Of a DNA stretch of 64,000 nt, positions 1 through 64,000 are shown piece after piece. Made by a program: the position numbers and the translations under genes. The stretch is from Mugil cephalus (taxonomy: Eukaryota; Chordata; Actinopteri; Mugiliformes; Mugilidae), in the NCBI RefSeq assembly GCF_022458985.1, contig NC_061786.1, positions 19,784,974-19,848,973 of the forward strand. Direction: 5' to 3'. The notes under the pieces were generated by a model that saw only the letters and a program-made list of their open reading frames with translations, did not search any database and was not told the DNA's origin. Each line of letters opens with the position of its first letter. The stretch's first letter is position 1.

Positions 1-121
1 TAATGTGGATTCAGGTCATTTTCAGGTTGTATTTGTTTCTTATTTGAAGAGGAAGTAATGAGGGAAACAACACATGCACAACTCTGCAGAATATTAAAGT
101 GTGTATCTGTTAATCTCACAG

Positions 122-427
122 GTCTAACTGATGGAAGTGATGTGACACAGACCTCCATAGTGTGGGGAAAGAAGGGCGAAAGTGCAACAATGCACTGCAA
201 CCACACAAAGGGGTTGTTTTTTATCCATATGTACTGGTACAGACAGCTGCCTGGAGAAACTATGAAACAGATCGTCTACACAAGGACTGGCAATGACAAT
301 CATGACTTTGGAGAATTCAGCAAAGAGAAATTCTCAGCCACCAAGACTGCTCCTGAGAATGGGACGTTCACAGTGAAGAATCTGGAGCCAGGAGATAAAG
401 GCTTGTATTTCTGTGCTGTCAGTGATA
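122..427 (+). CDS. TRBV: V01: TCR beta V exon, family A (leader outside window)
   Basis: The V exon follows an acceptor (ctcacag) at 121; its leader exon lies before base 1. It encodes the ligand-binding Ig domain of a TCR chain. Visible: start SDVTQTSIVW, first Cys in HCNHTKG, MYWYRQLPGE, and second Cys in YFCAVS. CDR1 is HTKGLFFIH and CDR2 is TRTGNDNHD. RSS: heptamer cacattg 428-434 (consensus cacagtg), 23-bp spacer, nonamer acaaaaacg 458-466. Both RSS parts differ from consensus, so rearrangement may be weak. The exon is otherwise open. The family B gene that follows other A genes is missing here; a LINE fragment takes its place. Confidence 0.85.
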
Positions 428-467
428 CACATTGATACAGACGCATTTAATAGCTGAACAAAAACGC

Positions 468-798
468 CAAAGCACCATCAGAGCAGCTATGTACACACCA
501 CACAATGTATGACACCCCCACCTGCAGCTCTTTATCTCTGAGACAGTTATGTGTCAGATTCTGACTTTATAGACATTTTATCAAACAAGGTCTCATCATT
601 TTGTTACCACATATAAACAGTAAAGATCAGCAAACGGAACAAAAGTCTGTTAAAAAGAAAAGTTCAAAATGTTTTACATACTGAAATGATTATCATCCTG
701 AGAACAAACAAGTCCTGATGCAGCTCAACAGTCTTTCCTCTCTGAAAGCATCTTTTTCCTCCAGCAGGAGGAGGCACAGCTTAACAAATGACTCCTAA
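468..798. other. 3' flank of V01, cassette spacer
   Basis: This spacer matches the one after V02, V04, V06 and V08 (for example gcagctatgtacacaccac and tcatcctgagaacaaacaag). In those copies it leads into a family B leader exon. Here the match stops after aaatgactcct at about 798, where LINE sequence begins. Confidence 0.7.
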
Positions 799-2088
799 CT
801 CAAATCACTTTATTTACATAGCACCTTTTGAACAAATGAATTGCAACACAATGTGATTTACATAGAAAACAAACAAATATAAAATGAACCCACAGAAAAA
901 AATAGGTAAAATATACATTTAAGATTAATTACAAGCTAAGGTAAAAAGGTGGGTCTTGAGTGTCTTTTTCAAAATATCAACACTGTGCAGCCCTGAGGTC
1001 CTCCTGCAGGCTGTTCCGTAGATGTGGGCCATAAAACTGAAAAGATGTCTCACCATACTTCTTTGTCTTAACTCTAGGAACCACTAAAAGGCCAGTACCA
1101 GAGGACCTCAGGGCTGCAAGGGGGCGACATGGTAAAAGCAGATCTGACAAATATGAGAGACCAAGACCATTAAGACATCTATAAACCAAAAAAATAGCCT
1201 TAGGTCAGAGTCTCTGTGTTTGCTCGAGAGAGAAATGGCCTGACTCTGGCTGTGTTCTTGAGGTGATAAAATCCAGTTTTTGCTAAGTTTTTAATGTGAT
1301 GGATAAAACAATGATGAAAGTCAATAACAACGCCCAGGTTTGTTTTACCTATTGTGAAGGAGATAGAGACATTGATCATAATTTTGGTAAAAGTTTCCTC
1401 AGTTTTGTCCTGGTTGAGCTGCAGGAAGTTCTCTGCTATCCAGGTCTTAATATCTAAAATACAGTTAAAAAGAACATCAACCGGTCCAAGGTCATCAGGA
1501 GACATGGTGATGTATAGCTGGGTATCATCAGCGTAGCTGTGAAAACATTCTCCTGTTGACATCACCAAGTAGCTGTATGTACAGATTAAAAAGTGGTGGA
1601 CCTAGGATTGAGCTTTAGGGGACACCACAATCCAGTTTTTATTTCTCAGAAGAGGAGGCTCCATTGATAAACACATAAAATTGTCTGCCAGAGAGGTAGG
1701 ATTTAAACCAGTTAGAAACAGCACATGAGAGGCTGATCATGTCGTGAAGTTGGCTTAAAAAAAAATATTGTAGTCTACCATGAGAAACGCTGCACTCAAA
1801 TCCAGTATAACCAGGACAGAGACTTTACCCTTTTCCAGGTTCATACGAATATCATTTAAAACCTGATCAGGGCAGTCTCAGTACTGTGACTGTCCGACAA
1901 TCAGATTGGAAAATATTGTACAAACTGTGACTTTTCATAAAATCATTCAACTAGTTAAAACCCACTTTGTGAAAAATTCTGTTTAAAACTGGCAGATTGG
2001 ACACTGGTCTGGAATAGTGTCGAAATTATTCCTCTTCAGAAGAGACCTGACCAGAGTTTTCTTAAAAGCACTTGGGAAAACTCCTGTG
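799..2088 (-). mobile_element. L2-type LINE fragment, 5'-truncated
   Basis: Read on the minus strand, this carries pieces of a non-LTR reverse transcriptase: a YADDTQLY catalytic box near 1530-1500, ENFLQLNQDKTE near 1430, GFYHLKNTARVRPFLS near 1260, and the C-terminal VPRVKTKKYGE region at about 1090-1050. The 3' end (about 799-880) is AT-rich non-coding tail. The frame is interrupted, so it is a dead copy. It joins V cassette sequence at both ends: the left junction lies upstream of where a family B gene should start, and the right junction lies in sequence resembling 6135-6200. L2/Maui assignment is from the RT motifs; exact ends are approximate. Confidence 0.75.
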
Positions 2089-2343
2089 CATCCATGGCTG
2101 AAGTGCCCACGAACAAGGAACCTAGCCACCTCTAAACTGCTCCTCAAGTTTCTTTTATATCGATAAAATATGAAAGTAGTCACAACCATTTATGTGGAAC
2201 AAGAGCATCAAAGTCTGTAAACTCTCCTCTCAGTACAGTCTGTTTCAGATCCACTCAGTGACTTAGTATAAAAAAAAAAAGTGGTGCCACTCTCCTTCAT
2301 AAATACCACAACACTCACAGCTTGACTCATCATGATGATCACA

Positions 2344-2353
2344 GGACGTTACT
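2344..2353 (-). promoter_or_regulatory. CRE-like decamer upstream of V02 (altered)
   Basis: The site ggacgttact corresponds to ggacgtcact at the same place in V04 and V06. The reverse complement of the latter, agtgacgtcc, is one base from the Vbeta promoter decamer AGTGACRTCA. V02 has a C to T change in the CGTCA core, which may weaken its promoter. Confidence 0.35.
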
Positions 2354-2440
2354 CAAAGCAGAGACACTCCCACCACCTGAAACTCTTCACATGTCTGTAA
2401 ATACGCTGCCATTCATTGATCAGCCTCAGAGATCCAGAAC

Positions 2441-3005
2441 ATGGACGTTAGCAGACACGCTCACCTCAGCTTTGTTATATTTCTGCTGTGGATGAAAGGT
2501 AAAATCCTTCCTGTTCAGTACGACATGGATATTATCGTTGTCAAACGAAGCGTCCTCGGATTGATGTTTCTTTAGTTTTAATGTGGATTTCAGGTCATTT
2601 TCAGGTTGTATCCGTTTCTTATTTGAAGAGGAAGTAATGAGGGAAACAACACAGGCACAACTCTGCAGAATATTAAAGTGTGTATCTGTTAATCTCACAG
2701 GTCTAACTGATGGAAGTGATGTGACACAGACCTCCATACTGTGGGGAAAGAAGGGTGAAAGTAAAACAATGGAATGCAACCACAGAAAGGATTTTAGTCA
2801 TAACCAGATGTACTGGTACAGACAGCTGCCTGGAGAAACTATGAAACAGATCGTCTACACAACGACTGCCAGTAAAAATCATGACTTTGGAGAATTCAGC
2901 AAAGAAAAATTCTCAGCCACCAAGGATTTCGCTGAGAATGGGACGTTCACAGTGAAGAATCTGGAGCCAGGAGATAAAGGCTTGTATTTCTGTGCTGTGA
3001 GTCAA
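2441..3005 (+). CDS. TRBV: V02: TCR beta V gene, family A
   Basis: Leader exon 2441-2498 (MDVSRHAHLS then a hydrophobic stretch), 202-bp intron, V exon 2701-3005. The split Gly codon (G|GT) at the exon join is kept throughout this family. The product is a TCR V domain: after signal cleavage near SDVTQ, it has Cys in ECNHRKD, MYWYRQLPGE and YFCAVS. CDR1 is HRKDFSHNQ, unlike the HTKG type of V01 and V04 and shared only with V06. CDR2 is TTTASKNHD. RSS: heptamer cacagtg 3006-3012, 23-bp spacer, nonamer acaaaaacc 3036-3044, all consensus. The gene looks functional. Confidence 0.9.
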
Positions 3006-3477
3006 CACAGTGATGCAGACGCATTTAATAGCTGAACAAAAACCCCAAAGCACCATCAGAGCAGCTATGTACACACCACACAATGTATGACACCCCCACC
3101 TGCAGCTCTTTATCTCTGAGACAGTTATGTGTCAGATTCTGACTTTATAGACATTTTATCAAACAAGGTCTCATCACTTTGTTACCACATATAAACAGTA
3201 AAGATCAGCAGATGGAACAAAAGTCTGATAAAAAGAAAAGTGTTTTAAATACTGAAATAATTATCATCCTGAGAACAAACAAGTCCTGATGCAGCTCAAC
3301 AAGCTTTCCACTCTGAAAGCATCTTGTTGAGGAGACACACTTCAACAAATGACTCCTCTCTGACTCCTCCTCTGCTCTTTCCACTGAATCAGTGAAACAT
3401 TCTCATCCACAGACCGAACTGACAAGGACCTGAAAGACAAACTGGCTGTAGGAGCCTCCAATCCAAACTTCTTTAAA

Positions 3478-3914
3478 ATGATTTTTATGCTTTTCACGTT
3501 CTGTTTTCTTCATCTGTCGGGAAATAAGGGTGAGAACAACAAATATGTTCTAGAACAAGACAAAGTTTACAGTTCCTGCATTTAAAGTCTGGTCTGCTTT
3601 GTTCCACAGCTGCCTCCGACAACAGACAAGTCACCCAGACACCTCCTTTCATGGTGAAGAAAGCTGGTGAATCTGTCAACGGAGAAATTAAATGTTCACA
3701 CAGTATCACAAACTATCAAGTTATTCTCTGGTACAAACAAGATGAACACAAAGCTCTGAAACTCCTGGGATATCTGAACTTAGATTCCCCAAAGCCTGAA
3801 GACAACGTGAAGCATAAAATCAGCTTTGATGGAGATGGACGTAAACAATCAAGCCTCAACATTTCTAGTCTTGAATTAAGTGACAGCGCTGTGTATTTCT
3901 GTGCTGCCAGTCGA
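3478..3914 (+). CDS. TRBV: V03: TCR beta V gene, family B
   Basis: Leader exon 3478-3529 (MIFMLFTFCFLHLSGNK), 80-bp intron with donor gtgag, V exon 3610-3914. The mature domain begins near SDNRQVTQTP. First Cys is in IKCSHS, then ILWYKQDEHKALKLLGY, then DSAVYFCAAS. CDR1 is SITNYQV and CDR2 is LNLDSPKPED. RSS: cacagtg 3915-3921, 23-bp spacer, acaaaaacc 3945-3953. It sits about 430 bp after the V02 RSS, so this short spacer must hold its promoter. No defect seen. Confidence 0.9.
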
Positions 3915-4169
3915 CACAGTGCTGCAGATTCCACTAAACCCAATACAAAAACCTTCCTTTATCTGTCTGACACACAGAAAAGACATTGAAGCTCCTGAAC
4001 ACCTGCAGCCTCACAACCATTTATGTGGAACAAGAGCATCAAAGTCTGTAAACTCTCCTCTCAGTACAGTCTGTTTCAGATCCACTCAGTGACTTAGAAA
4101 ATGAAAGTGGTGACACTCTTCTTCATAAACACCACAACAATCACAGCTTGACTCATCATGATGATCACA

Positions 4170-4179
4170 GGACGTCACT
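4170..4179 (-). promoter_or_regulatory. CRE-like Vbeta decamer upstream of V04
   Basis: The sequence ggacgtcact contains the ACGTCA core of a cAMP-response element; its reverse complement agtgacgtcc matches 9 of 10 positions of the mammalian Vbeta decamer. An identical site precedes V06 at 6397-6406. Function here is inferred from position, about 90 bp before the leader exon. Confidence 0.45.
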
Positions 4180-4266
4180 CAAAGCAGAGACACTCCCACC
4201 ACCTGAAACTCTTCACATGTCTGTAAACACGCTGCCATTCATTGATCAGCCTCAGACCTCCAAAAC

Positions 4267-4831
4267 TTGGACATTAGCAGACACGGTCACCTCAGCTTTG
4301 TTATATTTCTGCTGTGGATGAAAGGTAAAATCCTTCCTGTTTAGTACGACATTGATATTATTGTTGTTAAGTAAGGCATCTTTAGATTGTTGTTCTTTTG
4401 TTTTTATGTGGATTTCAGGTCATTTTCAGGTTGTGACTGTTTCTTATTTGAAGAGGAATTAATGAGGGAAACAAGACATGCACAACTCTGCAGAATATGA
4501 AAGTGTATATCTGTTAATCTCACAGGTCTAACTGATGGAAGTGATGTGACACAGACCTCCATACTGTGGGAAAAGAAGGGTGAAAGTGCAACAATGCACT
4601 GCAACCACACAAAGGGGAGTTTATATTTCCAGATGTACTGGTATAGACAACTTCCTGGAGAAACTATGAAACAGATCGTCTACACAACGACTGGCAACAA
4701 AAATCATGACTTTGGAGAATTCATCAAAGAGAAATTCTCAGCCACCAAGGATGTCGCAGAGAGTGGGACGTTCACAGTGAAGAATCTGGAGCCAGGAGAT
4801 AAAGGCTTGTATTTCTGTGCTGTCAGTGATA
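4267..4831 (+). pseudogene. TRBV: V04: family A V gene without a start codon
   Basis: The leader exon would span 4267-4324, but the first codon is TTG where V02 and V06 have ATG, and no upstream in-frame ATG is close. The only in-frame ATG (tgg atg aaa g) lies at the very end of the exon and would leave no signal peptide. Splice sites, the V exon 4526-4831 (HCNHTKGSLYFQ, TTTGNKNHD, YFCAVSD) and the RSS (cacagtg 4832-4838, spacer 23, acaaaaacc 4862-4870) are intact. It could rearrange but would probably not give a surface receptor, unless TTG initiation occurs. Confidence 0.8.
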
Positions 4832-5315
4832 CACAGTGATACAGATGCATTTAATAGCTGAACAAAAACCCCAAAGCACCATCAGAGCAGCTATGTACAC
4901 ACCACACAATGCATGACACCCCCACCTGCAGCTCTTTATCTCTGAGACAGTTATGTGTCAGATTCTGTCAAACACATTGTCAAACATGGTCTCATCACTT
5001 TGTTACCACATATAAACAGTAAAGATCAGCAGACGGAACAAAAGTCTGTTAAAAAGAAAAGTTCAAAATATTTTAAATACTGAAATAATTATCATCCTGA
5101 GAACAAACAAGTCCTGATGCAGCTCAACAGTCTTTTGTCTCTGAAAGTATCTTTTTTCTCCAGCAAGAGGAGACACACTTCAACAAATGACTCCTCTCTG
5201 ACTCCTCCTCTGCTCTTTCCACTGAACCAGTGAAACGTTCTCATCCACAGACTGAACTGACAAGGACCTGAAAGACAAACTGTCTGTAGGAGTCTCCAAT
5301 CCAAACTTCTTCAAC

Positions 5316-5752
5316 ATGATTTTAATGCTCTTCATGTTCTGTTTTCTTCATTTGTCGGGAAATAAGGGTGAGACAAACAACAATATCCTAGAACAAGACA
5401 AAGTTTACAGTTCCTGCATTTAAAGTCTGGTCTGCTTTGTTCCACAGCTGCCTCCGACAACAGACAAGTCACTCAGACACCTCCTTTCATAGTGAAGAAA
5501 GCTGGTGAATCTGTCAACAGTGAGATTAAATGTTCACACAGCATCACAAGCTACAACGTTATTCTCTGGTACAAACAAGACAAACACAAAGCTCTGAAGC
5601 TCCTGGGATATCTGAGTTATGATTCCCCAAAGCCTGAAGACAACGTGAAGCATAAAATCAGCTTTGATGGAGATGGAAGTAAACAATCAAGCCTCAACAT
5701 TTCTAATCTTGAATTAAGTGACAGTGCTGTGTATTTCTGTGCTGCCAGTCGG
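5316..5752 (+). CDS. TRBV: V05: TCR beta V gene, family B
   Basis: Leader exon 5316-5367, 80-bp intron, V exon 5448-5752. Very close to V03. CDR1 is SITSYNV and CDR2 is LSYDSPKPED; framework 3 reads KISFDGDGSKQSSLNIS and ends YFCAAS. RSS: cacagtg 5753-5759, 23-bp spacer, acaaaaacc 5783-5791. It pairs with V04 as one A-B cassette. No defect seen. Confidence 0.9.
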
Positions 5753-5791
5753 CACAGTGCTGCAGATTCCACTAAACCCAATACAAAAACC

Positions 5792-6492
5792 TTCCTTTAT
5801 CTGTCTGACACACAGAAAACACATTGAAGCTCCTGAACACCTGCAGCCTCCACCTCAAGTAAACCTTTGATGAATCTGATCACCAGTTTTGTTTCAGCTT
5901 TGACGTCTTCTGACACTTGTTGTGATGTTGGAAATAAATATTGCTTCACTTTATGATGGTTGTGAGCATTTATCAAACATTAATGACATACATATTGACT
6001 CGATATGCAACTAAAGATGCATTTAAATCATCAGATATGCTGATGATGATGTTCTGTATCATCTGATCAGTTAAAGAGAGTTAAAATGACAAGTGGTTAA
6101 AAGAGTGGATGTGGAACCATAGGGTCACTGGTACTAATCCCGTTTATCCATGGATGAAGTGTTCATGAACAAGGAACCCACCCACCTCTAAACTGTTCCT
6201 TTTTTTTTTTTTAATATCAATAAAATATGAAAATAGTCACAACTCTTAATGTGGAACAAGAGCATTAAAGTCTGTAAACTCTCCTCTCAGTACAGTCTGT
6301 TTCAGATCCACTCAGTGACTTAGAAAATGAAAGTGGTGACACTCTTCTTCATAAATACCACAACAATCACAGCTTGACTCATCATGATGATCACAGGACG
6401 TCACTCAAAGCAGAGACACTCCCACCACCTAAAACTCTTCACATGTCTGTAAATACGCTGCCATTCATTGATCAGCCTCAGACCTCCAGAAC
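5792..6492. other. Spacer between V05 and V06
   Basis: The first 100 bp repeat the 3' flank of other B genes. About 5930-6200 is AT-rich with a T run near 6201-6212. From about 6240 it repeats the upstream region of V02 and V04 and carries the CRE-like site at 6397-6406. No coding feature seen. Confidence 0.6.
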
Positions 6493-7056
6493 ATGGAAGT
6501 TAGCAGACACGCTCACCTCAGCTTTGTTATATTTCTGCTGTGGATGAAAGGTAAAATCCTTCCTGTTCAGTACGACATGGATATTATCGTTGTTAAGTAA
6601 GGCATCCTCAGATTGTTGTTCTTCAGTTTAAATGTGGATTTCAGGTCATTTTCAGGTTGTGACTGTTTCTTATTTGAAGAGGAAGTAATGAGGGAAACAA
6701 GACATGCACAACTCTGTAGAATATTAAAGTGTGTATTTGTTAATCTCACATGTCTAACTGATGGAAGTGATGTGACACAGACCTCCATAGTGTGGGGAAA
6801 GATGGGGGAAAGTAAAACAATGGAATGCAACCACAGAAAGGATTTTAGTCATAACCAGATGTACTGGTACAGACAGCTGCCTGGAGAAACTATGAAACAA
6901 ATCGTCTACACAATAGCTGGCAACAAAAATCATGACTTTGGAGAATTCAGCAAAGAAAAATTCTCAGCCACCAAGGATTTCGCAGAGAATGGGACATTCA
7001 CAGTGAAGAATCTGGAGCCAGGAGATAAAGGCTTGTATTTCTGTGCTGTGAGTCAA
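6493..7056 (+). pseudogene. TRBV: V06: family A V gene with a lost splice acceptor
   Basis: Leader exon 6493-6550 is intact with ATG. The V exon would begin at 6752, but the acceptor that reads ctcacag in V01, V02 and V04 reads ctcacat here, so the AG dinucleotide (6750-6751) is AT. The V exon is otherwise open: ECNHRKDFSHNQ, TIAGNKNHD, YFCAVSQ, with consensus RSS cacagtg 7057-7063, spacer 23, acaaaaacc 7087-7095. A downstream AG (in ggaag, about 12 bp in) might be used and would trim the residues just before the mature domain, so complete loss of function is likely but not certain. Confidence 0.75.
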
Positions 7057-7545
7057 CACAGTGATACAGACACATTTAATAACTGAACAAAAACCCCAAA
7101 GCACCATCAGAGCAGCTATGTAGACACCACACAATGTATGACACCCCCACCTGCAGCTCTTTATCTCTGAGACAGTCATGTGACAGATTCTGACTTTATA
7201 GACATTTTATCAAACAAGGTCTCATCACTTTGTTACCACATATAAACAGTAAAGATCAGCAGACGGAACAAAAGTCTGATAAAAAGAAAAGTTCAAAGTG
7301 TTTTAAATACTGAAATAATTATCATCCTGAGAATAAACAAGTCCTGATGCAGCTCAACAGTCTTTCCTCTCTGAAAGCATCTTTTTCCTCCAGCAGGAGG
7401 AGACACACTTCAACAAATGACTCCTCTCTGACTCCTCCTCTGCTCTTTCCACTGAACCAGTGAAACGTTCTCATCCACAGACTGAACTGACAAGGACCTG
7501 AAAGACAAACTGGCTGTAGGAGTCTCCAATCCAAACTTCTTCAAC

Positions 7546-7982
7546 ATGATTTTAATGCTCTTTATGTTCTGTTTTCTTCATTTGTCGGGAAATAAGGGTG
7601 AGACCAACAACAATATTCTAGAACAAGACAAAGTTTACAGTTCCTGCATTTAAAGTCTGGTCTGCTTTGTTCCACAGCTGCCTCCGACAACAGACGAGTC
7701 ACCCAGACACCTCCTTTCATGGTGGAGAAAGCTGGTGAATCTGTGAAAAGCGAGATTAAATGTTCACACAGTATCTCAAGCTACGACGTTATTCTCTGGT
7801 ACAAACAAGATGAACACAAAGCTCTGAAGCTCCTGGGATATATGAATGTTGACTTCCCAAATCCTGAAGACAACGTGAAGCATAAAATCAGCTTTGATGG
7901 AGATGGACGTAAATATTCAAGCCTCAACATTTCTAATCTTGAATTAAGTGACAGCGCTGTGTATTTCTGTGCTGCTAGTTGA
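7546..7982 (+). CDS. TRBV: V07: TCR beta V gene, family B, stop as last germline codon
   Basis: Leader exon 7546-7597, 80-bp intron, V exon 7678-7982. CDR1 is SISSYDV and CDR2 is MNVDFPNPED. The V exon ends C-A-A-S-stop: the TGA at 7980-7982 abuts the heptamer and replaces CGA of V03 and V09. V(D)J joining usually trims a few bases, so the stop can be removed and the gene may work, with a bias to trimmed joints. RSS: cacagtg 7983-7989, spacer 23, acaaaaacc 8013-8021. Together with V08 it is duplicated as V09-V10 about 2.33 kb downstream. Confidence 0.8.
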
Positions 7983-8021
7983 CACAGTGCTTCAGATTCC
8001 ACTAAACCCAATACAAAAACC

Positions 8022-8931
8022 TTCCTTTATCTGTCTGACACACAGAAAAGACATTGAGGCCACTGAACACCTGCAGCCTCCACCTCAAGCAAACCTTTGA
8101 TGAATCTGATCACTTTCACTTCTTCTGACATTTCTGACATTAATTACATACATTTTGACTAAATGTGTAAGTTAAGATTAATTTACAGCAACATTAATGC
8201 TTCTAACTATTTATTTTACAAACTGATCATTTATTTGTCAGATAAAATGTCTTCCTTAAGTTCAACCAGGGCTGAAGATCCTTAGCGCCCAAAATTACAG
8301 TTCCTGGTATAGAAAATTAATTAACTTTTTCCTTTACCACAACTGTTTGCTTGGGTCAATCTGTATAAAACATGCTTGCAATAGTTTAATCCGAAGAAAA
8401 GTGAAAAACATTTGGTTTATCACAGAGAGAAATGTTGAAATTATTTTGTTGAGGTTGTACTGAGGTTAATTTCGACATACATTACATGCACCTAGCTAGA
8501 AAAGTCCTTGTGAAGCAAATTTTCATCTTGACTTGATCACACTGTTCTTCTTAGTGACAAAATATAGTGAATACAGATTAAACTTCACCTAAGTCACTCA
8601 GATAACGAGCATCTCTGTGACTCTTCAGTCCATCACTACATTAAAGTCCACATGAATGATTTTTAATTGGCCTGGTAGATCTTTGCCAGGAGCGTAAACG
8701 CTTCCCGAAGGTGGGAAATACATCATATCATCAAATCAGCCCTCTTCAGCTTGTTGTTGTTTCTGATCTAAAGTACAGATGATGACCTGTTGGCGGTGCT
8801 CTAACGCCACTTCCACTGCTCTTTAACTGTCAATTCAGATTTGTATGGAGCTGCTCATTGGGAAACTCCCCTTGCAGCTGTTGATAACTCTGTAACTGTA
8901 CGAGACTGTGGCAGTTTCTGTCTGACACAAC
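8022..8931. repeat. Spacer duplicated upstream of V08 and V10
   Basis: About 8040-8930 recurs at about 10370-11263 with few differences (landmarks: gcgtaaacgc, gttggcggtg, acgagactgtgg). It is part of a 2.33-kb tandem duplication carrying a B and an A gene. It holds the promoter region of V08; no other coding feature seen. Confidence 0.75.
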
Positions 8932-9378
8932 ATGGATACAAGCATCATTAAACAAGGCGTCCTCAGGGTGTTCCTCTCTTTGCTGTGCATTTCAGGTAAT
9001 TAAAAACAAACCAAATGTTACATGTCAACATATTACACGAACAACGCAAACCTTTAATATTAATCTACACAGGTTTCATTGATGGGAGTGATGTGACACA
9101 GACCTCCATACTGTGGAAAAACAAGGGTGACAATGCAACAATACACTGCAACCACAACAAGGGCAGCAGCTATTTCCAGATGTACTGGTACAGACAGCTG
9201 CCTGGAGAAACTATGAAGCGAATTGTGTTCACTACGACTGCCAGTAAAGATCATGACTTTGGAGAATTCAGCAAAGAGAAATTCTCAGCCACCAAGGATG
9301 TTGCTGAGAGTGGGACGTTCACAGTGAAGAATCTGGAGCCAGGAGATAAAGGCTTGTATTTCTGTGCTGTCAGAGAGA
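8932..9378 (+). CDS. TRBV: V08: TCR beta V gene, family A
   Basis: Leader exon 8932-8995 (MDTSIIKQGVLRVFLSLLC), different from the MDVSRHAH leader of V02; 77-bp intron; V exon 9073-9378. CDR1 is HNKGSSYFQ, CDR2 is TTTASKDHD, and the exon ends YFCAVRE. RSS: cacagtg 9379-9385, spacer 23, acaaaaacc 9409-9417. It differs from V10 by four V-exon bases: three at 9235, 9239 and 9241 in CDR2 and one in the last codons before the heptamer. No defect seen. Confidence 0.9.
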
Positions 9379-9872
9379 CACAGTGATACAGACGCATTTA
9401 ATAGCTGAACAAAAACCCCAAAGCACCGTCAGAGCAGCTATGTACACACCACACAATGCATGACACCCCCACCTGCAGCTCTTTATCTCTGAGACAGTTA
9501 TGTGTCAGATTCTGACTTTATAGACACATTGTCAAACATGGTCTCATCACTTTGTTACCAAATATAAACAGTAAAGATCAGCAGACGGAACAAAAGTCTG
9601 TTAAAAAGAAAAGTTCAAAATATTTTAAATACTGAAATAATTATCATCCTGAGAACAAACAAGTCCTGATGCAGCTCAACAGTCTTTCCTCTCTGAAAGC
9701 ATCTTTTTCCTCCAGCAGGAGGAGACACACTTCAACAAATGACTCCTCTCTGACTCCTCCTCTGCTCTTTCCACTGAACCAGTGAAACGTTCTCATCCAC
9801 AGACTGAACTGACAAGGACCTGAAAGACAAACTGGCTGTAGGAGTCTCCAATCCAATCCAAACTTCTTCAAC

Positions 9873-10309
9873 ATGATTTTAATGCTTTTCACGTTCTGTT
9901 TTCTTCATCTGTCGGGAAATAAGGGTGAGACAAACAACTATGTTCTAGAACAAGACAAAGTTTACAGTTCCTGCATTTAAAGTCTGGTCTGCTTTGTTCC
10001 ACAGCTGCCTCCGACAACAAACAAGTCACCCAGACACCTCCTTTCATGGTGAAGAAAGCTGGTGAATCTGTGAACAGTGAGATTAAATGTTCACACAGTA
10101 TCTCAAACTACGACGTTATTCTTTGGTACAAACAAGACAAACACAAAGCTCTGAAGCTCCTGGGATATCTGAACACCATATTCCCATATCCTGAAGACAA
10201 CGTGAAGGATAAAATCAGCTTTGATGGACATGGAAGTACACAGTCAAGCCTCAACATTTCTAATCTTGAATTAAGTGACAGCGCTGTGTATTTCTGTGCT
10301 GCCAGTCGA
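9873..10309 (+). CDS. TRBV: V09: TCR beta V gene, family B
   Basis: Leader exon 9873-9924, 80-bp intron, V exon 10005-10309. Duplicate partner of V07 but with different loops: CDR1 SISNYDV, CDR2 LNTIFPYPED, and GHGSTQSS in the framework 3 loop. It has CGA rather than TGA before the heptamer. RSS: cacagtg 10310-10316, spacer 23, acaaaaacc 10340-10348. No defect seen. Confidence 0.9.
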
Positions 10310-10348
10310 CACAGTGCTTCAGATTCCACTAAACCCAATACAAAAACC

Positions 10349-11263
10349 TTCCTTTATCTGTCTGACACACAGAAAGACATTGAAGCTCCTGAACACCTGC
10401 AGCCTCCACCTCAAGCAAACCTTTGATGAATCTGATCACCAGTTTTGTTTCAGCTTTGACGTCTTCTGACATTAATTACATAAATTTTGACTAAATGTGT
10501 AAGTAAAGATTAATTTACAGCAACATTAATGCTTCTAACTATTTATTTTACAAACTGATCATTTATTTGTCAGATAAAATCTCTTCCTTAAGTTCAACCA
10601 GGGCTGAAGATCCTTAGCGCCCAAAATTACAGTTCCTGGTATAGAAAATTAATTAACTTTTTGCTTTACCACAACTGTTTGCTTGGGTCAATCTGTATAA
10701 AACATGCTTGCAATAGTTTAATCCGAAGAAAAGTGAAAAACATTTGGTTTATCACAGAGAGAAATGTTGAAATTATTTTGTTGAGGTTGTACTGAGATTA
10801 ATTTCGACATACATTACATGCACATAGCTAGAAAAGTCCTTGTGAAGCAAATTTTCATCTTGACTTGATCACACTGTTCTTCTTAGTGACAAAATATAGT
10901 GAATACAGATTAAACTTCACCCAAGTCACTCAGATAACGAGCATCTCTGTGACTCTTCAGTCCATCACTACATTAAAGTTCACATAAATGATTTTTAATT
11001 GGCCTGGCAGATCTTTGCCAGGAGCGTAAACGCTTCCTGAAGGGGGGAAATACATCATATCATCAAATCAGCCTTCTTAAGCTTGTTGTTGTTTCTGATC
11101 TAAAGTACAGATGATGACCTGTTGGCGGTGCTCTAACGCCACTTCCACTGCTCTTTAATTGTCAATTCAGATTTGTATGGAGCTGCTCATTGGGAAACTC
11201 CCCTTGCAGCTGTTGATAACTCTGTAACTGTACGAGACTGTGGCAGTTTCTGTCTGTCACAAC
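10349..11263. repeat. Second copy of the V08/V10 upstream spacer
   Basis: Near-identical to 8022-8931. It supplies the V10 promoter region. No independent gene seen. Confidence 0.75.
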
Positions 11264-11710
11264 ATGGATACAAGCATCATTAAACAAGGCGTCCTCAGGG
11301 TGTTCCTCTCTTTGCTGTGCATTTCAGGTAATTAAAAACAAACCAAATGTTACATGTCAACGTATTACACGAACAACGCAAACCTTTAATATTAATCTAC
11401 ACAGGTTTCATTGATGGGAGTGATGTGACACAGACCTCCATACTGTGGAAAAACAAGGGTGACAATGCAACAATACACTGCAACCACAACAAGGGCAGCA
11501 GCTATTTCCAGATGTACTGGTACAGACAGCTGCCTGGAGAAACTATGAAGCGAATTGTGTTCACTATGACCGGCAGTAAAGATCATGACTTTGGAGAATT
11601 CAGCAAAGAGAAATTCTCAGCCACCAAGGATGTTGCTGAGAGTGGGACGTTCACAGTGAAGAATCTGGAGCCAGGAGATAAAGGCTTGTATTTCTGTGCT
11701 GTCAGTGAGA
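11264..11710 (+). CDS. TRBV: V10: TCR beta V gene, family A
   Basis: Leader exon 11264-11327, 77-bp intron, V exon 11405-11710. Paralogue of V08 with CDR2 TMTGSKDHD and exon end CAVSE. RSS: cacagtg 11711-11717, spacer 23, acaaaaacc 11741-11749. The spacer sequence (atacagacgctgcagacacc) departs from the atacagacgcatttaatag of other A genes, and the 3' flank is also different, so the duplication ends here. No defect seen. Confidence 0.9.
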
Positions 11711-11935
11711 CACAGTGATACAGACGCTGCAGACACCTGAACAAAAACCTCAGTGCAATGTTCACGTTTACCAAAACTGATAATCTCCTGCACTCTAGGG
11801 GGACCTCGAGAACCACATGTGACTCTGAATGAAGCGGTGAAAACGACCATAAAACATCCAACCCCTCATTTATACAAGATTTTAACCTGACATTAATAGT
11901 ATCCATCATCATCTCCCCTTCTTCTTTTATTTTTT

Positions 11936-12030
11936 TAAATTCTGTTTTGAATAAAAGGTAAAATTAATACTGTCTATTACGTTACAGCTTGCAAATATCA
12001 TTACAGGTCAAACCGATGGATGTGAAGACA
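11936..12030 (+). pseudogene. Relic of a family A leader end and V exon start
   Basis: The string gaataaaaggtaaaatt resembles the leader end and donor of family A (gatgaaaggtaaaatc), and attacaggtcaaaccgatgga resembles the acceptor and V exon start (acaggtctaactgatgga). After that no V sequence follows. It sits where an A-type gene would be expected before V11. Weak similarity only. Confidence 0.4.
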
Positions 12031-12496
12031 TTTATGCCACATAACACGGAACAGATCGATGCAGTCATAGGAAATACTGAACATGGTTTATTAATTTAAG
12101 TTTAAGGATAAGGATTAACACACAACACAAAACTTTGCCTAATGCTATTTATAAATATCCATTATTATTATAATTTTGCATTCATTATTAAGCTATTCAA
12201 CCTCCATCCTTATCCCTTTAGTAAATAAATATATATATATACATACATATATATTTATATATATTGTAGTTTTGAATTATTGCTCCAACTTCCTCAAAGT
12301 CTGTTTGCAGAAAGCACACGTGGTATTTTTTCCAACCCACAGGGGGAGACAAATCTCTGCAAATGAAATGAGGACACAACCACACAGGAAAACCCCCAAA
12401 AGATCACGACACACCACACAATGCCGCTCCTTGCTCCTGGAGAGACAGCTATAATTTAATATATGTCACAGAGGAGAAAGGAAGGACCTTCTAAAC
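12031..12496. other. AT-rich spacer with TA/CA microsatellite
   Basis: Contains an alternating ATAT/ACAT tract at about 12227-12265. The last 200 bases, including gagacagctataattt at about 12450, would be the promoter region of V11. No coding feature supported. Confidence 0.5.
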
Positions 12497-12952
12497 ATGT
12501 TTAACCTGATCTCCGTGCTCTGTTTGCTTCATCTGCCAGTGAATAATGGTGAGTACTCCGGTCAGAGGAACACTCAAAACATCAAAGAAGTTCACAATCT
12601 AAACATCTCTTGTGCTTTTTGTTTTTTCAAACAGGTGTTTCTAACTCCCCTAAAGTCTTCCAAACACCGCCTAGCATATTTAAAAAAGCTGGTGAATCTA
12701 TAGTCAGTGAGATTCACTGCTCACACAGCATAACACACTTTGATCGGACTCTCTGGTACCAACAGGACGAACACGGAGGCCTGATGTTCTTGGGGTATCT
12801 GAATATGAAGTTTCCATTTTCAGATGACAAGGTGAAGGAAAGGATCAGCTTTACCGGCGACGGCAGCAACAATTCAAGCCTGACTGTTTCCAACGTCACT
12901 CGAGACGACGGCGGTGCTGTGTATTTCTGTGCCGCCATTCGACACAGTGCTG
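12497..12952 (+). CDS. TRBV: V11: TCR beta V gene, divergent family B
   Basis: Leader exon 12497-12548 (MFNLISVLCLLHLPVNN), 86-bp intron, V exon 12635-12952. The domain starts near SNSPKVFQTPPSIFKK and has CSHSITHFDRTLWYQQDEHGG, CDR2 LNMKFPFSDD, and AVYFCAAIR. It is clearly B-related but much more diverged than V03-V09, and framework 3 has an extra residue (RDDGGAVYFC). RSS: cacagtg 12953-12959, spacer 23, acaaaaagt 12983-12991. No defect seen. Confidence 0.88.
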
Positions 12953-13084
12953 CAGACTCTCCTGGAGTCAGTACAAAAAGTGCCTTTGATCTGTCTGCAG
13001 AGAGATAACGCTCTGAACACCTGCAGCCTGCCTTCCTCTGAAACGCTTTGAAAATGTTTCGACACAATTTTGACCCCCTCTGAG

Positions 13085-13485
13085 GTCACGGTTAAGTAAT
13101 ACCTAAAAAAAATTTCCATAAGTAATTAAATAAACAAGTACCTAAATAAATGCCATAAATGCTATTTATTTATTTGTTTATTTTCAATCCAAACTACCTG
13201 GCTGGCTGTAAGGCATGTGCAGTCGATCAATGCACTCTCCGAACAACCAATAGGCAAAACGTTCAAACAGTCTGGACAGCCCCTTATCTGCATTACATTT
13301 CTTTGTGCATAGTGAAGTGCTTACATCAATAACTAAATAGCATTTATGGCATATATTTAGGTATTTGTTTATTTATGGCACATATATTTATGTATTAAAC
13401 AATCTGTTTATTAATTCATGACATATATCTGTAGGTATTTATTTATTTACTCTTTTATTTATTTCATTTTAATTATGGCAGAGTT
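13085..13485. mobile_element. MITE-like element upstream of V12
   Basis: Same element as at 25241, 29775, 36560 and 43133, with internal landmark ccaatccaaactacctggct-type sequence and a right end aattatggcagagtt. It is rich in ATTTATTT/AAATAAAT. The left terminal aactctgcca seen in the other copies is not recognisable here, so this copy is degraded or older. Confidence 0.6.
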
Positions 13486-13610
13486 GGTCCTCCATAGTGA
13501 TGACGAATCCAACCAACGCCAACGCTCACATTTCAACTTAGAGAGACACTCCCACCTGCAACTCCTCATGTCTGTGTAATAATCTGAGACTCAGTCAGTT
13601 TACGTCTAAC

Positions 13611-14148
13611 ATGGATATTATGGTTAGGAACCAAGACCTCCTCGTACTGTCAGTCTTCTTGCTTTGGAGCTCAGGTAATGTCATATGAGATTAATCGGTT
13701 ATTGTCGTATGCACAGTAAAAACAGCAACACTAATCAAATAAAAGACATAAAATCTTCAAAGAACAAAATATATAGAAAAACAAGGAGCAAGAGAAATCC
13801 TTTAAATCAAATGTTAAAAAGTGTTTTACTGTTTTTTATACAGGTCTAACTGATGGGAGTGATGTCACCCAGACCCCCATACTGTGGAAATATAAGGGTG
13901 ATAATGCAATCATAGACTGCAGACACACCAAAGGTGCTAGCTACTACCAGATGTACTGGTACAGACAGCTGCCAGGAGAAACTATGAAACTGATCGTGTA
14001 CACAACAACAACTAACAAAGATCACGACTTTGGAGAATTCAGTGGAGGGAAGTTCTCAGCCACCAAGACCGAGGCTCAGGAGGGGACGTTCACGGTGAAT
14101 GATCTGGTCCCAGGAGATCAAGGCTTGTATTTCTGTGCCGTCAGTGAG
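13611..14148 (+). CDS. TRBV: V12: TCR beta V gene, subtype A2
   Basis: Leader exon 13611-13674 (MDIMVRNQDLLVLSVFLLW), 169-bp intron, V exon 13844-14148. CDR1 is HTKGASYYQ; CDR2 is TTTTNKDHDFGEF as in family A proper, whereas the other A2 genes (V20, V30, V35) have ASSQPDFEAEF. The 5' half is A2 and the CDR2 region A, so it may be a mosaic or the ancestral form. Exon end YFCAVSE. RSS: cacagtg 14149-14155, spacer 23, acaaaaacc 14179-14187. No defect seen. Confidence 0.9.
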
Positions 14149-14187
14149 CACAGTGATACAGACGCATGTGAGAGCTGAACAAAAACC

Positions 14188-15383
14188 CCAATGAACTGGT
14201 GGTGACGTTATCTCCTGTACTACACAATGACAGATCATCAAAGAGCAATGTGACGCTGTTAAACTTCTCACTTATGTTGGAATTGCTGAATATTCTGAAG
14301 ACCAAGTTCAGAGGAGTCACTTAGGTTAACAATTCAGTATCAGTAAATAAACTATAACTACAGCCGGAAATTTTGACGTATAGATTTTTATTCTGCAATG
14401 TGGAGTCATGCCTCTGAGCCAGTATGTCCCTAGGTACGTTTTAGCCCTGTCTCACCTCTTCAGAAACAGGACGTACAGAATAGGAGTCTGGTAACATACG
14501 ATTTATATGTCGTTGCAGGGACTTTTTCAGCTGATGACCTCCTTCCCAGCCCCTGTCAGAATAGCGACAAATGAGGGAGTGACCTCATGTGACTGACCTT
14601 ACAGCACAGCGACAAACATGATGAACATTACAATATTTTTTATAACAATGTGCTTTTTCATATGTGTAGAAGTGTTTACACTGCACAACCTGAGTGACTT
14701 GAGCCCAACACCATGCCCTGATATTGATGTTGTCTCTGTACATCTGGTCTATATTATATATATTATATATCTATTACTCTGTATCTATGAGTGCACTTTC
14801 CAGCTTTATTATTTTTTAATAATTTGTTGTTTTAATTTTACTATCTATGTACCTGTACTGTAATGTACCTGTGCAAATGGCAAAATAAACCCGGCCCAGC
14901 AGATGCATGATCAGTTCCAAACAGAGCGTCTTCAAGAGAGATTTCCACCATTAAAGGTTTGTGTGTGGGAGGGAAAGCTTAGGTTCACTTCCATGCTATG
15001 CACATAAGTCTCCATAGAATATTTGGGAATGTTGAACTGTGTGCTGTATTTGGGCCTATATGTGTCAAATGACTGTAACTGTGTCCATTTTTTTTGCTAC
15101 TTTGTGCCCAATAGGGACAAAACAGTTGTTGTGGTCTTTGTCGCTGCAACGTTTGAAGGAAAACAAATAAACAAAATCAAAATAACTTTTTTAGAGCTAC
15201 ACGAAAAACCAATACACATTATATTATTCTGTTGAAGCAGGATTTGTAGATTCAGTCCAGATCTTTGTTATTTAGGTTCCTTTCATCAGGTGGCAGTGAG
15301 CTTGTAGAGTACAGTGGTACATCAGGAAGAGAACAATGCACTATAGCACCACCCACCTAAACAACTACTTTACCCAGCAGAGA
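14188..15383. other. Spacer with AT-rich interspersed repeat
   Basis: 14188-14640 looks unique. 14745-14895 (tattatatatctattactc to ctgtgcaaatg) is the same repeat that replaces the second half of V exons at 26795, 31276, 39691 and 44653; here its left context is longer, so this may be nearer its original form. From about 15225 the sequence is the conserved C1 upstream region. Confidence 0.6.
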
Positions 15384-15393
15384 TGAGACGTCA
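15384..15393 (+). promoter_or_regulatory. CRE-like site upstream of C1 genes
   Basis: The sequence tgagacgtca lies 52 bp before the V13 start codon and holds the ACGTCA core. The same site precedes other C1 genes at the same distance (for example 18520-18529 for V14 and 23388-23397 for V17). It matches 8 of 10 bases of the mammalian Vbeta decamer. Function inferred. Confidence 0.4.
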
Positions 15394-15435
15394 ATAATCA
15401 GTAGAACTGCAACAAGGATCAACTTAAATTCAGTC

Positions 15436-15894
15436 ATGAAATACAACGTCATCATTTCCATCTTCTACATAGCTTTTAATATCATTCTGGTTTCAGGTAA
15501 TGTTTTTATTTATACATGTGGTAAAATACATTTTTCATCTGTTACTATTTTGTTCTGCTCTTGTCGACTTTTCTTTGATGTCTGTTTGTTCCCAACAGGT
15601 TCCTCTCAAAGTGATAAAGTCAGTCAGACTCCAACTGACATGTACAAAACTACTGGAGAAGAAGCTAAAATCTACTGTTCACACAGTATAAACAACTATG
15701 ATAGAATCCTCTGGTACAAACAGTCAAAAGGACAAATGCAGTTCCTGGGATACATATTCGCAGGCACTGGAAACCCAGAGAGTGGAACGGGTGTGAAGAT
15801 AGATGGGAGTGCAGAGAAAGACCAAAATTGTACATTAAAAATTGAGAAAGTCGACCTGAACAGCAGTGCAGTGTACTTCTGTGCTGCTAGTTAC
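15436..15894 (+). CDS. TRBV: V13: TCR beta V gene, subtype C1
   Basis: Leader exon 15436-15496 (MKYNVIISIFYIAF, ending IILVS), 102-bp intron, V exon 15599-15894. The domain has VSQTPTDMYKTTGEEAKIYC, CDR1 SINNYDR, ILWYKQSKGQMQFLGY, CDR2 IFAGTGNPES, then KIEKVDLNSSAVYFCAASY. RSS: cacagtg 15895-15901, spacer only 22 bp, acaaaaacc 15924-15932. The intron is a multiple of three and free of stops, so leader, intron and V exon form one open frame. First of the family C block. No defect seen. Confidence 0.92.
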
Positions 15895-16300
15895 CACAGT
15901 GCTACATCTCACTGCTCCTCAATACAAAAACCTCCTCATCAGTTTTTTTTTCATCCACCTCAAAGCCTCCTGCACCTGTTTGTCTTCTCCAGTCTCTCAT
16001 TATCTGGATCCTTATACTGAACCATTGTTGTGCATGGGGTATTTCAAATGATATTATATCAAAAAGTCTCCAGGTCAGTCAGTGGTTGAGTCGTCTCTCA
16101 GTCTCATCTAACACAGTAAACACAACATGTGACTGGACTGGATCCAGCAAAGAGGAACTAACAGATTCAAGAGGAGACCACTGACTCCAGGAGCTGAGGG
16201 CTACAAAGTCACCTGACTCCAAGGTCCACGACTGTGAGGTCAAATCAGTCAAGGTTTAGTTTCCAGGTTTCACAACATTATTCAAGCAAATTGTGGGAGC

Positions 16301-17514
16301 TCAGGTTACATGTGGGGTACCTCAAGGGTCAATTCTTGGACCACTGCTATTCAATCTCTACATGCTTCCACTCTCTCATGTCATACGCAAACATAATCTT
16401 AGTTACCATAATTATGCAGATGATTTGCAACTTTACATTTCAATACACCCAGATGACCTATCACCCATAATATCCCTTACGATTAATATCAAAGATATTA
16501 ATCAATGGATGTCAGAAAACTTTTTACAACTCAACAAAGACAAAACGGAAATAATCATCTTTGGTGCACAGGCTCAGAGACTGAAAATCGCAGAACATCT
16601 CAACTCTCTCTCTCTCTTCATAGCAAAACTGAAGCAAGGAATCTGGGCGTAATTATCAACAGCAATCTAAATTTCAGAAGTCATATCAATCACATTACAA
16701 GATCATCTTTTTATCATCTCAAAAATATCTCCAAATTGAGGGGCTTTCTGTCAAAATCAGACTTTGAAAAATTAATCCACGCATTTATAACAAGTAGATT
16801 AGATTACTGTAATGGTTTATTCACTGGACTCCCGAATTCAAGTATTCACAGGTTACAACTAATTCAAAATGCAGCTGCATCACACATATCAACACATCAC
16901 ACCTGTTCTTAAATCTTTGCACTGGTTACCTGTTAGAACAAGAATCAATTTCAAAATACTGCTCCGGGTTTATAAAGCACTACATGGTCTTGCACCTCAG
17001 TACATCACAGATATGCTCATCACGTACACCCCAGCAAGAACACTTCGGTCAACAGGCAGAGGCAATTTACTCATCCCTCGCACCAGATCCAAAGAAGGGG
17101 AGGCAGCTTTTAGTGTATATGCCCCACAAAAATGGAACACCTTGCCTGACACAGTTAGACATCCACATCAGTAGCCATCTTTAAAAACAGATTAAAAAAC
17201 TGTCATCTTTTTTCAACCGCATTCTGCTGAGCTGTGTGTGTCAAGTGTGGTTGTGTGGTTGTGTGAGTTTAGGTGTGTATGTGGTGAAAATGGCATACAT
17301 ATGATTGTTTACTTGCACCTATACCATTCAATTGATTCCAAACGAATTTTTATGTAAATGTTGGTATTGTAACTATGTATACATCTTGTAAAGCACATTG
17401 AGTCTGCCTTGTGCATGAAATGTGCTTTATGAATTAAATTGAATTGAATTGAATTGAATTGGTTGACTCGTCGCTCAATCTCATCTAACACAGTAAACAC
17501 AACATGTTCAGGTT
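16301..17514 (+). mobile_element. L2 LINE fragment 1 with short 3' flank, between 7-bp repeats
   Basis: LINE body about 16306-17460 encodes the back half of a reverse transcriptase ([17 protein letters not shown], a YADD-type box in [44 protein letters not shown]) and ends in (ttgaa)n, typical of L2-clade tails. The frame is broken and a short stretch present in copy 2 (near 33697) is absent. After the tail come 47 bases equal to the right flank of copy 2, then a repeat of tcaggtt (16301-16307 and 17508-17514), which looks like a target-site duplication. Confidence 0.75.
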
Positions 17515-18360
17515 GGCCACCATGCTACCTGTGCACTGTTGTGTCAGCCTCTTTTTGTAATTACACCACTAAAACACTAGAAGGCAGTCAAAGAATGACG
17601 ACAACATTAGTGCTGGAGTTGGAGGTGATAAATGCTGAACAACAGTCACTGTCACTGAAACCACAGACATTTTAAATATGTTTTAAAATAAAAATGCAGG
17701 AATGCACAAAAGACTTGATAGAATATTTGTGAATGTTGAACTTTGTGTGATGATTTTTTGTCTATTTGTGTCAAATGACTATAATTGTGTCAATTTTTAT
17801 TTATTGCTACTTTACATCCTATAGGGACAAGACAGTTGTTGTGGTCTGCGTTGTTGTAACATGTAGTTACATCTCTGGGGAGGTACACGTCAGGACAGGG
17901 TGTAGATCTGTTGTATAACCATAAATGTGGTTTAACTACTCGTCACGGTGCAGCCACTGTGAAAGGTCAACAGCATAGGTCACCAGTAATGACTCTATGT
18001 TGATTCTTTGCAGGTTATGAACCAAACTGAAGAGCTTGTGTTGCAGTGGAGAATCAAACTTTAATTCTATCACCACAGACTGTCCTGAAACTGGAGGTTT
18101 GAAGAGTTTGATTTTGTTATAATCATTTTTCTACACACGTACTTCACATAATATCTTTATATTCCACAGTCGTATTCTCCATTCTACTCAGATATAGATT
18201 TTTATTCATATTTATCTGAACACTCTTTCGACTGTTTATACTATCTCAAAGATCTGAACTAAGGTTTCATTGCACTCTACAACTTATGATTACTCTCCTT
18301 CTTCTCACATGAAGCCAAACTATGATCCAGAGCCAGACTAAAGAATAACACACATTATAC
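17507..18360. repeat. Intergenic spacer repeat S, copy 1
   Basis: About 850 bp running from ggttggccaccatgctacc to the C1 upstream region. Five copies: here, 22376-23240, 34523-35370, 41013-41860 and 50433-51280, each just before a C1 gene. Copies differ by scattered substitutions only. No gene seen; it marks the duplication unit. Confidence 0.8.
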
Positions 18361-18571
18361 CCAAATGTTGAAGCAGGATTTGCAGATTCAGTCCAGATCT
18401 TTGTTATTCAGGTTCCTTTCATCAGGTGGCAGTGAGCTTGTAGTGTACAGTGGTACATCAGGAAGAGAACAATGCACTATAGCACCACCCACCTAAACAA
18501 CTACTTTACCCAGCAGAGATGAGACGTCAATAATCAGTAGAACTGCAACAAGGATGAACTTAAATTCAGTC

Positions 18572-19030
18572 ATGAAATACAACGTCATCATTTCCATCTT
18601 CTACATAGCTTTTAATATCATTCTGGTTTCAGGTAATGTTTTTATTTATACATCTGGTAAAATACATTTTTCATCTGTTACTATTTTATTCTGCTCTTGT
18701 CGACTTTTCTTTGATGTCTTTTTGTTCCCAACAGGTTCCACTCAAAGTGATAAAGTCAGTCAGACTCCAACTGACATGTACAAAACTACTGGAGAAGAAG
18801 CTAAAATCTACTGTTTACACAGTATAAACAGCTACAACAGAATCCTCTGGTACAAACAGTCAAAAGGACAAATGCAGTTCCTGGGATACATAGTAGCAAC
18901 CACTGGAAACCCAGAGAGTGGAGCGGGTGTGAAGATAGATGGGAGTGCAGAGAAAGACCAAAATTGTACATTAAAAATTGAGAAAGTCGACCTGAACAGC
19001 AGTGCAGTGTACTTCTGTGCTGCTAGTTAC
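18572..19030 (+). CDS. TRBV: V14: TCR beta V gene, subtype C1
   Basis: Leader exon 18572-18632, 102-bp intron, V exon 18735-19030. CDR1 is SINSYNR (preceded by YCLH rather than YCSH), CDR2 is IVATTGNPES, framework 3 is of the KIEKVDL type. An in-frame ATG six codons upstream (18554) would add MNLNSV; I prefer 18572, which all C1 genes share. RSS: cacagtg 19031-19037, spacer 22, acaaaaacc 19060-19068. No defect seen. Confidence 0.92.
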
Positions 19031-19165
19031 CACAGTGCTACATCTCACTGCTCCTCAATACAAAAACCTCCTCATCACAGTTTTTTTTTTTCATCCACCT
19101 CAAAGCCTCCTGCACCTGTTTGTCTTCTCCAGTCTCTCATTATCTGGATCTTTATACTGAACCAT

Positions 19166-20550
19166 TCTTGTTATTTTATCAATCAGAGTACTTTAATTAC
19201 TTCATTAATCCTTGTTGCTTCCATAAAGTGACAGTTTCAAGGTGACAGAGTCAAATACAAATAGAAAAAAAAGTCCTATGAAAAATAAGATGTAAGATGC
19301 ATGAAGAAATATTACACAAGAATTCACAGTCACTCTGACCAACATCCTCCTCTCTGACATTGTGTTCAAAGAGTCCAGCTCCACCCCTACAACATCACTG
19401 GACTTGTGGATCAATTTGTTGAGTCCATAGACATATATACATAGACGCCGCATTGAACGAGTTGGTCCGTTCCTGCGATACGTTAACGCGTCCGCCATAT
19501 TGGATGTGGCAAATCTGCCCCGTAAACTGATAAAAGGTAATGGACTGAACTTCATAAAGCGCCTTTCTACAAAGTGCTTTAAGTTAATGCCTCTTATTCA
19601 CCCATTCACACACACTAATATATTCAGGAAACAAATAGTAATGAAATTTTTTAGATTTTATTTATTTTTTTAATTATTATTAAAAATACATATATATTTG
19701 AAATTTCAAATAGTCCTGTATACATATCATTGTATTCGATGGTAGAGAATAGTGATCCACGTAAGACAAGCTTTTAGAAATAAGTATTAGTCCATTTTTT
19801 CCCAAAATACCTTGTGCCATAGTATGTCAGGGACACGGTCTCATCCTCCCACATTTCCTGATGTGCTTGGAGACACACCACACCGCACCATCGAATGGCG
19901 GTAGATGGCCTGGAAGTGTCTGGCTGAAGGAGCGTTATTGCAGCCCCCTAAAACACATACAAACACCACATCTACATATACACTTACCCAGATAATATTC
20001 ATACGTGTTATCAACAAGTGACAGCCAACATTAACAGCCATTAGCTAGATTTGTGCAATCGTCCAAACAACAACCTCTAAAATCACAAATATTTAAACAA
20101 AATCAACTACAACCACCAACAGTTCCACCCATTAAACTCCCTTTTCATTTTTATCTGTGAAAGGTAATGCCGTGAGATCTGGTTTGTACTGTAAACCAGT
20201 TGGTAAACATCCACATGAAAGTGAATGAGGAATCTTCTCCGATGGCTCCACTTTGCCACATCCAAGATGGCGGCGACGTTGACGTAAGATTGAGCGCTCA
20301 ATGTGGCGTCTACGTATATATGTCTATGGCTGAGTCGGTTAGAGACTCATTCCCAGACTGCCGCCCCAGAATGCAACAGTGTAAAGGAGCACACTGACCA
20401 CCACAGACTCAAACAACATCCTCAACAATGTCCAGGAGATGTTGAAGGACCTCAGTCTCCTCAGAAAATAGAGTTGACTCTGGTCCTTCCTGTAGAGAAC
20501 CTCAGTGTTCTTACACCAGTCCAGTTTATTGTCAATGTGCACTCCATTCA
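19166..20550 (-). mobile_element. LINE reverse-transcriptase fragment with nested MITE, copy 1
   Basis: On the minus strand, about 20550-20331 encodes DNKLDWCKNTEVLYRKDQS and YFLRRLRSFNISWTLLRM; the frame resumes beyond the MITE with LNKLIHKSSDVVGVELDSLN (about 19430-19370). This is the part after the catalytic core of a non-LTR reverse transcriptase; clade not assigned. Two further copies lie at 27826-29201 and 47233-48619 with the same ends, so it duplicated with the V genes rather than inserting three times. Confidence 0.75.
19425..20330. mobile_element. MITE nested in the LINE fragment, copy 1
   Basis: Terminal inverted repeats: ccatagacatatatacatag at the left and the reverse complement of tacgtatatatgtctatgg at the right, extending inward through a gccatattggatg / catccaagatggc pair. 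Flanking tgagt occurs on both sides (19420-19424 and 20331-20335), a 5-bp target duplication; removing element and one repeat restores a continuous RT reading (NRLNKLI). No transposase, so non-autonomous. Confidence 0.75.
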
Positions 20551-20671
20551 AGAAGAGGAGGACGCACAATGACACCACCCACATAAAGACTGGGGAGGGT
20601 TTAGTTCAGAAAGAAGCTTGGATACATTACTACTGCTTCATTCTTCGTATTTTCTTCACAACAATCACAAA

Positions 20672-21184
20672 ATGATCGTATTATTCCTTTACATTACTTT
20701 TAACTCTGTTCTGGTTTCAGGTAAAGTCAACAACATTTTTTATTCAACCTTTTAAACTGGATCTGTTTGTAGATTTGTTATTTTTAGCTGCAGTTTTGAA
20801 TAATTTTACATTCTTAATATTCATTTTTTAACTTCAGAAACCTTCATGTTGTACTGTTTCTGACTTTTTATTCATCATTTTCCAACAGGTTCCTCTCTCA
20901 GTGATAAAGTCCACCAGACTCCAGCTCATATGAACAAAAATCCTGGAGAAGAAGCTAAAATCTACTGTTCACACAGTATAGACACCTACAACGTAATACT
21001 TTGGTACAAACAGTCAAAAGGACAAATGCAGCTGATGGGATATCTTTATTTTAAAAGTGTTACTCCAGAGAAAGGATTTAATGTGATGATAGAAGGGGAT
21101 GCAAGTAAAGACAAGAACTGCACATTAACAATTAAAGACCTGGATGTGAACAGCAGTGCAGTGTACTTCTGTGCTGCTAGTTAC
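20672..21184 (+). CDS. TRBV: V15: TCR beta V gene, subtype C2
   Basis: Leader exon 20672-20720 (MIVLFLYITFNSVLVS), 168-bp intron, V exon 20889-21184. Framework 1 has AHMNKNPGEE; CDR1 is SIDTYNV; CDR2 is LYFKSVTPEKGFN; framework 3 is of the TIKDLDV type; exon end YFCAASY. RSS: cacagtg 21185-21191, spacer 22, acaaaaacc 21214-21222. The same CDR2 occurs in V18, V38 and V40. No defect seen. Confidence 0.92.
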
Positions 21185-21518
21185 CACAGTGCTACATCTC
21201 ACTGCTCCTCAATACAAAAACCTCCATCTCTAACACAGCCTCCTGTTTCCCTTCCTCTCATTAGGTGGCAGTAGCACATCTCCAACAAGGCCTTTAGTCT
21301 CAACTAGTGGTGTTTGGAGCTAATGGAGAAGATGATTGACACGTTGAGAGGAGGAGGATCAACAGTGACTCCGCCCATCTAATAAACTCATGATGCTTTG
21401 CTGATAGGAGGCTTGACTCAGAGAGGAGGTTGGAAATAATCAGTACAAGTGCAGAAGCACTGAAGGAAACAATGAATCACAACAATATATAATAAGTTTA
21501 ACATTTACAGGACACAAC

Positions 21519-21963
21519 ATGTTGGTCTGGTTCTTAAGTGTCACTTTCAACACCATTCTGGTTTCAGGTAATGTCTTTTTAGCTTCAACACATATTTTAA
21601 AACAATTTGTGGATTTAAAATTAACATTGAAACTGTTTCACTCTGCTCATATTTTTCTTTTTAACAGGTTCCTCTCTCAGTGATAAAGTCCGTCAGACTC
21701 CAGCTGACATGTACAAAACTACTGGAGAAGAAGCTAAAATCTACTGTTCACACAGTATAGACAACTATGATAAAATACTCTGGTACAAACAGTCAAAAGG
21801 ACAAATGCAGTTCCTGGGATACATATTCGCAGGCAGTGGAACCCCAGAGAGTGGAACGGGTGTGAAGATAGACGGGAGTGCAGAAAAAGACCAGAACTGT
21901 ACATTAAAAATTGAGAAAGTCGACCTAAACAGCAGTGCAGTGTACTTCTGTGCTGCTAGATAC
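21519..21963 (+). CDS. TRBV: V16: TCR beta V gene, subtype C3
   Basis: Leader exon 21519-21567 (MLVWFLSVTFNTILVS), 100-bp intron, V exon 21668-21963. The only intact C3 gene in the window. CDR1 SIDNYDK, CDR2 IFAGSGTPES, framework 3 KIEKVDL type, exon end CAARY. RSS: cacagtg 21964-21970, spacer 22, acaaaaacc 21993-22001. V19, V29, V34 and V39 share its leader but are broken. Confidence 0.92.
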
Positions 21964-22375
21964 CACAGTGCTACATCTCACTGCTCCTCAATACAAAAAC
22001 CTCCTCATCACAGTTTTTTTTTTTTTCATCCACCTCAAAGCGTCCTGCACCTGTTTGTCTTCTCCAGTCTCTCATTATCTGGATCTTTATACTGAACCAT
22101 TGTTGTGCATGGGGTATTTCAAATGATATTATATCAAAAGGTCTCCAGGTCAGTCATTGGTTGAGTCATCTCTAAATCTCATCTAACACAGTAAACACAA
22201 CATGTGACTGGACTGGATCCAGCAAAGAGGAACTAACAGATTCAAGAGGAGACCACTGACTCCAGGAGCTGAGGGCTACAAAGTCACCTGACTCCAAGGT
22301 CCACGACTGTGAGGTCAAATCAGTCAAGGTTTAGTTTCCAGGTTTCACAACATTATTCAAGCAAATTGTGGGAGC

Positions 22376-23240
22376 TCAGGTTGGCCACCATGCTACCTGT
22401 GCACTGTTGTGTCAGCCTTTTTTTGTAATTACACCACTAAAACACTAGAAGGCAGTCAAAGAATGACGACAACATTAGTGCTGGAGTTGGAGGTGATAAA
22501 TGCTGAACAACAGTCACTGTCACTGAAACCACAGACATTTTAAATATGTTTTAAAATAAAAATGCAAGAATGCACAAAAGACTGGATAGAATATTTGGGA
22601 ATGTTGAACTTTGTGTGATGATTTTGTGTCTATTTGTGTCAAATGACTATAATTGTGTCCATTTTTATTTATTGCTACTTTACATCCCATAGGGACAAGA
22701 CAGTTGTTGTGGTCTGCGTTGTTGTAACATGTAGTTACATCTCTGGGGAGGTACACGTCAGGACAGGGTGTAGATCTGTTGTATAACCATAAATGTGGTT
22801 TAACTACTCGTCACGGTGCAGCCACTGTGAAAGGTCAACAGCATAGGTCACCAGTAATGACTCTATGTTGATTCTTTGCAGGTTATGAACCAAACTGAAG
22901 AGCTTGTATTGCAGTTGAGAATCAAACTTTAATTCTATCACCATAGACTGTCCTGAAACTGGAGGTTTGAAGAGTTTGATTTTCATACAATCATTTTTCT
23001 ACACACGTACTTTATATAATATCTTTATATTCCACAGTCGTATTCTCCATTCAGCTCAGACATAGATTTTTATTCATATTCATCCGAACACTCTTTCGAC
23101 TGTTTATACTATCTCACAGATCTGAACTAAGGTTTCATTTCACTCTACAACTTGAGATTATTCTCCTTCTTCTCAAACGAAGCCAAACTATGATCCAGAG
23201 CCAGACTAAAGAATAACACACATTATACCCAAATGTTGAA
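22376..23240. repeat. Intergenic spacer repeat S, copy 2
   Basis: Same spacer as 17507-18360. Preceded (22100-22375) by the V16 3' flank in the state without an L2 insertion, useful as the empty-site reference for both L2 copies. Confidence 0.8.
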
Positions 23241-23439
23241 GCAGGATTTGTAGATTCAGTCCAGATCTTTGTTATTTAGGTTCCTCTCATCAGGTGGCAG
23301 TGAGCTTGTAGTGTACAGTGGTACATCAGGAAGAGAACAATGCACTATAGCACCACCCACCTAAACAACTACTTTACCCAGCAGAGATGAGACGTCAATA
23401 ATCAGTAGAACTGCAACAAGGATCAACTTAAATACAGTC

Positions 23440-23888
23440 ATGAAATACAACGTCATCATTTCCATCTTCTACATAGCTTTTAATATCATTCTGGTTTCAG
23501 GTAATGTTTTTATTTATACATCTGGTAAAATACATGTTTTATTTTATTCTGCTCTTGTCGACTTTTCTTTGATGTCTTTTTGTTCCCAACAGGTTCCTCT
23601 CTCAGTGATAAAGTCCACCAGACTCCAGCTCATATGTACAAAAATCCTGGAGAAGAAGCTAAAATCTACTGTTCACACAGTATAGACGACTATGACCAAA
23701 TACTCTGGTACAAACAGTCAAAAGGACAAATTCAGTTCCTGGGATATATGTACAAGACCAATGGTAATCCAGAGAACGGACTTGATGTGAAGATGGAAGG
23801 AAACGCAGATAAAAACCAGAACTGCACATTAACAATTAAAGACCTGGATGTGAACAGCAGTGCAGTGTACTTCTGTGCTGCTAGTTAC
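23440..23888 (+). CDS. TRBV: V17: TCR beta V gene, subtype C1
   Basis: Leader exon 23440-23500, 92-bp intron (10 bp shorter than V13), V exon 23593-23888. Framework 1 HQTPAHMYKNPGEE, CDR1 SIDDYDQ, CDR2 MYKTNGNPEN, framework 3 KMEGNADKNQNC with TIKDLDV. RSS: cacagtg 23889-23895, spacer 22 (ccttaat variant), acaaaaacc 23918-23926. A C1 leader joined to the framework 3 more typical of C2. No defect seen. Confidence 0.92.
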
Positions 23889-24138
23889 CACAGTGCTACA
23901 TCTCACTGCTCCTTAATACAAAAACCTCCTCATCACAGCTCTTGGCCTCCTGCACCTGTTTGTCTTCTCCAGTCTATCAATATCTGGATCTTTATACTGA
24001 ACCATTGTTGTCATGTCAGAAGAGGAGGACGCACAATGACACCACCCACATAAAGACTGGGGAGGGTTTAGTTCAGAAAGAAGCTTGGAAACATAACAAC
24101 TGCTTCATTCTTCGTATTTTCTTCACAACAAACACAAA

Positions 24139-24651
24139 ATGATCTTATTATTCCTTTGCATTACTTTTAACTCTGTTCTGGTTTCAGGTAAAGTCAACAA
24201 CATTTTTTATTCAACCTTTTAAACTGGATCTGTTTGTAGATTTTTTATTTTTAGCTGCAGTTTTGAATCATTTTACATTCTTAATATTCATCTTTTAACT
24301 TCAGAAACCTTCATGTTGTACTGTTTCTGACTTTTTATTCATCATTTTCCAACAGGTTCCTCTCTCAGTGATAACGTCCACCAGACTCCAGCTCATATGA
24401 ACAAAAATCCTGGAGAAGAAGCTAAAATCTACTGTTCACACAGTATAAACAACTATGACCTAATACTCTGGTACAAACAGTCAAAAGGACAAATGCAGCT
24501 GATGGGATATCTTTATTTTAAAAGTGTTACTCCAGAGAAAGGATTTAATGTGATGATAGAAGGGGATGCAAGTAAAGACAAGAACTGCACATTAACAATT
24601 AAAGACCTGGATGTGAACAGCAGTGCAGTGTACTTCTGTGCTGCTAGTTAC
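24139..24651 (+). CDS. TRBV: V18: TCR beta V gene, subtype C2
   Basis: Leader exon 24139-24187 (MILLFLCITF), 168-bp intron, V exon 24356-24651. Nearly the same as V15, but CDR1 is SINNYDL rather than SIDTYNV, while CDR2 (LYFKSVTPEKGFN) and framework 3 are unchanged. RSS: cacagtg 24652-24658, spacer 22, acaaaaacc 24681-24689. Only about 250 bp separate the V17 3' end from its leader. No defect seen. Confidence 0.92.
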
Positions 24652-24983
24652 CACAGTGCTACATCTCACTGCTCCTCAATACAAAAACCTCCATCTCTAA
24701 CACAGCCTCCTGTTTCCCTTCCTCTCATTAGGTGGCAGTAGCACATCTCCAACAAGGCCTTTAGTCTCAACTAGTGGTGTTTGGAGCTAATGGAGAAGAT
24801 GATTGACACGTTGAGAGGGGGAGGATCAACGGTGACTCCGCCCATCTAATGAACTCATGATGCTTTGCTGATAGGAGGCTTGACTCAGAGAGGAGGTTGG
24901 AAATAATCAGTACAAGTGCAGAAGCACTGAAGGAAACAATCAATCACAACAATATATTCAGTTTAACATTTACAGGACTCAAC

Positions 24984-25165
24984 ATGTTGGTCTGGTTCTT
25001 AAGTGTCACTTTCAACACCATTCTGGTTTCAGGTAATGTCTTTTTAGCTTAGCAAATGCAGTTCCTGGGATACATGGTAGGAGGCATTGGAAACATAGAG
25101 AATGGAACGGGTGTGAAGATAGAAGGGAGGACAAATAAAGACCAAGGCTCACAATAAAAAACTAT
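24984..25165 (+). pseudogene. V19: orphan C3 leader with a V exon stub
   Basis: Leader exon 24984-25032 is intact with its donor gtaatg. After 18 bp of intron the sequence jumps to the middle of the V exon (aaatgcagttcctgggatac), keeps CDR2 and part of framework 3, then loses similarity; no second Cys and no RSS. The same deletion is seen in V29 and V34 and in the tail of V23, so one deleted copy was spread by duplication. Confidence 0.8.
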
Positions 25166-25240
25166 GCAGAATGACAGGAGGTTGAAGAAGATTTAGAAGA
25201 ACTGAATTGCCTCAGCCTCAACCTCAGCTTCATATCGTTC

Positions 25241-25614
25241 AACTCTGCCAAAGTTAATAATAAATAAATGAAGAAACAAATACCCACAGACATACGCCAT
25301 AAATAAATCCATTAATACCTGAATATATATTCTATAAGAAATTAAATGAATAAATAATTATGTATGAGCCATGAATGCTATTTATTTATTTTCAATCCAA
25401 ACTACCTGGCTGGTTGTGAAAAGCAAGGCATGTGCAGTCGATCCGTGTACTCACCAAACAACCAATAGGCAAAAAGTTTCTGAATGGTGAAGTGTGTGTA
25501 AATAAATATATAGCATTTATGGCTTATGTTTAGGTAGTTATTTATTCATCACATTATCTGTGCGTATTTATTCATTTATTCTTTTACTTTTTCATTTTTA
25601 ATTGTGGCAGAGTT
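25241..25614. mobile_element. MITE, aactctgcca ends, copy 2
   Basis: Begins aactctgccaaagttaa and ends ttaattgtggcagagtt, inverted repeats of about 15 bp continuing into AT-rich AAATAAAT/ATTTATTT arms. About 374 bp. The same element is found upstream of each A2 gene, so it spread with the cassette. No coding capacity. Confidence 0.7.
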
Positions 25615-25739
25615 GGTCCTCCATAGTGATGACGAATCCAACCAACGCCAACGCTCACATTTCAACTTAGAGAGACACTCCCACCTGCAACTCCTCATGT
25701 CTGTGTAATAATCTGAGACTCAGTCAGTTTACATCTAAC

Positions 25740-26359
25740 ATGGATATTATGGTTAGGAACCAAGACCTCCTCGTACTGTCAGTCTTCTTACTTTGGAGCT
25801 CAGGTAATGTCATATGAGATTAATCGCTTACATTAAATCATTTCCAACATTTTGTTGGAATAAATCTTGGGTGTATGAAATAAATATGTAACGCAGACTA
25901 AGTAATTCAAGATGTTTTATTGTAATGTTGTATGCGCAAGCTACATTAAACAACATATAAAACCTGCAAGGAACAAAATATATGTATAAAAACAAGGAGC
26001 AAGAGAAATCCTTTAAATCAAATGTTAAAAAGTGTTTTACTGTTTTTTATACAGGTCTAACTGATGGGAGTGATGTCACCCAGACCCCCATACTGTGGAA
26101 ATATAAGGGTGATAATGCAACCATAGACTGCAGACACACCAAAGGTGCTGGCTACTTCCAGATGTACTGGTACAGACAGCTGCCAGGAGAACTCATGAAA
26201 CAAGTAGTATTCACTACAGCAAGCAGCCAACCTGACTTTGAAGCAGAATTCAAGGGTCACAAATTCTCAGTCACCAAACCCGATGCTCACAGTGGAACAT
26301 TCACCGTGATGGATCTGGTCCCAGGAGATAAAGGCTTGTATTTCTGTGCAGTCAGTCAA
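25740..26359 (+). CDS. TRBV: V20: TCR beta V gene, subtype A2
   Basis: Leader exon 25740-25803, 251-bp intron, V exon 26055-26359. CDR1 HTKGAGYFQ, CDR2 TTASSQPDFEAEF, framework 3 GTFTVMDLVPGDKGLYFC, end AVSQ. RSS: cacagtg 26360-26366, spacer 23 (ataca aacgcatgtg), acaaaaacc 26390-26398. It sits inside the C block, carried with an orphan C3 leader before it and a truncated A gene after it. No defect seen. Confidence 0.9.
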
Positions 26360-26557
26360 CACAGTGATACAAACGCATGTGAGAGCTGAACAAAAACCTC
26401 AGCTCTGCTCTTCTGTCTCATGTACTGTAGGGGGATGTCAAGCACCACAAATACTCAGAGAACGTCACACAAAGAGGCGACACTCCCACCCTGCAACTCT
26501 TTATATTTACTCTGCAAACACACTCTCATTTACATATGAGCCTCTGACGTCCACAAC

Positions 26558-26794
26558 ATGGACATTAACCAACACGGTCGCCTCAGCTTTGTTATATTTC
26601 TGCTCTGGATTAAAGGTGAAATTGTAGTAATTGTTAAGTTTTCTATTTAAAAATCTGAATTATATTAACCTAACTGTTACACACACAGGTTTAACCCACG
26701 GCAGTGATGTGACACAGACCTCCATACTGTGGAAAAACCACAGTGACAGTGCAACAATAGACTGTAGACACACCAAGGGCATCTCCTATTTCCA
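26558..26794 (+). pseudogene. V21: truncated family A gene
   Basis: Leader exon 26558-26615 (MDINQHGRLSFVIFLLW) with donor gtgaaa, acceptor cacacag, V exon from 26699. The V exon keeps SDVTQTSILWKN and the first Cys (DCRHTKGISYF), then stops at 26794, before the conserved Trp, where an AT-rich interspersed repeat begins. No RSS. The same breakpoint occurs in V25, V31 and V36. Confidence 0.85.
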
Positions 26795-26935
26795 TATTAT
26801 ACATATTATATATCTATTACTCTGTGCCTATGAGTGCACTTTCCAGCTTTATTATTTTTTAATAATTTGTTGTATTTATTTTATTATCTATGTACCTGTA
26901 CTGTAATGTACCTGTGCAAATGACAAAAAAAAGAA
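26795..26935. repeat. AT-rich repeat replacing the V exon 3' half
   Basis: Starts tattatacatattatatatc and ends near ctgtgcaaatgac followed by an A-rich run, like a retroposon 3' end. Also at 14745, 31276, 39691 and 44653. Family not recognised. Confidence 0.6.
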
Positions 26936-27240
26936 GAAAAAACGTCACAGCAGATGCATAATCAGTTCCAAACAGAGCGTCTTCAACCTTTTTATTTAGA
27001 GCTAGACTAAAAAACAATACACATTATATTATTCTGTTGAAGCAGGATTTGCAGATTCAGTCCAGATCTTTGTTATTTAGGTTCCTTTCATCAGGTGGCA
27101 GTGAGCTTGTAGAGTACAGTGGTACATCAGGAAGAGAACAATGCACTATAGCACCACCCACCTAAACGACTACTTTACCCAGCAGAGATGAGACGTCAAT
27201 AATCAGTAGAACTGCAACAAGGGTGAACTTAAATTCAGTC

Positions 27241-27689
27241 ATGAAATACAATGTCATCATTTCCATCTTCTACATAGCTTTTAATATCATTCTGGTTTCA
27301 GGTAATGTTTTCATTTATACATCTGGTAAAATACATGTTTCATTTTATTCTGCTCTTGTCGACTATTCTTTGATGTCTTTTTGTTCCCAACAGGTTCCTC
27401 TCTCAGTGATAAAGTCCACCAGACTCCAGCTCATATGTACAAAAATCCTGGAGAAGAAGCTAAAATCTACTGTTCACACAGTATAGACAACTATGATAGA
27501 ATCCTCTGGTACAAACAGTCAAAAGGACAAATGCAGTTCCTGGGATACATATTAACAACCATTGGAACCCCAGAGAGTGGAACGGGTGTGAAGATAGAAG
27601 GGGATGCAAGTAAAGACAAAAATTGTACATTAAAAATTGAGAAAGTCGACCTGAACAGCAGTGCAGTGTACTTCTGTGCTGCTAGTTAC
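27241..27689 (+). CDS. TRBV: V22: TCR beta V gene, subtype C1
   Basis: Leader exon 27241-27301, 92-bp intron, V exon 27394-27689. CDR1 SIDNYDR, CDR2 ILTTIGTPES (unique in the window), KIEGDASKDKNC then KIEKVDL. A mosaic: framework 1 as V17, framework 3 end and 3' flank as V13. RSS: cacagtg 27690-27696, spacer 22, acaaaaacc 27719-27727. No defect seen. Confidence 0.92.
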
Positions 27690-27825
27690 CACAGTGCTAC
27701 ATCTCACTGCTCCTCAATACAAAAACCTCCTCATTGCAGTTTTTTTTTTTCATCCACCTCAAAGCCTCCTGCACCTGTTTGTCTTCTGCAGTCTCTCATT
27801 ATCTGGATCTTTATACTGAACCATT

Positions 27826-29201
27826 CTTGTTATTTTATCAATCAGAGTACTTTAATTACTTCATTAATCCTTGTTGCTCCCATAAAGTGACAGTTTCAAG
27901 GTGACAGAGTCAAATACAAAAAGAAAAAAAAGTCCTATGAAAAATAAGATGTAAGATGCATGAAGAAATATTACACAAGAATTCACAGTCACTCTGACCA
28001 ACATCCTCCTCTCTGACATTGTGTTCAAAGAGTCCAGCTCCACCCCTACAACATCACTGGACTTGTGGATCAGTTTGTTGAGTCCATAGACATATATACA
28101 TAGACGCCGCATTGAACGAGTTGGTCCGTTCCTGCGATACGTTAACGCGTCCGCCATATTGGATGTTGCAAATCTGCCCCGTAAACTAATAAAAGGTAAT
28201 GGACTGAACTTCATTAAGCGCCTTTCTACAAAGTGCTTTAAGTTAATGCCTCTTATTCATCCATTCACACACACTTATATATTCGGGAAACAAATAGTAA
28301 TGAAATTATTTATATTTTATTCATTTTTTAACTATTATTAAAAAAATATATATTCAAAATTTCAACTAGTCCTACATACATATCATTGTATACGATGGTA
28401 GAGAATAGTTATCCACGTAAGACAAGCTTTTAGAAATAAGTATTAGTCCATTTTTACCCAAAATACCCTGTGCCATAGTATGTCAGGGACACGGTCTCAT
28501 CCTCCTACATTTCCTGATGTGCTTGGAGACACACCGCACCATCAAATGGCGGTAGATGGCCTGGAAGTGTCTGGCTGAAGGAGCGTTATTCCAGCCCCCT
28601 AAAACACATACAAACACCACATCTACATATACACTTACCCAGATAATATTCATGCGTGTTATCAACAAGTGACAGCCAAAATTAACAGCCATTAGCTAGA
28701 TTTGTGCAACCGTCCAAACAACAACCTCTAAAATCACAAATATTTAAACAAAATCAACTACAACTACCAACAGTTGCACCCATTAAACTCCCTTTTCATT
28801 CTTATCTGTGAAAGGTAATGCCGTGAGATCTGGTTTGTACTGTAAACCAGTTGGTAAACTTCCACATGAAAATGAATGAGGAATCTTCTCCGATGGCTCC
28901 ACTTTGCCACATCCAAGATGGCGGCGACGTTGACGTATGATTGAGCGCTCAATGCGGGGTCTATATATATATGTATATAGCTGAGTCGGTTAGAGACTCA
29001 TTCCCAGACTGCCGCCCCAGAATGGAACAGTGTAAAGGAGCACACTGACCACCACAGACTCAAACAACATCCTCAACAATGTCCAGGAGATGTTGAAGGA
29101 CCTCAGTCTCCTCAGAAAATAGAGTGGACTCTGGTCCTTCCTGTAGAGAACCTCAGTGTTCTTACACCAGTCCAGTTTATTGTCAATGTGCACTCCATTC
29201 A
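27826..29201 (-). mobile_element. LINE reverse-transcriptase fragment with nested MITE, copy 2
   Basis: Same arrangement and same ends as 19166-20550. The nested MITE spans 28084-28981; its right terminus has drifted (ctatatatatatgtatatag). It marks V22-V23 as duplicated from the same ancestral unit as V14-V15. Confidence 0.75.
28084..28981. mobile_element. MITE nested in the LINE fragment, copy 2
   Basis: Left end ccatagacatatatacatag; right end degraded relative to copies 1 and 3. Flanked by gagt / tgagt as in the others. Confidence 0.7.
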
Positions 29202-29326
29202 AGAAGAGGAGGACGCACAATGACACCACCCACATAAAGACTGGGGAGGGTTTAGTTCAGAAAGAAGCTTGGAAACATTACAACTGCTTCATTCTTCATA
29301 TTTTCTTCACAACAATCAAACACAAA

Positions 29327-29697
29327 ATGATCGTATTATTCCTTTACATTACTTTTAACTCTGTTCTGGTTTCAGGTAAAGTCATCAACATTTAAATTCA
29401 ACTTTTTAAACTGGATCTGTTTGTAGATTTGTTATTTCAGCTGCAGTTTTGAATCATTTTACATTCTTAATATTCATCTTTTAACTTCAGAAACCTTCAT
29501 GTTGTACTGTTTCTGACTTTTTATTCATCATTTTCCAACAGGTTCCTCTCTCAGTGATAAAGTCAGGTAATGTCTTTTTAGCTTAGCAAATGCAGTTCCT
29601 GGGATACATGGTAGGAGGCATTGGAAACACAGAGAATGGAACGGGTGTGAAGATAGAAGGGAGGGCAAATAAAGACCAAGGCTCACAATAAAAAACT
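29327..29697 (+). pseudogene. V23: C2 leader fused to the C3 stub
   Basis: Leader exon 29327-29375 and intron as in V15, acceptor at 29541, then only 23 bases of V exon (gttcctctctcagtgataaa and three more) before the sequence switches at about 29565 to aggtaatgtctttttagctt, the start of the C3 intron and V stub seen in V19. An inter-gene deletion has joined two neighbouring units. No cysteines, no RSS. Confidence 0.85.
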
Positions 29698-29774
29698 ATG
29701 CAGAATGAAAGGAGGTTGAAGAAGATTTAGAAGAACTGAATTGCCTCAGCCTCAACCTCAGCTTCATATCGTTC

Positions 29775-30162
29775 AACTCTGCCATAGTTAAAAATAAATA
29801 AATAAATGAAGAAACAAATACCCACAGACATACGCCATAAATAAATCCATTAATACCTGAATATATATTCTATAAGAAATGTAATGAATGAATAATTATG
29901 TATGAGCCATGAATGCTATTTATTTATTTTCAATCCAAACTACCTGGCTGGTTGTGAAAAGCAAGGCATGTGCAGTCGATCCATGCACTCACCAAACAAC
30001 CAATAGGCAAAAAGTTTCTGCATGGTGAAGTGCGTGCATCAATAAATAAATAACTCGACAGCATTCATGGCTTATATTTACGTATTTACTTATATATCAC
30101 ATTATCTGTGCGTATTTATTTATTTATTCTTTTACTTTTTCATTTTTAATTATGGCAGAGTT
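29775..30162. mobile_element. MITE, aactctgcca ends, copy 3
   Basis: Same element as 25241-25614, with ends aactctgccatagtta and taattatggcagagtt; upstream of V24. Confidence 0.7.
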
Positions 30163-30287
30163 GGTCCTCCATAGTGATGACGAATCCAACCAACGCCAAC
30201 GCTCACATTTCTACTTAGAGAGACACTCCCACCTGCAACTCCTCATGTCTGTGTAATAATCTGAGACTCAGTCAGTTTACGTCTAAC

Positions 30288-30908
30288 ATGGATATTATCG
30301 TTAGGAACCAAGACCTCCTCGTACTGTCAGTCTTCTTACTTTGGAGCTCAGGTAATGTCATATGAGATTAATCGCTTACATTAAATCATTTCCAACATTT
30401 TGTTGAAATAAATCTTGAGTATATGAAATAAATATGTAACGCAGACTAAGTAATTCAAGATGTTTTATTGTAATGTTGTATGCGCAAGCTACATTAAACA
30501 ACATATAAAACCTGCAAGGAACAAAATATATATATAAAAACAAGGAGCAGGAGAAATCCTTTAAATCAAATGTTAAAAAGTGTTTTACTGTTTTTTATAC
30601 AGGTCTAACTGATGGGAGTGATGTCACCCAGACCCCCATACTGTGGAAATATAAGGGTGATAATGCAACCATAGACTGCAGACACACCAAAGGTGCTACC
30701 TACTACCAGATGTACTGGTACAGACAGCTGCCAGGAGAACTCATGAAACAAGTAGTATTCACTAGAGCAACCACCCAACCTGACTTTGAAGCAGAATTCA
30801 AGGGGTCACAAATTCTCAGTCACCAAACCCGATGCTCACAGTGGAACATTCACCGTGATGGATCTGGTCCCAGGAGATAAAGGCTTGTATTTCTGTGCAG
30901 TCAGTCAA
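30288..30908 (+). pseudogene. TRBV: V24: A2 gene with +1 frameshift
   Basis: Leader exon 30288-30351, 251-bp intron, V exon 30603-30908. CDR1 HTKGATYYQ, CDR2 TRATTQPDFEAEF. In framework 3 the run aaggggtc (G at 30802-30805) has one G more than V20, V30 and V35, so the frame is lost before the second Cys. Promoter region, splice sites and RSS (cacagtg 30909-30915, spacer 23, acaaaaacc 30939-30947) are intact. As a homopolymer change, it could be a sequencing error. Confidence 0.8.
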
Positions 30909-31106
30909 CACAGTGATACAGACGCATGTGAGAGCTGAACAAAAACCTCAGCTCTGCTCTTCTGTCTCATGTACTGTAGGGGGATGTCAAGCACCACAAA
31001 TACTCAAAGAACGTCACACAAAGAGGCGACACTCCCACCCTGCAACTCTTTATATTTACTCTGCAAACACACTCTCATTTACATATGAGCCTCTGACGTC
31101 CACAAC

Positions 31107-31275
31107 ATGGACATTAACCAACACGGTCGCCTCAGCTTTGTTATATTTATGCTCTGGATTAAAGGTGAAATTGTAGTAATTGTAGTGATGTGACACAGAC
31201 CTCCATACTGTGGAAAAACCACGGTGACAGTGAAACAATAGACTGTAGCCACACCAAGGGCATCTCCTATTTCCA
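31107..31275 (+). pseudogene. V25: truncated family A gene, acceptor deleted
   Basis: Leader exon 31107-31164 with donor; 20 bases into the intron the sequence jumps to gtgatgtgacacagacc in the V exon (about 31185), losing the acceptor and the first codons. The V exon ends at 31275 at the same repeat as V21. No RSS. Confidence 0.8.
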
Positions 31276-31415
31276 TATTATACATATTATATATCTATTA
31301 CTCTGTGCCTATTAGTGCACTTTCCAGCTTTATTATTTTTTAATAATTTGCTGTATTTATTTTATTATCTATGTACCTGTACTGTAAAGTACCTGTGCAA
31401 ATGACAAAAAAAAAA
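31276..31415. repeat. AT-rich repeat replacing the V exon 3' half, copy after V25
   Basis: Same repeat and same junction as at 26795. Confidence 0.6.
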
Positions 31416-31719
31416 GAAAAAACGCCCAAGCTCATGCATAATCAGTTCCAAACAGAGCGTCTTCAAGCTTTTTTTCAGAGCGAGACTAAAAAACAATACA
31501 CATTATATTATTCTGTTGAAGCAGGATTTGTGGATTCAGTCCAGATCTTTGTTATTTAGGTTCCTTTCATCAGGTGGCAGTGAGCTTGTAGTGTACAGTG
31601 GTACATCAGGAAGAGAACAATGCACTATAGCACCACCCACCTAAACAACTACTTTACCCAGCAGAGATGAGACGTCAATAATCAGTAGAACTGCAACAAG
31701 GGTGAACTTAAATTCAGTC

Positions 31720-32168
31720 ATGAAATACAACGTCATCATTTCCATCTTCTACATAGCTTTTAATATCATTCTGGTTTCAGGTAATGTTTTCATTTGTACA
31801 TCCGGTAAAATACATGTTTCATTTTATTCTGCTCTTGTCGACTATTCTTTGATGTCTTTTTGTTTCCAACAGGTTCCTCTCAAAGTGATAACGTCCACCA
31901 GACTCCAGCTCATATGTACAAAAATCCTGGAGAAGAAGCTAAAATCTACTGTTCACATAGTATAAACAGTTACAACCAAATACTCTGGTACAAACAGTCA
32001 AAAGGACAAATTCAATTTCTGGGATATATGTACGGGGACAGAGATACTACAGAGAAAGGACTTGATGTGAAGATAGAAGGAAACGCAGATAAAAACCAGA
32101 ACTGCACATTAACAATTAAAGACCTGGATGTGAACAGCAGTGCAGTGTACTTCTGTGCTGCTAGATAC
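31720..32168 (+). CDS. TRBV: V26: TCR beta V gene, subtype C1
   Basis: Leader exon 31720-31780, 92-bp intron, V exon 31873-32168. CDR1 SINSYNQ, CDR2 MYGDRDTTEKGLD (unique), KIEGNADKNQNC with TIKDLDV, end CAARY. RSS: cacagtg 32169-32175, spacer 22, acaaaaacc 32198-32206. No defect seen. Confidence 0.92.
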
Positions 32169-32422
32169 CACAGTGCTACATCTCACTGCTCCTCAATACA
32201 AAAACCTCCTCATCACAGCTCTTGGCCTCCTGCACCTGTTTGTCTTCTCCAGTCTATCAATATCTGGATCTTTATACTGAACCATTGTTGTCATGTCAGA
32301 AGAGGAGGACGCACAATGACACCACCCACATAAAGACTGGGGAGGGTTTAGTTCAGAAAGAAGCTTGGAAACATTACAACTACTTCATTCGTCGTATTTC
32401 CTTCACAACAATCAAACACAAA

Positions 32423-32935
32423 ATGATCATGTTATTCCTTTACATTACTTTTAACTCTGTTTTGGTTTCAGGTAAAGTCATCAATATTTTTAATTTAACT
32501 TTTTTAAACAGGATCTGTTTGTAGATTTGGTATTTCAGCTGCAGTTTTGAATCATTTTACATTATTAATATTAATTTTTTAACTTCAGAAACCTTCATGT
32601 TGTACTGTTTCTGACTTTTTATTCATCATTTTCCAACAGGTTCCTCTCAAAGTGATAACGTCCACCAGACTCCAGCTCATATGAACAAAAATCCTGGAGA
32701 AGAAGCTAAAATCTACTGTTCACACAGTATAGACACCTACAACCAAATCCTCTGGTACAAACAGTCAAAAGGACAAATGCAGTTCCTGGGATACATATTC
32801 GCAACCACTGGAACCCCAGAGAGTGGAACGGGTGTGAAGATAGAAGGGGATGCAAATAAAGACAAAAACTGTACATTAAAAATTGAGAAAGTCGACCTGA
32901 ACAGCAGTGCAGTGTACTTCTGTGCTGCTAGTTTC
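32423..32935 (+). CDS. TRBV: V27: TCR beta V gene, subtype C2 leader with C1-type 3' half
   Basis: Leader exon 32423-32471 (MIMLFLYITF), 168-bp intron, V exon 32640-32935. Framework 1 AHMNKNPGEE and CDR1 SIDTYNQ are C2-like, but CDR2 IFATTGTPES, the KIEKVDL framework 3 and the 3' flank are those of V13 and V16. End CAASF. RSS: cacagtg 32936-32942, spacer 22 (cactcctcct variant), acaaaaacc 32965-32973. A clear mosaic. No defect seen. Confidence 0.92.
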
Positions 32936-33115
32936 CACAGTGCTACATCTCACTCCTCCTCAATACAAAAACCTCCTCATCACAGTTTTCTTTTTTTTTA
33001 TCCACCTCAAAGCCTCCTGCACCTGTTTGTCTTCTCCAGTCTCTCATTATCTGGATCTTTATACTGAACCATTGTTGTGCATGGGGTATTTCAAATGATA
33101 TTATATCAAAAAGTC

Positions 33116-34301
33116 AAACAAAATGAACATTACATGTGGGGTACCTCAAGGGTCAATTCTTGGACCACTGCTATTCAATCTCTATATGCTTCCACTCTCT
33201 CATGTCATACGCAAACATAATGTTAGTTACCATAATTATGCAGATGATTCGCAACTTTACATTTCAGTACACCCAGATGACCTATCACCCATAATATCCC
33301 TTACGATTAATATGAAAGATATTAATCAATGGATGTCAGAAAACTTTTTACAACTCAACAAAGACAAAACGGAAATAATCATCTTTGGTGCACAGGCTCA
33401 GAGACTGAAAATTGCAGAACATCTCAACTCTCTCTCTCTTCATAGCAAAACTGAAGCAAGGAATCTGGGCGTAATTATCAACAGCAATCTAAATTTCAGA
33501 AGTCATATCAATCACATTACAAGATCATCTTTTTATCATCTCAAAAATATCTCCAAATTGAGGGGCTTTCTGTCAAAATCAGACTCTGAAAAATGAATCC
33601 ACGCATTTATAACAAGTAGATTAGATTACTGTAATGGTTTATTCACTGGACTCCCGAATTCAAGTATTCAGAGGTTACAACTAATTCAAAATGCCGCTGC
33701 ACGTATTCTGACTGGTACCAAAAAATATCAACACATCACACCTGTTCTTAAATCTTTGCACTGGTTACCTGTTAGAACAAGAATCAATTTCAAAATACTG
33801 CTCCTGGTTTATAAAGCACTACATGGTCTTGCACCTCAGTACATCACAGATATGCTCATCACGTACACCACAGCAAGAACACTTCGGTCAACAGGCAGAG
33901 GCAATTTACTCATCCCTCGCACCAGATCCAAAGAAGGGGAGGCAGCTTTTAGTGTATATGCCCCACAAAAATGGAACACCTTACCTGACACAGTTAGACA
34001 TCCACATCAGTAGCCATCTTTAAAAACAGATTAAAAAACTATCTTTTTTCAACAGCATTCTGCTGAGCTGTGTGTGTCAAGTGTGGTTGTGTGGTTGTGT
34101 GAGTTTAGGTGTGTATGTGGTGAAAATGGCATACATATGATTGTTTACTTGCACCTATACCATTCAATTGATTCCAAACGAATTTTTATGTAAATGTTGG
34201 TATTGTAACTATGTATACATCTTGTAAAGCACATTGAGTCTGCCTTGTGCATGAAATGTGCTTTATGAATTAAATTGAATTGAATTGAATTGAATTGAAT
34301 T
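33116..34301 (+). mobile_element. L2 LINE fragment 2
   Basis: 5'-truncated L2-type [74 protein letters not shown], then [16 protein letters not shown] and KWNTLPDTV, ending in (ttgaa)n. It lies between tatcaaaaagtc and ggttgactcgtcg; the empty site (V16 and V32 flanks) has about 15 extra bases, so a small target deletion accompanied insertion. At least one in-frame stop (near 33594) breaks the frame. Fuller than copy 1. Confidence 0.8.
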
Positions 34302-34522
34302 GGTTGACTCGTCGCTCAATCTCATCTAACACAGTAAACACAACATGTGACTGGACTGGATCCAGCAAAGAGGAACTAACAGATTCAAGAGGAGACCACT
34401 GACTCCAGGAGCTGAGGGCTACAAAGTCACCTGACTCCAAGGTCCACGACTGTGAGGTCAAATCAGTCAAGGTTTAGTTTCCAGGTTTCACAACATTATT
34501 CAAGCAAATTGTGGGAGCTCAG

Positions 34523-35370
34523 GTTGGCCACCATGCTACCTGTGCACTGTTGTGTCAGCCTCTTTTTGTAATTACACCACTAAAACACTAGAAGGCAGTC
34601 AAAGAATGACGACAACATTAGTGCTGGAGTTGGAGGTGATAAATGCTGAACAACAGTCACTGTCACTGAAACCACAGACATTTTAAATATGTTTTAAAAT
34701 AAAAATGCAAGAATGCACAAAAGACTTGACAGAATATTTGGGAATGTTGAACTTTGTGTGAAGATTTTGTGTCTATTTGTGTCAAATGACTATAATTGTG
34801 TCAATTTTTATTTATTGCTACTTTACATCCTATAGGGACAAGACAGTTGTTGTGGTCTGCGTTGTTGTAACATGTAGTTACATCTCTGGGGAGGTACACG
34901 TCAGGACAGGGTGTAGATCTGTTGTATAACTATAAATGTGGTTTAACTACTCGTCACGGTGCAGCCACTGTGAAAGGTCAACAGCATAGGTCACCAGTAA
35001 TGACTCTATGTTGATTCTTTGCAGGTTATGAACCAAACTGAAGAGCTTGTGTTGCAGTGGAGAATCAAACTTTAATTCTATCACCATAGACTGTCATGAA
35101 ACTGGAGGTTTGAAGAGTTTGATTTTGTTATAATCATTTTTCTACACACGTACTTCACATAATATCTTTATATTCCACAGTCGTATTCTCCATTCTACTC
35201 AGATATAGATTTTTATTCATATTTATCTGAACACTCTTTCGACTGTTTATACTATCTCAAAGATCTGAACTAAGGTTTCATTGCACTCTACAACTTATGA
35301 TTACTCTCCTTCTTCTCACATGAAGCCAAACTATGATCCAGAGCCAGACTAAAGAATAACACACATTATA
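34523..35370. repeat. Intergenic spacer repeat S, copy 3
   Basis: Same spacer as 17507-18360; leads into the upstream region of V28. Confidence 0.8.
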
Positions 35371-35582
35371 CCCAAATGTTGAAGCAGGATTTGCAGATTC
35401 AGTCCAGATCTTTGTTATTTAGGTTCCTTTCATCAGGTGGCAGTGAGCTTGTAGTGTACAGTGGTACATCAGGAAGAGAACAATGCACTATAGCACCACC
35501 CACCTAAACAACTACTTTACCCAGCAGAGATGAGACGTCAATAATCAGTAGAACTGCAACAAGGATGAACTTAAATTCAGTC

Positions 35583-36041
35583 ATGAAATACAATGTCATC
35601 ATTTCCATCTTCTACATAGCTTTTAATATCATTCTGGTTTCAGGTAATGTTTTTATTTATACATCTGGTAAAATACATTTTTCATCCGTTACTATTTTAT
35701 TCTGCTCTTGTCGACTATTCTTTGATGTCTTTTTGTTCCCAACAGGTTCCTCTCGCAGTGATAACGTCCACCAGACTCCAGCTCATATGTACAAAAATCC
35801 TGGAGAAGAAGCTAAAATCTACTGTTCACACAGTATAGATGGCTATGATAGAATCCTCTGGTACAAACAGTCAAAAGGACAAATTCAATTTTTGGGATAT
35901 ATGTACAAGACCAATGATAATCCAGAGAAAGGACTTGATGTGAAGATGGAAGGAAACGCAGATAAAAACCAGAACTGCACATTAACAATTAAAGACCTGG
36001 ATGTGAACAGCAGTGCAGTGTACTTCTGTGCTGCTAGTTAC
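35583..36041 (+). CDS. TRBV: V28: TCR beta V gene, subtype C1
   Basis: Leader exon 35583-35643, 102-bp intron, V exon 35746-36041. CDR1 SIDGYDR, CDR2 MYKTNDNPEKGLD, KMEGNADKNQNC with TIKDLDV. The predicted protein equals that of V33, 6.49 kb downstream. RSS: cacagtg 36042-36048, spacer 22, acaaaaacc 36071-36079. No defect seen. Confidence 0.92.
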
Positions 36042-36302
36042 CACAGTGCTACATCTCACTGCTCCTCAATACAAAAACCTCCATCTCTAACACAGCCTCC
36101 TGTTTTCCTTCCTCTCATTAGGTGGCAGTAGCACATCTCCAACCAGGATCAACGGTGACTCCGCCCATCTAATGAACTCATGATGCTTTGCTGATAGGAG
36201 GCTTGACTCAGAGAGGAGGTTGGAAATAATCAGTACAAGTGCAGAAGCACTGAAGGAAACAATCACAACAATATATTCAGTTTAACATTTACAGGACACA
36301 AC

Positions 36303-36480
36303 ATGTTGGTCTGGTTCTTAAGTGTCACTTTGAACACCATTCTGGTTTCAGGTAATGTCTTTTTAGCTTAGCAAATGCAGTTCCTGGGATACATGGTAGG
36401 AGGCATTGGAAACACAGAGAATGGAACGGGTGTGAAGATAGAAGGGAGGGCAAATAAAGACCAAGGCTCACAATTAAAAA
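36303..36480 (+). pseudogene. V29: orphan C3 leader with a V exon stub
   Basis: Leader exon 36303-36351 intact with donor gtaatg; same internal deletion as V19, leaving aaatgcagttcctgggatac onward. Lacks second Cys and RSS. Confidence 0.8.
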
Positions 36481-36559
36481 CTATGCAGAATGACAGGAGG
36501 TTTAAGAAGATTCAGAAGAACTGAATTGCCTCAACCTCAACCTCAGCTTCATATCGTTC

Positions 36560-36940
36560 AACTCTGCCAAAGTTAAAAATAAATAAATAAATGAAGAAAC
36601 AAATACCTACAGACATATGCCATGAATGAACCAAAACCTAAATATATATTCTATAAGAAATTAAATGAATAAATAATTATGTATGAGCCATGAATGCTAT
36701 TTATTTATTTTCAATTCAAACTACCTGGCTGGCTGTGAAAAGCAAGGCATGTGCAGTCGATCCGTGCACTCAGCAAACAACCAATAGGCAAAAAGTTTCT
36801 GAATGGTGAAGTTCGTGCAAAAATAAATAACTAACTAAATAAATAGCATTTATGGCTTATATTTAGGTATTTACTTATATTATCTGTGCGTATTTATTTA
36901 TTTATTCTTTTACTTTTTCATTTTTAATTATGGCAGAGTT
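36560..36940. mobile_element. MITE, aactctgcca ends, copy 4
   Basis: Same element as 25241-25614; upstream of V30. Confidence 0.7.
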
Positions 36941-37065
36941 GGTCCTCCATAGTGATGACGAATCCAACCAACGCCAATGCTCACATTTCAACTTAGAGAG
37001 ACACTCCCATCTGCAACTCCTCATGTCTGTGTAATAATCTGAGACTCAGTCAGTTTACGTCTAAC

Positions 37066-37678
37066 ATGGATATTATGGTTAGGAACCAAGACCTCCTCGT
37101 ACTGTCAGTCTTCTTACTTTGGAGCTCAGGTAATGTCATATGAGATTAATCGCTTACATTAAATCATTTCAAATTTTTGTTGGAATAAATCTTGGGTACA
37201 TGAAATAAATATGTAATGCAGATTAAATATTTCAAGATGTTTTATTGTTGTATGCGCAAGTTACATTAAACAACATATAAAACCTGCAAGGAACAATATA
37301 TATACATAAAAAAAGGAGGAAGAGAAATCCTTTAAATCAAATGTTAAAAAGTGTTTAACTGTTTTTTATACAGGTCTAACTGATGAGAGTGATGTCACCC
37401 AGACCCCCATACTGTGGAAATATAAGGGTGATAATGCAACCATAGACTGCAGACACACCAAAGGTGCTACCTACTTCCAGATGTACTGGTACAGACAGCT
37501 GCCAGGAGAACTCATGAAACAAGTAGTATTCACTACAGCAAGCAGCCAACCTGACTTTGAAGCAGAATTCAAGGGTCACAAATTCTCAGTCACCAAACCC
37601 GACGCTCACAGTGGAACATTCACCGTGATGGATCTGGTCCCAGGAGATAAAGGCTTGTATTTCTGTGCAGTCAGTCAA
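37066..37678 (+). CDS. TRBV: V30: TCR beta V gene, subtype A2
   Basis: Leader exon 37066-37129, 244-bp intron, V exon 37374-37678. Mature start reads LTDESDVTQTP (Glu for the usual Gly). CDR1 HTKGATYFQ, CDR2 TTASSQPDFEAEF, end CAVSQ. RSS: cacagtg 37679-37685, spacer 23, acaaaaacc 37709-37717. No defect seen. Confidence 0.9.
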
Positions 37679-38008
37679 CACAGTGATACAGACGCATGTG
37701 AGAGCTGAACAAAAACCTCAGCTCTGCTCTTCTGTCTCATGTACTGTAGGGGGATGTCAAGCACCACAAATACTCAAAGAACGTCACACAAAGAGGTGAC
37801 ACTCCCACCCTGCAACTCTTTATATTTACTCTGCAAACACACTCTCACTTACATATGAGCCTCTGACGTCCACAACATGGACATTAACCAACACGGTCGC
37901 CTCAGCTTTGTTATATTTCTGCTCTGGATTAAAGGTGAAAGTGTAGTAATTGTTAAGTTTTCTATGAAAAAATCTGAATTATATTAACCTAACTGTTACA
38001 CACACAGA

Positions 38009-39577
38009 GGTAACACTTTCTATGAAGGTTGTATTTATAATGCCCTATGAATGCACTCATAATATTTTATAAGGTGTCTATAAAGCATCATTACCATCTA
38101 TACATATTCACAAGTCGTCATAACCAACTTCATGATGCATTATGACAACTGGTTATGAATGATTATAATTTTAATCTGAATAGTGCATTATAAATATGTC
38201 AATATCTGCCTAGTCACTTGTTAGTTTTATGATGCATCATAACTACTTTGCTTTGCTGAATGTGTATAGTGATGCATAATGAGTTTTGACTTCTACTATA
38301 GTCCTTTATATCTGTAGCTATAAGTATATGTAATAAAGTTATAATAATGTATACATCTCCCTACAGCACACACTTATAAACAGCTATGCCATATCATAAG
38401 TGCTATTTGTCAGCTCTAAGTAAAGTGACAAGAATATGACACTATGATTAACAGATATAAGTTACTATGAGTAATTAAAAGGTGCAATGAACTAAGGACT
38501 GAGTCTGGCATCTTTACCCCATATGGACAATATTATAAATGACTTTGTTAATATCATAGGTGGTATTTGTCACGTGACCCACCCACCTCCGTCCCCAGCT
38601 CCTCCCACTGTCGTAAAGCATTGACTGTATGTACTAGTCATAAAGCGGCTTTTCTGCCCTTTCTCTGCTGAGCCTGCTCTAGGACAGGTAGGATGTGTCT
38701 CTGTGCTGCTAGTGTTTTGTGAGCTAACCTCTGACCCTGAATCACCTCACCAACCCAAAGGCACTTTTAAGAGCCACATCTCTAGGACCACGCCGTGCCA
38801 CTTTTGTGGCCTGTTTCACGTGTTTCATGTGTTTGTGTAATGTGCTCAGAGCATTGATAATCATTCTGATTATGTGTGTTGGTTTAAATGAAAATAAAGT
38901 GAACTAAATACATTCCTTTTGTCTTTACTGTCCAGGCTCTCATTTCATTGTGCCTCATATTTGTCTATAATCTTATATCTACAACACCTCATTTGCTCTA
39001 CTTTACTTAAAGCTGACAAATAACACCTATGATATTAACATAGACATTTATAATATTGTGCATATGGGGTAAAGATGCCAGACTCGGTCCTTTGTTCATT
39101 GCACCTTTTAATTACTCATAGTAACTTATATCTGTTAATAATAGTGTCATATTCTTGTCACTTTACTTAGAGCTGACAGATAGCACTTATGATATGGCAT
39201 AGCTGTTTATAAGTGTGTGCTGTAGGGAGATGTATACATTATTATAACTTTATTACATATACTTATAGCCACAGATATAAAGGACAATAGTAGAAGTCAA
39301 AACTCATTATGCATCACTATACACATTCAGCAAAGCAAAGTAGTTATGATGCATCATAAAACTAACAAGTGACTAGGCAGATATTGACATATTTATAATG
39401 CACTATTCAGATTAAAATTATAATCATTCATAACCAGTTGTCATAATGCATCATGACGTTGGTTATGACGACTTGTGAATATGTATAGATGGTATTAATG
39501 CTTTATAGACACCTTATAAAACATTATGAGTGCATTCATAGGGCATTATAAATACAACCTTCATAGAAAGTGTTACC
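38009..39577. mobile_element. Foldback DNA transposon, long terminal inverted repeats
   Basis: Ends ggtaacactttctatgaagg and its inverse ccttcatagaaagtgttacc. The inverted arms are about 570 bp each (38009 to about 38580, and about 38990 to 39577) with only scattered mismatches. Target duplication: cacacaga at 38001-38008 and cacacagg at 39578-39585, 8 bp with one mismatch; the empty site is seen in V21. The 8-bp duplication suits hAT, but long arms are also seen in Mutator-like elements, so superfamily is open. The loop of about 400 bp has no transposase. Confidence 0.85.
38760..38777 (+). other. Histone-3'-end-like stem-loop inside the transposon loop
   Basis: The string ggcacttttaagagccac differs by one base from the histone mRNA 3' stem-loop consensus ggctctttTAagagccac, and is preceded by acccaaa, as in histone genes. 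One stem pair is mismatched. It may be chance, or a captured histone gene end. Confidence 0.3.
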
Positions 39578-39690
39578 CACACAGGTTTAACCCACGGCAG
39601 TGATGTGACACAGACCTCCATACTGTGGAAAAACCACAGTGACAGTGCAACAATAGACTGTAGCCACACCAAGGGCATCTCCTATTTCCA

Positions 39691-39850
39691 TATTATACAT
39701 ATTATATATCTATTACTCTGTGCCTATTAGTGCACTTTCCAGGTTTATTATTTTTTAATAATTTGTTGTATTTATTTTATTACCTATGTACCTGTACTGT
39801 AAAGTACCTGTGCAAATTGCAAAACAAAACAAAAAAAAAAAAAAAAAAAC
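39691..39850. repeat. AT-rich repeat after V31, ending in poly-A
   Basis: Same repeat as 26795; here it ends in an A-rich run at about 39820-39849, consistent with a retroposon 3' tail. Confidence 0.6.
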
Positions 39851-40151
39851 GGCTCAAGCTCATGCATAATCAGTTCCAAACAAAGCACTTACAAGCTTTT
39901 TTTTTTTTAGAGCTAGACTAAAAAACAATACACATTATATCATTCTGTTGGAGCAGGATTTGTAGATTCAGTCCAGATCTTTGTTATTTAGGTTCCTTTC
40001 ATCAGGTGGCAGTGAGCTTGTAGTGTACAGTGGTACATCAGGAAGAGAACAATGCACTATAGCACCACCCACCTAAACAACTACTTTACCCAGCAGAGAT
40101 GAGACGTCAATAATGAGTAGAACTGCAACAAGGATCAACTTAAATTCAGTC

Positions 40152-40600
40152 ATGAAATACAACGTCATCATTTCCATCTTCTACATAGCTTTTAATATCA
40201 TTCTGGTTTCAGGTAATGTTTTTATTTATACATCTGGTAAAATACATGTTTTATTTTATTCTGCTCTTGTCGACTTTTCTTTGATGTCTTTTTGTTCCCA
40301 ACAGGTTCCTCTCACAGTGATAACGTCCACCAGACTCCAGCTCATATGTACAAAAATCCTGGAGAAGAAGCTAAAATCTACTGTTCACACAGTATAGTCG
40401 ACTACAACGTAATACTCTGGTACAAACAGTCAAAAGAACAAATGCAGTTCCTGGGATACATAGTAGCAACCACTGGAAACCCAGAGAGCGGAACGGGTGT
40501 GAAGATAGAAGGGGATGCAAATAAAGACAAAAATTGTACATTAAAAATTGAGAAAGTCGACCTGAACAGCAGTGCAGTGTACTTCTGTGCTGCTAGATAC
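40152..40600 (+). CDS. TRBV: V32: TCR beta V gene, subtype C1
   Basis: Leader exon 40152-40212, 92-bp intron, V exon 40305-40600. CDR1 SIVDYNV, CDR2 IVATTGNPES (as V14), KIEGDANKDKNC with KIEKVDL, end CAARY. Framework 2 reads KQSKEQMQ where the others have KQSKGQ. RSS: cacagtg 40601-40607, spacer 22, acaaaaacc 40630-40638. No defect seen. Confidence 0.92.
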
Positions 40601-41012
40601 CACAGTGCTACATCTCACTGCTCCTCAATACAAAAACCTCCTCATCAGTTTTTTTTTTTTTCATCCACCTCAAAGCCTCCTGCACCTGTTTGTCTTCTCC
40701 AGTCTCTCATTATCTGGATCTTTATACTGAACCATTGTTGTACATGGGGTATTTCAAATGATATTATATCAAAAAGTCTCCAGGTCAGTCAGTGGTTGAG
40801 TCGTCTCTCAGTCTCATCTAACACAGTAGACACAACATGTGACTGGACTGGATCCAGCAAAGAGGAACTAACAGATTCAAGAGGAGACCACTGACTCCAG
40901 GAGCTGAGGGCTACAAAGTCACCAAACTCCAAGGTCCACGACTGTGAGGTCAAATCAGTCAAGGTTTAGTTTCCAGGTTTCACAACGTTATTCAAGCAAA
41001 TTGTGGGAGCTC

Positions 41013-41860
41013 AGGTTGGCCACCATGCTACCAGTGCACTGTTGTGTCAGCCTCTTTTTGTAATTACACCACTAAAACACTAGAAGGCAGTCAAAGAATG
41101 ACGACAACATTAGTGCTGGAGTTGGAGGTGATAAATGCTGAACAACAGTCACTGTCACTGAAACCACAGACATTTTAAATATGTTTTAAAATAAAAATGC
41201 AAGAATGCACAAAAGACTTGATAGAATATTTGGGAATGTTGAACTTTGTGTGATGATTTTGTGTTTATTTGTGTCACATGACTTTAATTGTGTCCATTTT
41301 TATTTATTGCTACTTTACACCCGATAGGGACAAGACAGTTGTTGTGGTCTGCGTTGTTGTAACATGTAGTTACATCTCTGGGGAGGTACACGTTAGGACA
41401 GGGTGTAGATCTGTTGTATAACTATAAATGTGGTTTAACTACTCGTCACGGTGCAGCCACTGTGAAAGGTCAACAGCATAGGTCACCAGTAATGACTCTA
41501 TGTTGATTCTTTGCAGGTTATGAACCAAACTGAAGAGCTTGTATTGCAGTTGAGAATCAAACTTTAATTCTATCACCATAGACTGTCCTGAAACTGAAGG
41601 TTTGAAGAGTTTGATTTTGTTATAATCATTTTTCTACACACGTACTTCACATAATATCTTTATATTCCACAGTCGTATTCTCCATTCTACTCAGATATAG
41701 ATTTTTATTCATATTTATCTGAACACTCTTTCGACTGTTTATACTATCTCACAGATCTGAACTAAGGTTTCATTGCACTCTACAACTTGTGATTATTCTC
41801 CTTCTTCTCACATGAAGCCAAACTATGATCCAGAGCCAGACTAAAGAATAACACACATTA
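41013..41860. repeat. Intergenic spacer repeat S, copy 4
   Basis: Same spacer as 17507-18360; preceded at 40740-41012 by the empty L2 target region. Confidence 0.8.
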
Positions 41861-42074
41861 TACCCAAATGTTGAAGCAGGATTTGCAGATTCAGTCCAGA
41901 TCTTTGTTATTCAGGTTCCTTTCATCAGGTGGCAGTGAGCTTGTAGTGTACAGTGGTACATCAGGAAGAGAACAATGCACTATAGCACCACCCACCTAAA
42001 CAACTACTTTACCCAGCAGAGATGAGACGTCAATAATCAGTAGAACTGCAACAAGGATCAACTTAAATTCAGTC

Positions 42075-42533
42075 ATGAAATACAACGTCATCATTTCCAT
42101 CTTCTACATAGCTTTTAATATCATTCTGGTTTCAGGTAATGTTTTTATTTATACATCTGGTAAAATACATTTTTCATCCGTTACTATTTTATTCTGCTCT
42201 TGTCGACTATTCTTTGATGTCTTTTTGTTCCCAACAGGTTCCTCTCGCAGTGATAACGTCCACCAGACTCCAGCTCATATGTACAAAAATCCTGGAGAAG
42301 AAGCTAAAATCTACTGTTCACACAGTATAGACGGCTATGATAGAATCCTCTGGTACAAACAGTCAAAAGGACAAATTCAATTTTTGGGATATATGTACAA
42401 GACCAATGATAATCCAGAGAAAGGACTTGATGTGAAGATGGAAGGAAACGCAGATAAAAACCAGAACTGCACATTAACAATTAAAGACCTGGATGTGAAC
42501 AGCAGTGCAGTGTACTTCTGTGCTGCTAGTTAC
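42075..42533 (+). CDS. TRBV: V33: TCR beta V gene, subtype C1, twin of V28
   Basis: Leader exon 42075-42135, 102-bp intron, V exon 42238-42533. Same predicted protein as V28; the V exons differ by a silent gat/gac in CDR1. RSS: cacagtg 42534-42540, spacer 22, acaaaaacc 42563-42571. The twin pair marks a duplication unit of about 6.5 kb that also carries V29-V31 and V34-V36. Confidence 0.92.
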
Positions 42534-42865
42534 CACAGTGCTACATCTCACTGCTCCTCAATACAAAAACCTCCATCTCTAACACAGCCTCCTGTTTTCC
42601 TTCCTCTCATTAGGTGGCAGTAGCACATCTCCAACCAGGCCTTAAGTCTCAACTAGTGGTGTGTGGAGCTAATGGAGAAGATGATTGACACGTTGAGAGG
42701 AGGAGGATCAACGGTGACTCCGCCCATCTAATGAACTCATGATGCTTTGCTGATAGGAGGCTTGACTCAGAGAGGAGGTTGGAAATAATCAGTACAAGTG
42801 CAGAAGCACTGAAGGAAACAATCAATCACAACAATATATTCAGTTTAACATTTACAGGACACAAC

Positions 42866-43041
42866 ATGTTGGTCTGGTTCTTAAGTGTCACTTTCAACAC
42901 CATTCTGGTTTCAGGTAATGTCTTTTTAGCTTAGCAAATGCAGTTCCTGGGATACATGGTAGGAGGCATTGGAAACACAGAGAATGGAACGGGTGTGAAG
43001 ATAGAAGGGAGGACAAATAAAGACCAAGGCTCACAATTAAA
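42866..43041 (+). pseudogene. V34: orphan C3 leader with a V exon stub
   Basis: Leader exon 42866-42914 intact with donor; same deletion as V19 and V29. No second Cys, no RSS. Confidence 0.8.
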
Positions 43042-43132
43042 AACTATGCAGAATGACAGGAGGTTGAAGAAGATTTAGAAGAACTGAATTGCCTCAGCCT
43101 CAACCTCAGCTTCATATCGTTCAACTCTGCCA

Positions 43133-43497
43133 AAGTTAATATATAAATAAATGAAGAAACAAATACCCACAGACATACGCCATAAATAAATCCATTAATA
43201 CCTGAATATATATTCTATAAGAAATTAAATGAATAAATAATTATGTATGAGCCATGAATGCTATTTATTTATTTTCAATCCAAACTACCTGGCTGGCTGT
43301 GAAAAGCAAGGCATGTGCAGTCGATCCGTGTACTCACCAAACAACCAATAGGCAAAAAGTTTCTGAATGGTGAAGTGTGTGTAAATAAATATATAGCATT
43401 TATGGCTTATGTTTAGGTAGTTATTTATTCATCACATTATCTGTGCGTATTTATTCATTTATTCTTTTACTTTTTCATTTTTAATTGTGGCAGAGTT
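43133..43497. mobile_element. MITE, aactctgcca ends, copy 5
   Basis: Same element as 25241-25614 and closest to that copy (both have gtgtgtaaataaatatatagc inside); upstream of V35. Confidence 0.7.
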
Positions 43498-43622
43498 GGT
43501 CCTCCATAGTGATGACGAATCCAACCAACGCCAACGCTCACATTTCAACTTAGAGAGACACTCCCACCTGCAACTCCTCATGTCTGTGTAATAATCTGAG
43601 ACTCAGTCAGTTTACATCTAAC

Positions 43623-44241
43623 ATGGATATTATGGTTAGAAACCAAGACCTCCTCGTACTGTCAGTCTTCTTACTTTGGAGCTCAGGTAATGTCATATGA
43701 GATTAATCGCTTACATTAAATCATTTCAAATTTTTGTTGGAATAAATCTTGGGTATATGAAATAAATATGAAACGCAGACTAAGTAATTCAAGATGTTTT
43801 ATTGTATTGTTGTATGCGCAAGTTACATTAAACAACATCTAAAACCTGCAAGGAACAAAATATATACATAAAAACAAGTAGCAGGAGAAATCCTTTAAAT
43901 CAAATGTTAAAAAGTGTTTTACTGTTTTTTATACAGGTCTAACTGATGGGAGTGATGTCACCCAGACCCCCATACTGTGGAAATATAAGGGTGATAATGC
44001 AACCATAGACTGCAGACACACCAAAGGTGCTGGCTACTACCAGATGTACTGGTACAGACAGCTGCCAGGAGAACTCATGAAACAAGTAGTATTCACTACA
44101 GCAAGCAGCCAACCTGACTTTGAAGCAGAATTCAAGGGTCACAAATTCTCAGTCACCAAACCCGACGCTCACAGTGGAACATTCACCGTGATGGATCTGG
44201 TCCCAGGAGATAAAGGCTTGTATTTCTGTGCAGTCGGTGAA
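43623..44241 (+). CDS. TRBV: V35: TCR beta V gene, subtype A2
   Basis: Leader exon 43623-43686, 250-bp intron, V exon 43937-44241. CDR1 HTKGAGYYQ, CDR2 TTASSQPDFEAEF, end CAVGE rather than CAVSQ. RSS: cacagtg 44242-44248, spacer 23, acaaaaacc 44272-44280. No defect seen. Confidence 0.9.
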
Positions 44242-44439
44242 CACAGTGATACAGACGCATGTGAGAGCTGAACAAAAACCTCAGCTCTGCTCTTCTGTCT
44301 CATGTACTGTAGGGGGATGTCAAGCACCACAAATACTCAAAGAACGTCACACAAAGAGGCGACACTCCCACCCTGCAACTCTTTATATTTACTCTGCAAA
44401 CACACTCTCATTTACATATGAGCCTCTGACGTCCACAAC

Positions 44440-44652
44440 ATGGACATTAACCAACACGGTCGCCTCAGCTTTGTTATATTTCTGCTCTGGATTAAAGGTG
44501 AAATTGTAGTAATTGTTAAGTTTTCTATTTAAAAATCAGAAATCAGGTTTAACCCACGGCAGTGATGTGACACAGACCTCCATACTGTGGAAAAACCACG
44601 GTGACAGTGCAACAATAGACTGTAGCCACACCAAGGGCATCTCCTGTTTCCA
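44440..44652 (+). pseudogene. V36: truncated family A gene
   Basis: Leader exon 44440-44497; a shortened intron (49 bp) with acceptor aatcag; V exon stub from 44547 to 44652 ending at the AT-rich repeat (44653 to about 44800). No conserved Trp, second Cys or RSS. Confidence 0.85.
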
Positions 44653-44800
44653 TATTATACATATTATATATCTATTACTCTGTGTGTATGAGTGCACTTT
44701 CCAGATTTATTATTTTTTAATAATTTGTTGTATTTATTTTATTATCTATGTACCTGTTCTGTAAAGTACTTGTCCAAATGACAAAAAAAAGAAGAAAAAA
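44653..44800. repeat. AT-rich repeat after V36
   Basis: Same repeat and junction as at 26795. Confidence 0.6.
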
Positions 44801-45101
44801 CGTCACAGCTGATGCATAATCAGTTCCAAACAAAGCGTCTTCAAGCTTTTTTTTTTTTAGAGCTGGACTAAAAACCAATACACATTGTATTATTCTGTTG
44901 AAGCAGGATTTGTAGATTCAGTCCAGATCTTTGTTATTTAGGTTCCTTTCATCAGGTGGCAGTGAGCTTGTAGAGTACAGTGGTACATCAGGAAGAGAAC
45001 AATGCACTATAGCACCACCCACCTAAACGACTACTTTACCCAGCAGAGATGAGACGTCAATAATCAGTAGAACTGCAACAAGGATCAACTTAAATTCAGT
45101 C

Positions 45102-45560
45102 ATGAAATACAACGTCATCATTTCCATCTTCTACATAGCTTTTAATATCATTCTGGTTTCAGGTAATGTTTTCATTTATACATCTGGTAAAATACATTTT
45201 TCATCTGTTACTATTTTATTCTGCTCTTGTCGACTTTTCTTTGATGTCTTTTTGTTCCCAACAGGTTCCTCTCTCAGTGATAACGTCCACCAGACTCCAG
45301 CTCATATGAACAAAAATCCTGGAGAAGAAGCTAAAATCTACTGTTCACACAGTATAGACACCTACAACGTAATACTTTGGTACAAACAGTCAAAAGGACA
45401 AATTCAATTTCTGGGATATATGTACAAGAACAATGATAATCCAGAGAAAGGACTTGATGTGAAGATGGAAGGAAACGCAGATAAAAACCAGAACTGCACA
45501 TTAACAATTAAAGACCTGGATGTGAACAGCAGTACAGTGTACTTCTGTGCTGCTAGTTAC
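45102..45560 (+). CDS. TRBV: V37: TCR beta V gene, C1 leader with C2-type framework 1
   Basis: Leader exon 45102-45162, 102-bp intron, V exon 45265-45560. The leader is C1, but framework 1 has AHMNKNPGEE and CDR1 SIDTYNV as in C2 gene V15; CDR2 is MYKNNDNPEKGLD. So a switch lies between the leader intron and framework 1. NSSTVYFC has Thr for the usual Ala. RSS: cacagtg 45561-45567, spacer 22, acaaaaacc 45590-45598. No defect seen. Confidence 0.92.
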
Positions 45561-45810
45561 CACAGTGCTACATCTCACTGCTCCTCAATACAAAAACCTC
45601 CTCATCACAGCTCTTGGCCTCCTGCACCTGTTTGTCTTCTCCAGTCTATCAATATCTGGATCTTTATACTGAACCATTGTTGTCATGTCAGAAGAGGAGG
45701 ACGCACAATGACACCACCCACATAAAGACTGGGGAGGGTTTAGTTCAGAAAGAAGCTTGGAAACATTACAACTGCTTCATTCTTCGTATTTTCTTCACAA
45801 CAAACACAAA

Positions 45811-46323
45811 ATGATCGTGTTATTCCTTTACATTACTTTTAACTCTGTTCTGGTTTCAGGTAAAGTCAACAACATTTTTTATTCAACCTTTTAAACTGGA
45901 TCTGTTTGTAGATTTGTTATTTTTAGCTGCAGTTTTGAATCATTTTACATTCTTAATATTAATCTTTTAATTTCAGAAACCTTCATGTTGTACTGTTTCT
46001 GACTTTTTATTCATCATTTTCCAACAGGTTCCTCTCTCAGTGATAAAGTCCACCAGACTCCAGCTCATATGAACAAAAATCCTGGAGAAGAAGCTAAAAT
46101 CTACTGTTCACACAGTATAGACACCTACAACGAAATACTTTGGTATAAACAGTCAAAAGGAGAAATGCAGCTGATGGGATATCTTTATTTTAAAAGTGTT
46201 ACTCCAGAGAAAGGATTTAATGTGATGATAGAAGGGGATGCAAATAAAGACCAGAACTGCACATTATCAATTAAAGACCTGGATGTGAACAGCAGTGCAG
46301 TGTACTTCTGTGCTGCTAGTTAC
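45811..46323 (+). CDS. TRBV: V38: TCR beta V gene, subtype C2
   Basis: Leader exon 45811-45859, 168-bp intron, V exon 46028-46323. CDR1 SIDTYNE, framework 2 KQSKGEMQLMGY, CDR2 LYFKSVTPEKGFN, then EGDANKDQNC and SIKDLDV. RSS: cacagtg 46324-46330, spacer 22, acaaaaacc 46353-46361. No defect seen. Confidence 0.92.
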
Positions 46324-46655
46324 CACAGTGCTACATCTCACTGCTCCTCAATACAAAAACCTCCATCTCTAACACAGCCTCCTGTTTTCCTTCCTCTCAT
46401 TAGGTGGCAGTAGCACATCTCCAACCAGGCCTTTAGTCTCAACTAGTGGTGTGTGGAGCTAATGGAGAAGATGATTGACACGTTGAGAGGGGGAGGATCA
46501 ACGGTGACTCCGCCCATCTAATGAACTCATGATGCTTTGCTGATAGAAGGCTTGACTCAGAGAGGAGGTTGGAAATAATCAGTACAAGTGCAGAAGCACT
46601 GAAGGAAACAATCAATCACAACAATATATTCAGTTTAACATTTACAGGACACAAC

Positions 46656-47099
46656 ATGTTGGTCTGGTTCTTAAGTGTCACTTTCAACACCATTCTGGTT
46701 TCAGGTAATGTCTTTTTAAGCTTCAACACATATTTTAAAACAATTTGTGGATTTAAAATTAACACTGAAACTGTTTGACCCTGCTCATATTTTTCTTTTT
46801 AACAGGTTCCTCTCAAAGTGATAAAGTCCACCAAACTCCAGCTGACATGTACAAAACTACTGGAGAAGAAGCTAAAATCTACTGTTCACACAGTATAGAC
46901 AACTGATAAAATACTCTGGTACAAACAGTCAAAAGGACAAATGCAGTTCCTGGGATACATATTCGCAACCACTGGAACCCCAGAGAGTGGAAAGGGTGTG
47001 AAGATAGAAGGGGATGCAAATAAAGACAAAAATTGTACATTAAAAACTGAGAAGGTTGACCTGAACAGCAGTGCAGTGTACTTCTGTGCTGCTAGATAC
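46656..47099 (+). pseudogene. TRBV: V39: C3 gene with 2-bp deletion in CDR1
   Basis: Leader exon 46656-46704, 101-bp intron, V exon 46806-47099. CDR1 reads gacaactgataaa where V16 has gacaactatgataaa, giving an immediate stop (near 46904). The rest is conserved: CDR2 IFATTGTPESGKG, YFCAARY, RSS cacagtg 47100-47106, spacer 22, acaaaaacc 47129-47137. Recently dead. Confidence 0.88.
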
Positions 47100-47232
47100 C
47101 ACAGTGCTACATCTCACTGCTCCTCAATACAAAAACCTCCTCATCACAGTTTTTTTTTCATCCACCTCAAAGCCTCCTGCACCTGTTTGTCTTCTCCAGT
47201 CTCTCATTATCTGGATCTTAATACTGAACCAT

Positions 47233-48619
47233 TCTCGTCATTTTATCAATCAGAGTACTTTAATTACTTCATTAATCCTTGTTGCTCCCATAAAGTGACA
47301 GTTTCATGGTGACAGAGTCAAATACAAATAGAAAAAAAAAAGTCCTATGAAAAATAAGATGTAAGATGCATGAAGAAATATTACACAAGAATTCAGTCAC
47401 TCTGACCAACATCCTCCTCTCTGACATTGTGTTCAAAGAGTCCAGCTCCACCCCTACAACATCACTGGACTTGTGAATCAGTTTGTTGAGTCCATAGACA
47501 TATATACATAGACGCCGCATTGAACGGGTTGGTCCATTGCTGCGATACGTTAACGCGTCTGCCATATTGGATGTGGCAAATCTGCCCCGTAAACTAATAA
47601 AAGGCAATGGACTGAACTTCATAAAGCGCCTTTCTACAAAGTGCTTTAAGTTAATGCCTCTTATTCACCCATTCACACACACTAATATATTCAGGAAACA
47701 AATAGTTATGTAATTATTTAGATTTTATTCATTTTTTAATTATTATTAAAAAAATATATATTTAAAATGTCAACTAGTCCTGCATACATATCATTGTATT
47801 CAATGGTAGAGAATAGTGATCCACGTAAGACAAGCTTTTAGAAATAAGTATTAGTCCATTTTTACCCAAAATACCCTGTGCCATAGTATGTCAGGGACAC
47901 GGTCTCATCCTCCCACATTTCCTGATGTGCTTGGAGACACACCACACCGCACCATCAAATGGCGGTAGATGGCCTGGAAGTGTCTGGCTGAAGGAGCGTT
48001 ATTCCAGCCCCCTAAAACACATACAAACATCACATCTACATATACACTTACCCAGACAATATTCATACGTGTTACCAACAAGTGACAGCCAACGTTAACA
48101 GCCATTAGCTAGATTTGTGCAACCGTCCAAACAACAACCCATAAAATCACAAACTGGAATATTTAAACAAATCAAATACAACTACCAACAGTTCCACCCA
48201 TTAAACTGCCTTTTCATTCTTATCTGTGAAAGGTAATGCCGTGAGATCTGGTTTGTACTGTAAACCAGTTGGTAAACTTCCACATGAAAATGAATGAGGA
48301 ATCTTCTCCGATGGCTCCACTTTGCCACATCCAAGATGGCGGCGACGTTGACGTACAATTGAGCGCTCAATGTGGCGTCTACGTATATATGTCTATGGCT
48401 GAGTCGGTTAGAGACTCATTCCCAGACTGCCGCCCCAGAATGCAACAGTGTAAAGGAGCACACTGACCACCACAGACTCAAACAACATCCTCAACAATAT
48501 CCAGGAGATGTTGAAGGACCTCAGTCTCCTCAGAAAATAGAGTGGACTCTGGTCCTTCCTGTAGAGAACCTCAGTGTTCTTACACCAGTCCAGTTTATTG
48601 TCAATGTGCACTCCATTCA
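47233..48619 (-). mobile_element. LINE reverse-transcriptase fragment with nested MITE, copy 3
   Basis: Same arrangement and ends as 19166-20550, with MITE at 47492-48399. It follows a C3 gene here, but C1 genes in copies 1 and 2, so exchange between units has moved its left neighbour. Confidence 0.75.
47492..48399. mobile_element. MITE nested in the LINE fragment, copy 3
   Basis: Left end ccatagacatatatacatag, right end tacgtatatatgtctatgg, flanked by tgagt-type repeats as in copy 1. Confidence 0.72.
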
Positions 48620-48740
48620 AGAAGAGGAGGACGCACAATGACACCACCCACATAAAGACTGGGGAGGGTTTAGTTCAGAAAGAAGCTTGGAAACATTACA
48701 ACTGCTTCATTCTTCGTATTTTCTTCACAACAAACACAAA

Positions 48741-49252
48741 ATGATCGTATTATTCCTTTACATTACTTTTAACTCTGTTCTGGTTTCAGGTAAAGTCAAC
48801 AACATTTTTTATTCAACCTTTTAAACTGGATCTGTTTGTAGATTTGTTATTTTTAGCTGCAGTTTTGAATCATTTTACATTCTTAATATTCATTTTTTAA
48901 CTTCAGAAACCTTCATGTTGTACTGTTTCTGACTTTTTATTCATCATTTTCCAACAGGTTCCTCTCTCAGTGATAAAGTCCACCAGACTCCAGCTCATAT
49001 GAACAAAAATCCTGGAGAAGAAGCTAAAATCTACTGTTCACACAGTATAGACACCTACAACGTAATACTTTGGTACAAACAGTCAAAAGGACAAATGCAG
49101 CTGATGGGATATCTTTATTTTAAAAGTGTTACTCCAGAGAAAGGATTTAATGTGATGATAGAAGGGATGCAAGTAAAGACCAGAACTGCACATTAACAAT
49201 TAAAGACCTGGATGTGAACAGCAGTGCAGTGTACTTCTGTGCTGCTAGTTAC
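48741..49252 (+). pseudogene. TRBV: V40: C2 gene with -1 frameshift
   Basis: Leader exon 48741-48789, 168-bp intron, V exon 48958-49252. CDR1 SIDTYNV and CDR2 LYFKSVTPEKGFN as V15. In framework 3 the run gaagggatg (G at 49164-49166) has one G fewer than V15 and V18, so the frame is lost before the second Cys. RSS intact: cacagtg 49253-49259, spacer 22, acaaaaacc 49282-49290. The 3' flank is of the V17 type, another exchange. A sequencing error is possible. Confidence 0.82.
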
Positions 49253-49506
49253 CACAGTGCTACATCTCACTGCTCCTCAATACAAAAACCTCCTCATCAC
49301 AGCTCTTGGCCTCCTGCACCTGTTTGTCTTCTCCAGTCTATCAATATCTGGATCTTTATACTCAACCATTGTTGTCATGTCAGAAGAGGAGGACGCACAA
49401 TGACACCACCCACATAAAGACTGGGGAGGGTTTAGTTCAGAAAGAAGCTTGGAAACATTACAACTGCTTCATTCGTCGTATTTTCTTCACAACAATCAAA
49501 CACAAA

Positions 49507-50021
49507 ATGATCGTCTTATTCCTTTACATTACTTTTAACTCTGTTCTGGTTTCAGGTAAAGTCATCAACATTTTAATTCAACTTTTTTTTTAAACTGGAT
49601 CTGTTTGCAGATTTGTTATTTCAGCTGCAGTGTTGAATCATTTTACAGTCTTAATATTCATCTTTTAACTTCAGAAACCTTCATGTTGTACTGTTTCTGT
49701 CTTTTTATTCATCATTTTCTAACAGGTTCCTCTCACAGTGATAACGTCCATCAGACTCCAGCTCATATGAACAAAAATCCTGGAGAAGAAGCTAAAATCT
49801 ACTGTTCACACAGTATAGATGACTACAACAGAATCTTCTGGTACAAACAGTCAAAAGGACAAATGCAGTTCCTGGGATACATATTCGCAGGCACTGGAAA
49901 CACAGAGAGTGGAACAGGTGTGAAGATAGACGGGAGTGCAGAGAAAGACCAAAATTGTACATTCAAAATTGAGAAAGTCGACCTGAACAGCAGTGCAGTG
50001 TACTTCTGTGCTGCTAGTTTC
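49507..50021 (+). CDS. TRBV: V41: TCR beta V gene, C2 leader with C1-type 3' half
   Basis: Leader exon 49507-49555, 170-bp intron, V exon 49726-50021. CDR1 SIDDYNR followed by IFWYKQ (Phe for the usual Leu), CDR2 IFAGTGNTES, KIEKVDL framework 3 with TFKIEK, end CAASF. Same mosaic type as V27. RSS: cacagtg 50022-50028, spacer 22, acaaaaacc 50051-50059. No defect seen. Confidence 0.92.
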
Positions 50022-50432
50022 CACAGTGCTACATCTCACTGCTCCTCAATACAAAAACCTCCTCATCGCAGATTTTTTTTCATCCACCTCAAAGCCTCCT
50101 GCACCTGTTTGTCTTCTCCAGTCTCTCATTATCTGGATCTTTATACTGAACCATTGTTGTACATGGGGTATTTCAAATGATATTATAACAAAAAGTCTCC
50201 AGGTCTGTCATTGGTTGAGTCGTCTCTCAATCTCATCTAACACAGTAAACACAACATGTGACTGGACTGGATCCAGCAAAGAGGAACTAACAGATTCAAG
50301 AGGAGACCACTGACTCCAGGAGCTGAGGGCTACAAAGTCACCTGACTCCAAGGTCCACGACTGTGAGGTCAAATCAGTCAAGGTTTAGTTTCCGGGTTTC
50401 ACAACATTATTCAAGCAAATTGTGGGAGCTCA

Positions 50433-51280
50433 GGTTGGCCACCATGCTACCAGTGCACTGTTGTGTCAGCCTTTTTTTGTAATTACACCACTAAAACACT
50501 AGAAGGCAGTCAAAGAGTGACGACAACATTAGTGCTGGAGTTGGAGGTGATAAATGCTGAACAACAGTCACTGTCACTGAAACCACAGACATTTTAAATA
50601 TGTTTTAAAATAAAAATGCAAGAATGCACAAAAGACTTGACAGAATATTTGGGAATGTTGAACTTTGTGTGATGATTTTGTGTCTATTTGTGTCAAATGA
50701 CTATAATTGTGTCCATTTTTATTTATTGCTACTTTACACCATAGGGACAAGACAGTTGTTGTGGTCTGCGTTGTTGTAACATGTAGTTACATCTCTGGGG
50801 AGGTACACGTCAGGACAGGGTGTAGATCTGTTGTATAACTATAAATGTGGTTTAACTACTCGTCGCGGTGCAGCCACTGTGAAAGGTCAACAGCATAGGT
50901 CACCAGTAATGACTCTATGTTGATTCTTTGCAGGTTATGAACCAAACTGAAGAGCTTGTGTTGCAGTTGAGAATCAAACTTTATTTCTATCACCATAGAC
51001 TGTCCTGAAACTGAAGGTGTGAAGAGTTTGATTTTGTTATAATAATTTTTCTACACACGTACTTCACATAATATCTTTATATTCCACCATCGTATTCTCC
51101 ATTCTACTCAGATATAGATTTTTATTCATATTTATCTGAACACTCTTTCGACTGTTTATACTATCTCACAGATCTGAACTAAGGTTTCATTGCACTCTAC
51201 AACTTGTGATTATTCTCCTTCTTCTCACACGAAGCCAAACTATGATCCAGAGCCAGACTAAAGAATAACACAAATTATAC
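50433..51280. repeat. Intergenic spacer repeat S, copy 5
   Basis: Same spacer as 17507-18360; the last copy, leading into V42. 50160-50432 is the empty L2 target region. Confidence 0.8.
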
Positions 51281-51491
51281 CCAAATGTTGAAGCAGGATT
51301 TGTAGATTCAGTCCAGATCTTTGTTATTCAGGTTCCTTTCATCAGGTGGCAGTGAGCTTGTAGTGTACAGTGGTACATCAGGAAGAGAACAATGCACTAT
51401 AGCACCACCCACCTAAACAACTACTTTACCCAGCAGAGATGAGACGTCAATAATCAGTAGAACTGCAACAAGGATCAACTTAAATTCAGTC

Positions 51492-51950
51492 ATGAAATAC
51501 AACGTCATCATTTCCATCTTCTACATAGCTTTTAATATCATTCTGGTTTCAGGTAATGTTTTTATTTATACATCTGGTAAAATACATTTTTCATCTGTTA
51601 CTATTTTATTTTGCTCTTGTCGACTATTCTTTGATATCTTTTTGTTCCCAACAGGTTCCTCTCTTAGTGATAAAGTTCACCAGACTCCAGCTCATATGTA
51701 CAAAAATCCTGGAGAAGAAGCTAAAATCTACTGTTCACACAGTATAGACAGCTACGACCAAATACTCTGGTACAAACAGTCAAAAGGACAAATTCAGTTG
51801 TTGGGATATATGTACGGTTCCAGTCCCAACCCTGAGAAAGGACTTGAGGTGAAGATAGAAGGAAGTGCATCCAAAAACAAGAACTGCACATTATCAATTA
51901 AAGACCTGGATGTGAACAGCAGTGCAGTGTACTTCTGTGCTGCTAGTTAC
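51492..51950 (+). CDS. TRBV: V42: TCR beta V gene, subtype C1
   Basis: Leader exon 51492-51552, 102-bp intron, V exon 51655-51950. CDR1 SIDSYDQ, framework 2 KGQIQLLGY, CDR2 MYGSSPNPEKGLE (unique), KIEGSASKNKNC with SIKDLDV. RSS: cacagtg 51951-51957, spacer 22, acaaaaacc 51980-51988. No defect seen. Confidence 0.92.
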
Positions 51951-52204
51951 CACAGTGCTACATCTCACTGCTCCTCAATACAAAAACCTCCTCATCACAG
52001 CTCTTGGCCTCCTGCACCTGTTTGTCTTCTCCAGTCTATCAATATCTGGATCTTTATACTCAACCATTGTTGTCATGTCAGAAGAGGAGGACGCACAATG
52101 ACACCACCCACATAAAGACTGGGGAGGGTTTAGTTCAGAAAGAAGCTTGGAAACATTACAACTGCTTCATTCTTCATATTTTCTTCACAACAATCAAACA
52201 CAAA

Positions 52205-52717
52205 ATGATCGTATTATTCCTTTACATTACTTTTAACTCTGTTCTGGTTTCAGGTAAAGTCATCAACATTTTTAATTTAACTTTTTTAAACTGGATCTGT
52301 TTGTAGATTTGTTATTTCAGCTGCAGTTTTGAATAATTTTACATTCTTAATATTAATCTTTTAATTTCAGAAACCTTCATGTTGTACTGTTTCTGACTTT
52401 TTATTCATCATTTTCCAACAGGTTCCTCTCAAAGTGATAAAGTCCACCAGACTCCAGCTCATATGAACAAAAATCCTGGAGAAGAAGCTAAAATCTACTG
52501 TTCACACAGTATAGACACCTACAACATAATACTCTGGTACAAACAGTCAAAAGGACAAATGCAGTTCCTGGGATACATGTTTCTCGGCAAAGGAAACCCA
52601 GAGAATGAAACCGTTGTGAAGATAGACGGGGGTGCAGATAAAGACCAGAACTGCACATTAACAATTAAAGACCTGGATGTGAACAGCAGTGCAGTGTACT
52701 TCTGTGCTGCTAGTTAC
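52205..52717 (+). CDS. TRBV: V43: TCR beta V gene, subtype C2
   Basis: Leader exon 52205-52253, 168-bp intron, V exon 52422-52717. CDR1 SIDTYNI, CDR2 MFLGKGNPENETV (unique), KIDGGADKDQNC with TIKDLDV. RSS: cacagtg 52718-52724, spacer 22, acaaaaacc 52747-52755. The last family C gene; its 3' flank (cacactcacatgcacc) matches no other copy, marking the edge of the amplified block. No defect seen. Confidence 0.92.
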
Positions 52718-52910
52718 CACAGTGCTACATCTCACTGCTCCTCAATACAAAAACCTCCTCATCACACACTCACATGCACCTGCACTCTAACCAGTCTGAA
52801 GCTTTTTACTGACTACAATCAGGGATCAAAATGGGAGGTCCTAATGTTTGTTACCCCACACCTTCTCAGTTATAGGTAGCAGTGTCAGCATCTCATTGCA
52901 GGCTGTCATC

Positions 52911-53369
52911 ATGACGGCTCAAATACGTATCGCATTTGTAGTTTGGTGTCAATTTTTTCAAGGTATAGAACATTTAACCATGTATGATAGTATGGTGAAT
53001 ATTTCAGAATGTATTTTCAAACTCAAATGCAAATGCAAATTACATGTAATTCTGCATATTTTCCTCACAGGTCTCTGCCAAGATGTGACTCAGAACCCTG
53101 AAATCCGCTGGAGTTATGTATCCCAGCAGGCAGAGATGAACTGCAGCCACACTAAAGATAAAGGCCATAACCAGATGTACTGGTACAGGCAGCGTCCGGG
53201 GGAGACCATGAGCCTTGTCGTCTACACAGTTTTTGGGGGGCAGCCAGACTACGGTAGCAAGAATCAGACCAAATACTCAGCCAGTAAAGCAACCATTGAG
53301 AACGGGGCTCTTACTATCAAAGACCTGCAGCCTGGAGACAGCGGCGTGTACTTCTGCGCTGTAAGCAAA
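52911..53369 (+). CDS. TRBV: V44: TCR beta V gene, family D
   Basis: Leader exon 52911-52962 (MTAQIRIAFVVWCQFFQ), 108-bp intron, V exon 53071-53369. The domain reads CQDVTQNPEIRWSY, MNCSHTKDKGHNQ, MYWYRQRPGETMSLVVY, CDR2 TVFGGQPDY, and GVYFCAVSK. Related to family A but single copy. RSS: cacagtg 53370-53376, spacer 23, acaaaaact 53400-53408. No defect seen. Confidence 0.9.
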
Positions 53370-53563
53370 CACAGTGATTTGAGAAGTATGAGCAGCTGAA
53401 CAAAAACTCCTGGCTTGAGAAGAAACCACTTCAGTGTGTTTCCACTAGGTGGTGCTGGAGCTTCAGAAATACTCCTCAGCTGCACACATAACAGGGGAGG
53501 TGGGTGTCAATAAAAAGTGGAATGTTAAGAGTCACTCATCGTTCATTCAGAGAAGACACCATC

Positions 53564-53990
53564 ATGCTGACATTAATCCTGTTGCTCATCGGTAATCGCT
53601 TTCATCATCCAGAAATCCCCACTCCATCTATAGCTTCTGCACAGTTTACTCATGTTCTACTTCTTCTTCTAGGAGCCTGTTTAGGGGTGGAGATCTTACA
53701 AACTCCTCAGGAAGTTTTTAGAAAATCTGGAGAGAAGGTGCAGCTGGTGTGCAGCCATGGAAAGACAGAACACACTCTCATGTACTGGTACCAGAGGTGG
53801 CCCGGAGACACAGCCATGAAACTCATTGGATTTGGGTATTACAGCACCATAACCCACGAGACATCTTTGACACAACATTTCAAGGTGTCTGGAGATATGA
53901 GTGGAGAGACAGCGAAGAATGGCTCTCTGTTTATAGAGGACCTCAAGGCACCTGATCTCAGTGCAGTTTACTACTGTGCAGCTAGCTATG
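53564..53990 (+). CDS. TRBV: V45: TCR beta V gene, family E
   Basis: Very short leader exon 53564-53591 (MLTLILLLI), 81-bp intron, V exon 53673-53990, whose first codons (GACLGVE) complete the signal peptide. LVCSHGKTEHTLMYWYQRWPGDTAMKLIGF, CDR2 GYYSTITHETS, AVYYCAASYA. RSS: heptamer cacactg 53991-53997 (G to C at position 5 of the consensus), spacer 23, acaaaaact 54021-54029. No coding defect seen. Confidence 0.9.
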
Positions 53991-54256
53991 CACACTGACA
54001 GCAAACCCTATCTCCTTAATACAAAAACTCAGAGCCAACCAACATTCATCACATTTACATCAGAGCTAGAACTCGCCCCTCCCACCTCCTTATCTGATGT
54101 ACCAGCCTGTACTGTTGACTTCACCTTTCTAAACTTCACTCAGCTCATTAGCAACTGACTCTCCATCACTCAGTGTCAGTCAGATCTCAAAAAGTCTAAT
54201 CCCCCAAATTTGGCTCGTTTTCTATGGACTTTTGAGTTTATTTAGAAACCGACGAA

Positions 54257-54690
54257 ATGGTTTATTTTCTCTTTTTCTGTTTCCTGTCAGGTAATAACAC
54301 GTATTAATATTATTTGCTCCCGAGAACATAGAAATCGTTTGATGTTAAATCACATTTTTATTATTCTTTCTCCAGGTGTGTGTCTGGGTGTTGAGGTCCA
54401 TCAGTCTCCCTCCGAGTTCATCGTAGAACCTGGCGATAACGTGCAGATTTACTGCACCCATGATAAAACAGACTACAGGCTGATGCTCTGGTACCAGCAG
54501 TCGCCTGGAGACACAGCTATGAAGCTCATTGGATATTTGAGCTACGACACTCCACAAAAAGAAGACCAGTTCACAGATAATTTCAACATCATTGGAAACT
54601 TGGGTGGAGATGCAAAGAAGAACGGCTCTCTAAGTATCAGAGCTGCAGGAGCTGATCTCAATGCAGTTTACTACTGTGCAGCTAGCTATG
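54257..54690 (+). CDS. TRBV: V46: TCR beta V gene, family E
   Basis: Leader exon 54257-54290 (MVYFLFFCFLS), 85-bp intron, V exon 54376-54690. VHQSPSEFIVEPGDNVQIYC, CDR1 HDKTDYR, LMLWYQQSPGDTAMKLIGY, CDR2 LSYDTPQKED, NAVYYCAASYA. RSS: cacactg 54691-54697, spacer 23, acaaaaact 54721-54729; spacer, nonamer and 3' flank resemble V45. No defect seen. Confidence 0.9.
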
Positions 54691-54954
54691 CACACTGATG
54701 GGAAACCCTGTCTCCTTAATACAAAAACTCAGAGCCAACCAACATTCATTACATTTACATCAGAGCTAGAACTCGCCCCTCCCACCTCCTTATCTGATGT
54801 CTCTACCAGCCTGTACTGTTGACTTCACCTCTGCAAACTTTACTCATTAGCAGCTGACTCTCCATCACTCAGTGTCAATCAGATGTCAAAAAATCTAATC
54901 CAACAAATCAGCTTGTTATTTATGGACTTTTGAGTTTATTTAGAAACAGATGAA

Positions 54955-55397
54955 ATGATCTATTTTCTGTTTTTCCTTTTTTTCTGTTTCCTGTCAGGTA
55001 ATAACACAAATTAATATGATTTGCTCCTGAGAACATAGAAATCGTTTGATTTTAAATCACATTTTTAATATTCTTTCTCCAGGTGTGTGTCTGGGTGTTG
55101 AGGTCCATCAGTCTCCCTCCGAGTTCATCGTAAAACCTGGTGATAACGTGCAGATTTACTGCACCCATGATAAAACAGACTACACACTGATGCTCTGGTA
55201 CCAGCGGTCGCCTGGAGACACAGCTATGAAGCTCATTGGATATTTGAGCTACGACACTCCACAAAAAGAAGACCAGTTCACAGATAATTTCAACATCATT
55301 GGAGACTTGAGGGGAGATTCAAAGAAGAACGGCTCTCTAAGTATCAGAGCTGCAGGATCCCAGCAGAGTGCAGTTTACTACTGTGCAGCTAGCAAAG
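54955..55397 (+). CDS. TRBV: V47: TCR beta V gene, family E
   Basis: Leader exon 54955-54997 (three codons longer than in V46), 85-bp intron, V exon 55083-55397. Duplicate of V46 with CDR1 HDKTDYT, the same CDR2, and AAGSQQSAVYYCAASKA at the end. RSS: cacattg 55398-55404, spacer 23, acaaaaact 55428-55436; spacer and 3' flank differ from V46, so the duplication ended at the V exon or exchange occurred there. No defect seen. Confidence 0.9.
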
Positions 55398-55436
55398 CAC
55401 ATTGACATAAAGTCCCTGTGGAACGTGACAAAAACT

Positions 55437-56295
55437 CACAACACACATTTTTATCATCTGTGGGTTTATTCAGACAGGCCCCCAGGCACCTGCTCCTGTG
55501 GCTTGATGTAGTCATAGCAGAATTCACAAATCTAACTTTGTTTTTTATCATGTTGTTTCAGTCCACTTCCACCCTACTTTATTATTATTATGATTAGTAG
55601 TAGTAGTAGTAGTAGTAATGTTATTGTTTAACCCCTGAGTGAATTAAACTGATGAATAAGGACAAAAATGTCTTCTGCATAAATCTCTGAAACCACTTTA
55701 CAAAACTACCAAACATGGAAGTATTTACAGATTAGTAAAAGTCACTGATGGTTTTTTAGTGATTTTCTAAAAATACTGTCTTGATTACATTAAAATCTTC
55801 TACCCTTTTGTGATCTTAGCAGACTTAAATGTTCCATTGACTCCTATTTAACTACATTTCATAATCTCTCAGCCATGAAACAATACAATCATTCATTCTG
55901 CCACGTTAAGTTTTCTTGCCTGTCATTCTAAAGTGGTTTGAGAGGATGGGGTGAGGTCCTGTATATTTTGTGTGACGCGCTGATGCTGGTTCCTGTAAGC
56001 ACGCTGAGTCCAGGTGAGTTTTGTTATGTTATGCCTGATCGGTGTATATGCTGCAGGGGATTAAAGCTGGGCTTTTCTTGTTATGTTGATGTTCTACTAT
56101 AGTAAATTTTAGAGCGCTCATTCAAAACCTGTTGCATTTTCCTAATTTTCTCACAAAACGTTGCAAACCTTATATGGATACTACTTCATATGTCAGTATA
56201 GATATCAGAAGCCACTCCTCCTCCTATCTATACCACTTCAGTTTCCTCCTGAAACTATTCAGTTGGGTGGGAAACCACTAAGAGAACAGACCGTC
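55437..56295. other. Spacer with trinucleotide repeats
   Basis: Holds (tta)n and (tag)n tracts at about 55580-55616. The remainder is AT-rich with no convincing coding region. The promoter of V48 must lie in the last few hundred bases. Confidence 0.5.
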
Positions 56296-56772
56296 ATGAC
56301 TTACTCCATTCCCAGTTCTGTACTTTTCTCGGATCTCTGTGCAATAATTAGACTTTTTGTTTGCTGTTTCCTCACAGGTAACACCTGCTTCACCGTGTGT
56401 TTATTTTATCACATTTTAAATCATTAATCTGCCCGACTCTGCTCTCAGCAGGTATCGCTCTGGGGATTCAGATCCATCAGTCGCCTTCTTCTCTCATCAG
56501 CGAGAAAGGCGCTGAAGTTCAGCTAATCTGTACCCACGACCAAAGTGACTACAGAGTGATGCTCTGGTACCAGCGATCACCCGGAGACACGGCTCTGAAA
56601 CTCATCGGCTTCGGCTACACGCAGTTCAAAGACGACAGCGTGGAAGAGCCTTTCAGAAAACATTTCAAACTGGCTGGAGATCTGAGCGGAAACAGAAAAA
56701 ATGGTTCACTTTTCATAAAAGACCTGAACGTCCTTGAACACACGGCAACGTATCTCTGTGCTGCTAGTAAGC
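56296..56772 (+). CDS. TRBV: V48: TCR beta V gene, family E-like
   Basis: Leader exon 56296-56377 is long (27 codons; MTYSIPSSVLFSDLC then a hydrophobic run). Intron 74 bp; V exon 56452-56772 after a cagcag acceptor pair that could give two splice forms differing by one codon. IQIHQSPSSLISEKGAEVQLIC, CDR1 HDQSDYR, VMLWYQRSPGDTALKLIGF, CDR2 GYTQFKDDSVEE, TATYLCAASK. RSS: cacagta 56773-56779, spacer 23, acaaaaacc 56803-56811. No coding defect seen. Confidence 0.88.
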
Positions 56773-56811
56773 CACAGTACGACAAACACCCATCTGCTCC
56801 TGACAAAAACC

Positions 56812-57763
56812 TCCTCCCCTCTCCACTCTGAACGTGCATCATCCCCCAGTGAGATCTGTGGTCTGACTGACTGGCTCCCATTACACCCAGAAATCCTTTA
56901 CAGTCAGCAGCATGACACTCAGCATAAGCTGAGCATGCAATTGTGATCCTACTCTGGAAGAATCTGGAAAAAAAAAAGATCAAAAATAAAGTTTAAAAGT
57001 CATTTGTTGAGGTGGTTAGAATTTTATCTCCAAAGATAAGACTTTATTTATTCCTGCAGGAGACCAACCGAGGAAAATATTAAAAAAAAAAAAATAAATA
57101 AAATAAGGTACAACAAGAGAAACTATGTATATGTTAAAGGCACATAAGCTAGTATTAATCAAAGGTAAGAAAGAAATAAAACATCTGTTTAAACATGTTA
57201 TTCTTTTAATACTTAATGTGCAAACTGTAACTTAAATAAATAAAATAAAATGAGGGGAGATAATTTTTTTTTTAGGTAATGATTTTATGAATAAATGTTT
57301 AGTGTGTTCTCTGCAGTCAGTGTGTTGAATTATCCTTATATCTCTTTTTTTGCAGTATTGAAAGTGGTACATTTATAAGTATTTTCCTTTCTGTCTTTTA
57401 TTATCGTCTTCGTGTGTGACTGCGTAAAATGTGCATACACAGTCATGTAAGTGACATGATATGGAAATTAACACAACAACAACAATAATAATAATAATAA
57501 AGAAAAGTGTTTCATTTTTGATAACCTTTCTGCTGTGTTGGAGTATGACGTTGGGGACTGGTTGAAATACTTCCTTCATATTGTTAGAAATATGCTGAAA
57601 ATATTTCTGTAAATCAACCAATAAATAAAAGTTTTAACACTTGGATTAAAAACTACAAATGAGTTCATTCTAAACAAAGCTCTGCTTTTTCTACATCACT
57701 TCCTGTCTCTCCTCCTGATTCACAAAGTACTGCAGCGACTCCAGTTGGTTCCCGACATTCACC
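56812..57763. other. AT-rich spacer upstream of V49
   Basis: An A-rich run near 57080-57098, an (aac)n(aat)n tract at about 57470-57500, and otherwise AT-rich sequence. Near 57690-57705 ctacatcacttcctgt reads on the minus strand as an ETS-like caggaagt next to agtgatgtag, which resembles the Vbeta decamer; these lie about 65 bp before V49. Confidence 0.45.
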
Positions 57764-58217
57764 ATGAAGCCGTCTCATCTCATCATCTGTACCATCACTG
57801 TGTTCTGGATCAAAGGTATCGATAAACTCTTCCTCTTTTAAGATGAATAAACATTTCCTCAAGTCTTTGCTTATACTCACTTTTTATTTTCTACATCTCT
57901 TTACAGGTGTTTACCTCAATAAACAAGATCAAGTGTTTCAGTCTCCACGTGAACTCGTGACCAAACCGAACAGTGAAGTTAAACTCACATTGAAACATAC
58001 CATCCAGTCCTATGACACCATTCTCTGGTACCAGCGCTCACCAGGAGACACTGCACTGAAGCTCATCGGCTACATGAATTATAAAACTCCTAAGGTTGAG
58101 CCGTCGTTTCAAGGCCACTTCAACGTGAGTGGAGACGGAGAGAAGGAGGCTTATCTTCACATCCTGAAGCCGAATCACTCTAAAGACACGGGAGAATATT
58201 TTGGAGCAGCTAGTATG
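57764..58217 (+). CDS. TRBV: V49: TCR beta V gene, family F, lacking both disulfide cysteines
   Basis: Leader exon 57764-57815 (MKPSHLIICTITVFWIK), 91-bp intron, V exon 57907-58217, fully open. It has QVFQSPRELVTKPNSEV, ILWYQRSPGDTALKLIGY and CDR2 MNYKTPKVEP. The first Cys is Leu (TTG 57990-57992, in KLTLKH) and the second is Gly (GGA 58203-58205, in GEYFGAAS). RSS is consensus: cacagtg 58218-58224, spacer 22, acaaaaacc 58247-58255. Each codon is two base changes from any Cys codon. It is either a pseudogene without frame damage or a V domain without the usual disulfide bond. Confidence 0.85.
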
Positions 58218-58255
58218 CACAGTGTTGAAGACAGCGACTCTTCCTTACAAAAACC

Positions 58256-59631
58256 TTCAGAATGATCCAGCAGATAACAGCAACCAGACAGGAAACCACC
58301 AGCATCATGCAGCACAGTCTGAGAAGTCTGAAAATAATGAATACATTTGATACAATACACCAAAACAATATATATGCAAATACTAACATACACTAACCGA
58401 AAAGTAGAAATACCAATTATCCACTTGAACCCTCATCCTCATCCTTTTTTGATAGATTCTGATGATTTTTTTCCTTCCTAAGTAACTTTATGTTTGTTGT
58501 TTCGCTGTCTTTCGGAATCATATGTAATATGTATTTGGTATGACTAGTTGTGGAACTCTGTACAAGCCTGTAAAAGCTTCATTCCCGCCTTGCACAGATT
58601 TGTCACATAATTTGTGCTAAACCAATAAACTAAACTAAACTTTATAGGCTGGAGCCTTCGCTTGTTGTGCCCATCCTTCTTACAAAAACACAACTACGTT
58701 TCATAAGAAAGGAACAAAAACTGACATAACCAAACACACATGCTCACAATATTTTCAAAAGGTTCATGAATATTATTTTTAAATATATTTTTAAATCTGT
58801 GAAGTTTACTACACAATTTCATTTCTGTTTCTAAGTTGTTCCATAAATGTACACCTTTTACTTTTATAAATATCTGTTTTGCATTGGTTCTTGTTTTTGT
58901 TTTTGTCTTCTCGACATTCTCTATTGAAGTACATTATCGTTTACTTTGTGCATAAATTGCAGTTTTAAAGTCGACCAGATTGATCAATTTAAGGAGCTGT
59001 GAATTTATGAATGATAATTTTGTATGTGCGTGATAATCTGCTCTTTTAATTATTCTTATTTCTGTCTTTTGTCATGTAGAAACTGAATTGTATTGTATTG
59101 ATTATATGTATGTAGGAGTTGCTTCAGGAATAAACTTTTATCTTCTTGGTTATATGCTGCTATAAGCGCTATGGGACAAAACATCAAAGAAATGATCTGA
59201 TTGTTAACAGGTGTATAGTGGAAAGACATTCAAGCTTTACAGAAACATAAACATCCAGCCCCCAAATTAATGTGTTTCATTTTCATGCAAGAATAAATAA
59301 AGTACATTTGGAAAATGAAGAAGAAGTTCAGAACTAAATTACACATTTTAGAGGCTTGAGAGAGGAGGTGAAAGAGATAATAATTTTAAATTTACGTCTT
59401 TCATTCTCCACAGCAGCAGATAAACTCTACGTGTTTTACAGTCAGAAATGAAAGTGTCTGCTCTGTGTGAACAGCAGAGAGCAGTGATAACACACCGACA
59501 AGACGATAGTTGTGGAAGCTCCTCCCAGCTCAATATAAATGGGAACATTTCATACCAATGTGTTTCTATTAGCAGCCATAGAGCTCTACTGCTATACAAG
59601 AATTTTATACACTGGGTAAATGTGTGTTAAA
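58256..59631. other. AT-rich spacer, possible degraded repeat
   Basis: 58560-59130 has features of an old interspersed repeat (aaccaataaactaaactaaac and a repeated attgtattgtattg), not assigned. A TATA-like caatataaat lies near 59530, about 100 bp before the V50 start. No coding feature supported. Confidence 0.45.
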
Positions 59632-60057
59632 ATGTTTGTAATTTGGACTTTTTCTCTGGCTTTGCTTGCAGGTAAGAGCTGTAAGATGTATGTTCATTCT
59701 CATGAGCTTTCTGTCTACTCATTCAGTTTTTCTTTTTGTCATCTAGACACCGTTTTATCACTTGTGATCCAGCAATCACCCGAAAACCTTCTGATAGAGC
59801 CTAAACAGGAGGCCCGTCTTGACTGTTACCACGGAGATAACAACTACCCCTACATGCTTTGGTACCGGTACAAGTCCACAGCAAGAGACCAGCGCGCCAT
59901 GGACCTGATAGGACTGTTTCACTACGAAAAGCCAAATCTTGAGAAGGACTTTGAAAATCTTGTCAACATAACTGGCCACTCAAAGGGCAAAGCTCAGCTC
60001 ATAATCTACAACATAGAACCAACAGACACTGCAGAGTATTTCTGTGCAGCTAGTTAA
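59632..60057 (+). CDS. TRBV: V50: TCR beta V gene, family G, stop as last germline codon
   Basis: Leader exon 59632-59671 (MFVIWTFSLALLA), 75-bp intron, V exon 59747-60057. VIQQSPENLLIEPKQEARLDC, CDR1 HGDNNYPY, MLWYRYKSTARDQRAMDLIG (a longer framework 2 loop than other V genes here), CDR2 LFHYEKPNLE, EYFCAAS followed by TAA (60055-60057) touching the heptamer. Trimming on joining could remove it. RSS: cacggtg 60058-60064, spacer 22, acaaaaagc 60087-60095, both off consensus. Confidence 0.85.
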   Translation: MFVIWTFSLALLAGKSCKMYVHSHELSVYSFSFSFCHLDTVLSLVIQQSPENLLIEPKQEARLDCYHGDNNYPYMLWYRYKSTARDQRAMDLIGLFHYEKPNLEKDFENLVNITGHSKGKAQLIIYNIEPTDTAEYFCAAS

Positions 60058-60214
60058 CACGGTGCTTCAACACCCCTGGCTCCTTTACAAAAAGCCGGGT
60101 GGCCCATCACATCAAACGTGCACCTGCACCAAACCAAAGCTGCCTGATAAAGAAGTTGTGACTATAAAGTCTGTAGTCACACAATCTCCCCTTCTAGGAA
60201 GAGCTAATGTTATC

Positions 60215-60620
60215 TGGGAGGTAGGAAACCAGGAAGTTAGGGAGAGCTGCTGTTGGCTGGGAAGGTAGGAAGCAAGGAAGAGCTACTATTAACTGGGAGG
60301 CAATGACCGTAGGAATAAATACTATTAGTTGACAAGGTAGGCAGCTAGGATGAGCTAACTGCTAATATAAATAGCTGGGAGGCTAAGAAGCTAGGAAGAG
60401 ATACTATTAGTTGGGAAGGGAGAAAGTAGGAAAAGCTGTTAGCTGCAAGGGTAGGAAGCTAGGAGGTGCTACTATCAAGTGTGGGAGGATGGGGGGCTAG
60501 AAAGCTAGGAAGAGCTACTTCTAGCTATGAGGCTAGGGATCTAGGTTGATCTACTGTTAGATGTGAGAGTAGGAAGGTAGGAGGAGCTACTGTTAGTCGG
60601 GGGGAGCAAAATTTGCATGT
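60215..60620. repeat. Degenerate minisatellite, array 1
   Basis: Imperfect repeats built on aggaagagctactattag, ctgggaggctagg and similar words, roughly 40 bases per unit with much drift. Continues in the second array at 61425-62075, so V51 lies between two halves. Confidence 0.7.
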
Positions 60621-60822
60621 GGGAAAGAATTAAGAAGCATGTAAGGATCCGAATACTGTAAGGAGTCATAAAAGGAAAATATTAGACTGTCGAATCACCG
60701 TCTCCTTTCAGTGCGTCTTTACTTTGGCCTGTTTACAGCAGCAGAGACACTAACGTCATTTCCTCCCTACAGATATCGAGTGTCGTCTGACTGTACATCC
60801 TTTCATTTAGTCTCAAATCAAA

Positions 60823-61305
60823 ATGACTTCAGGCGTCATCACCTCGACTTTCTTTATTCTCTGGGCTGCAGGTAAAGTTAATATCCATCAACATATTCTG
60901 GCTTTTCAATCAAAATATGTCTGTTTAACATTTTCTTCATTTCATCCAGACTGATAAAACAATTTAACAAATACATTTATCATGTTTTCTCCTCTCTGTG
61001 TTCCAGGTGTTTCTGAGTCTGTACTGATCGACCAGTGGCCTCGCTACATCTCCGCCGCTGCCAACAGTGGTGTAGAAATGCACTGTTACCAGAACGAAAC
61101 AGATCATCAAAACATGTACTGGTACAAACAACAGAAAGGAAAAGCTCTGGAGCTCGTTGTGTATCTGGTAGTTGGCAGTCCTACCTATGAAGAAGGATTC
61201 AAATCAGGATATAAGGCAGAGACAGAAGGACTGAAGAAGTCGTCCCTGACAATCTCTAGCGTTCAGAGGAAAGACGAGGCTGTTTATCTGTGTGCTGCTA
61301 GTTTA
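60823..61305 (+). CDS. TRBV: V51: TCR beta V gene, family H
   Basis: Leader exon 60823-60871 (MTSGVITSTFFILWAA), 135-bp intron, V exon 61007-61305. SVLIDQWPRYISAAANSGVEMHC, CDR1 YQNETDHQN, MYWYKQQKGKALELVVY, CDR2 LVVGSPTYEE, loop AETEGLKKSS, AVYLCAASL. RSS: cacggtg 61306-61312, spacer 23, acaaaaaca 61336-61344. Near-identical to V52 outside a short patch. A site taacgtcatt (about 60752) upstream resembles the CRE core. No coding defect seen. Confidence 0.9.
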
Positions 61306-61424
61306 CACGGTGCTGTGGCAGACCCCACCACTGTGACAAAAACATCCTTTATTGTTCTGACACCTGACTGACACATAATAATATTCAAAGGAAGAAACAA
61401 AACCACAGTGAGGAGAAGATATCG

Positions 61425-62075
61425 ATGCTAGGAAGCACCATTTATTTATAGAGGCTAGAAATTTAGGAAGAGCTACTATTAACTACGAGATTTGGAAGCT
61501 AGGAAGAGCCACTATTAACTAAGAGGCTATGAAACTAAGAAGATTCATTAGCTGGGAAGTTAGGATGCTAGGTAAGGCTACTATTAACTGGGGGGCTATA
61601 AAGCTAGTGAGAGTTACTAGAAGTAGCTACTTTTAGCTGTAACTGAAAATATTATTAGCTGGGAGGCTAGGTCAATAAGAGTAGCTACCGCTATGTTGGA
61701 GACTAGGAAGCCTAATCTCATTATCTAAATAGCTTATCTACATAGCTGGGAGGCTAGGAAGCTAGGAAGAGCCACTATTAGCTAGGGTGAGCAGACGTCC
61801 TCTTTTTGAGACTTAAGAATGTGTCAAACTCAAAACTTTGAAACGATTTCAAACTTGTCCAAGATTTTGTTGTACTAGTGTCTGAAGATTGTTTACGTCG
61901 AATTTGCATTTCTCTGTAGGTTCCTCTTATTTACAAACTCAAATATGGTCACCTTATATTAGATCGGTACAAAATAAGCTAGGAAGAGCTACTATTAGCT
62001 GGGAGGTTAGAAATAGTGAAACAGCTGTGAGGGTAGGAAGGTAGGAGGTGCTACTGTTACCTGGGAGGAGTTGAA
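61425..62075. repeat. Degenerate minisatellite, array 2
   Basis: Same words as array 1 (ggaagagctactattaactg, gggaggctaggaagctagg). Interrupted near 61790-61975 by non-repeat sequence. The array likely aided the duplication that gave V51 and V52. Confidence 0.7.
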
Positions 62076-62285
62076 TTTACATGTGGGAAAGAATTAAGCA
62101 GCATGTAAGGATCCGAATACTGTAAGGAGTCATAAAAAGAAAATATTAGACTGTCGAATCACCGTCTCCTTTCAGGACGTCTTTACTTTGGCCTGTTTAC
62201 AGCAACAGAGACACTAACGTCATTTCCTCCCTACAGATATCGAGTGTCGTCTGACTGTACATCCTTTCATTTAGTCTCAATCAAA

Positions 62286-62768
62286 ATGACTTCAGGCGTC
62301 ATCACCTCGACTTTCTTTATTCTCTGGGTTGCAGGTAAAGTTAATATCCATCAACATATTCTGGCTTTTCAATCAAAATATGTCTGTTTAACATTTTCTT
62401 CATTTCATCCAGACTGATAAAACAAGTTAACAAATACATTTATCATGTTTTCTCCTCTCTGTGTTCCAGGTGTTTCTGAGTCTGTACTGATCGACCAGTG
62501 GCCTCGCTACATCTCCGCCGCTGCCAACAGTGGTGTAGAAATGTACTGTTACCAGAACGAAACAGATCATCAAAACATGTACTGGTACAAACAACAGAAA
62601 GGAAAAGCTCTGGAGCTCGTTGTGTATCTGGTAGTTGGCAGTCCTACCTATGAAGAAGGATTCAAATCAGGATATAAGGCAGAGACGGTACAAGTGAAGA
62701 AGTCGTCCCTGACAATCTCTAGCGTTCAGAGGAAAGACGAGGCTGTTTATCTGTGTGCTGCTAGTTTA
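62286..62768 (+). CDS. TRBV: V52: TCR beta V gene, family H, twin of V51
   Basis: Leader exon 62286-62334, 135-bp intron, V exon 62470-62768. Differs from V51 by EMYC for EMHC and by AETVQVKKSS for AETEGLKKSS in the framework 3 loop (HV4). The duplication spans about 60605-61395 and 62065-62875. RSS: cacggtg 62769-62775, spacer 23, acaaaaaca 62799-62807. No defect seen. Confidence 0.9.
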
Positions 62769-63184
62769 CACGGTGCTGTGGCAGATCCCACCACTGTGAC
62801 AAAAACATCCTTTATTGTTCTGACACCTGACTGACACATAATAATATTCAAAGGAAGAAACAAAACCACACTGAGGAGGAGATATCGACGGATTAAACTA
62901 TACACGTTGTTTAACTTCTGTTGAGAGAAGGAAATGATTTGAAAAGGTAATAAACGGCTTAAATGAAATAAATAAATTAAATAATAAATAAGTAGTAAAT
63001 GAATGAATTTACCAAAACATGCTGCGTTTGTGATTTCCCAACAATCAAACATTTGCATATGACTGTCCTAAACAGATCAAACCAATAGGTGGAGACAAAA
63101 CACAGTGCAGCGCAGCAACTCCCTCCCTCTACACCTTGAACTTCATTTTTCTTCCGACAACATTTTTGGCATCAGTGCTCGACA

Positions 63185-63623
63185 ATGTCTTCACGAGTGC
63201 AGACCTGCGTTTTTCTCTTCGCCTTGTTCTCATGTAAGATCTTTATTTTCATACTGTACTTGCTCAACGATCATTTTTTAACACAAATCCTGCACTAATT
63301 GACTGCTGCTGTTTTTTTCTCCACAGGTCAGGTGGGCGCTGTGACATTTCAACAATCTCCTCCTCAGATAGTGAAGGAGAACAGCGAGGTCCACATTAAC
63401 TGCAGCCACGATGACACTAACCTCGTTTTAATGCTCTGGTATCAGCAAACAAGGGGCAGCACGTCCATGACCCTCATTGGCTACGGGTACCAGGGCTCCC
63501 CGAACTACGAGGGCACATTTAAGGAGCAGTTTGAGATGACGAGAGAAAGCGCAGTAAAAGGAGCTCTGGTTATAGGCAGAGCGAACCCGTCACACTCAGC
63601 TGTGTATTTCTGCGCGGCGAGCA
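63185..63623 (+). CDS. TRBV: V53: TCR beta V gene, family I
   Basis: Leader exon 63185-63233 (MSSRVQTCVFLFALFS), 93-bp intron with donor gtaaga, V exon 63327-63623. VTFQQSPPQIVKENSEVHINC, CDR1 HDDTNLV, LMLWYQQTRGSTSMTLIGY, CDR2 GYQGSPNYEG, HSAVYFCAAST. RSS: cacagtg 63624-63630, spacer 23, acgaaaacc 63654-63662. A ccaat box lies about 100 bp upstream (near 63082). No defect seen. Confidence 0.9.
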
Positions 63624-63752
63624 CACAGTGGCGTGGTTTAATGCCACTCCCACACGAAAACCTCTCCTCATGCTCCTCTCAATGACATGAATACATTTAC
63701 ACTTTTCTTCTTTTTGCAGGTTCTCACTGGAGCAGCAGCACGGACCTGGAAG

Positions 63753-64000
63753 ATGTCTCCAACTCTGATCGGATGTCTCCTCATCTTGTTTCCATGTATT
63801 GTTATTAAGTCCGATACAATAGATTCAAATTTATGATTACAAAATGTACTGAACTCCAAAAACTGATTTTTACATGTGTTTCTTACCCACAGATCAAGTT
63901 AAGAGTACGACCTTTCAACAGTCTCATCCAACGATAGTCAACCCCAAGGACAGGGTGGAATTTAGTTGCAGCCACGACAACAGTGATCTGAGCGTTATGC
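63753..64000 (+). CDS. TRBV: V54: TCR beta V gene, family I, partial at window end
   Basis: Leader exon 63753-63795 (MSPTLIGCLLILFP), 97-bp intron with donor gtattg, V exon from 63893, running off at 64000. TFQQSHPTIVNPKDRVEFSC, CDR1 HDNSDLS, VM. Only 90 bp separate the V53 nonamer from its start codon, the tightest spacing here. Second Cys and RSS are beyond the window. Confidence 0.85.

Follow-up and report, generated by a model that had tools for sequence, protein, structure and literature searches.

The window analyzed here, a stretch of 64,000 nucleotides (C17:19784974-19848973), contains a V gene, V49, in which neither canonical cysteine of the V domain is present. Direct reading and a script agreed that TTG and GGA codons stand at the two sites, as a preliminary description had stated, and its account of a gene otherwise intact also held, the leader, splice sites, conserved tryptophan, open frame and 23-type recombination signal sequence (RSS) all being in place (Table 1). 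The 22-nt spacer of the RSS is the same as in many neighboring V segments. In IMGT terms, the open frame, splice sites and RSS are those of a functional (F) gene and the residues are not, since Trp 41 is present while Cys 23 and Cys 104 are absent; none of the pseudogene (P) lesions (stop, frameshift, lost splice site or RSS) was found in V49 or in the two copies, B and C, described below. No other cysteine was found in the mature domain of V49, and hence no compensating one. Counts over stop-free segments gave TGT or TGC as the cysteine codons (120 segments for the first site, 121 for the second), and both replacement codons are two bases away from these. This distance is not per se a sign of selection, because a single change suffices to lose a cysteine.

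Table 1 Features of V49, with positions counted along the window
Feature	Position	Strand	Details
V49 gene	57764..58217	+	ATG at 57764; read directly and by script
Leader exon	57764..57815	+	MKPSHLIICTITVFWIK plus first base of next codon; equal length in B and C
Leader intron	57816..57906	+	Phase-1, GT...AG; indels relative to copies B and C
V exon	57907..58217	+	103 codons, open throughout, without cysteine
Leu (TTG) in place of first canonical Cys (IMGT 23)	57990..57992	+	Common to B and C
Gly (GGA) in place of second canonical Cys (IMGT 104)	58203..58205	+	Common to B and C
Framework-2 stretch	58020..58071	+	88% identical to V48 counterpart (56559-56610)
V recombination signal (23-type RSS)	58218..58255	+	CACAGTG, 22-nt spacer, nonamer ACAAAAACC
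5' flank	57690..57763	+	Alignable with C; contains ATCACTTCCTGTC, also present in C, with TCACTTCCTGTC present in B

The motif [AC]CTTCCTG[TC], with what is presumably an Ets-like core, is retained in the 5' flanks of V49, B and C and is a possible promoter element; the signal is weak, with 18 of 137 V segments carrying the motif 330-900 nt upstream of the RSS, compared with 1 of 100 shuffled stretches. V49, B and C also carry two glycosylation sequons each, which we set aside as compensation for the missing disulfide because many V segments elsewhere in the locus have NSS motifs too.

We examined 100 kb on each side of the window and 8 kb more. Downstream of V49 and in the same orientation are J-beta of the type NYEAYFGQGTKLTVL (FGxGTKLTVL) and C-beta at C17:19869365-19870848. 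A second cluster comprises J-beta at 19946227-19948754 and a C1 domain recognized by family search at 19955256, and a D-like 12-RSS precedes each J-C cluster (at 19867892 and 19945642). These sequence features identify a TRB locus in which J and C form two clusters, and the downstream J-beta and C-beta bear out the earlier assignment of V49 to TCR beta. On the same chromosome, ~3.3 Mb away, C17:16353338-16547401 holds a dense cluster of V-set and C1-set matches.

A DNA search of the genome (635 Mb, 24 contigs) with V49 as query recovered two copies, both in the same TRB locus and both with open frames and the TTG and GGA codons at the cysteine sites. Copy B (C17:19853082-19853653; 96% DNA identity to V49) sits where the V49 region has been duplicated over 7.5 kb (95.7% identical), and copy C (C17:19929546-19930135) lies ~87 kb away in a block with short BLAST matches mainly at V genes. 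C is 78% identical to V49 over the gene including the intron and near flanks and 85% over the exons; its heptamer is CACAGTA. Sequencing or assembly error is ruled out by the identity of both codons in the three copies. Judged by sequence, the finding exceeds the lone gene of the preliminary description, being a three-member TRBV subfamily.

To place this subfamily in the array, we scanned 19684974-19957000 for V segments, requiring a 23-type RSS and a WY-type motif and leaving badly decayed segments uncounted. Among the 137 RSS-bearing V segments scanned, 134 have the first-site cysteine, the exceptions being V49, B and C, and 133 have the second, the exceptions being the same three and a segment at 19928406 that has a gap there; only V49, B and C are without both. 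The segment at C17:19928406, in the block of C, keeps its first cysteine and has lost the region of the second (HSAVSTAARY), and is thus a single loss adjoining the double-loss family. In five of the 137 segments (window positions 7983 and 60058; C17:19765571, 19766872 and 19855453) the sole stop is the final codon ahead of the heptamer, which rearrangement trimming could remove. From C17:19845531 to 19861196, V-bearing repeat units of ~0.9 kb are 95-97% identical and one V (19859583) has an internal stop, a sequence pattern of recent birth-and-death in the array.

V49, B and C grouped together (94/87) in a tree of 39 V domains, and their sister (95/88) was C20V1, a TRBV-like segment at C20:6884168-6884458 (46% protein identity; heptamer far from consensus) that keeps both cysteines (TGC and TGT). 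Because this sister retains them, the loss of the two cysteines most likely took place on the branch leading to the V49 family. C20V1, whose RSS was read by eye as CACCACG-23-ACAAAAACC, belongs to a second TRB-like locus (C20:6873850-6887600) with two V segments and a C-beta-like domain that carries a lysine-rich insert absent from the C17 C-beta. Recent spread of the lesion among the three genes by gene conversion is unlikely, since V49 and C differ near the first codon on both sides (AAACTCACATTGAAACATA vs AGGCTCACATTGACACATG) and also around the second.

The absence of a stop or frameshift, on which the preliminary description had leaned, is a weak argument when taken from one gene, and the paralogs B and C provide the test that it needed. 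Of 363 coding bases, 54 are different between V49 and C, with no exon indel and no stop. Their exons are 79% and 86% identical, whereas the intron is 60% identical and has three indels; BLAST matches reach ~75 bp upstream of the ATG and ~45 bp downstream of the RSS, and in a forced alignment identity falls to 51-54% in the 300-bp flanks and to 40-43% farther out. Under neutral drift by substitution only, the probability of no stop is 0.12-0.17 for 54 changes and 0.10-0.14 for 60. An indel-free outcome has a probability of 0.067 if indels arise at 0.05 per substitution, of 0.0015 at 0.12 and of 1.7e-6 at 0.246, the last ratio being that of the whole 7.5-kb duplicate with V49 and B (51 gap openings to 207 mismatches).

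The dN/dS check put forward in the preliminary description gave a value of about 0.55 (pairwise omega for V49 and C, 0.52-0.55; three-sequence estimate, 0.55), which lies below 1 and by itself does not differ significantly from it (likelihood-ratio 3.41 vs omega 1, p = 0.065; deviance 3.95 at omega 0.3 and 3.41 at 1.0). For the V exon part, the V49-C value of 0.553 equals the median of stop-free V pairs at 10-20% divergence, a median taken from 400 pairs drawn at random from 418, two of the 400 being Cys-less pairs themselves. The Cys-less family may be under weaker constraint than its cysteine-bearing neighbors, because six cysteine-bearing pairs across the same blocks gave lower omega (0.26-0.47; likelihood-ratio 6.4-21.2 for each); five of these pairs are more diverged (61-77% identity), and the one of like divergence (84%) has an omega of 0.36. 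Between V49 and B no constraint is visible (omega 0.73 over the full sequence and 1.6 over the V exon, from three synonymous and five nonsynonymous codons), and four recent cysteine-bearing duplicate pairs are similar in this respect (0.78-1.40). The dS of V49 and C (0.25-0.28) is below that of two cysteine-bearing neighbor pairs (0.39 and 0.68), so earlier gene conversion may have cut the span of time over which this pair tests constraint.

Conservation was ranked from representative segments with a first-site cysteine, 35 for the entropy permutation and 34 for the Fisher test. Amino-acid changes between V49 and C fall on 1 of 33 positions in the most conserved third and on 23 of 64 elsewhere (Fisher, p = 1.5e-4; mean-entropy permutation, p = 0.0006). 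The ratio of nonsynonymous to synonymous codons is 1:4 in the conserved third vs 23:4 elsewhere (p = 0.0086), a contrast that controls for mutation rate and conversion. Two cysteine-bearing neighbor pairs from the same blocks show a like pattern (4/30 vs 22/60 and 3/32 vs 20/64), and the four changes between V49 and B show no avoidance of conserved positions (1/33 vs 3/64, p = 0.21). Thus, on the basis of one old split, the family appears to have kept changing as a V domain does after the disulfide was lost.

We compared these sequences with known V domains through profile and structure searches. Pfam V-set bit scores are 18.6 for V49, 22.5 for B and 25.7 for C, compared with 33.1-41.6 for three cysteine-bearing segments of the window, and a profile search with V49 at E 0.001 gave no match. 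Because all three scores are under the cut-off of 26, Cys-less V genes are easily dropped by profile-based annotation. AlphaFold2, run on V49 together with 21 other V segments of the window, modeled V49 as a V-type sandwich (mean pLDDT 85.2, pTM 0.79) with the leucine (residue 28) in strand 24-30 and the glycine (99) in strand 96-102; the cysteine-bearing neighbor V48, modeled with the same 22 sequences, reached a pLDDT of 79.6 and a pTM of 0.72. By their titles, the 50 PDB matches listed by Foldseek are chains of antibodies or TCRs plus a surrogate light chain, and among these matches is murine V-beta 8.2 (2apt, Vb8.2; TM 0.81). AlphaFold2 confidence hardly responds to the loss of a disulfide, and as a prediction the model, with its PDB matches, shows a sequence compatible with the V fold and says nothing on stability.

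With four side-chain heavy atoms, the Leu+Gly pair equals Cys+Cys. In the part of a preprint on engineered Cys-free Fv used here, each replaced pair has at most four side-chain heavy atoms and the fold is kept, the pairs being Ala/Ala and Val/Ala plus one neighboring change (PMC13252536); another disulfide-free design, in the text consulted, uses a Ser/Thr pair. The corresponding texts on VH domains and scFv report that putting cysteines back raised the Tm by ~10 degrees (PMC9388512) and that a Cys-to-Val/Ala scFv went into inclusion bodies (PMC5734687). In such domains, losing the disulfide costs stability, a point against a working Cys-less V domain.

We propose that V49, B and C are a TRBV subfamily whose common ancestor lost both B-F disulfide cysteines and which has probably been maintained as a protein-coding V gene since then. 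The three genes share the double loss, an intact anatomy and the TRB locus, and their exons are conserved in a manner that avoids change at conserved positions. More tentatively, and with chances that we would put slightly short of even, they may encode a germline alpha-beta TCR V domain that folds and functions naturally without its intradomain disulfide, had its two cysteines replaced in the ancestor by a volume-matched Leu/Gly pair, and was maintained and duplicated as a subfamily. V49 would then rearrange through its RSS to D, J and C and be translated as a TCR beta chain, in which Leu23 packing on Gly104 would close the core of the V domain. Because Leu+Gly match Cys+Cys in side-chain heavy atoms, the core volume would be kept, with stability coming from packing in place of the bond.

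The two readings offered in the preliminary description, a young pseudogene and a tolerated or selected loss giving a disulfide-free V domain, can be weighed against this proposal. The pseudogene is disfavored: both cysteines were already gone when V49 and C diverged, and the open frame, indel-free exons and conserved-position pattern have outlasted that divergence. The disulfide-free domain finds its support at the level of sequence. A neutral or nearly neutral relic, that is, a poorly folding V domain whose three open reading frames have escaped stops and frameshifts by luck, is unlikely in our view. Its escape from stops alone would be no great surprise at the probabilities given above, but stops do occur in the array at such divergence, since 7 of the 137 segments have an internal one and these are 85-98% identical to some stop-free segment. 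The failure of dN/dS alone to reject neutrality, the stronger constraint on the six cysteine-bearing pairs, the unconstrained V49-B pair and the ORF class given by IMGT-style rules would all suit a relic; exons free of indels despite those in the intron and flanks would not, nor would the avoidance of conserved V-fold positions seen in the nonsynonymous and synonymous codons.

A role in DNA or RNA, with V49 serving as donor or acceptor when V exons undergo conversion, or as a substrate for rearrangement, and yielding no working protein, draws on the intact RSS and on framework 2, which in V48 and V49 is 88% identical over 52 nt in domains that are 47% identical in protein. This likeness is expected from conversion and suggests exchange between V families or a DNA-level constraint. 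Such a role predicts no amino-acid-specific avoidance, however, and the protein pattern persists when framework 2 is left out (1/21 conserved vs 23/55 other positions, p = 0.0011), which makes it a distinctly improbable account of the family. It is more improbable still that selection favored the loss of both cysteines in a special chain with different pairing or signaling, or with a role outside the usual alpha-beta receptor; both losses are fixed and the volume-matched Leu/Gly pair is kept in both diverged lineages, but the RSS, leader and neighbor alignment of V49 look ordinary, and nothing else unusual was found in the gene.

The intradomain disulfide is counted among the features that define a rearranging V domain, and under IMGT-style rules a V segment lacking it is denied functional status. 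If our proposal is true, a maintained Cys-less subfamily would be to nature what engineered disulfide-free antibodies are to the laboratory and would show a residue pair chosen by evolution, and real receptors may be overlooked by repertoire tools that use Cys104 as the CDR3 anchor.

Among known systems, the IMGT ORF class, to which the rules as given in the text used (PMC10464911) assign genes with altered conserved residues, resembles V49 in combining an open frame with changed conserved residues, and V49 would be placed there; the class presumes misfolding, whereas the V49 family, once its cysteines were gone, changed in a way that spares the conserved V-fold positions. In human repertoires, the productive fraction is about 90% for functional V genes and about 30% for pseudogenes and ORFs (PMC4657264). 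In rainbow trout, 12 TRBV genes are classed as ORF, with their individual defects unstated in that text (PMC10464911). Within the open-access papers searched, which give no individual defects for the 12 trout genes, a TRBV subgroup without both cysteines was not found, and this is no proof that none exists. V domains working without one or both cysteines are known from the antibody ABPC48, in which one VH cysteine is missing (PMC5734687, in the part used), and from engineered scFv and VH, but these are a single antibody or laboratory constructs, whereas the V49 family is a germline subfamily, and the Leu/Gly pair was not found among the engineered pairs in the portions used of three sources (PMC5734687, PMC9388512 and PMC13252536). 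The nearest precedent, as far as the consulted part of its description goes, is the teleost TRAV1 subgroup, in which Cys23 is replaced by Tyr in salmonids; relatives without Cys23 are found in other salmonids, stickleback, lump, goby, flounder and cod, and salmon TRAV1 is counted among productive rearrangements in a figure legend (PMC8559430). TRAV1 and the V49 family are alike as whole fish V subgroups in which a canonical cysteine has been replaced, but TRAV1 is a TRA subgroup changed at the first cysteine only (Tyr), whereas the V49 family is TRB and has both replaced (Leu and Gly).
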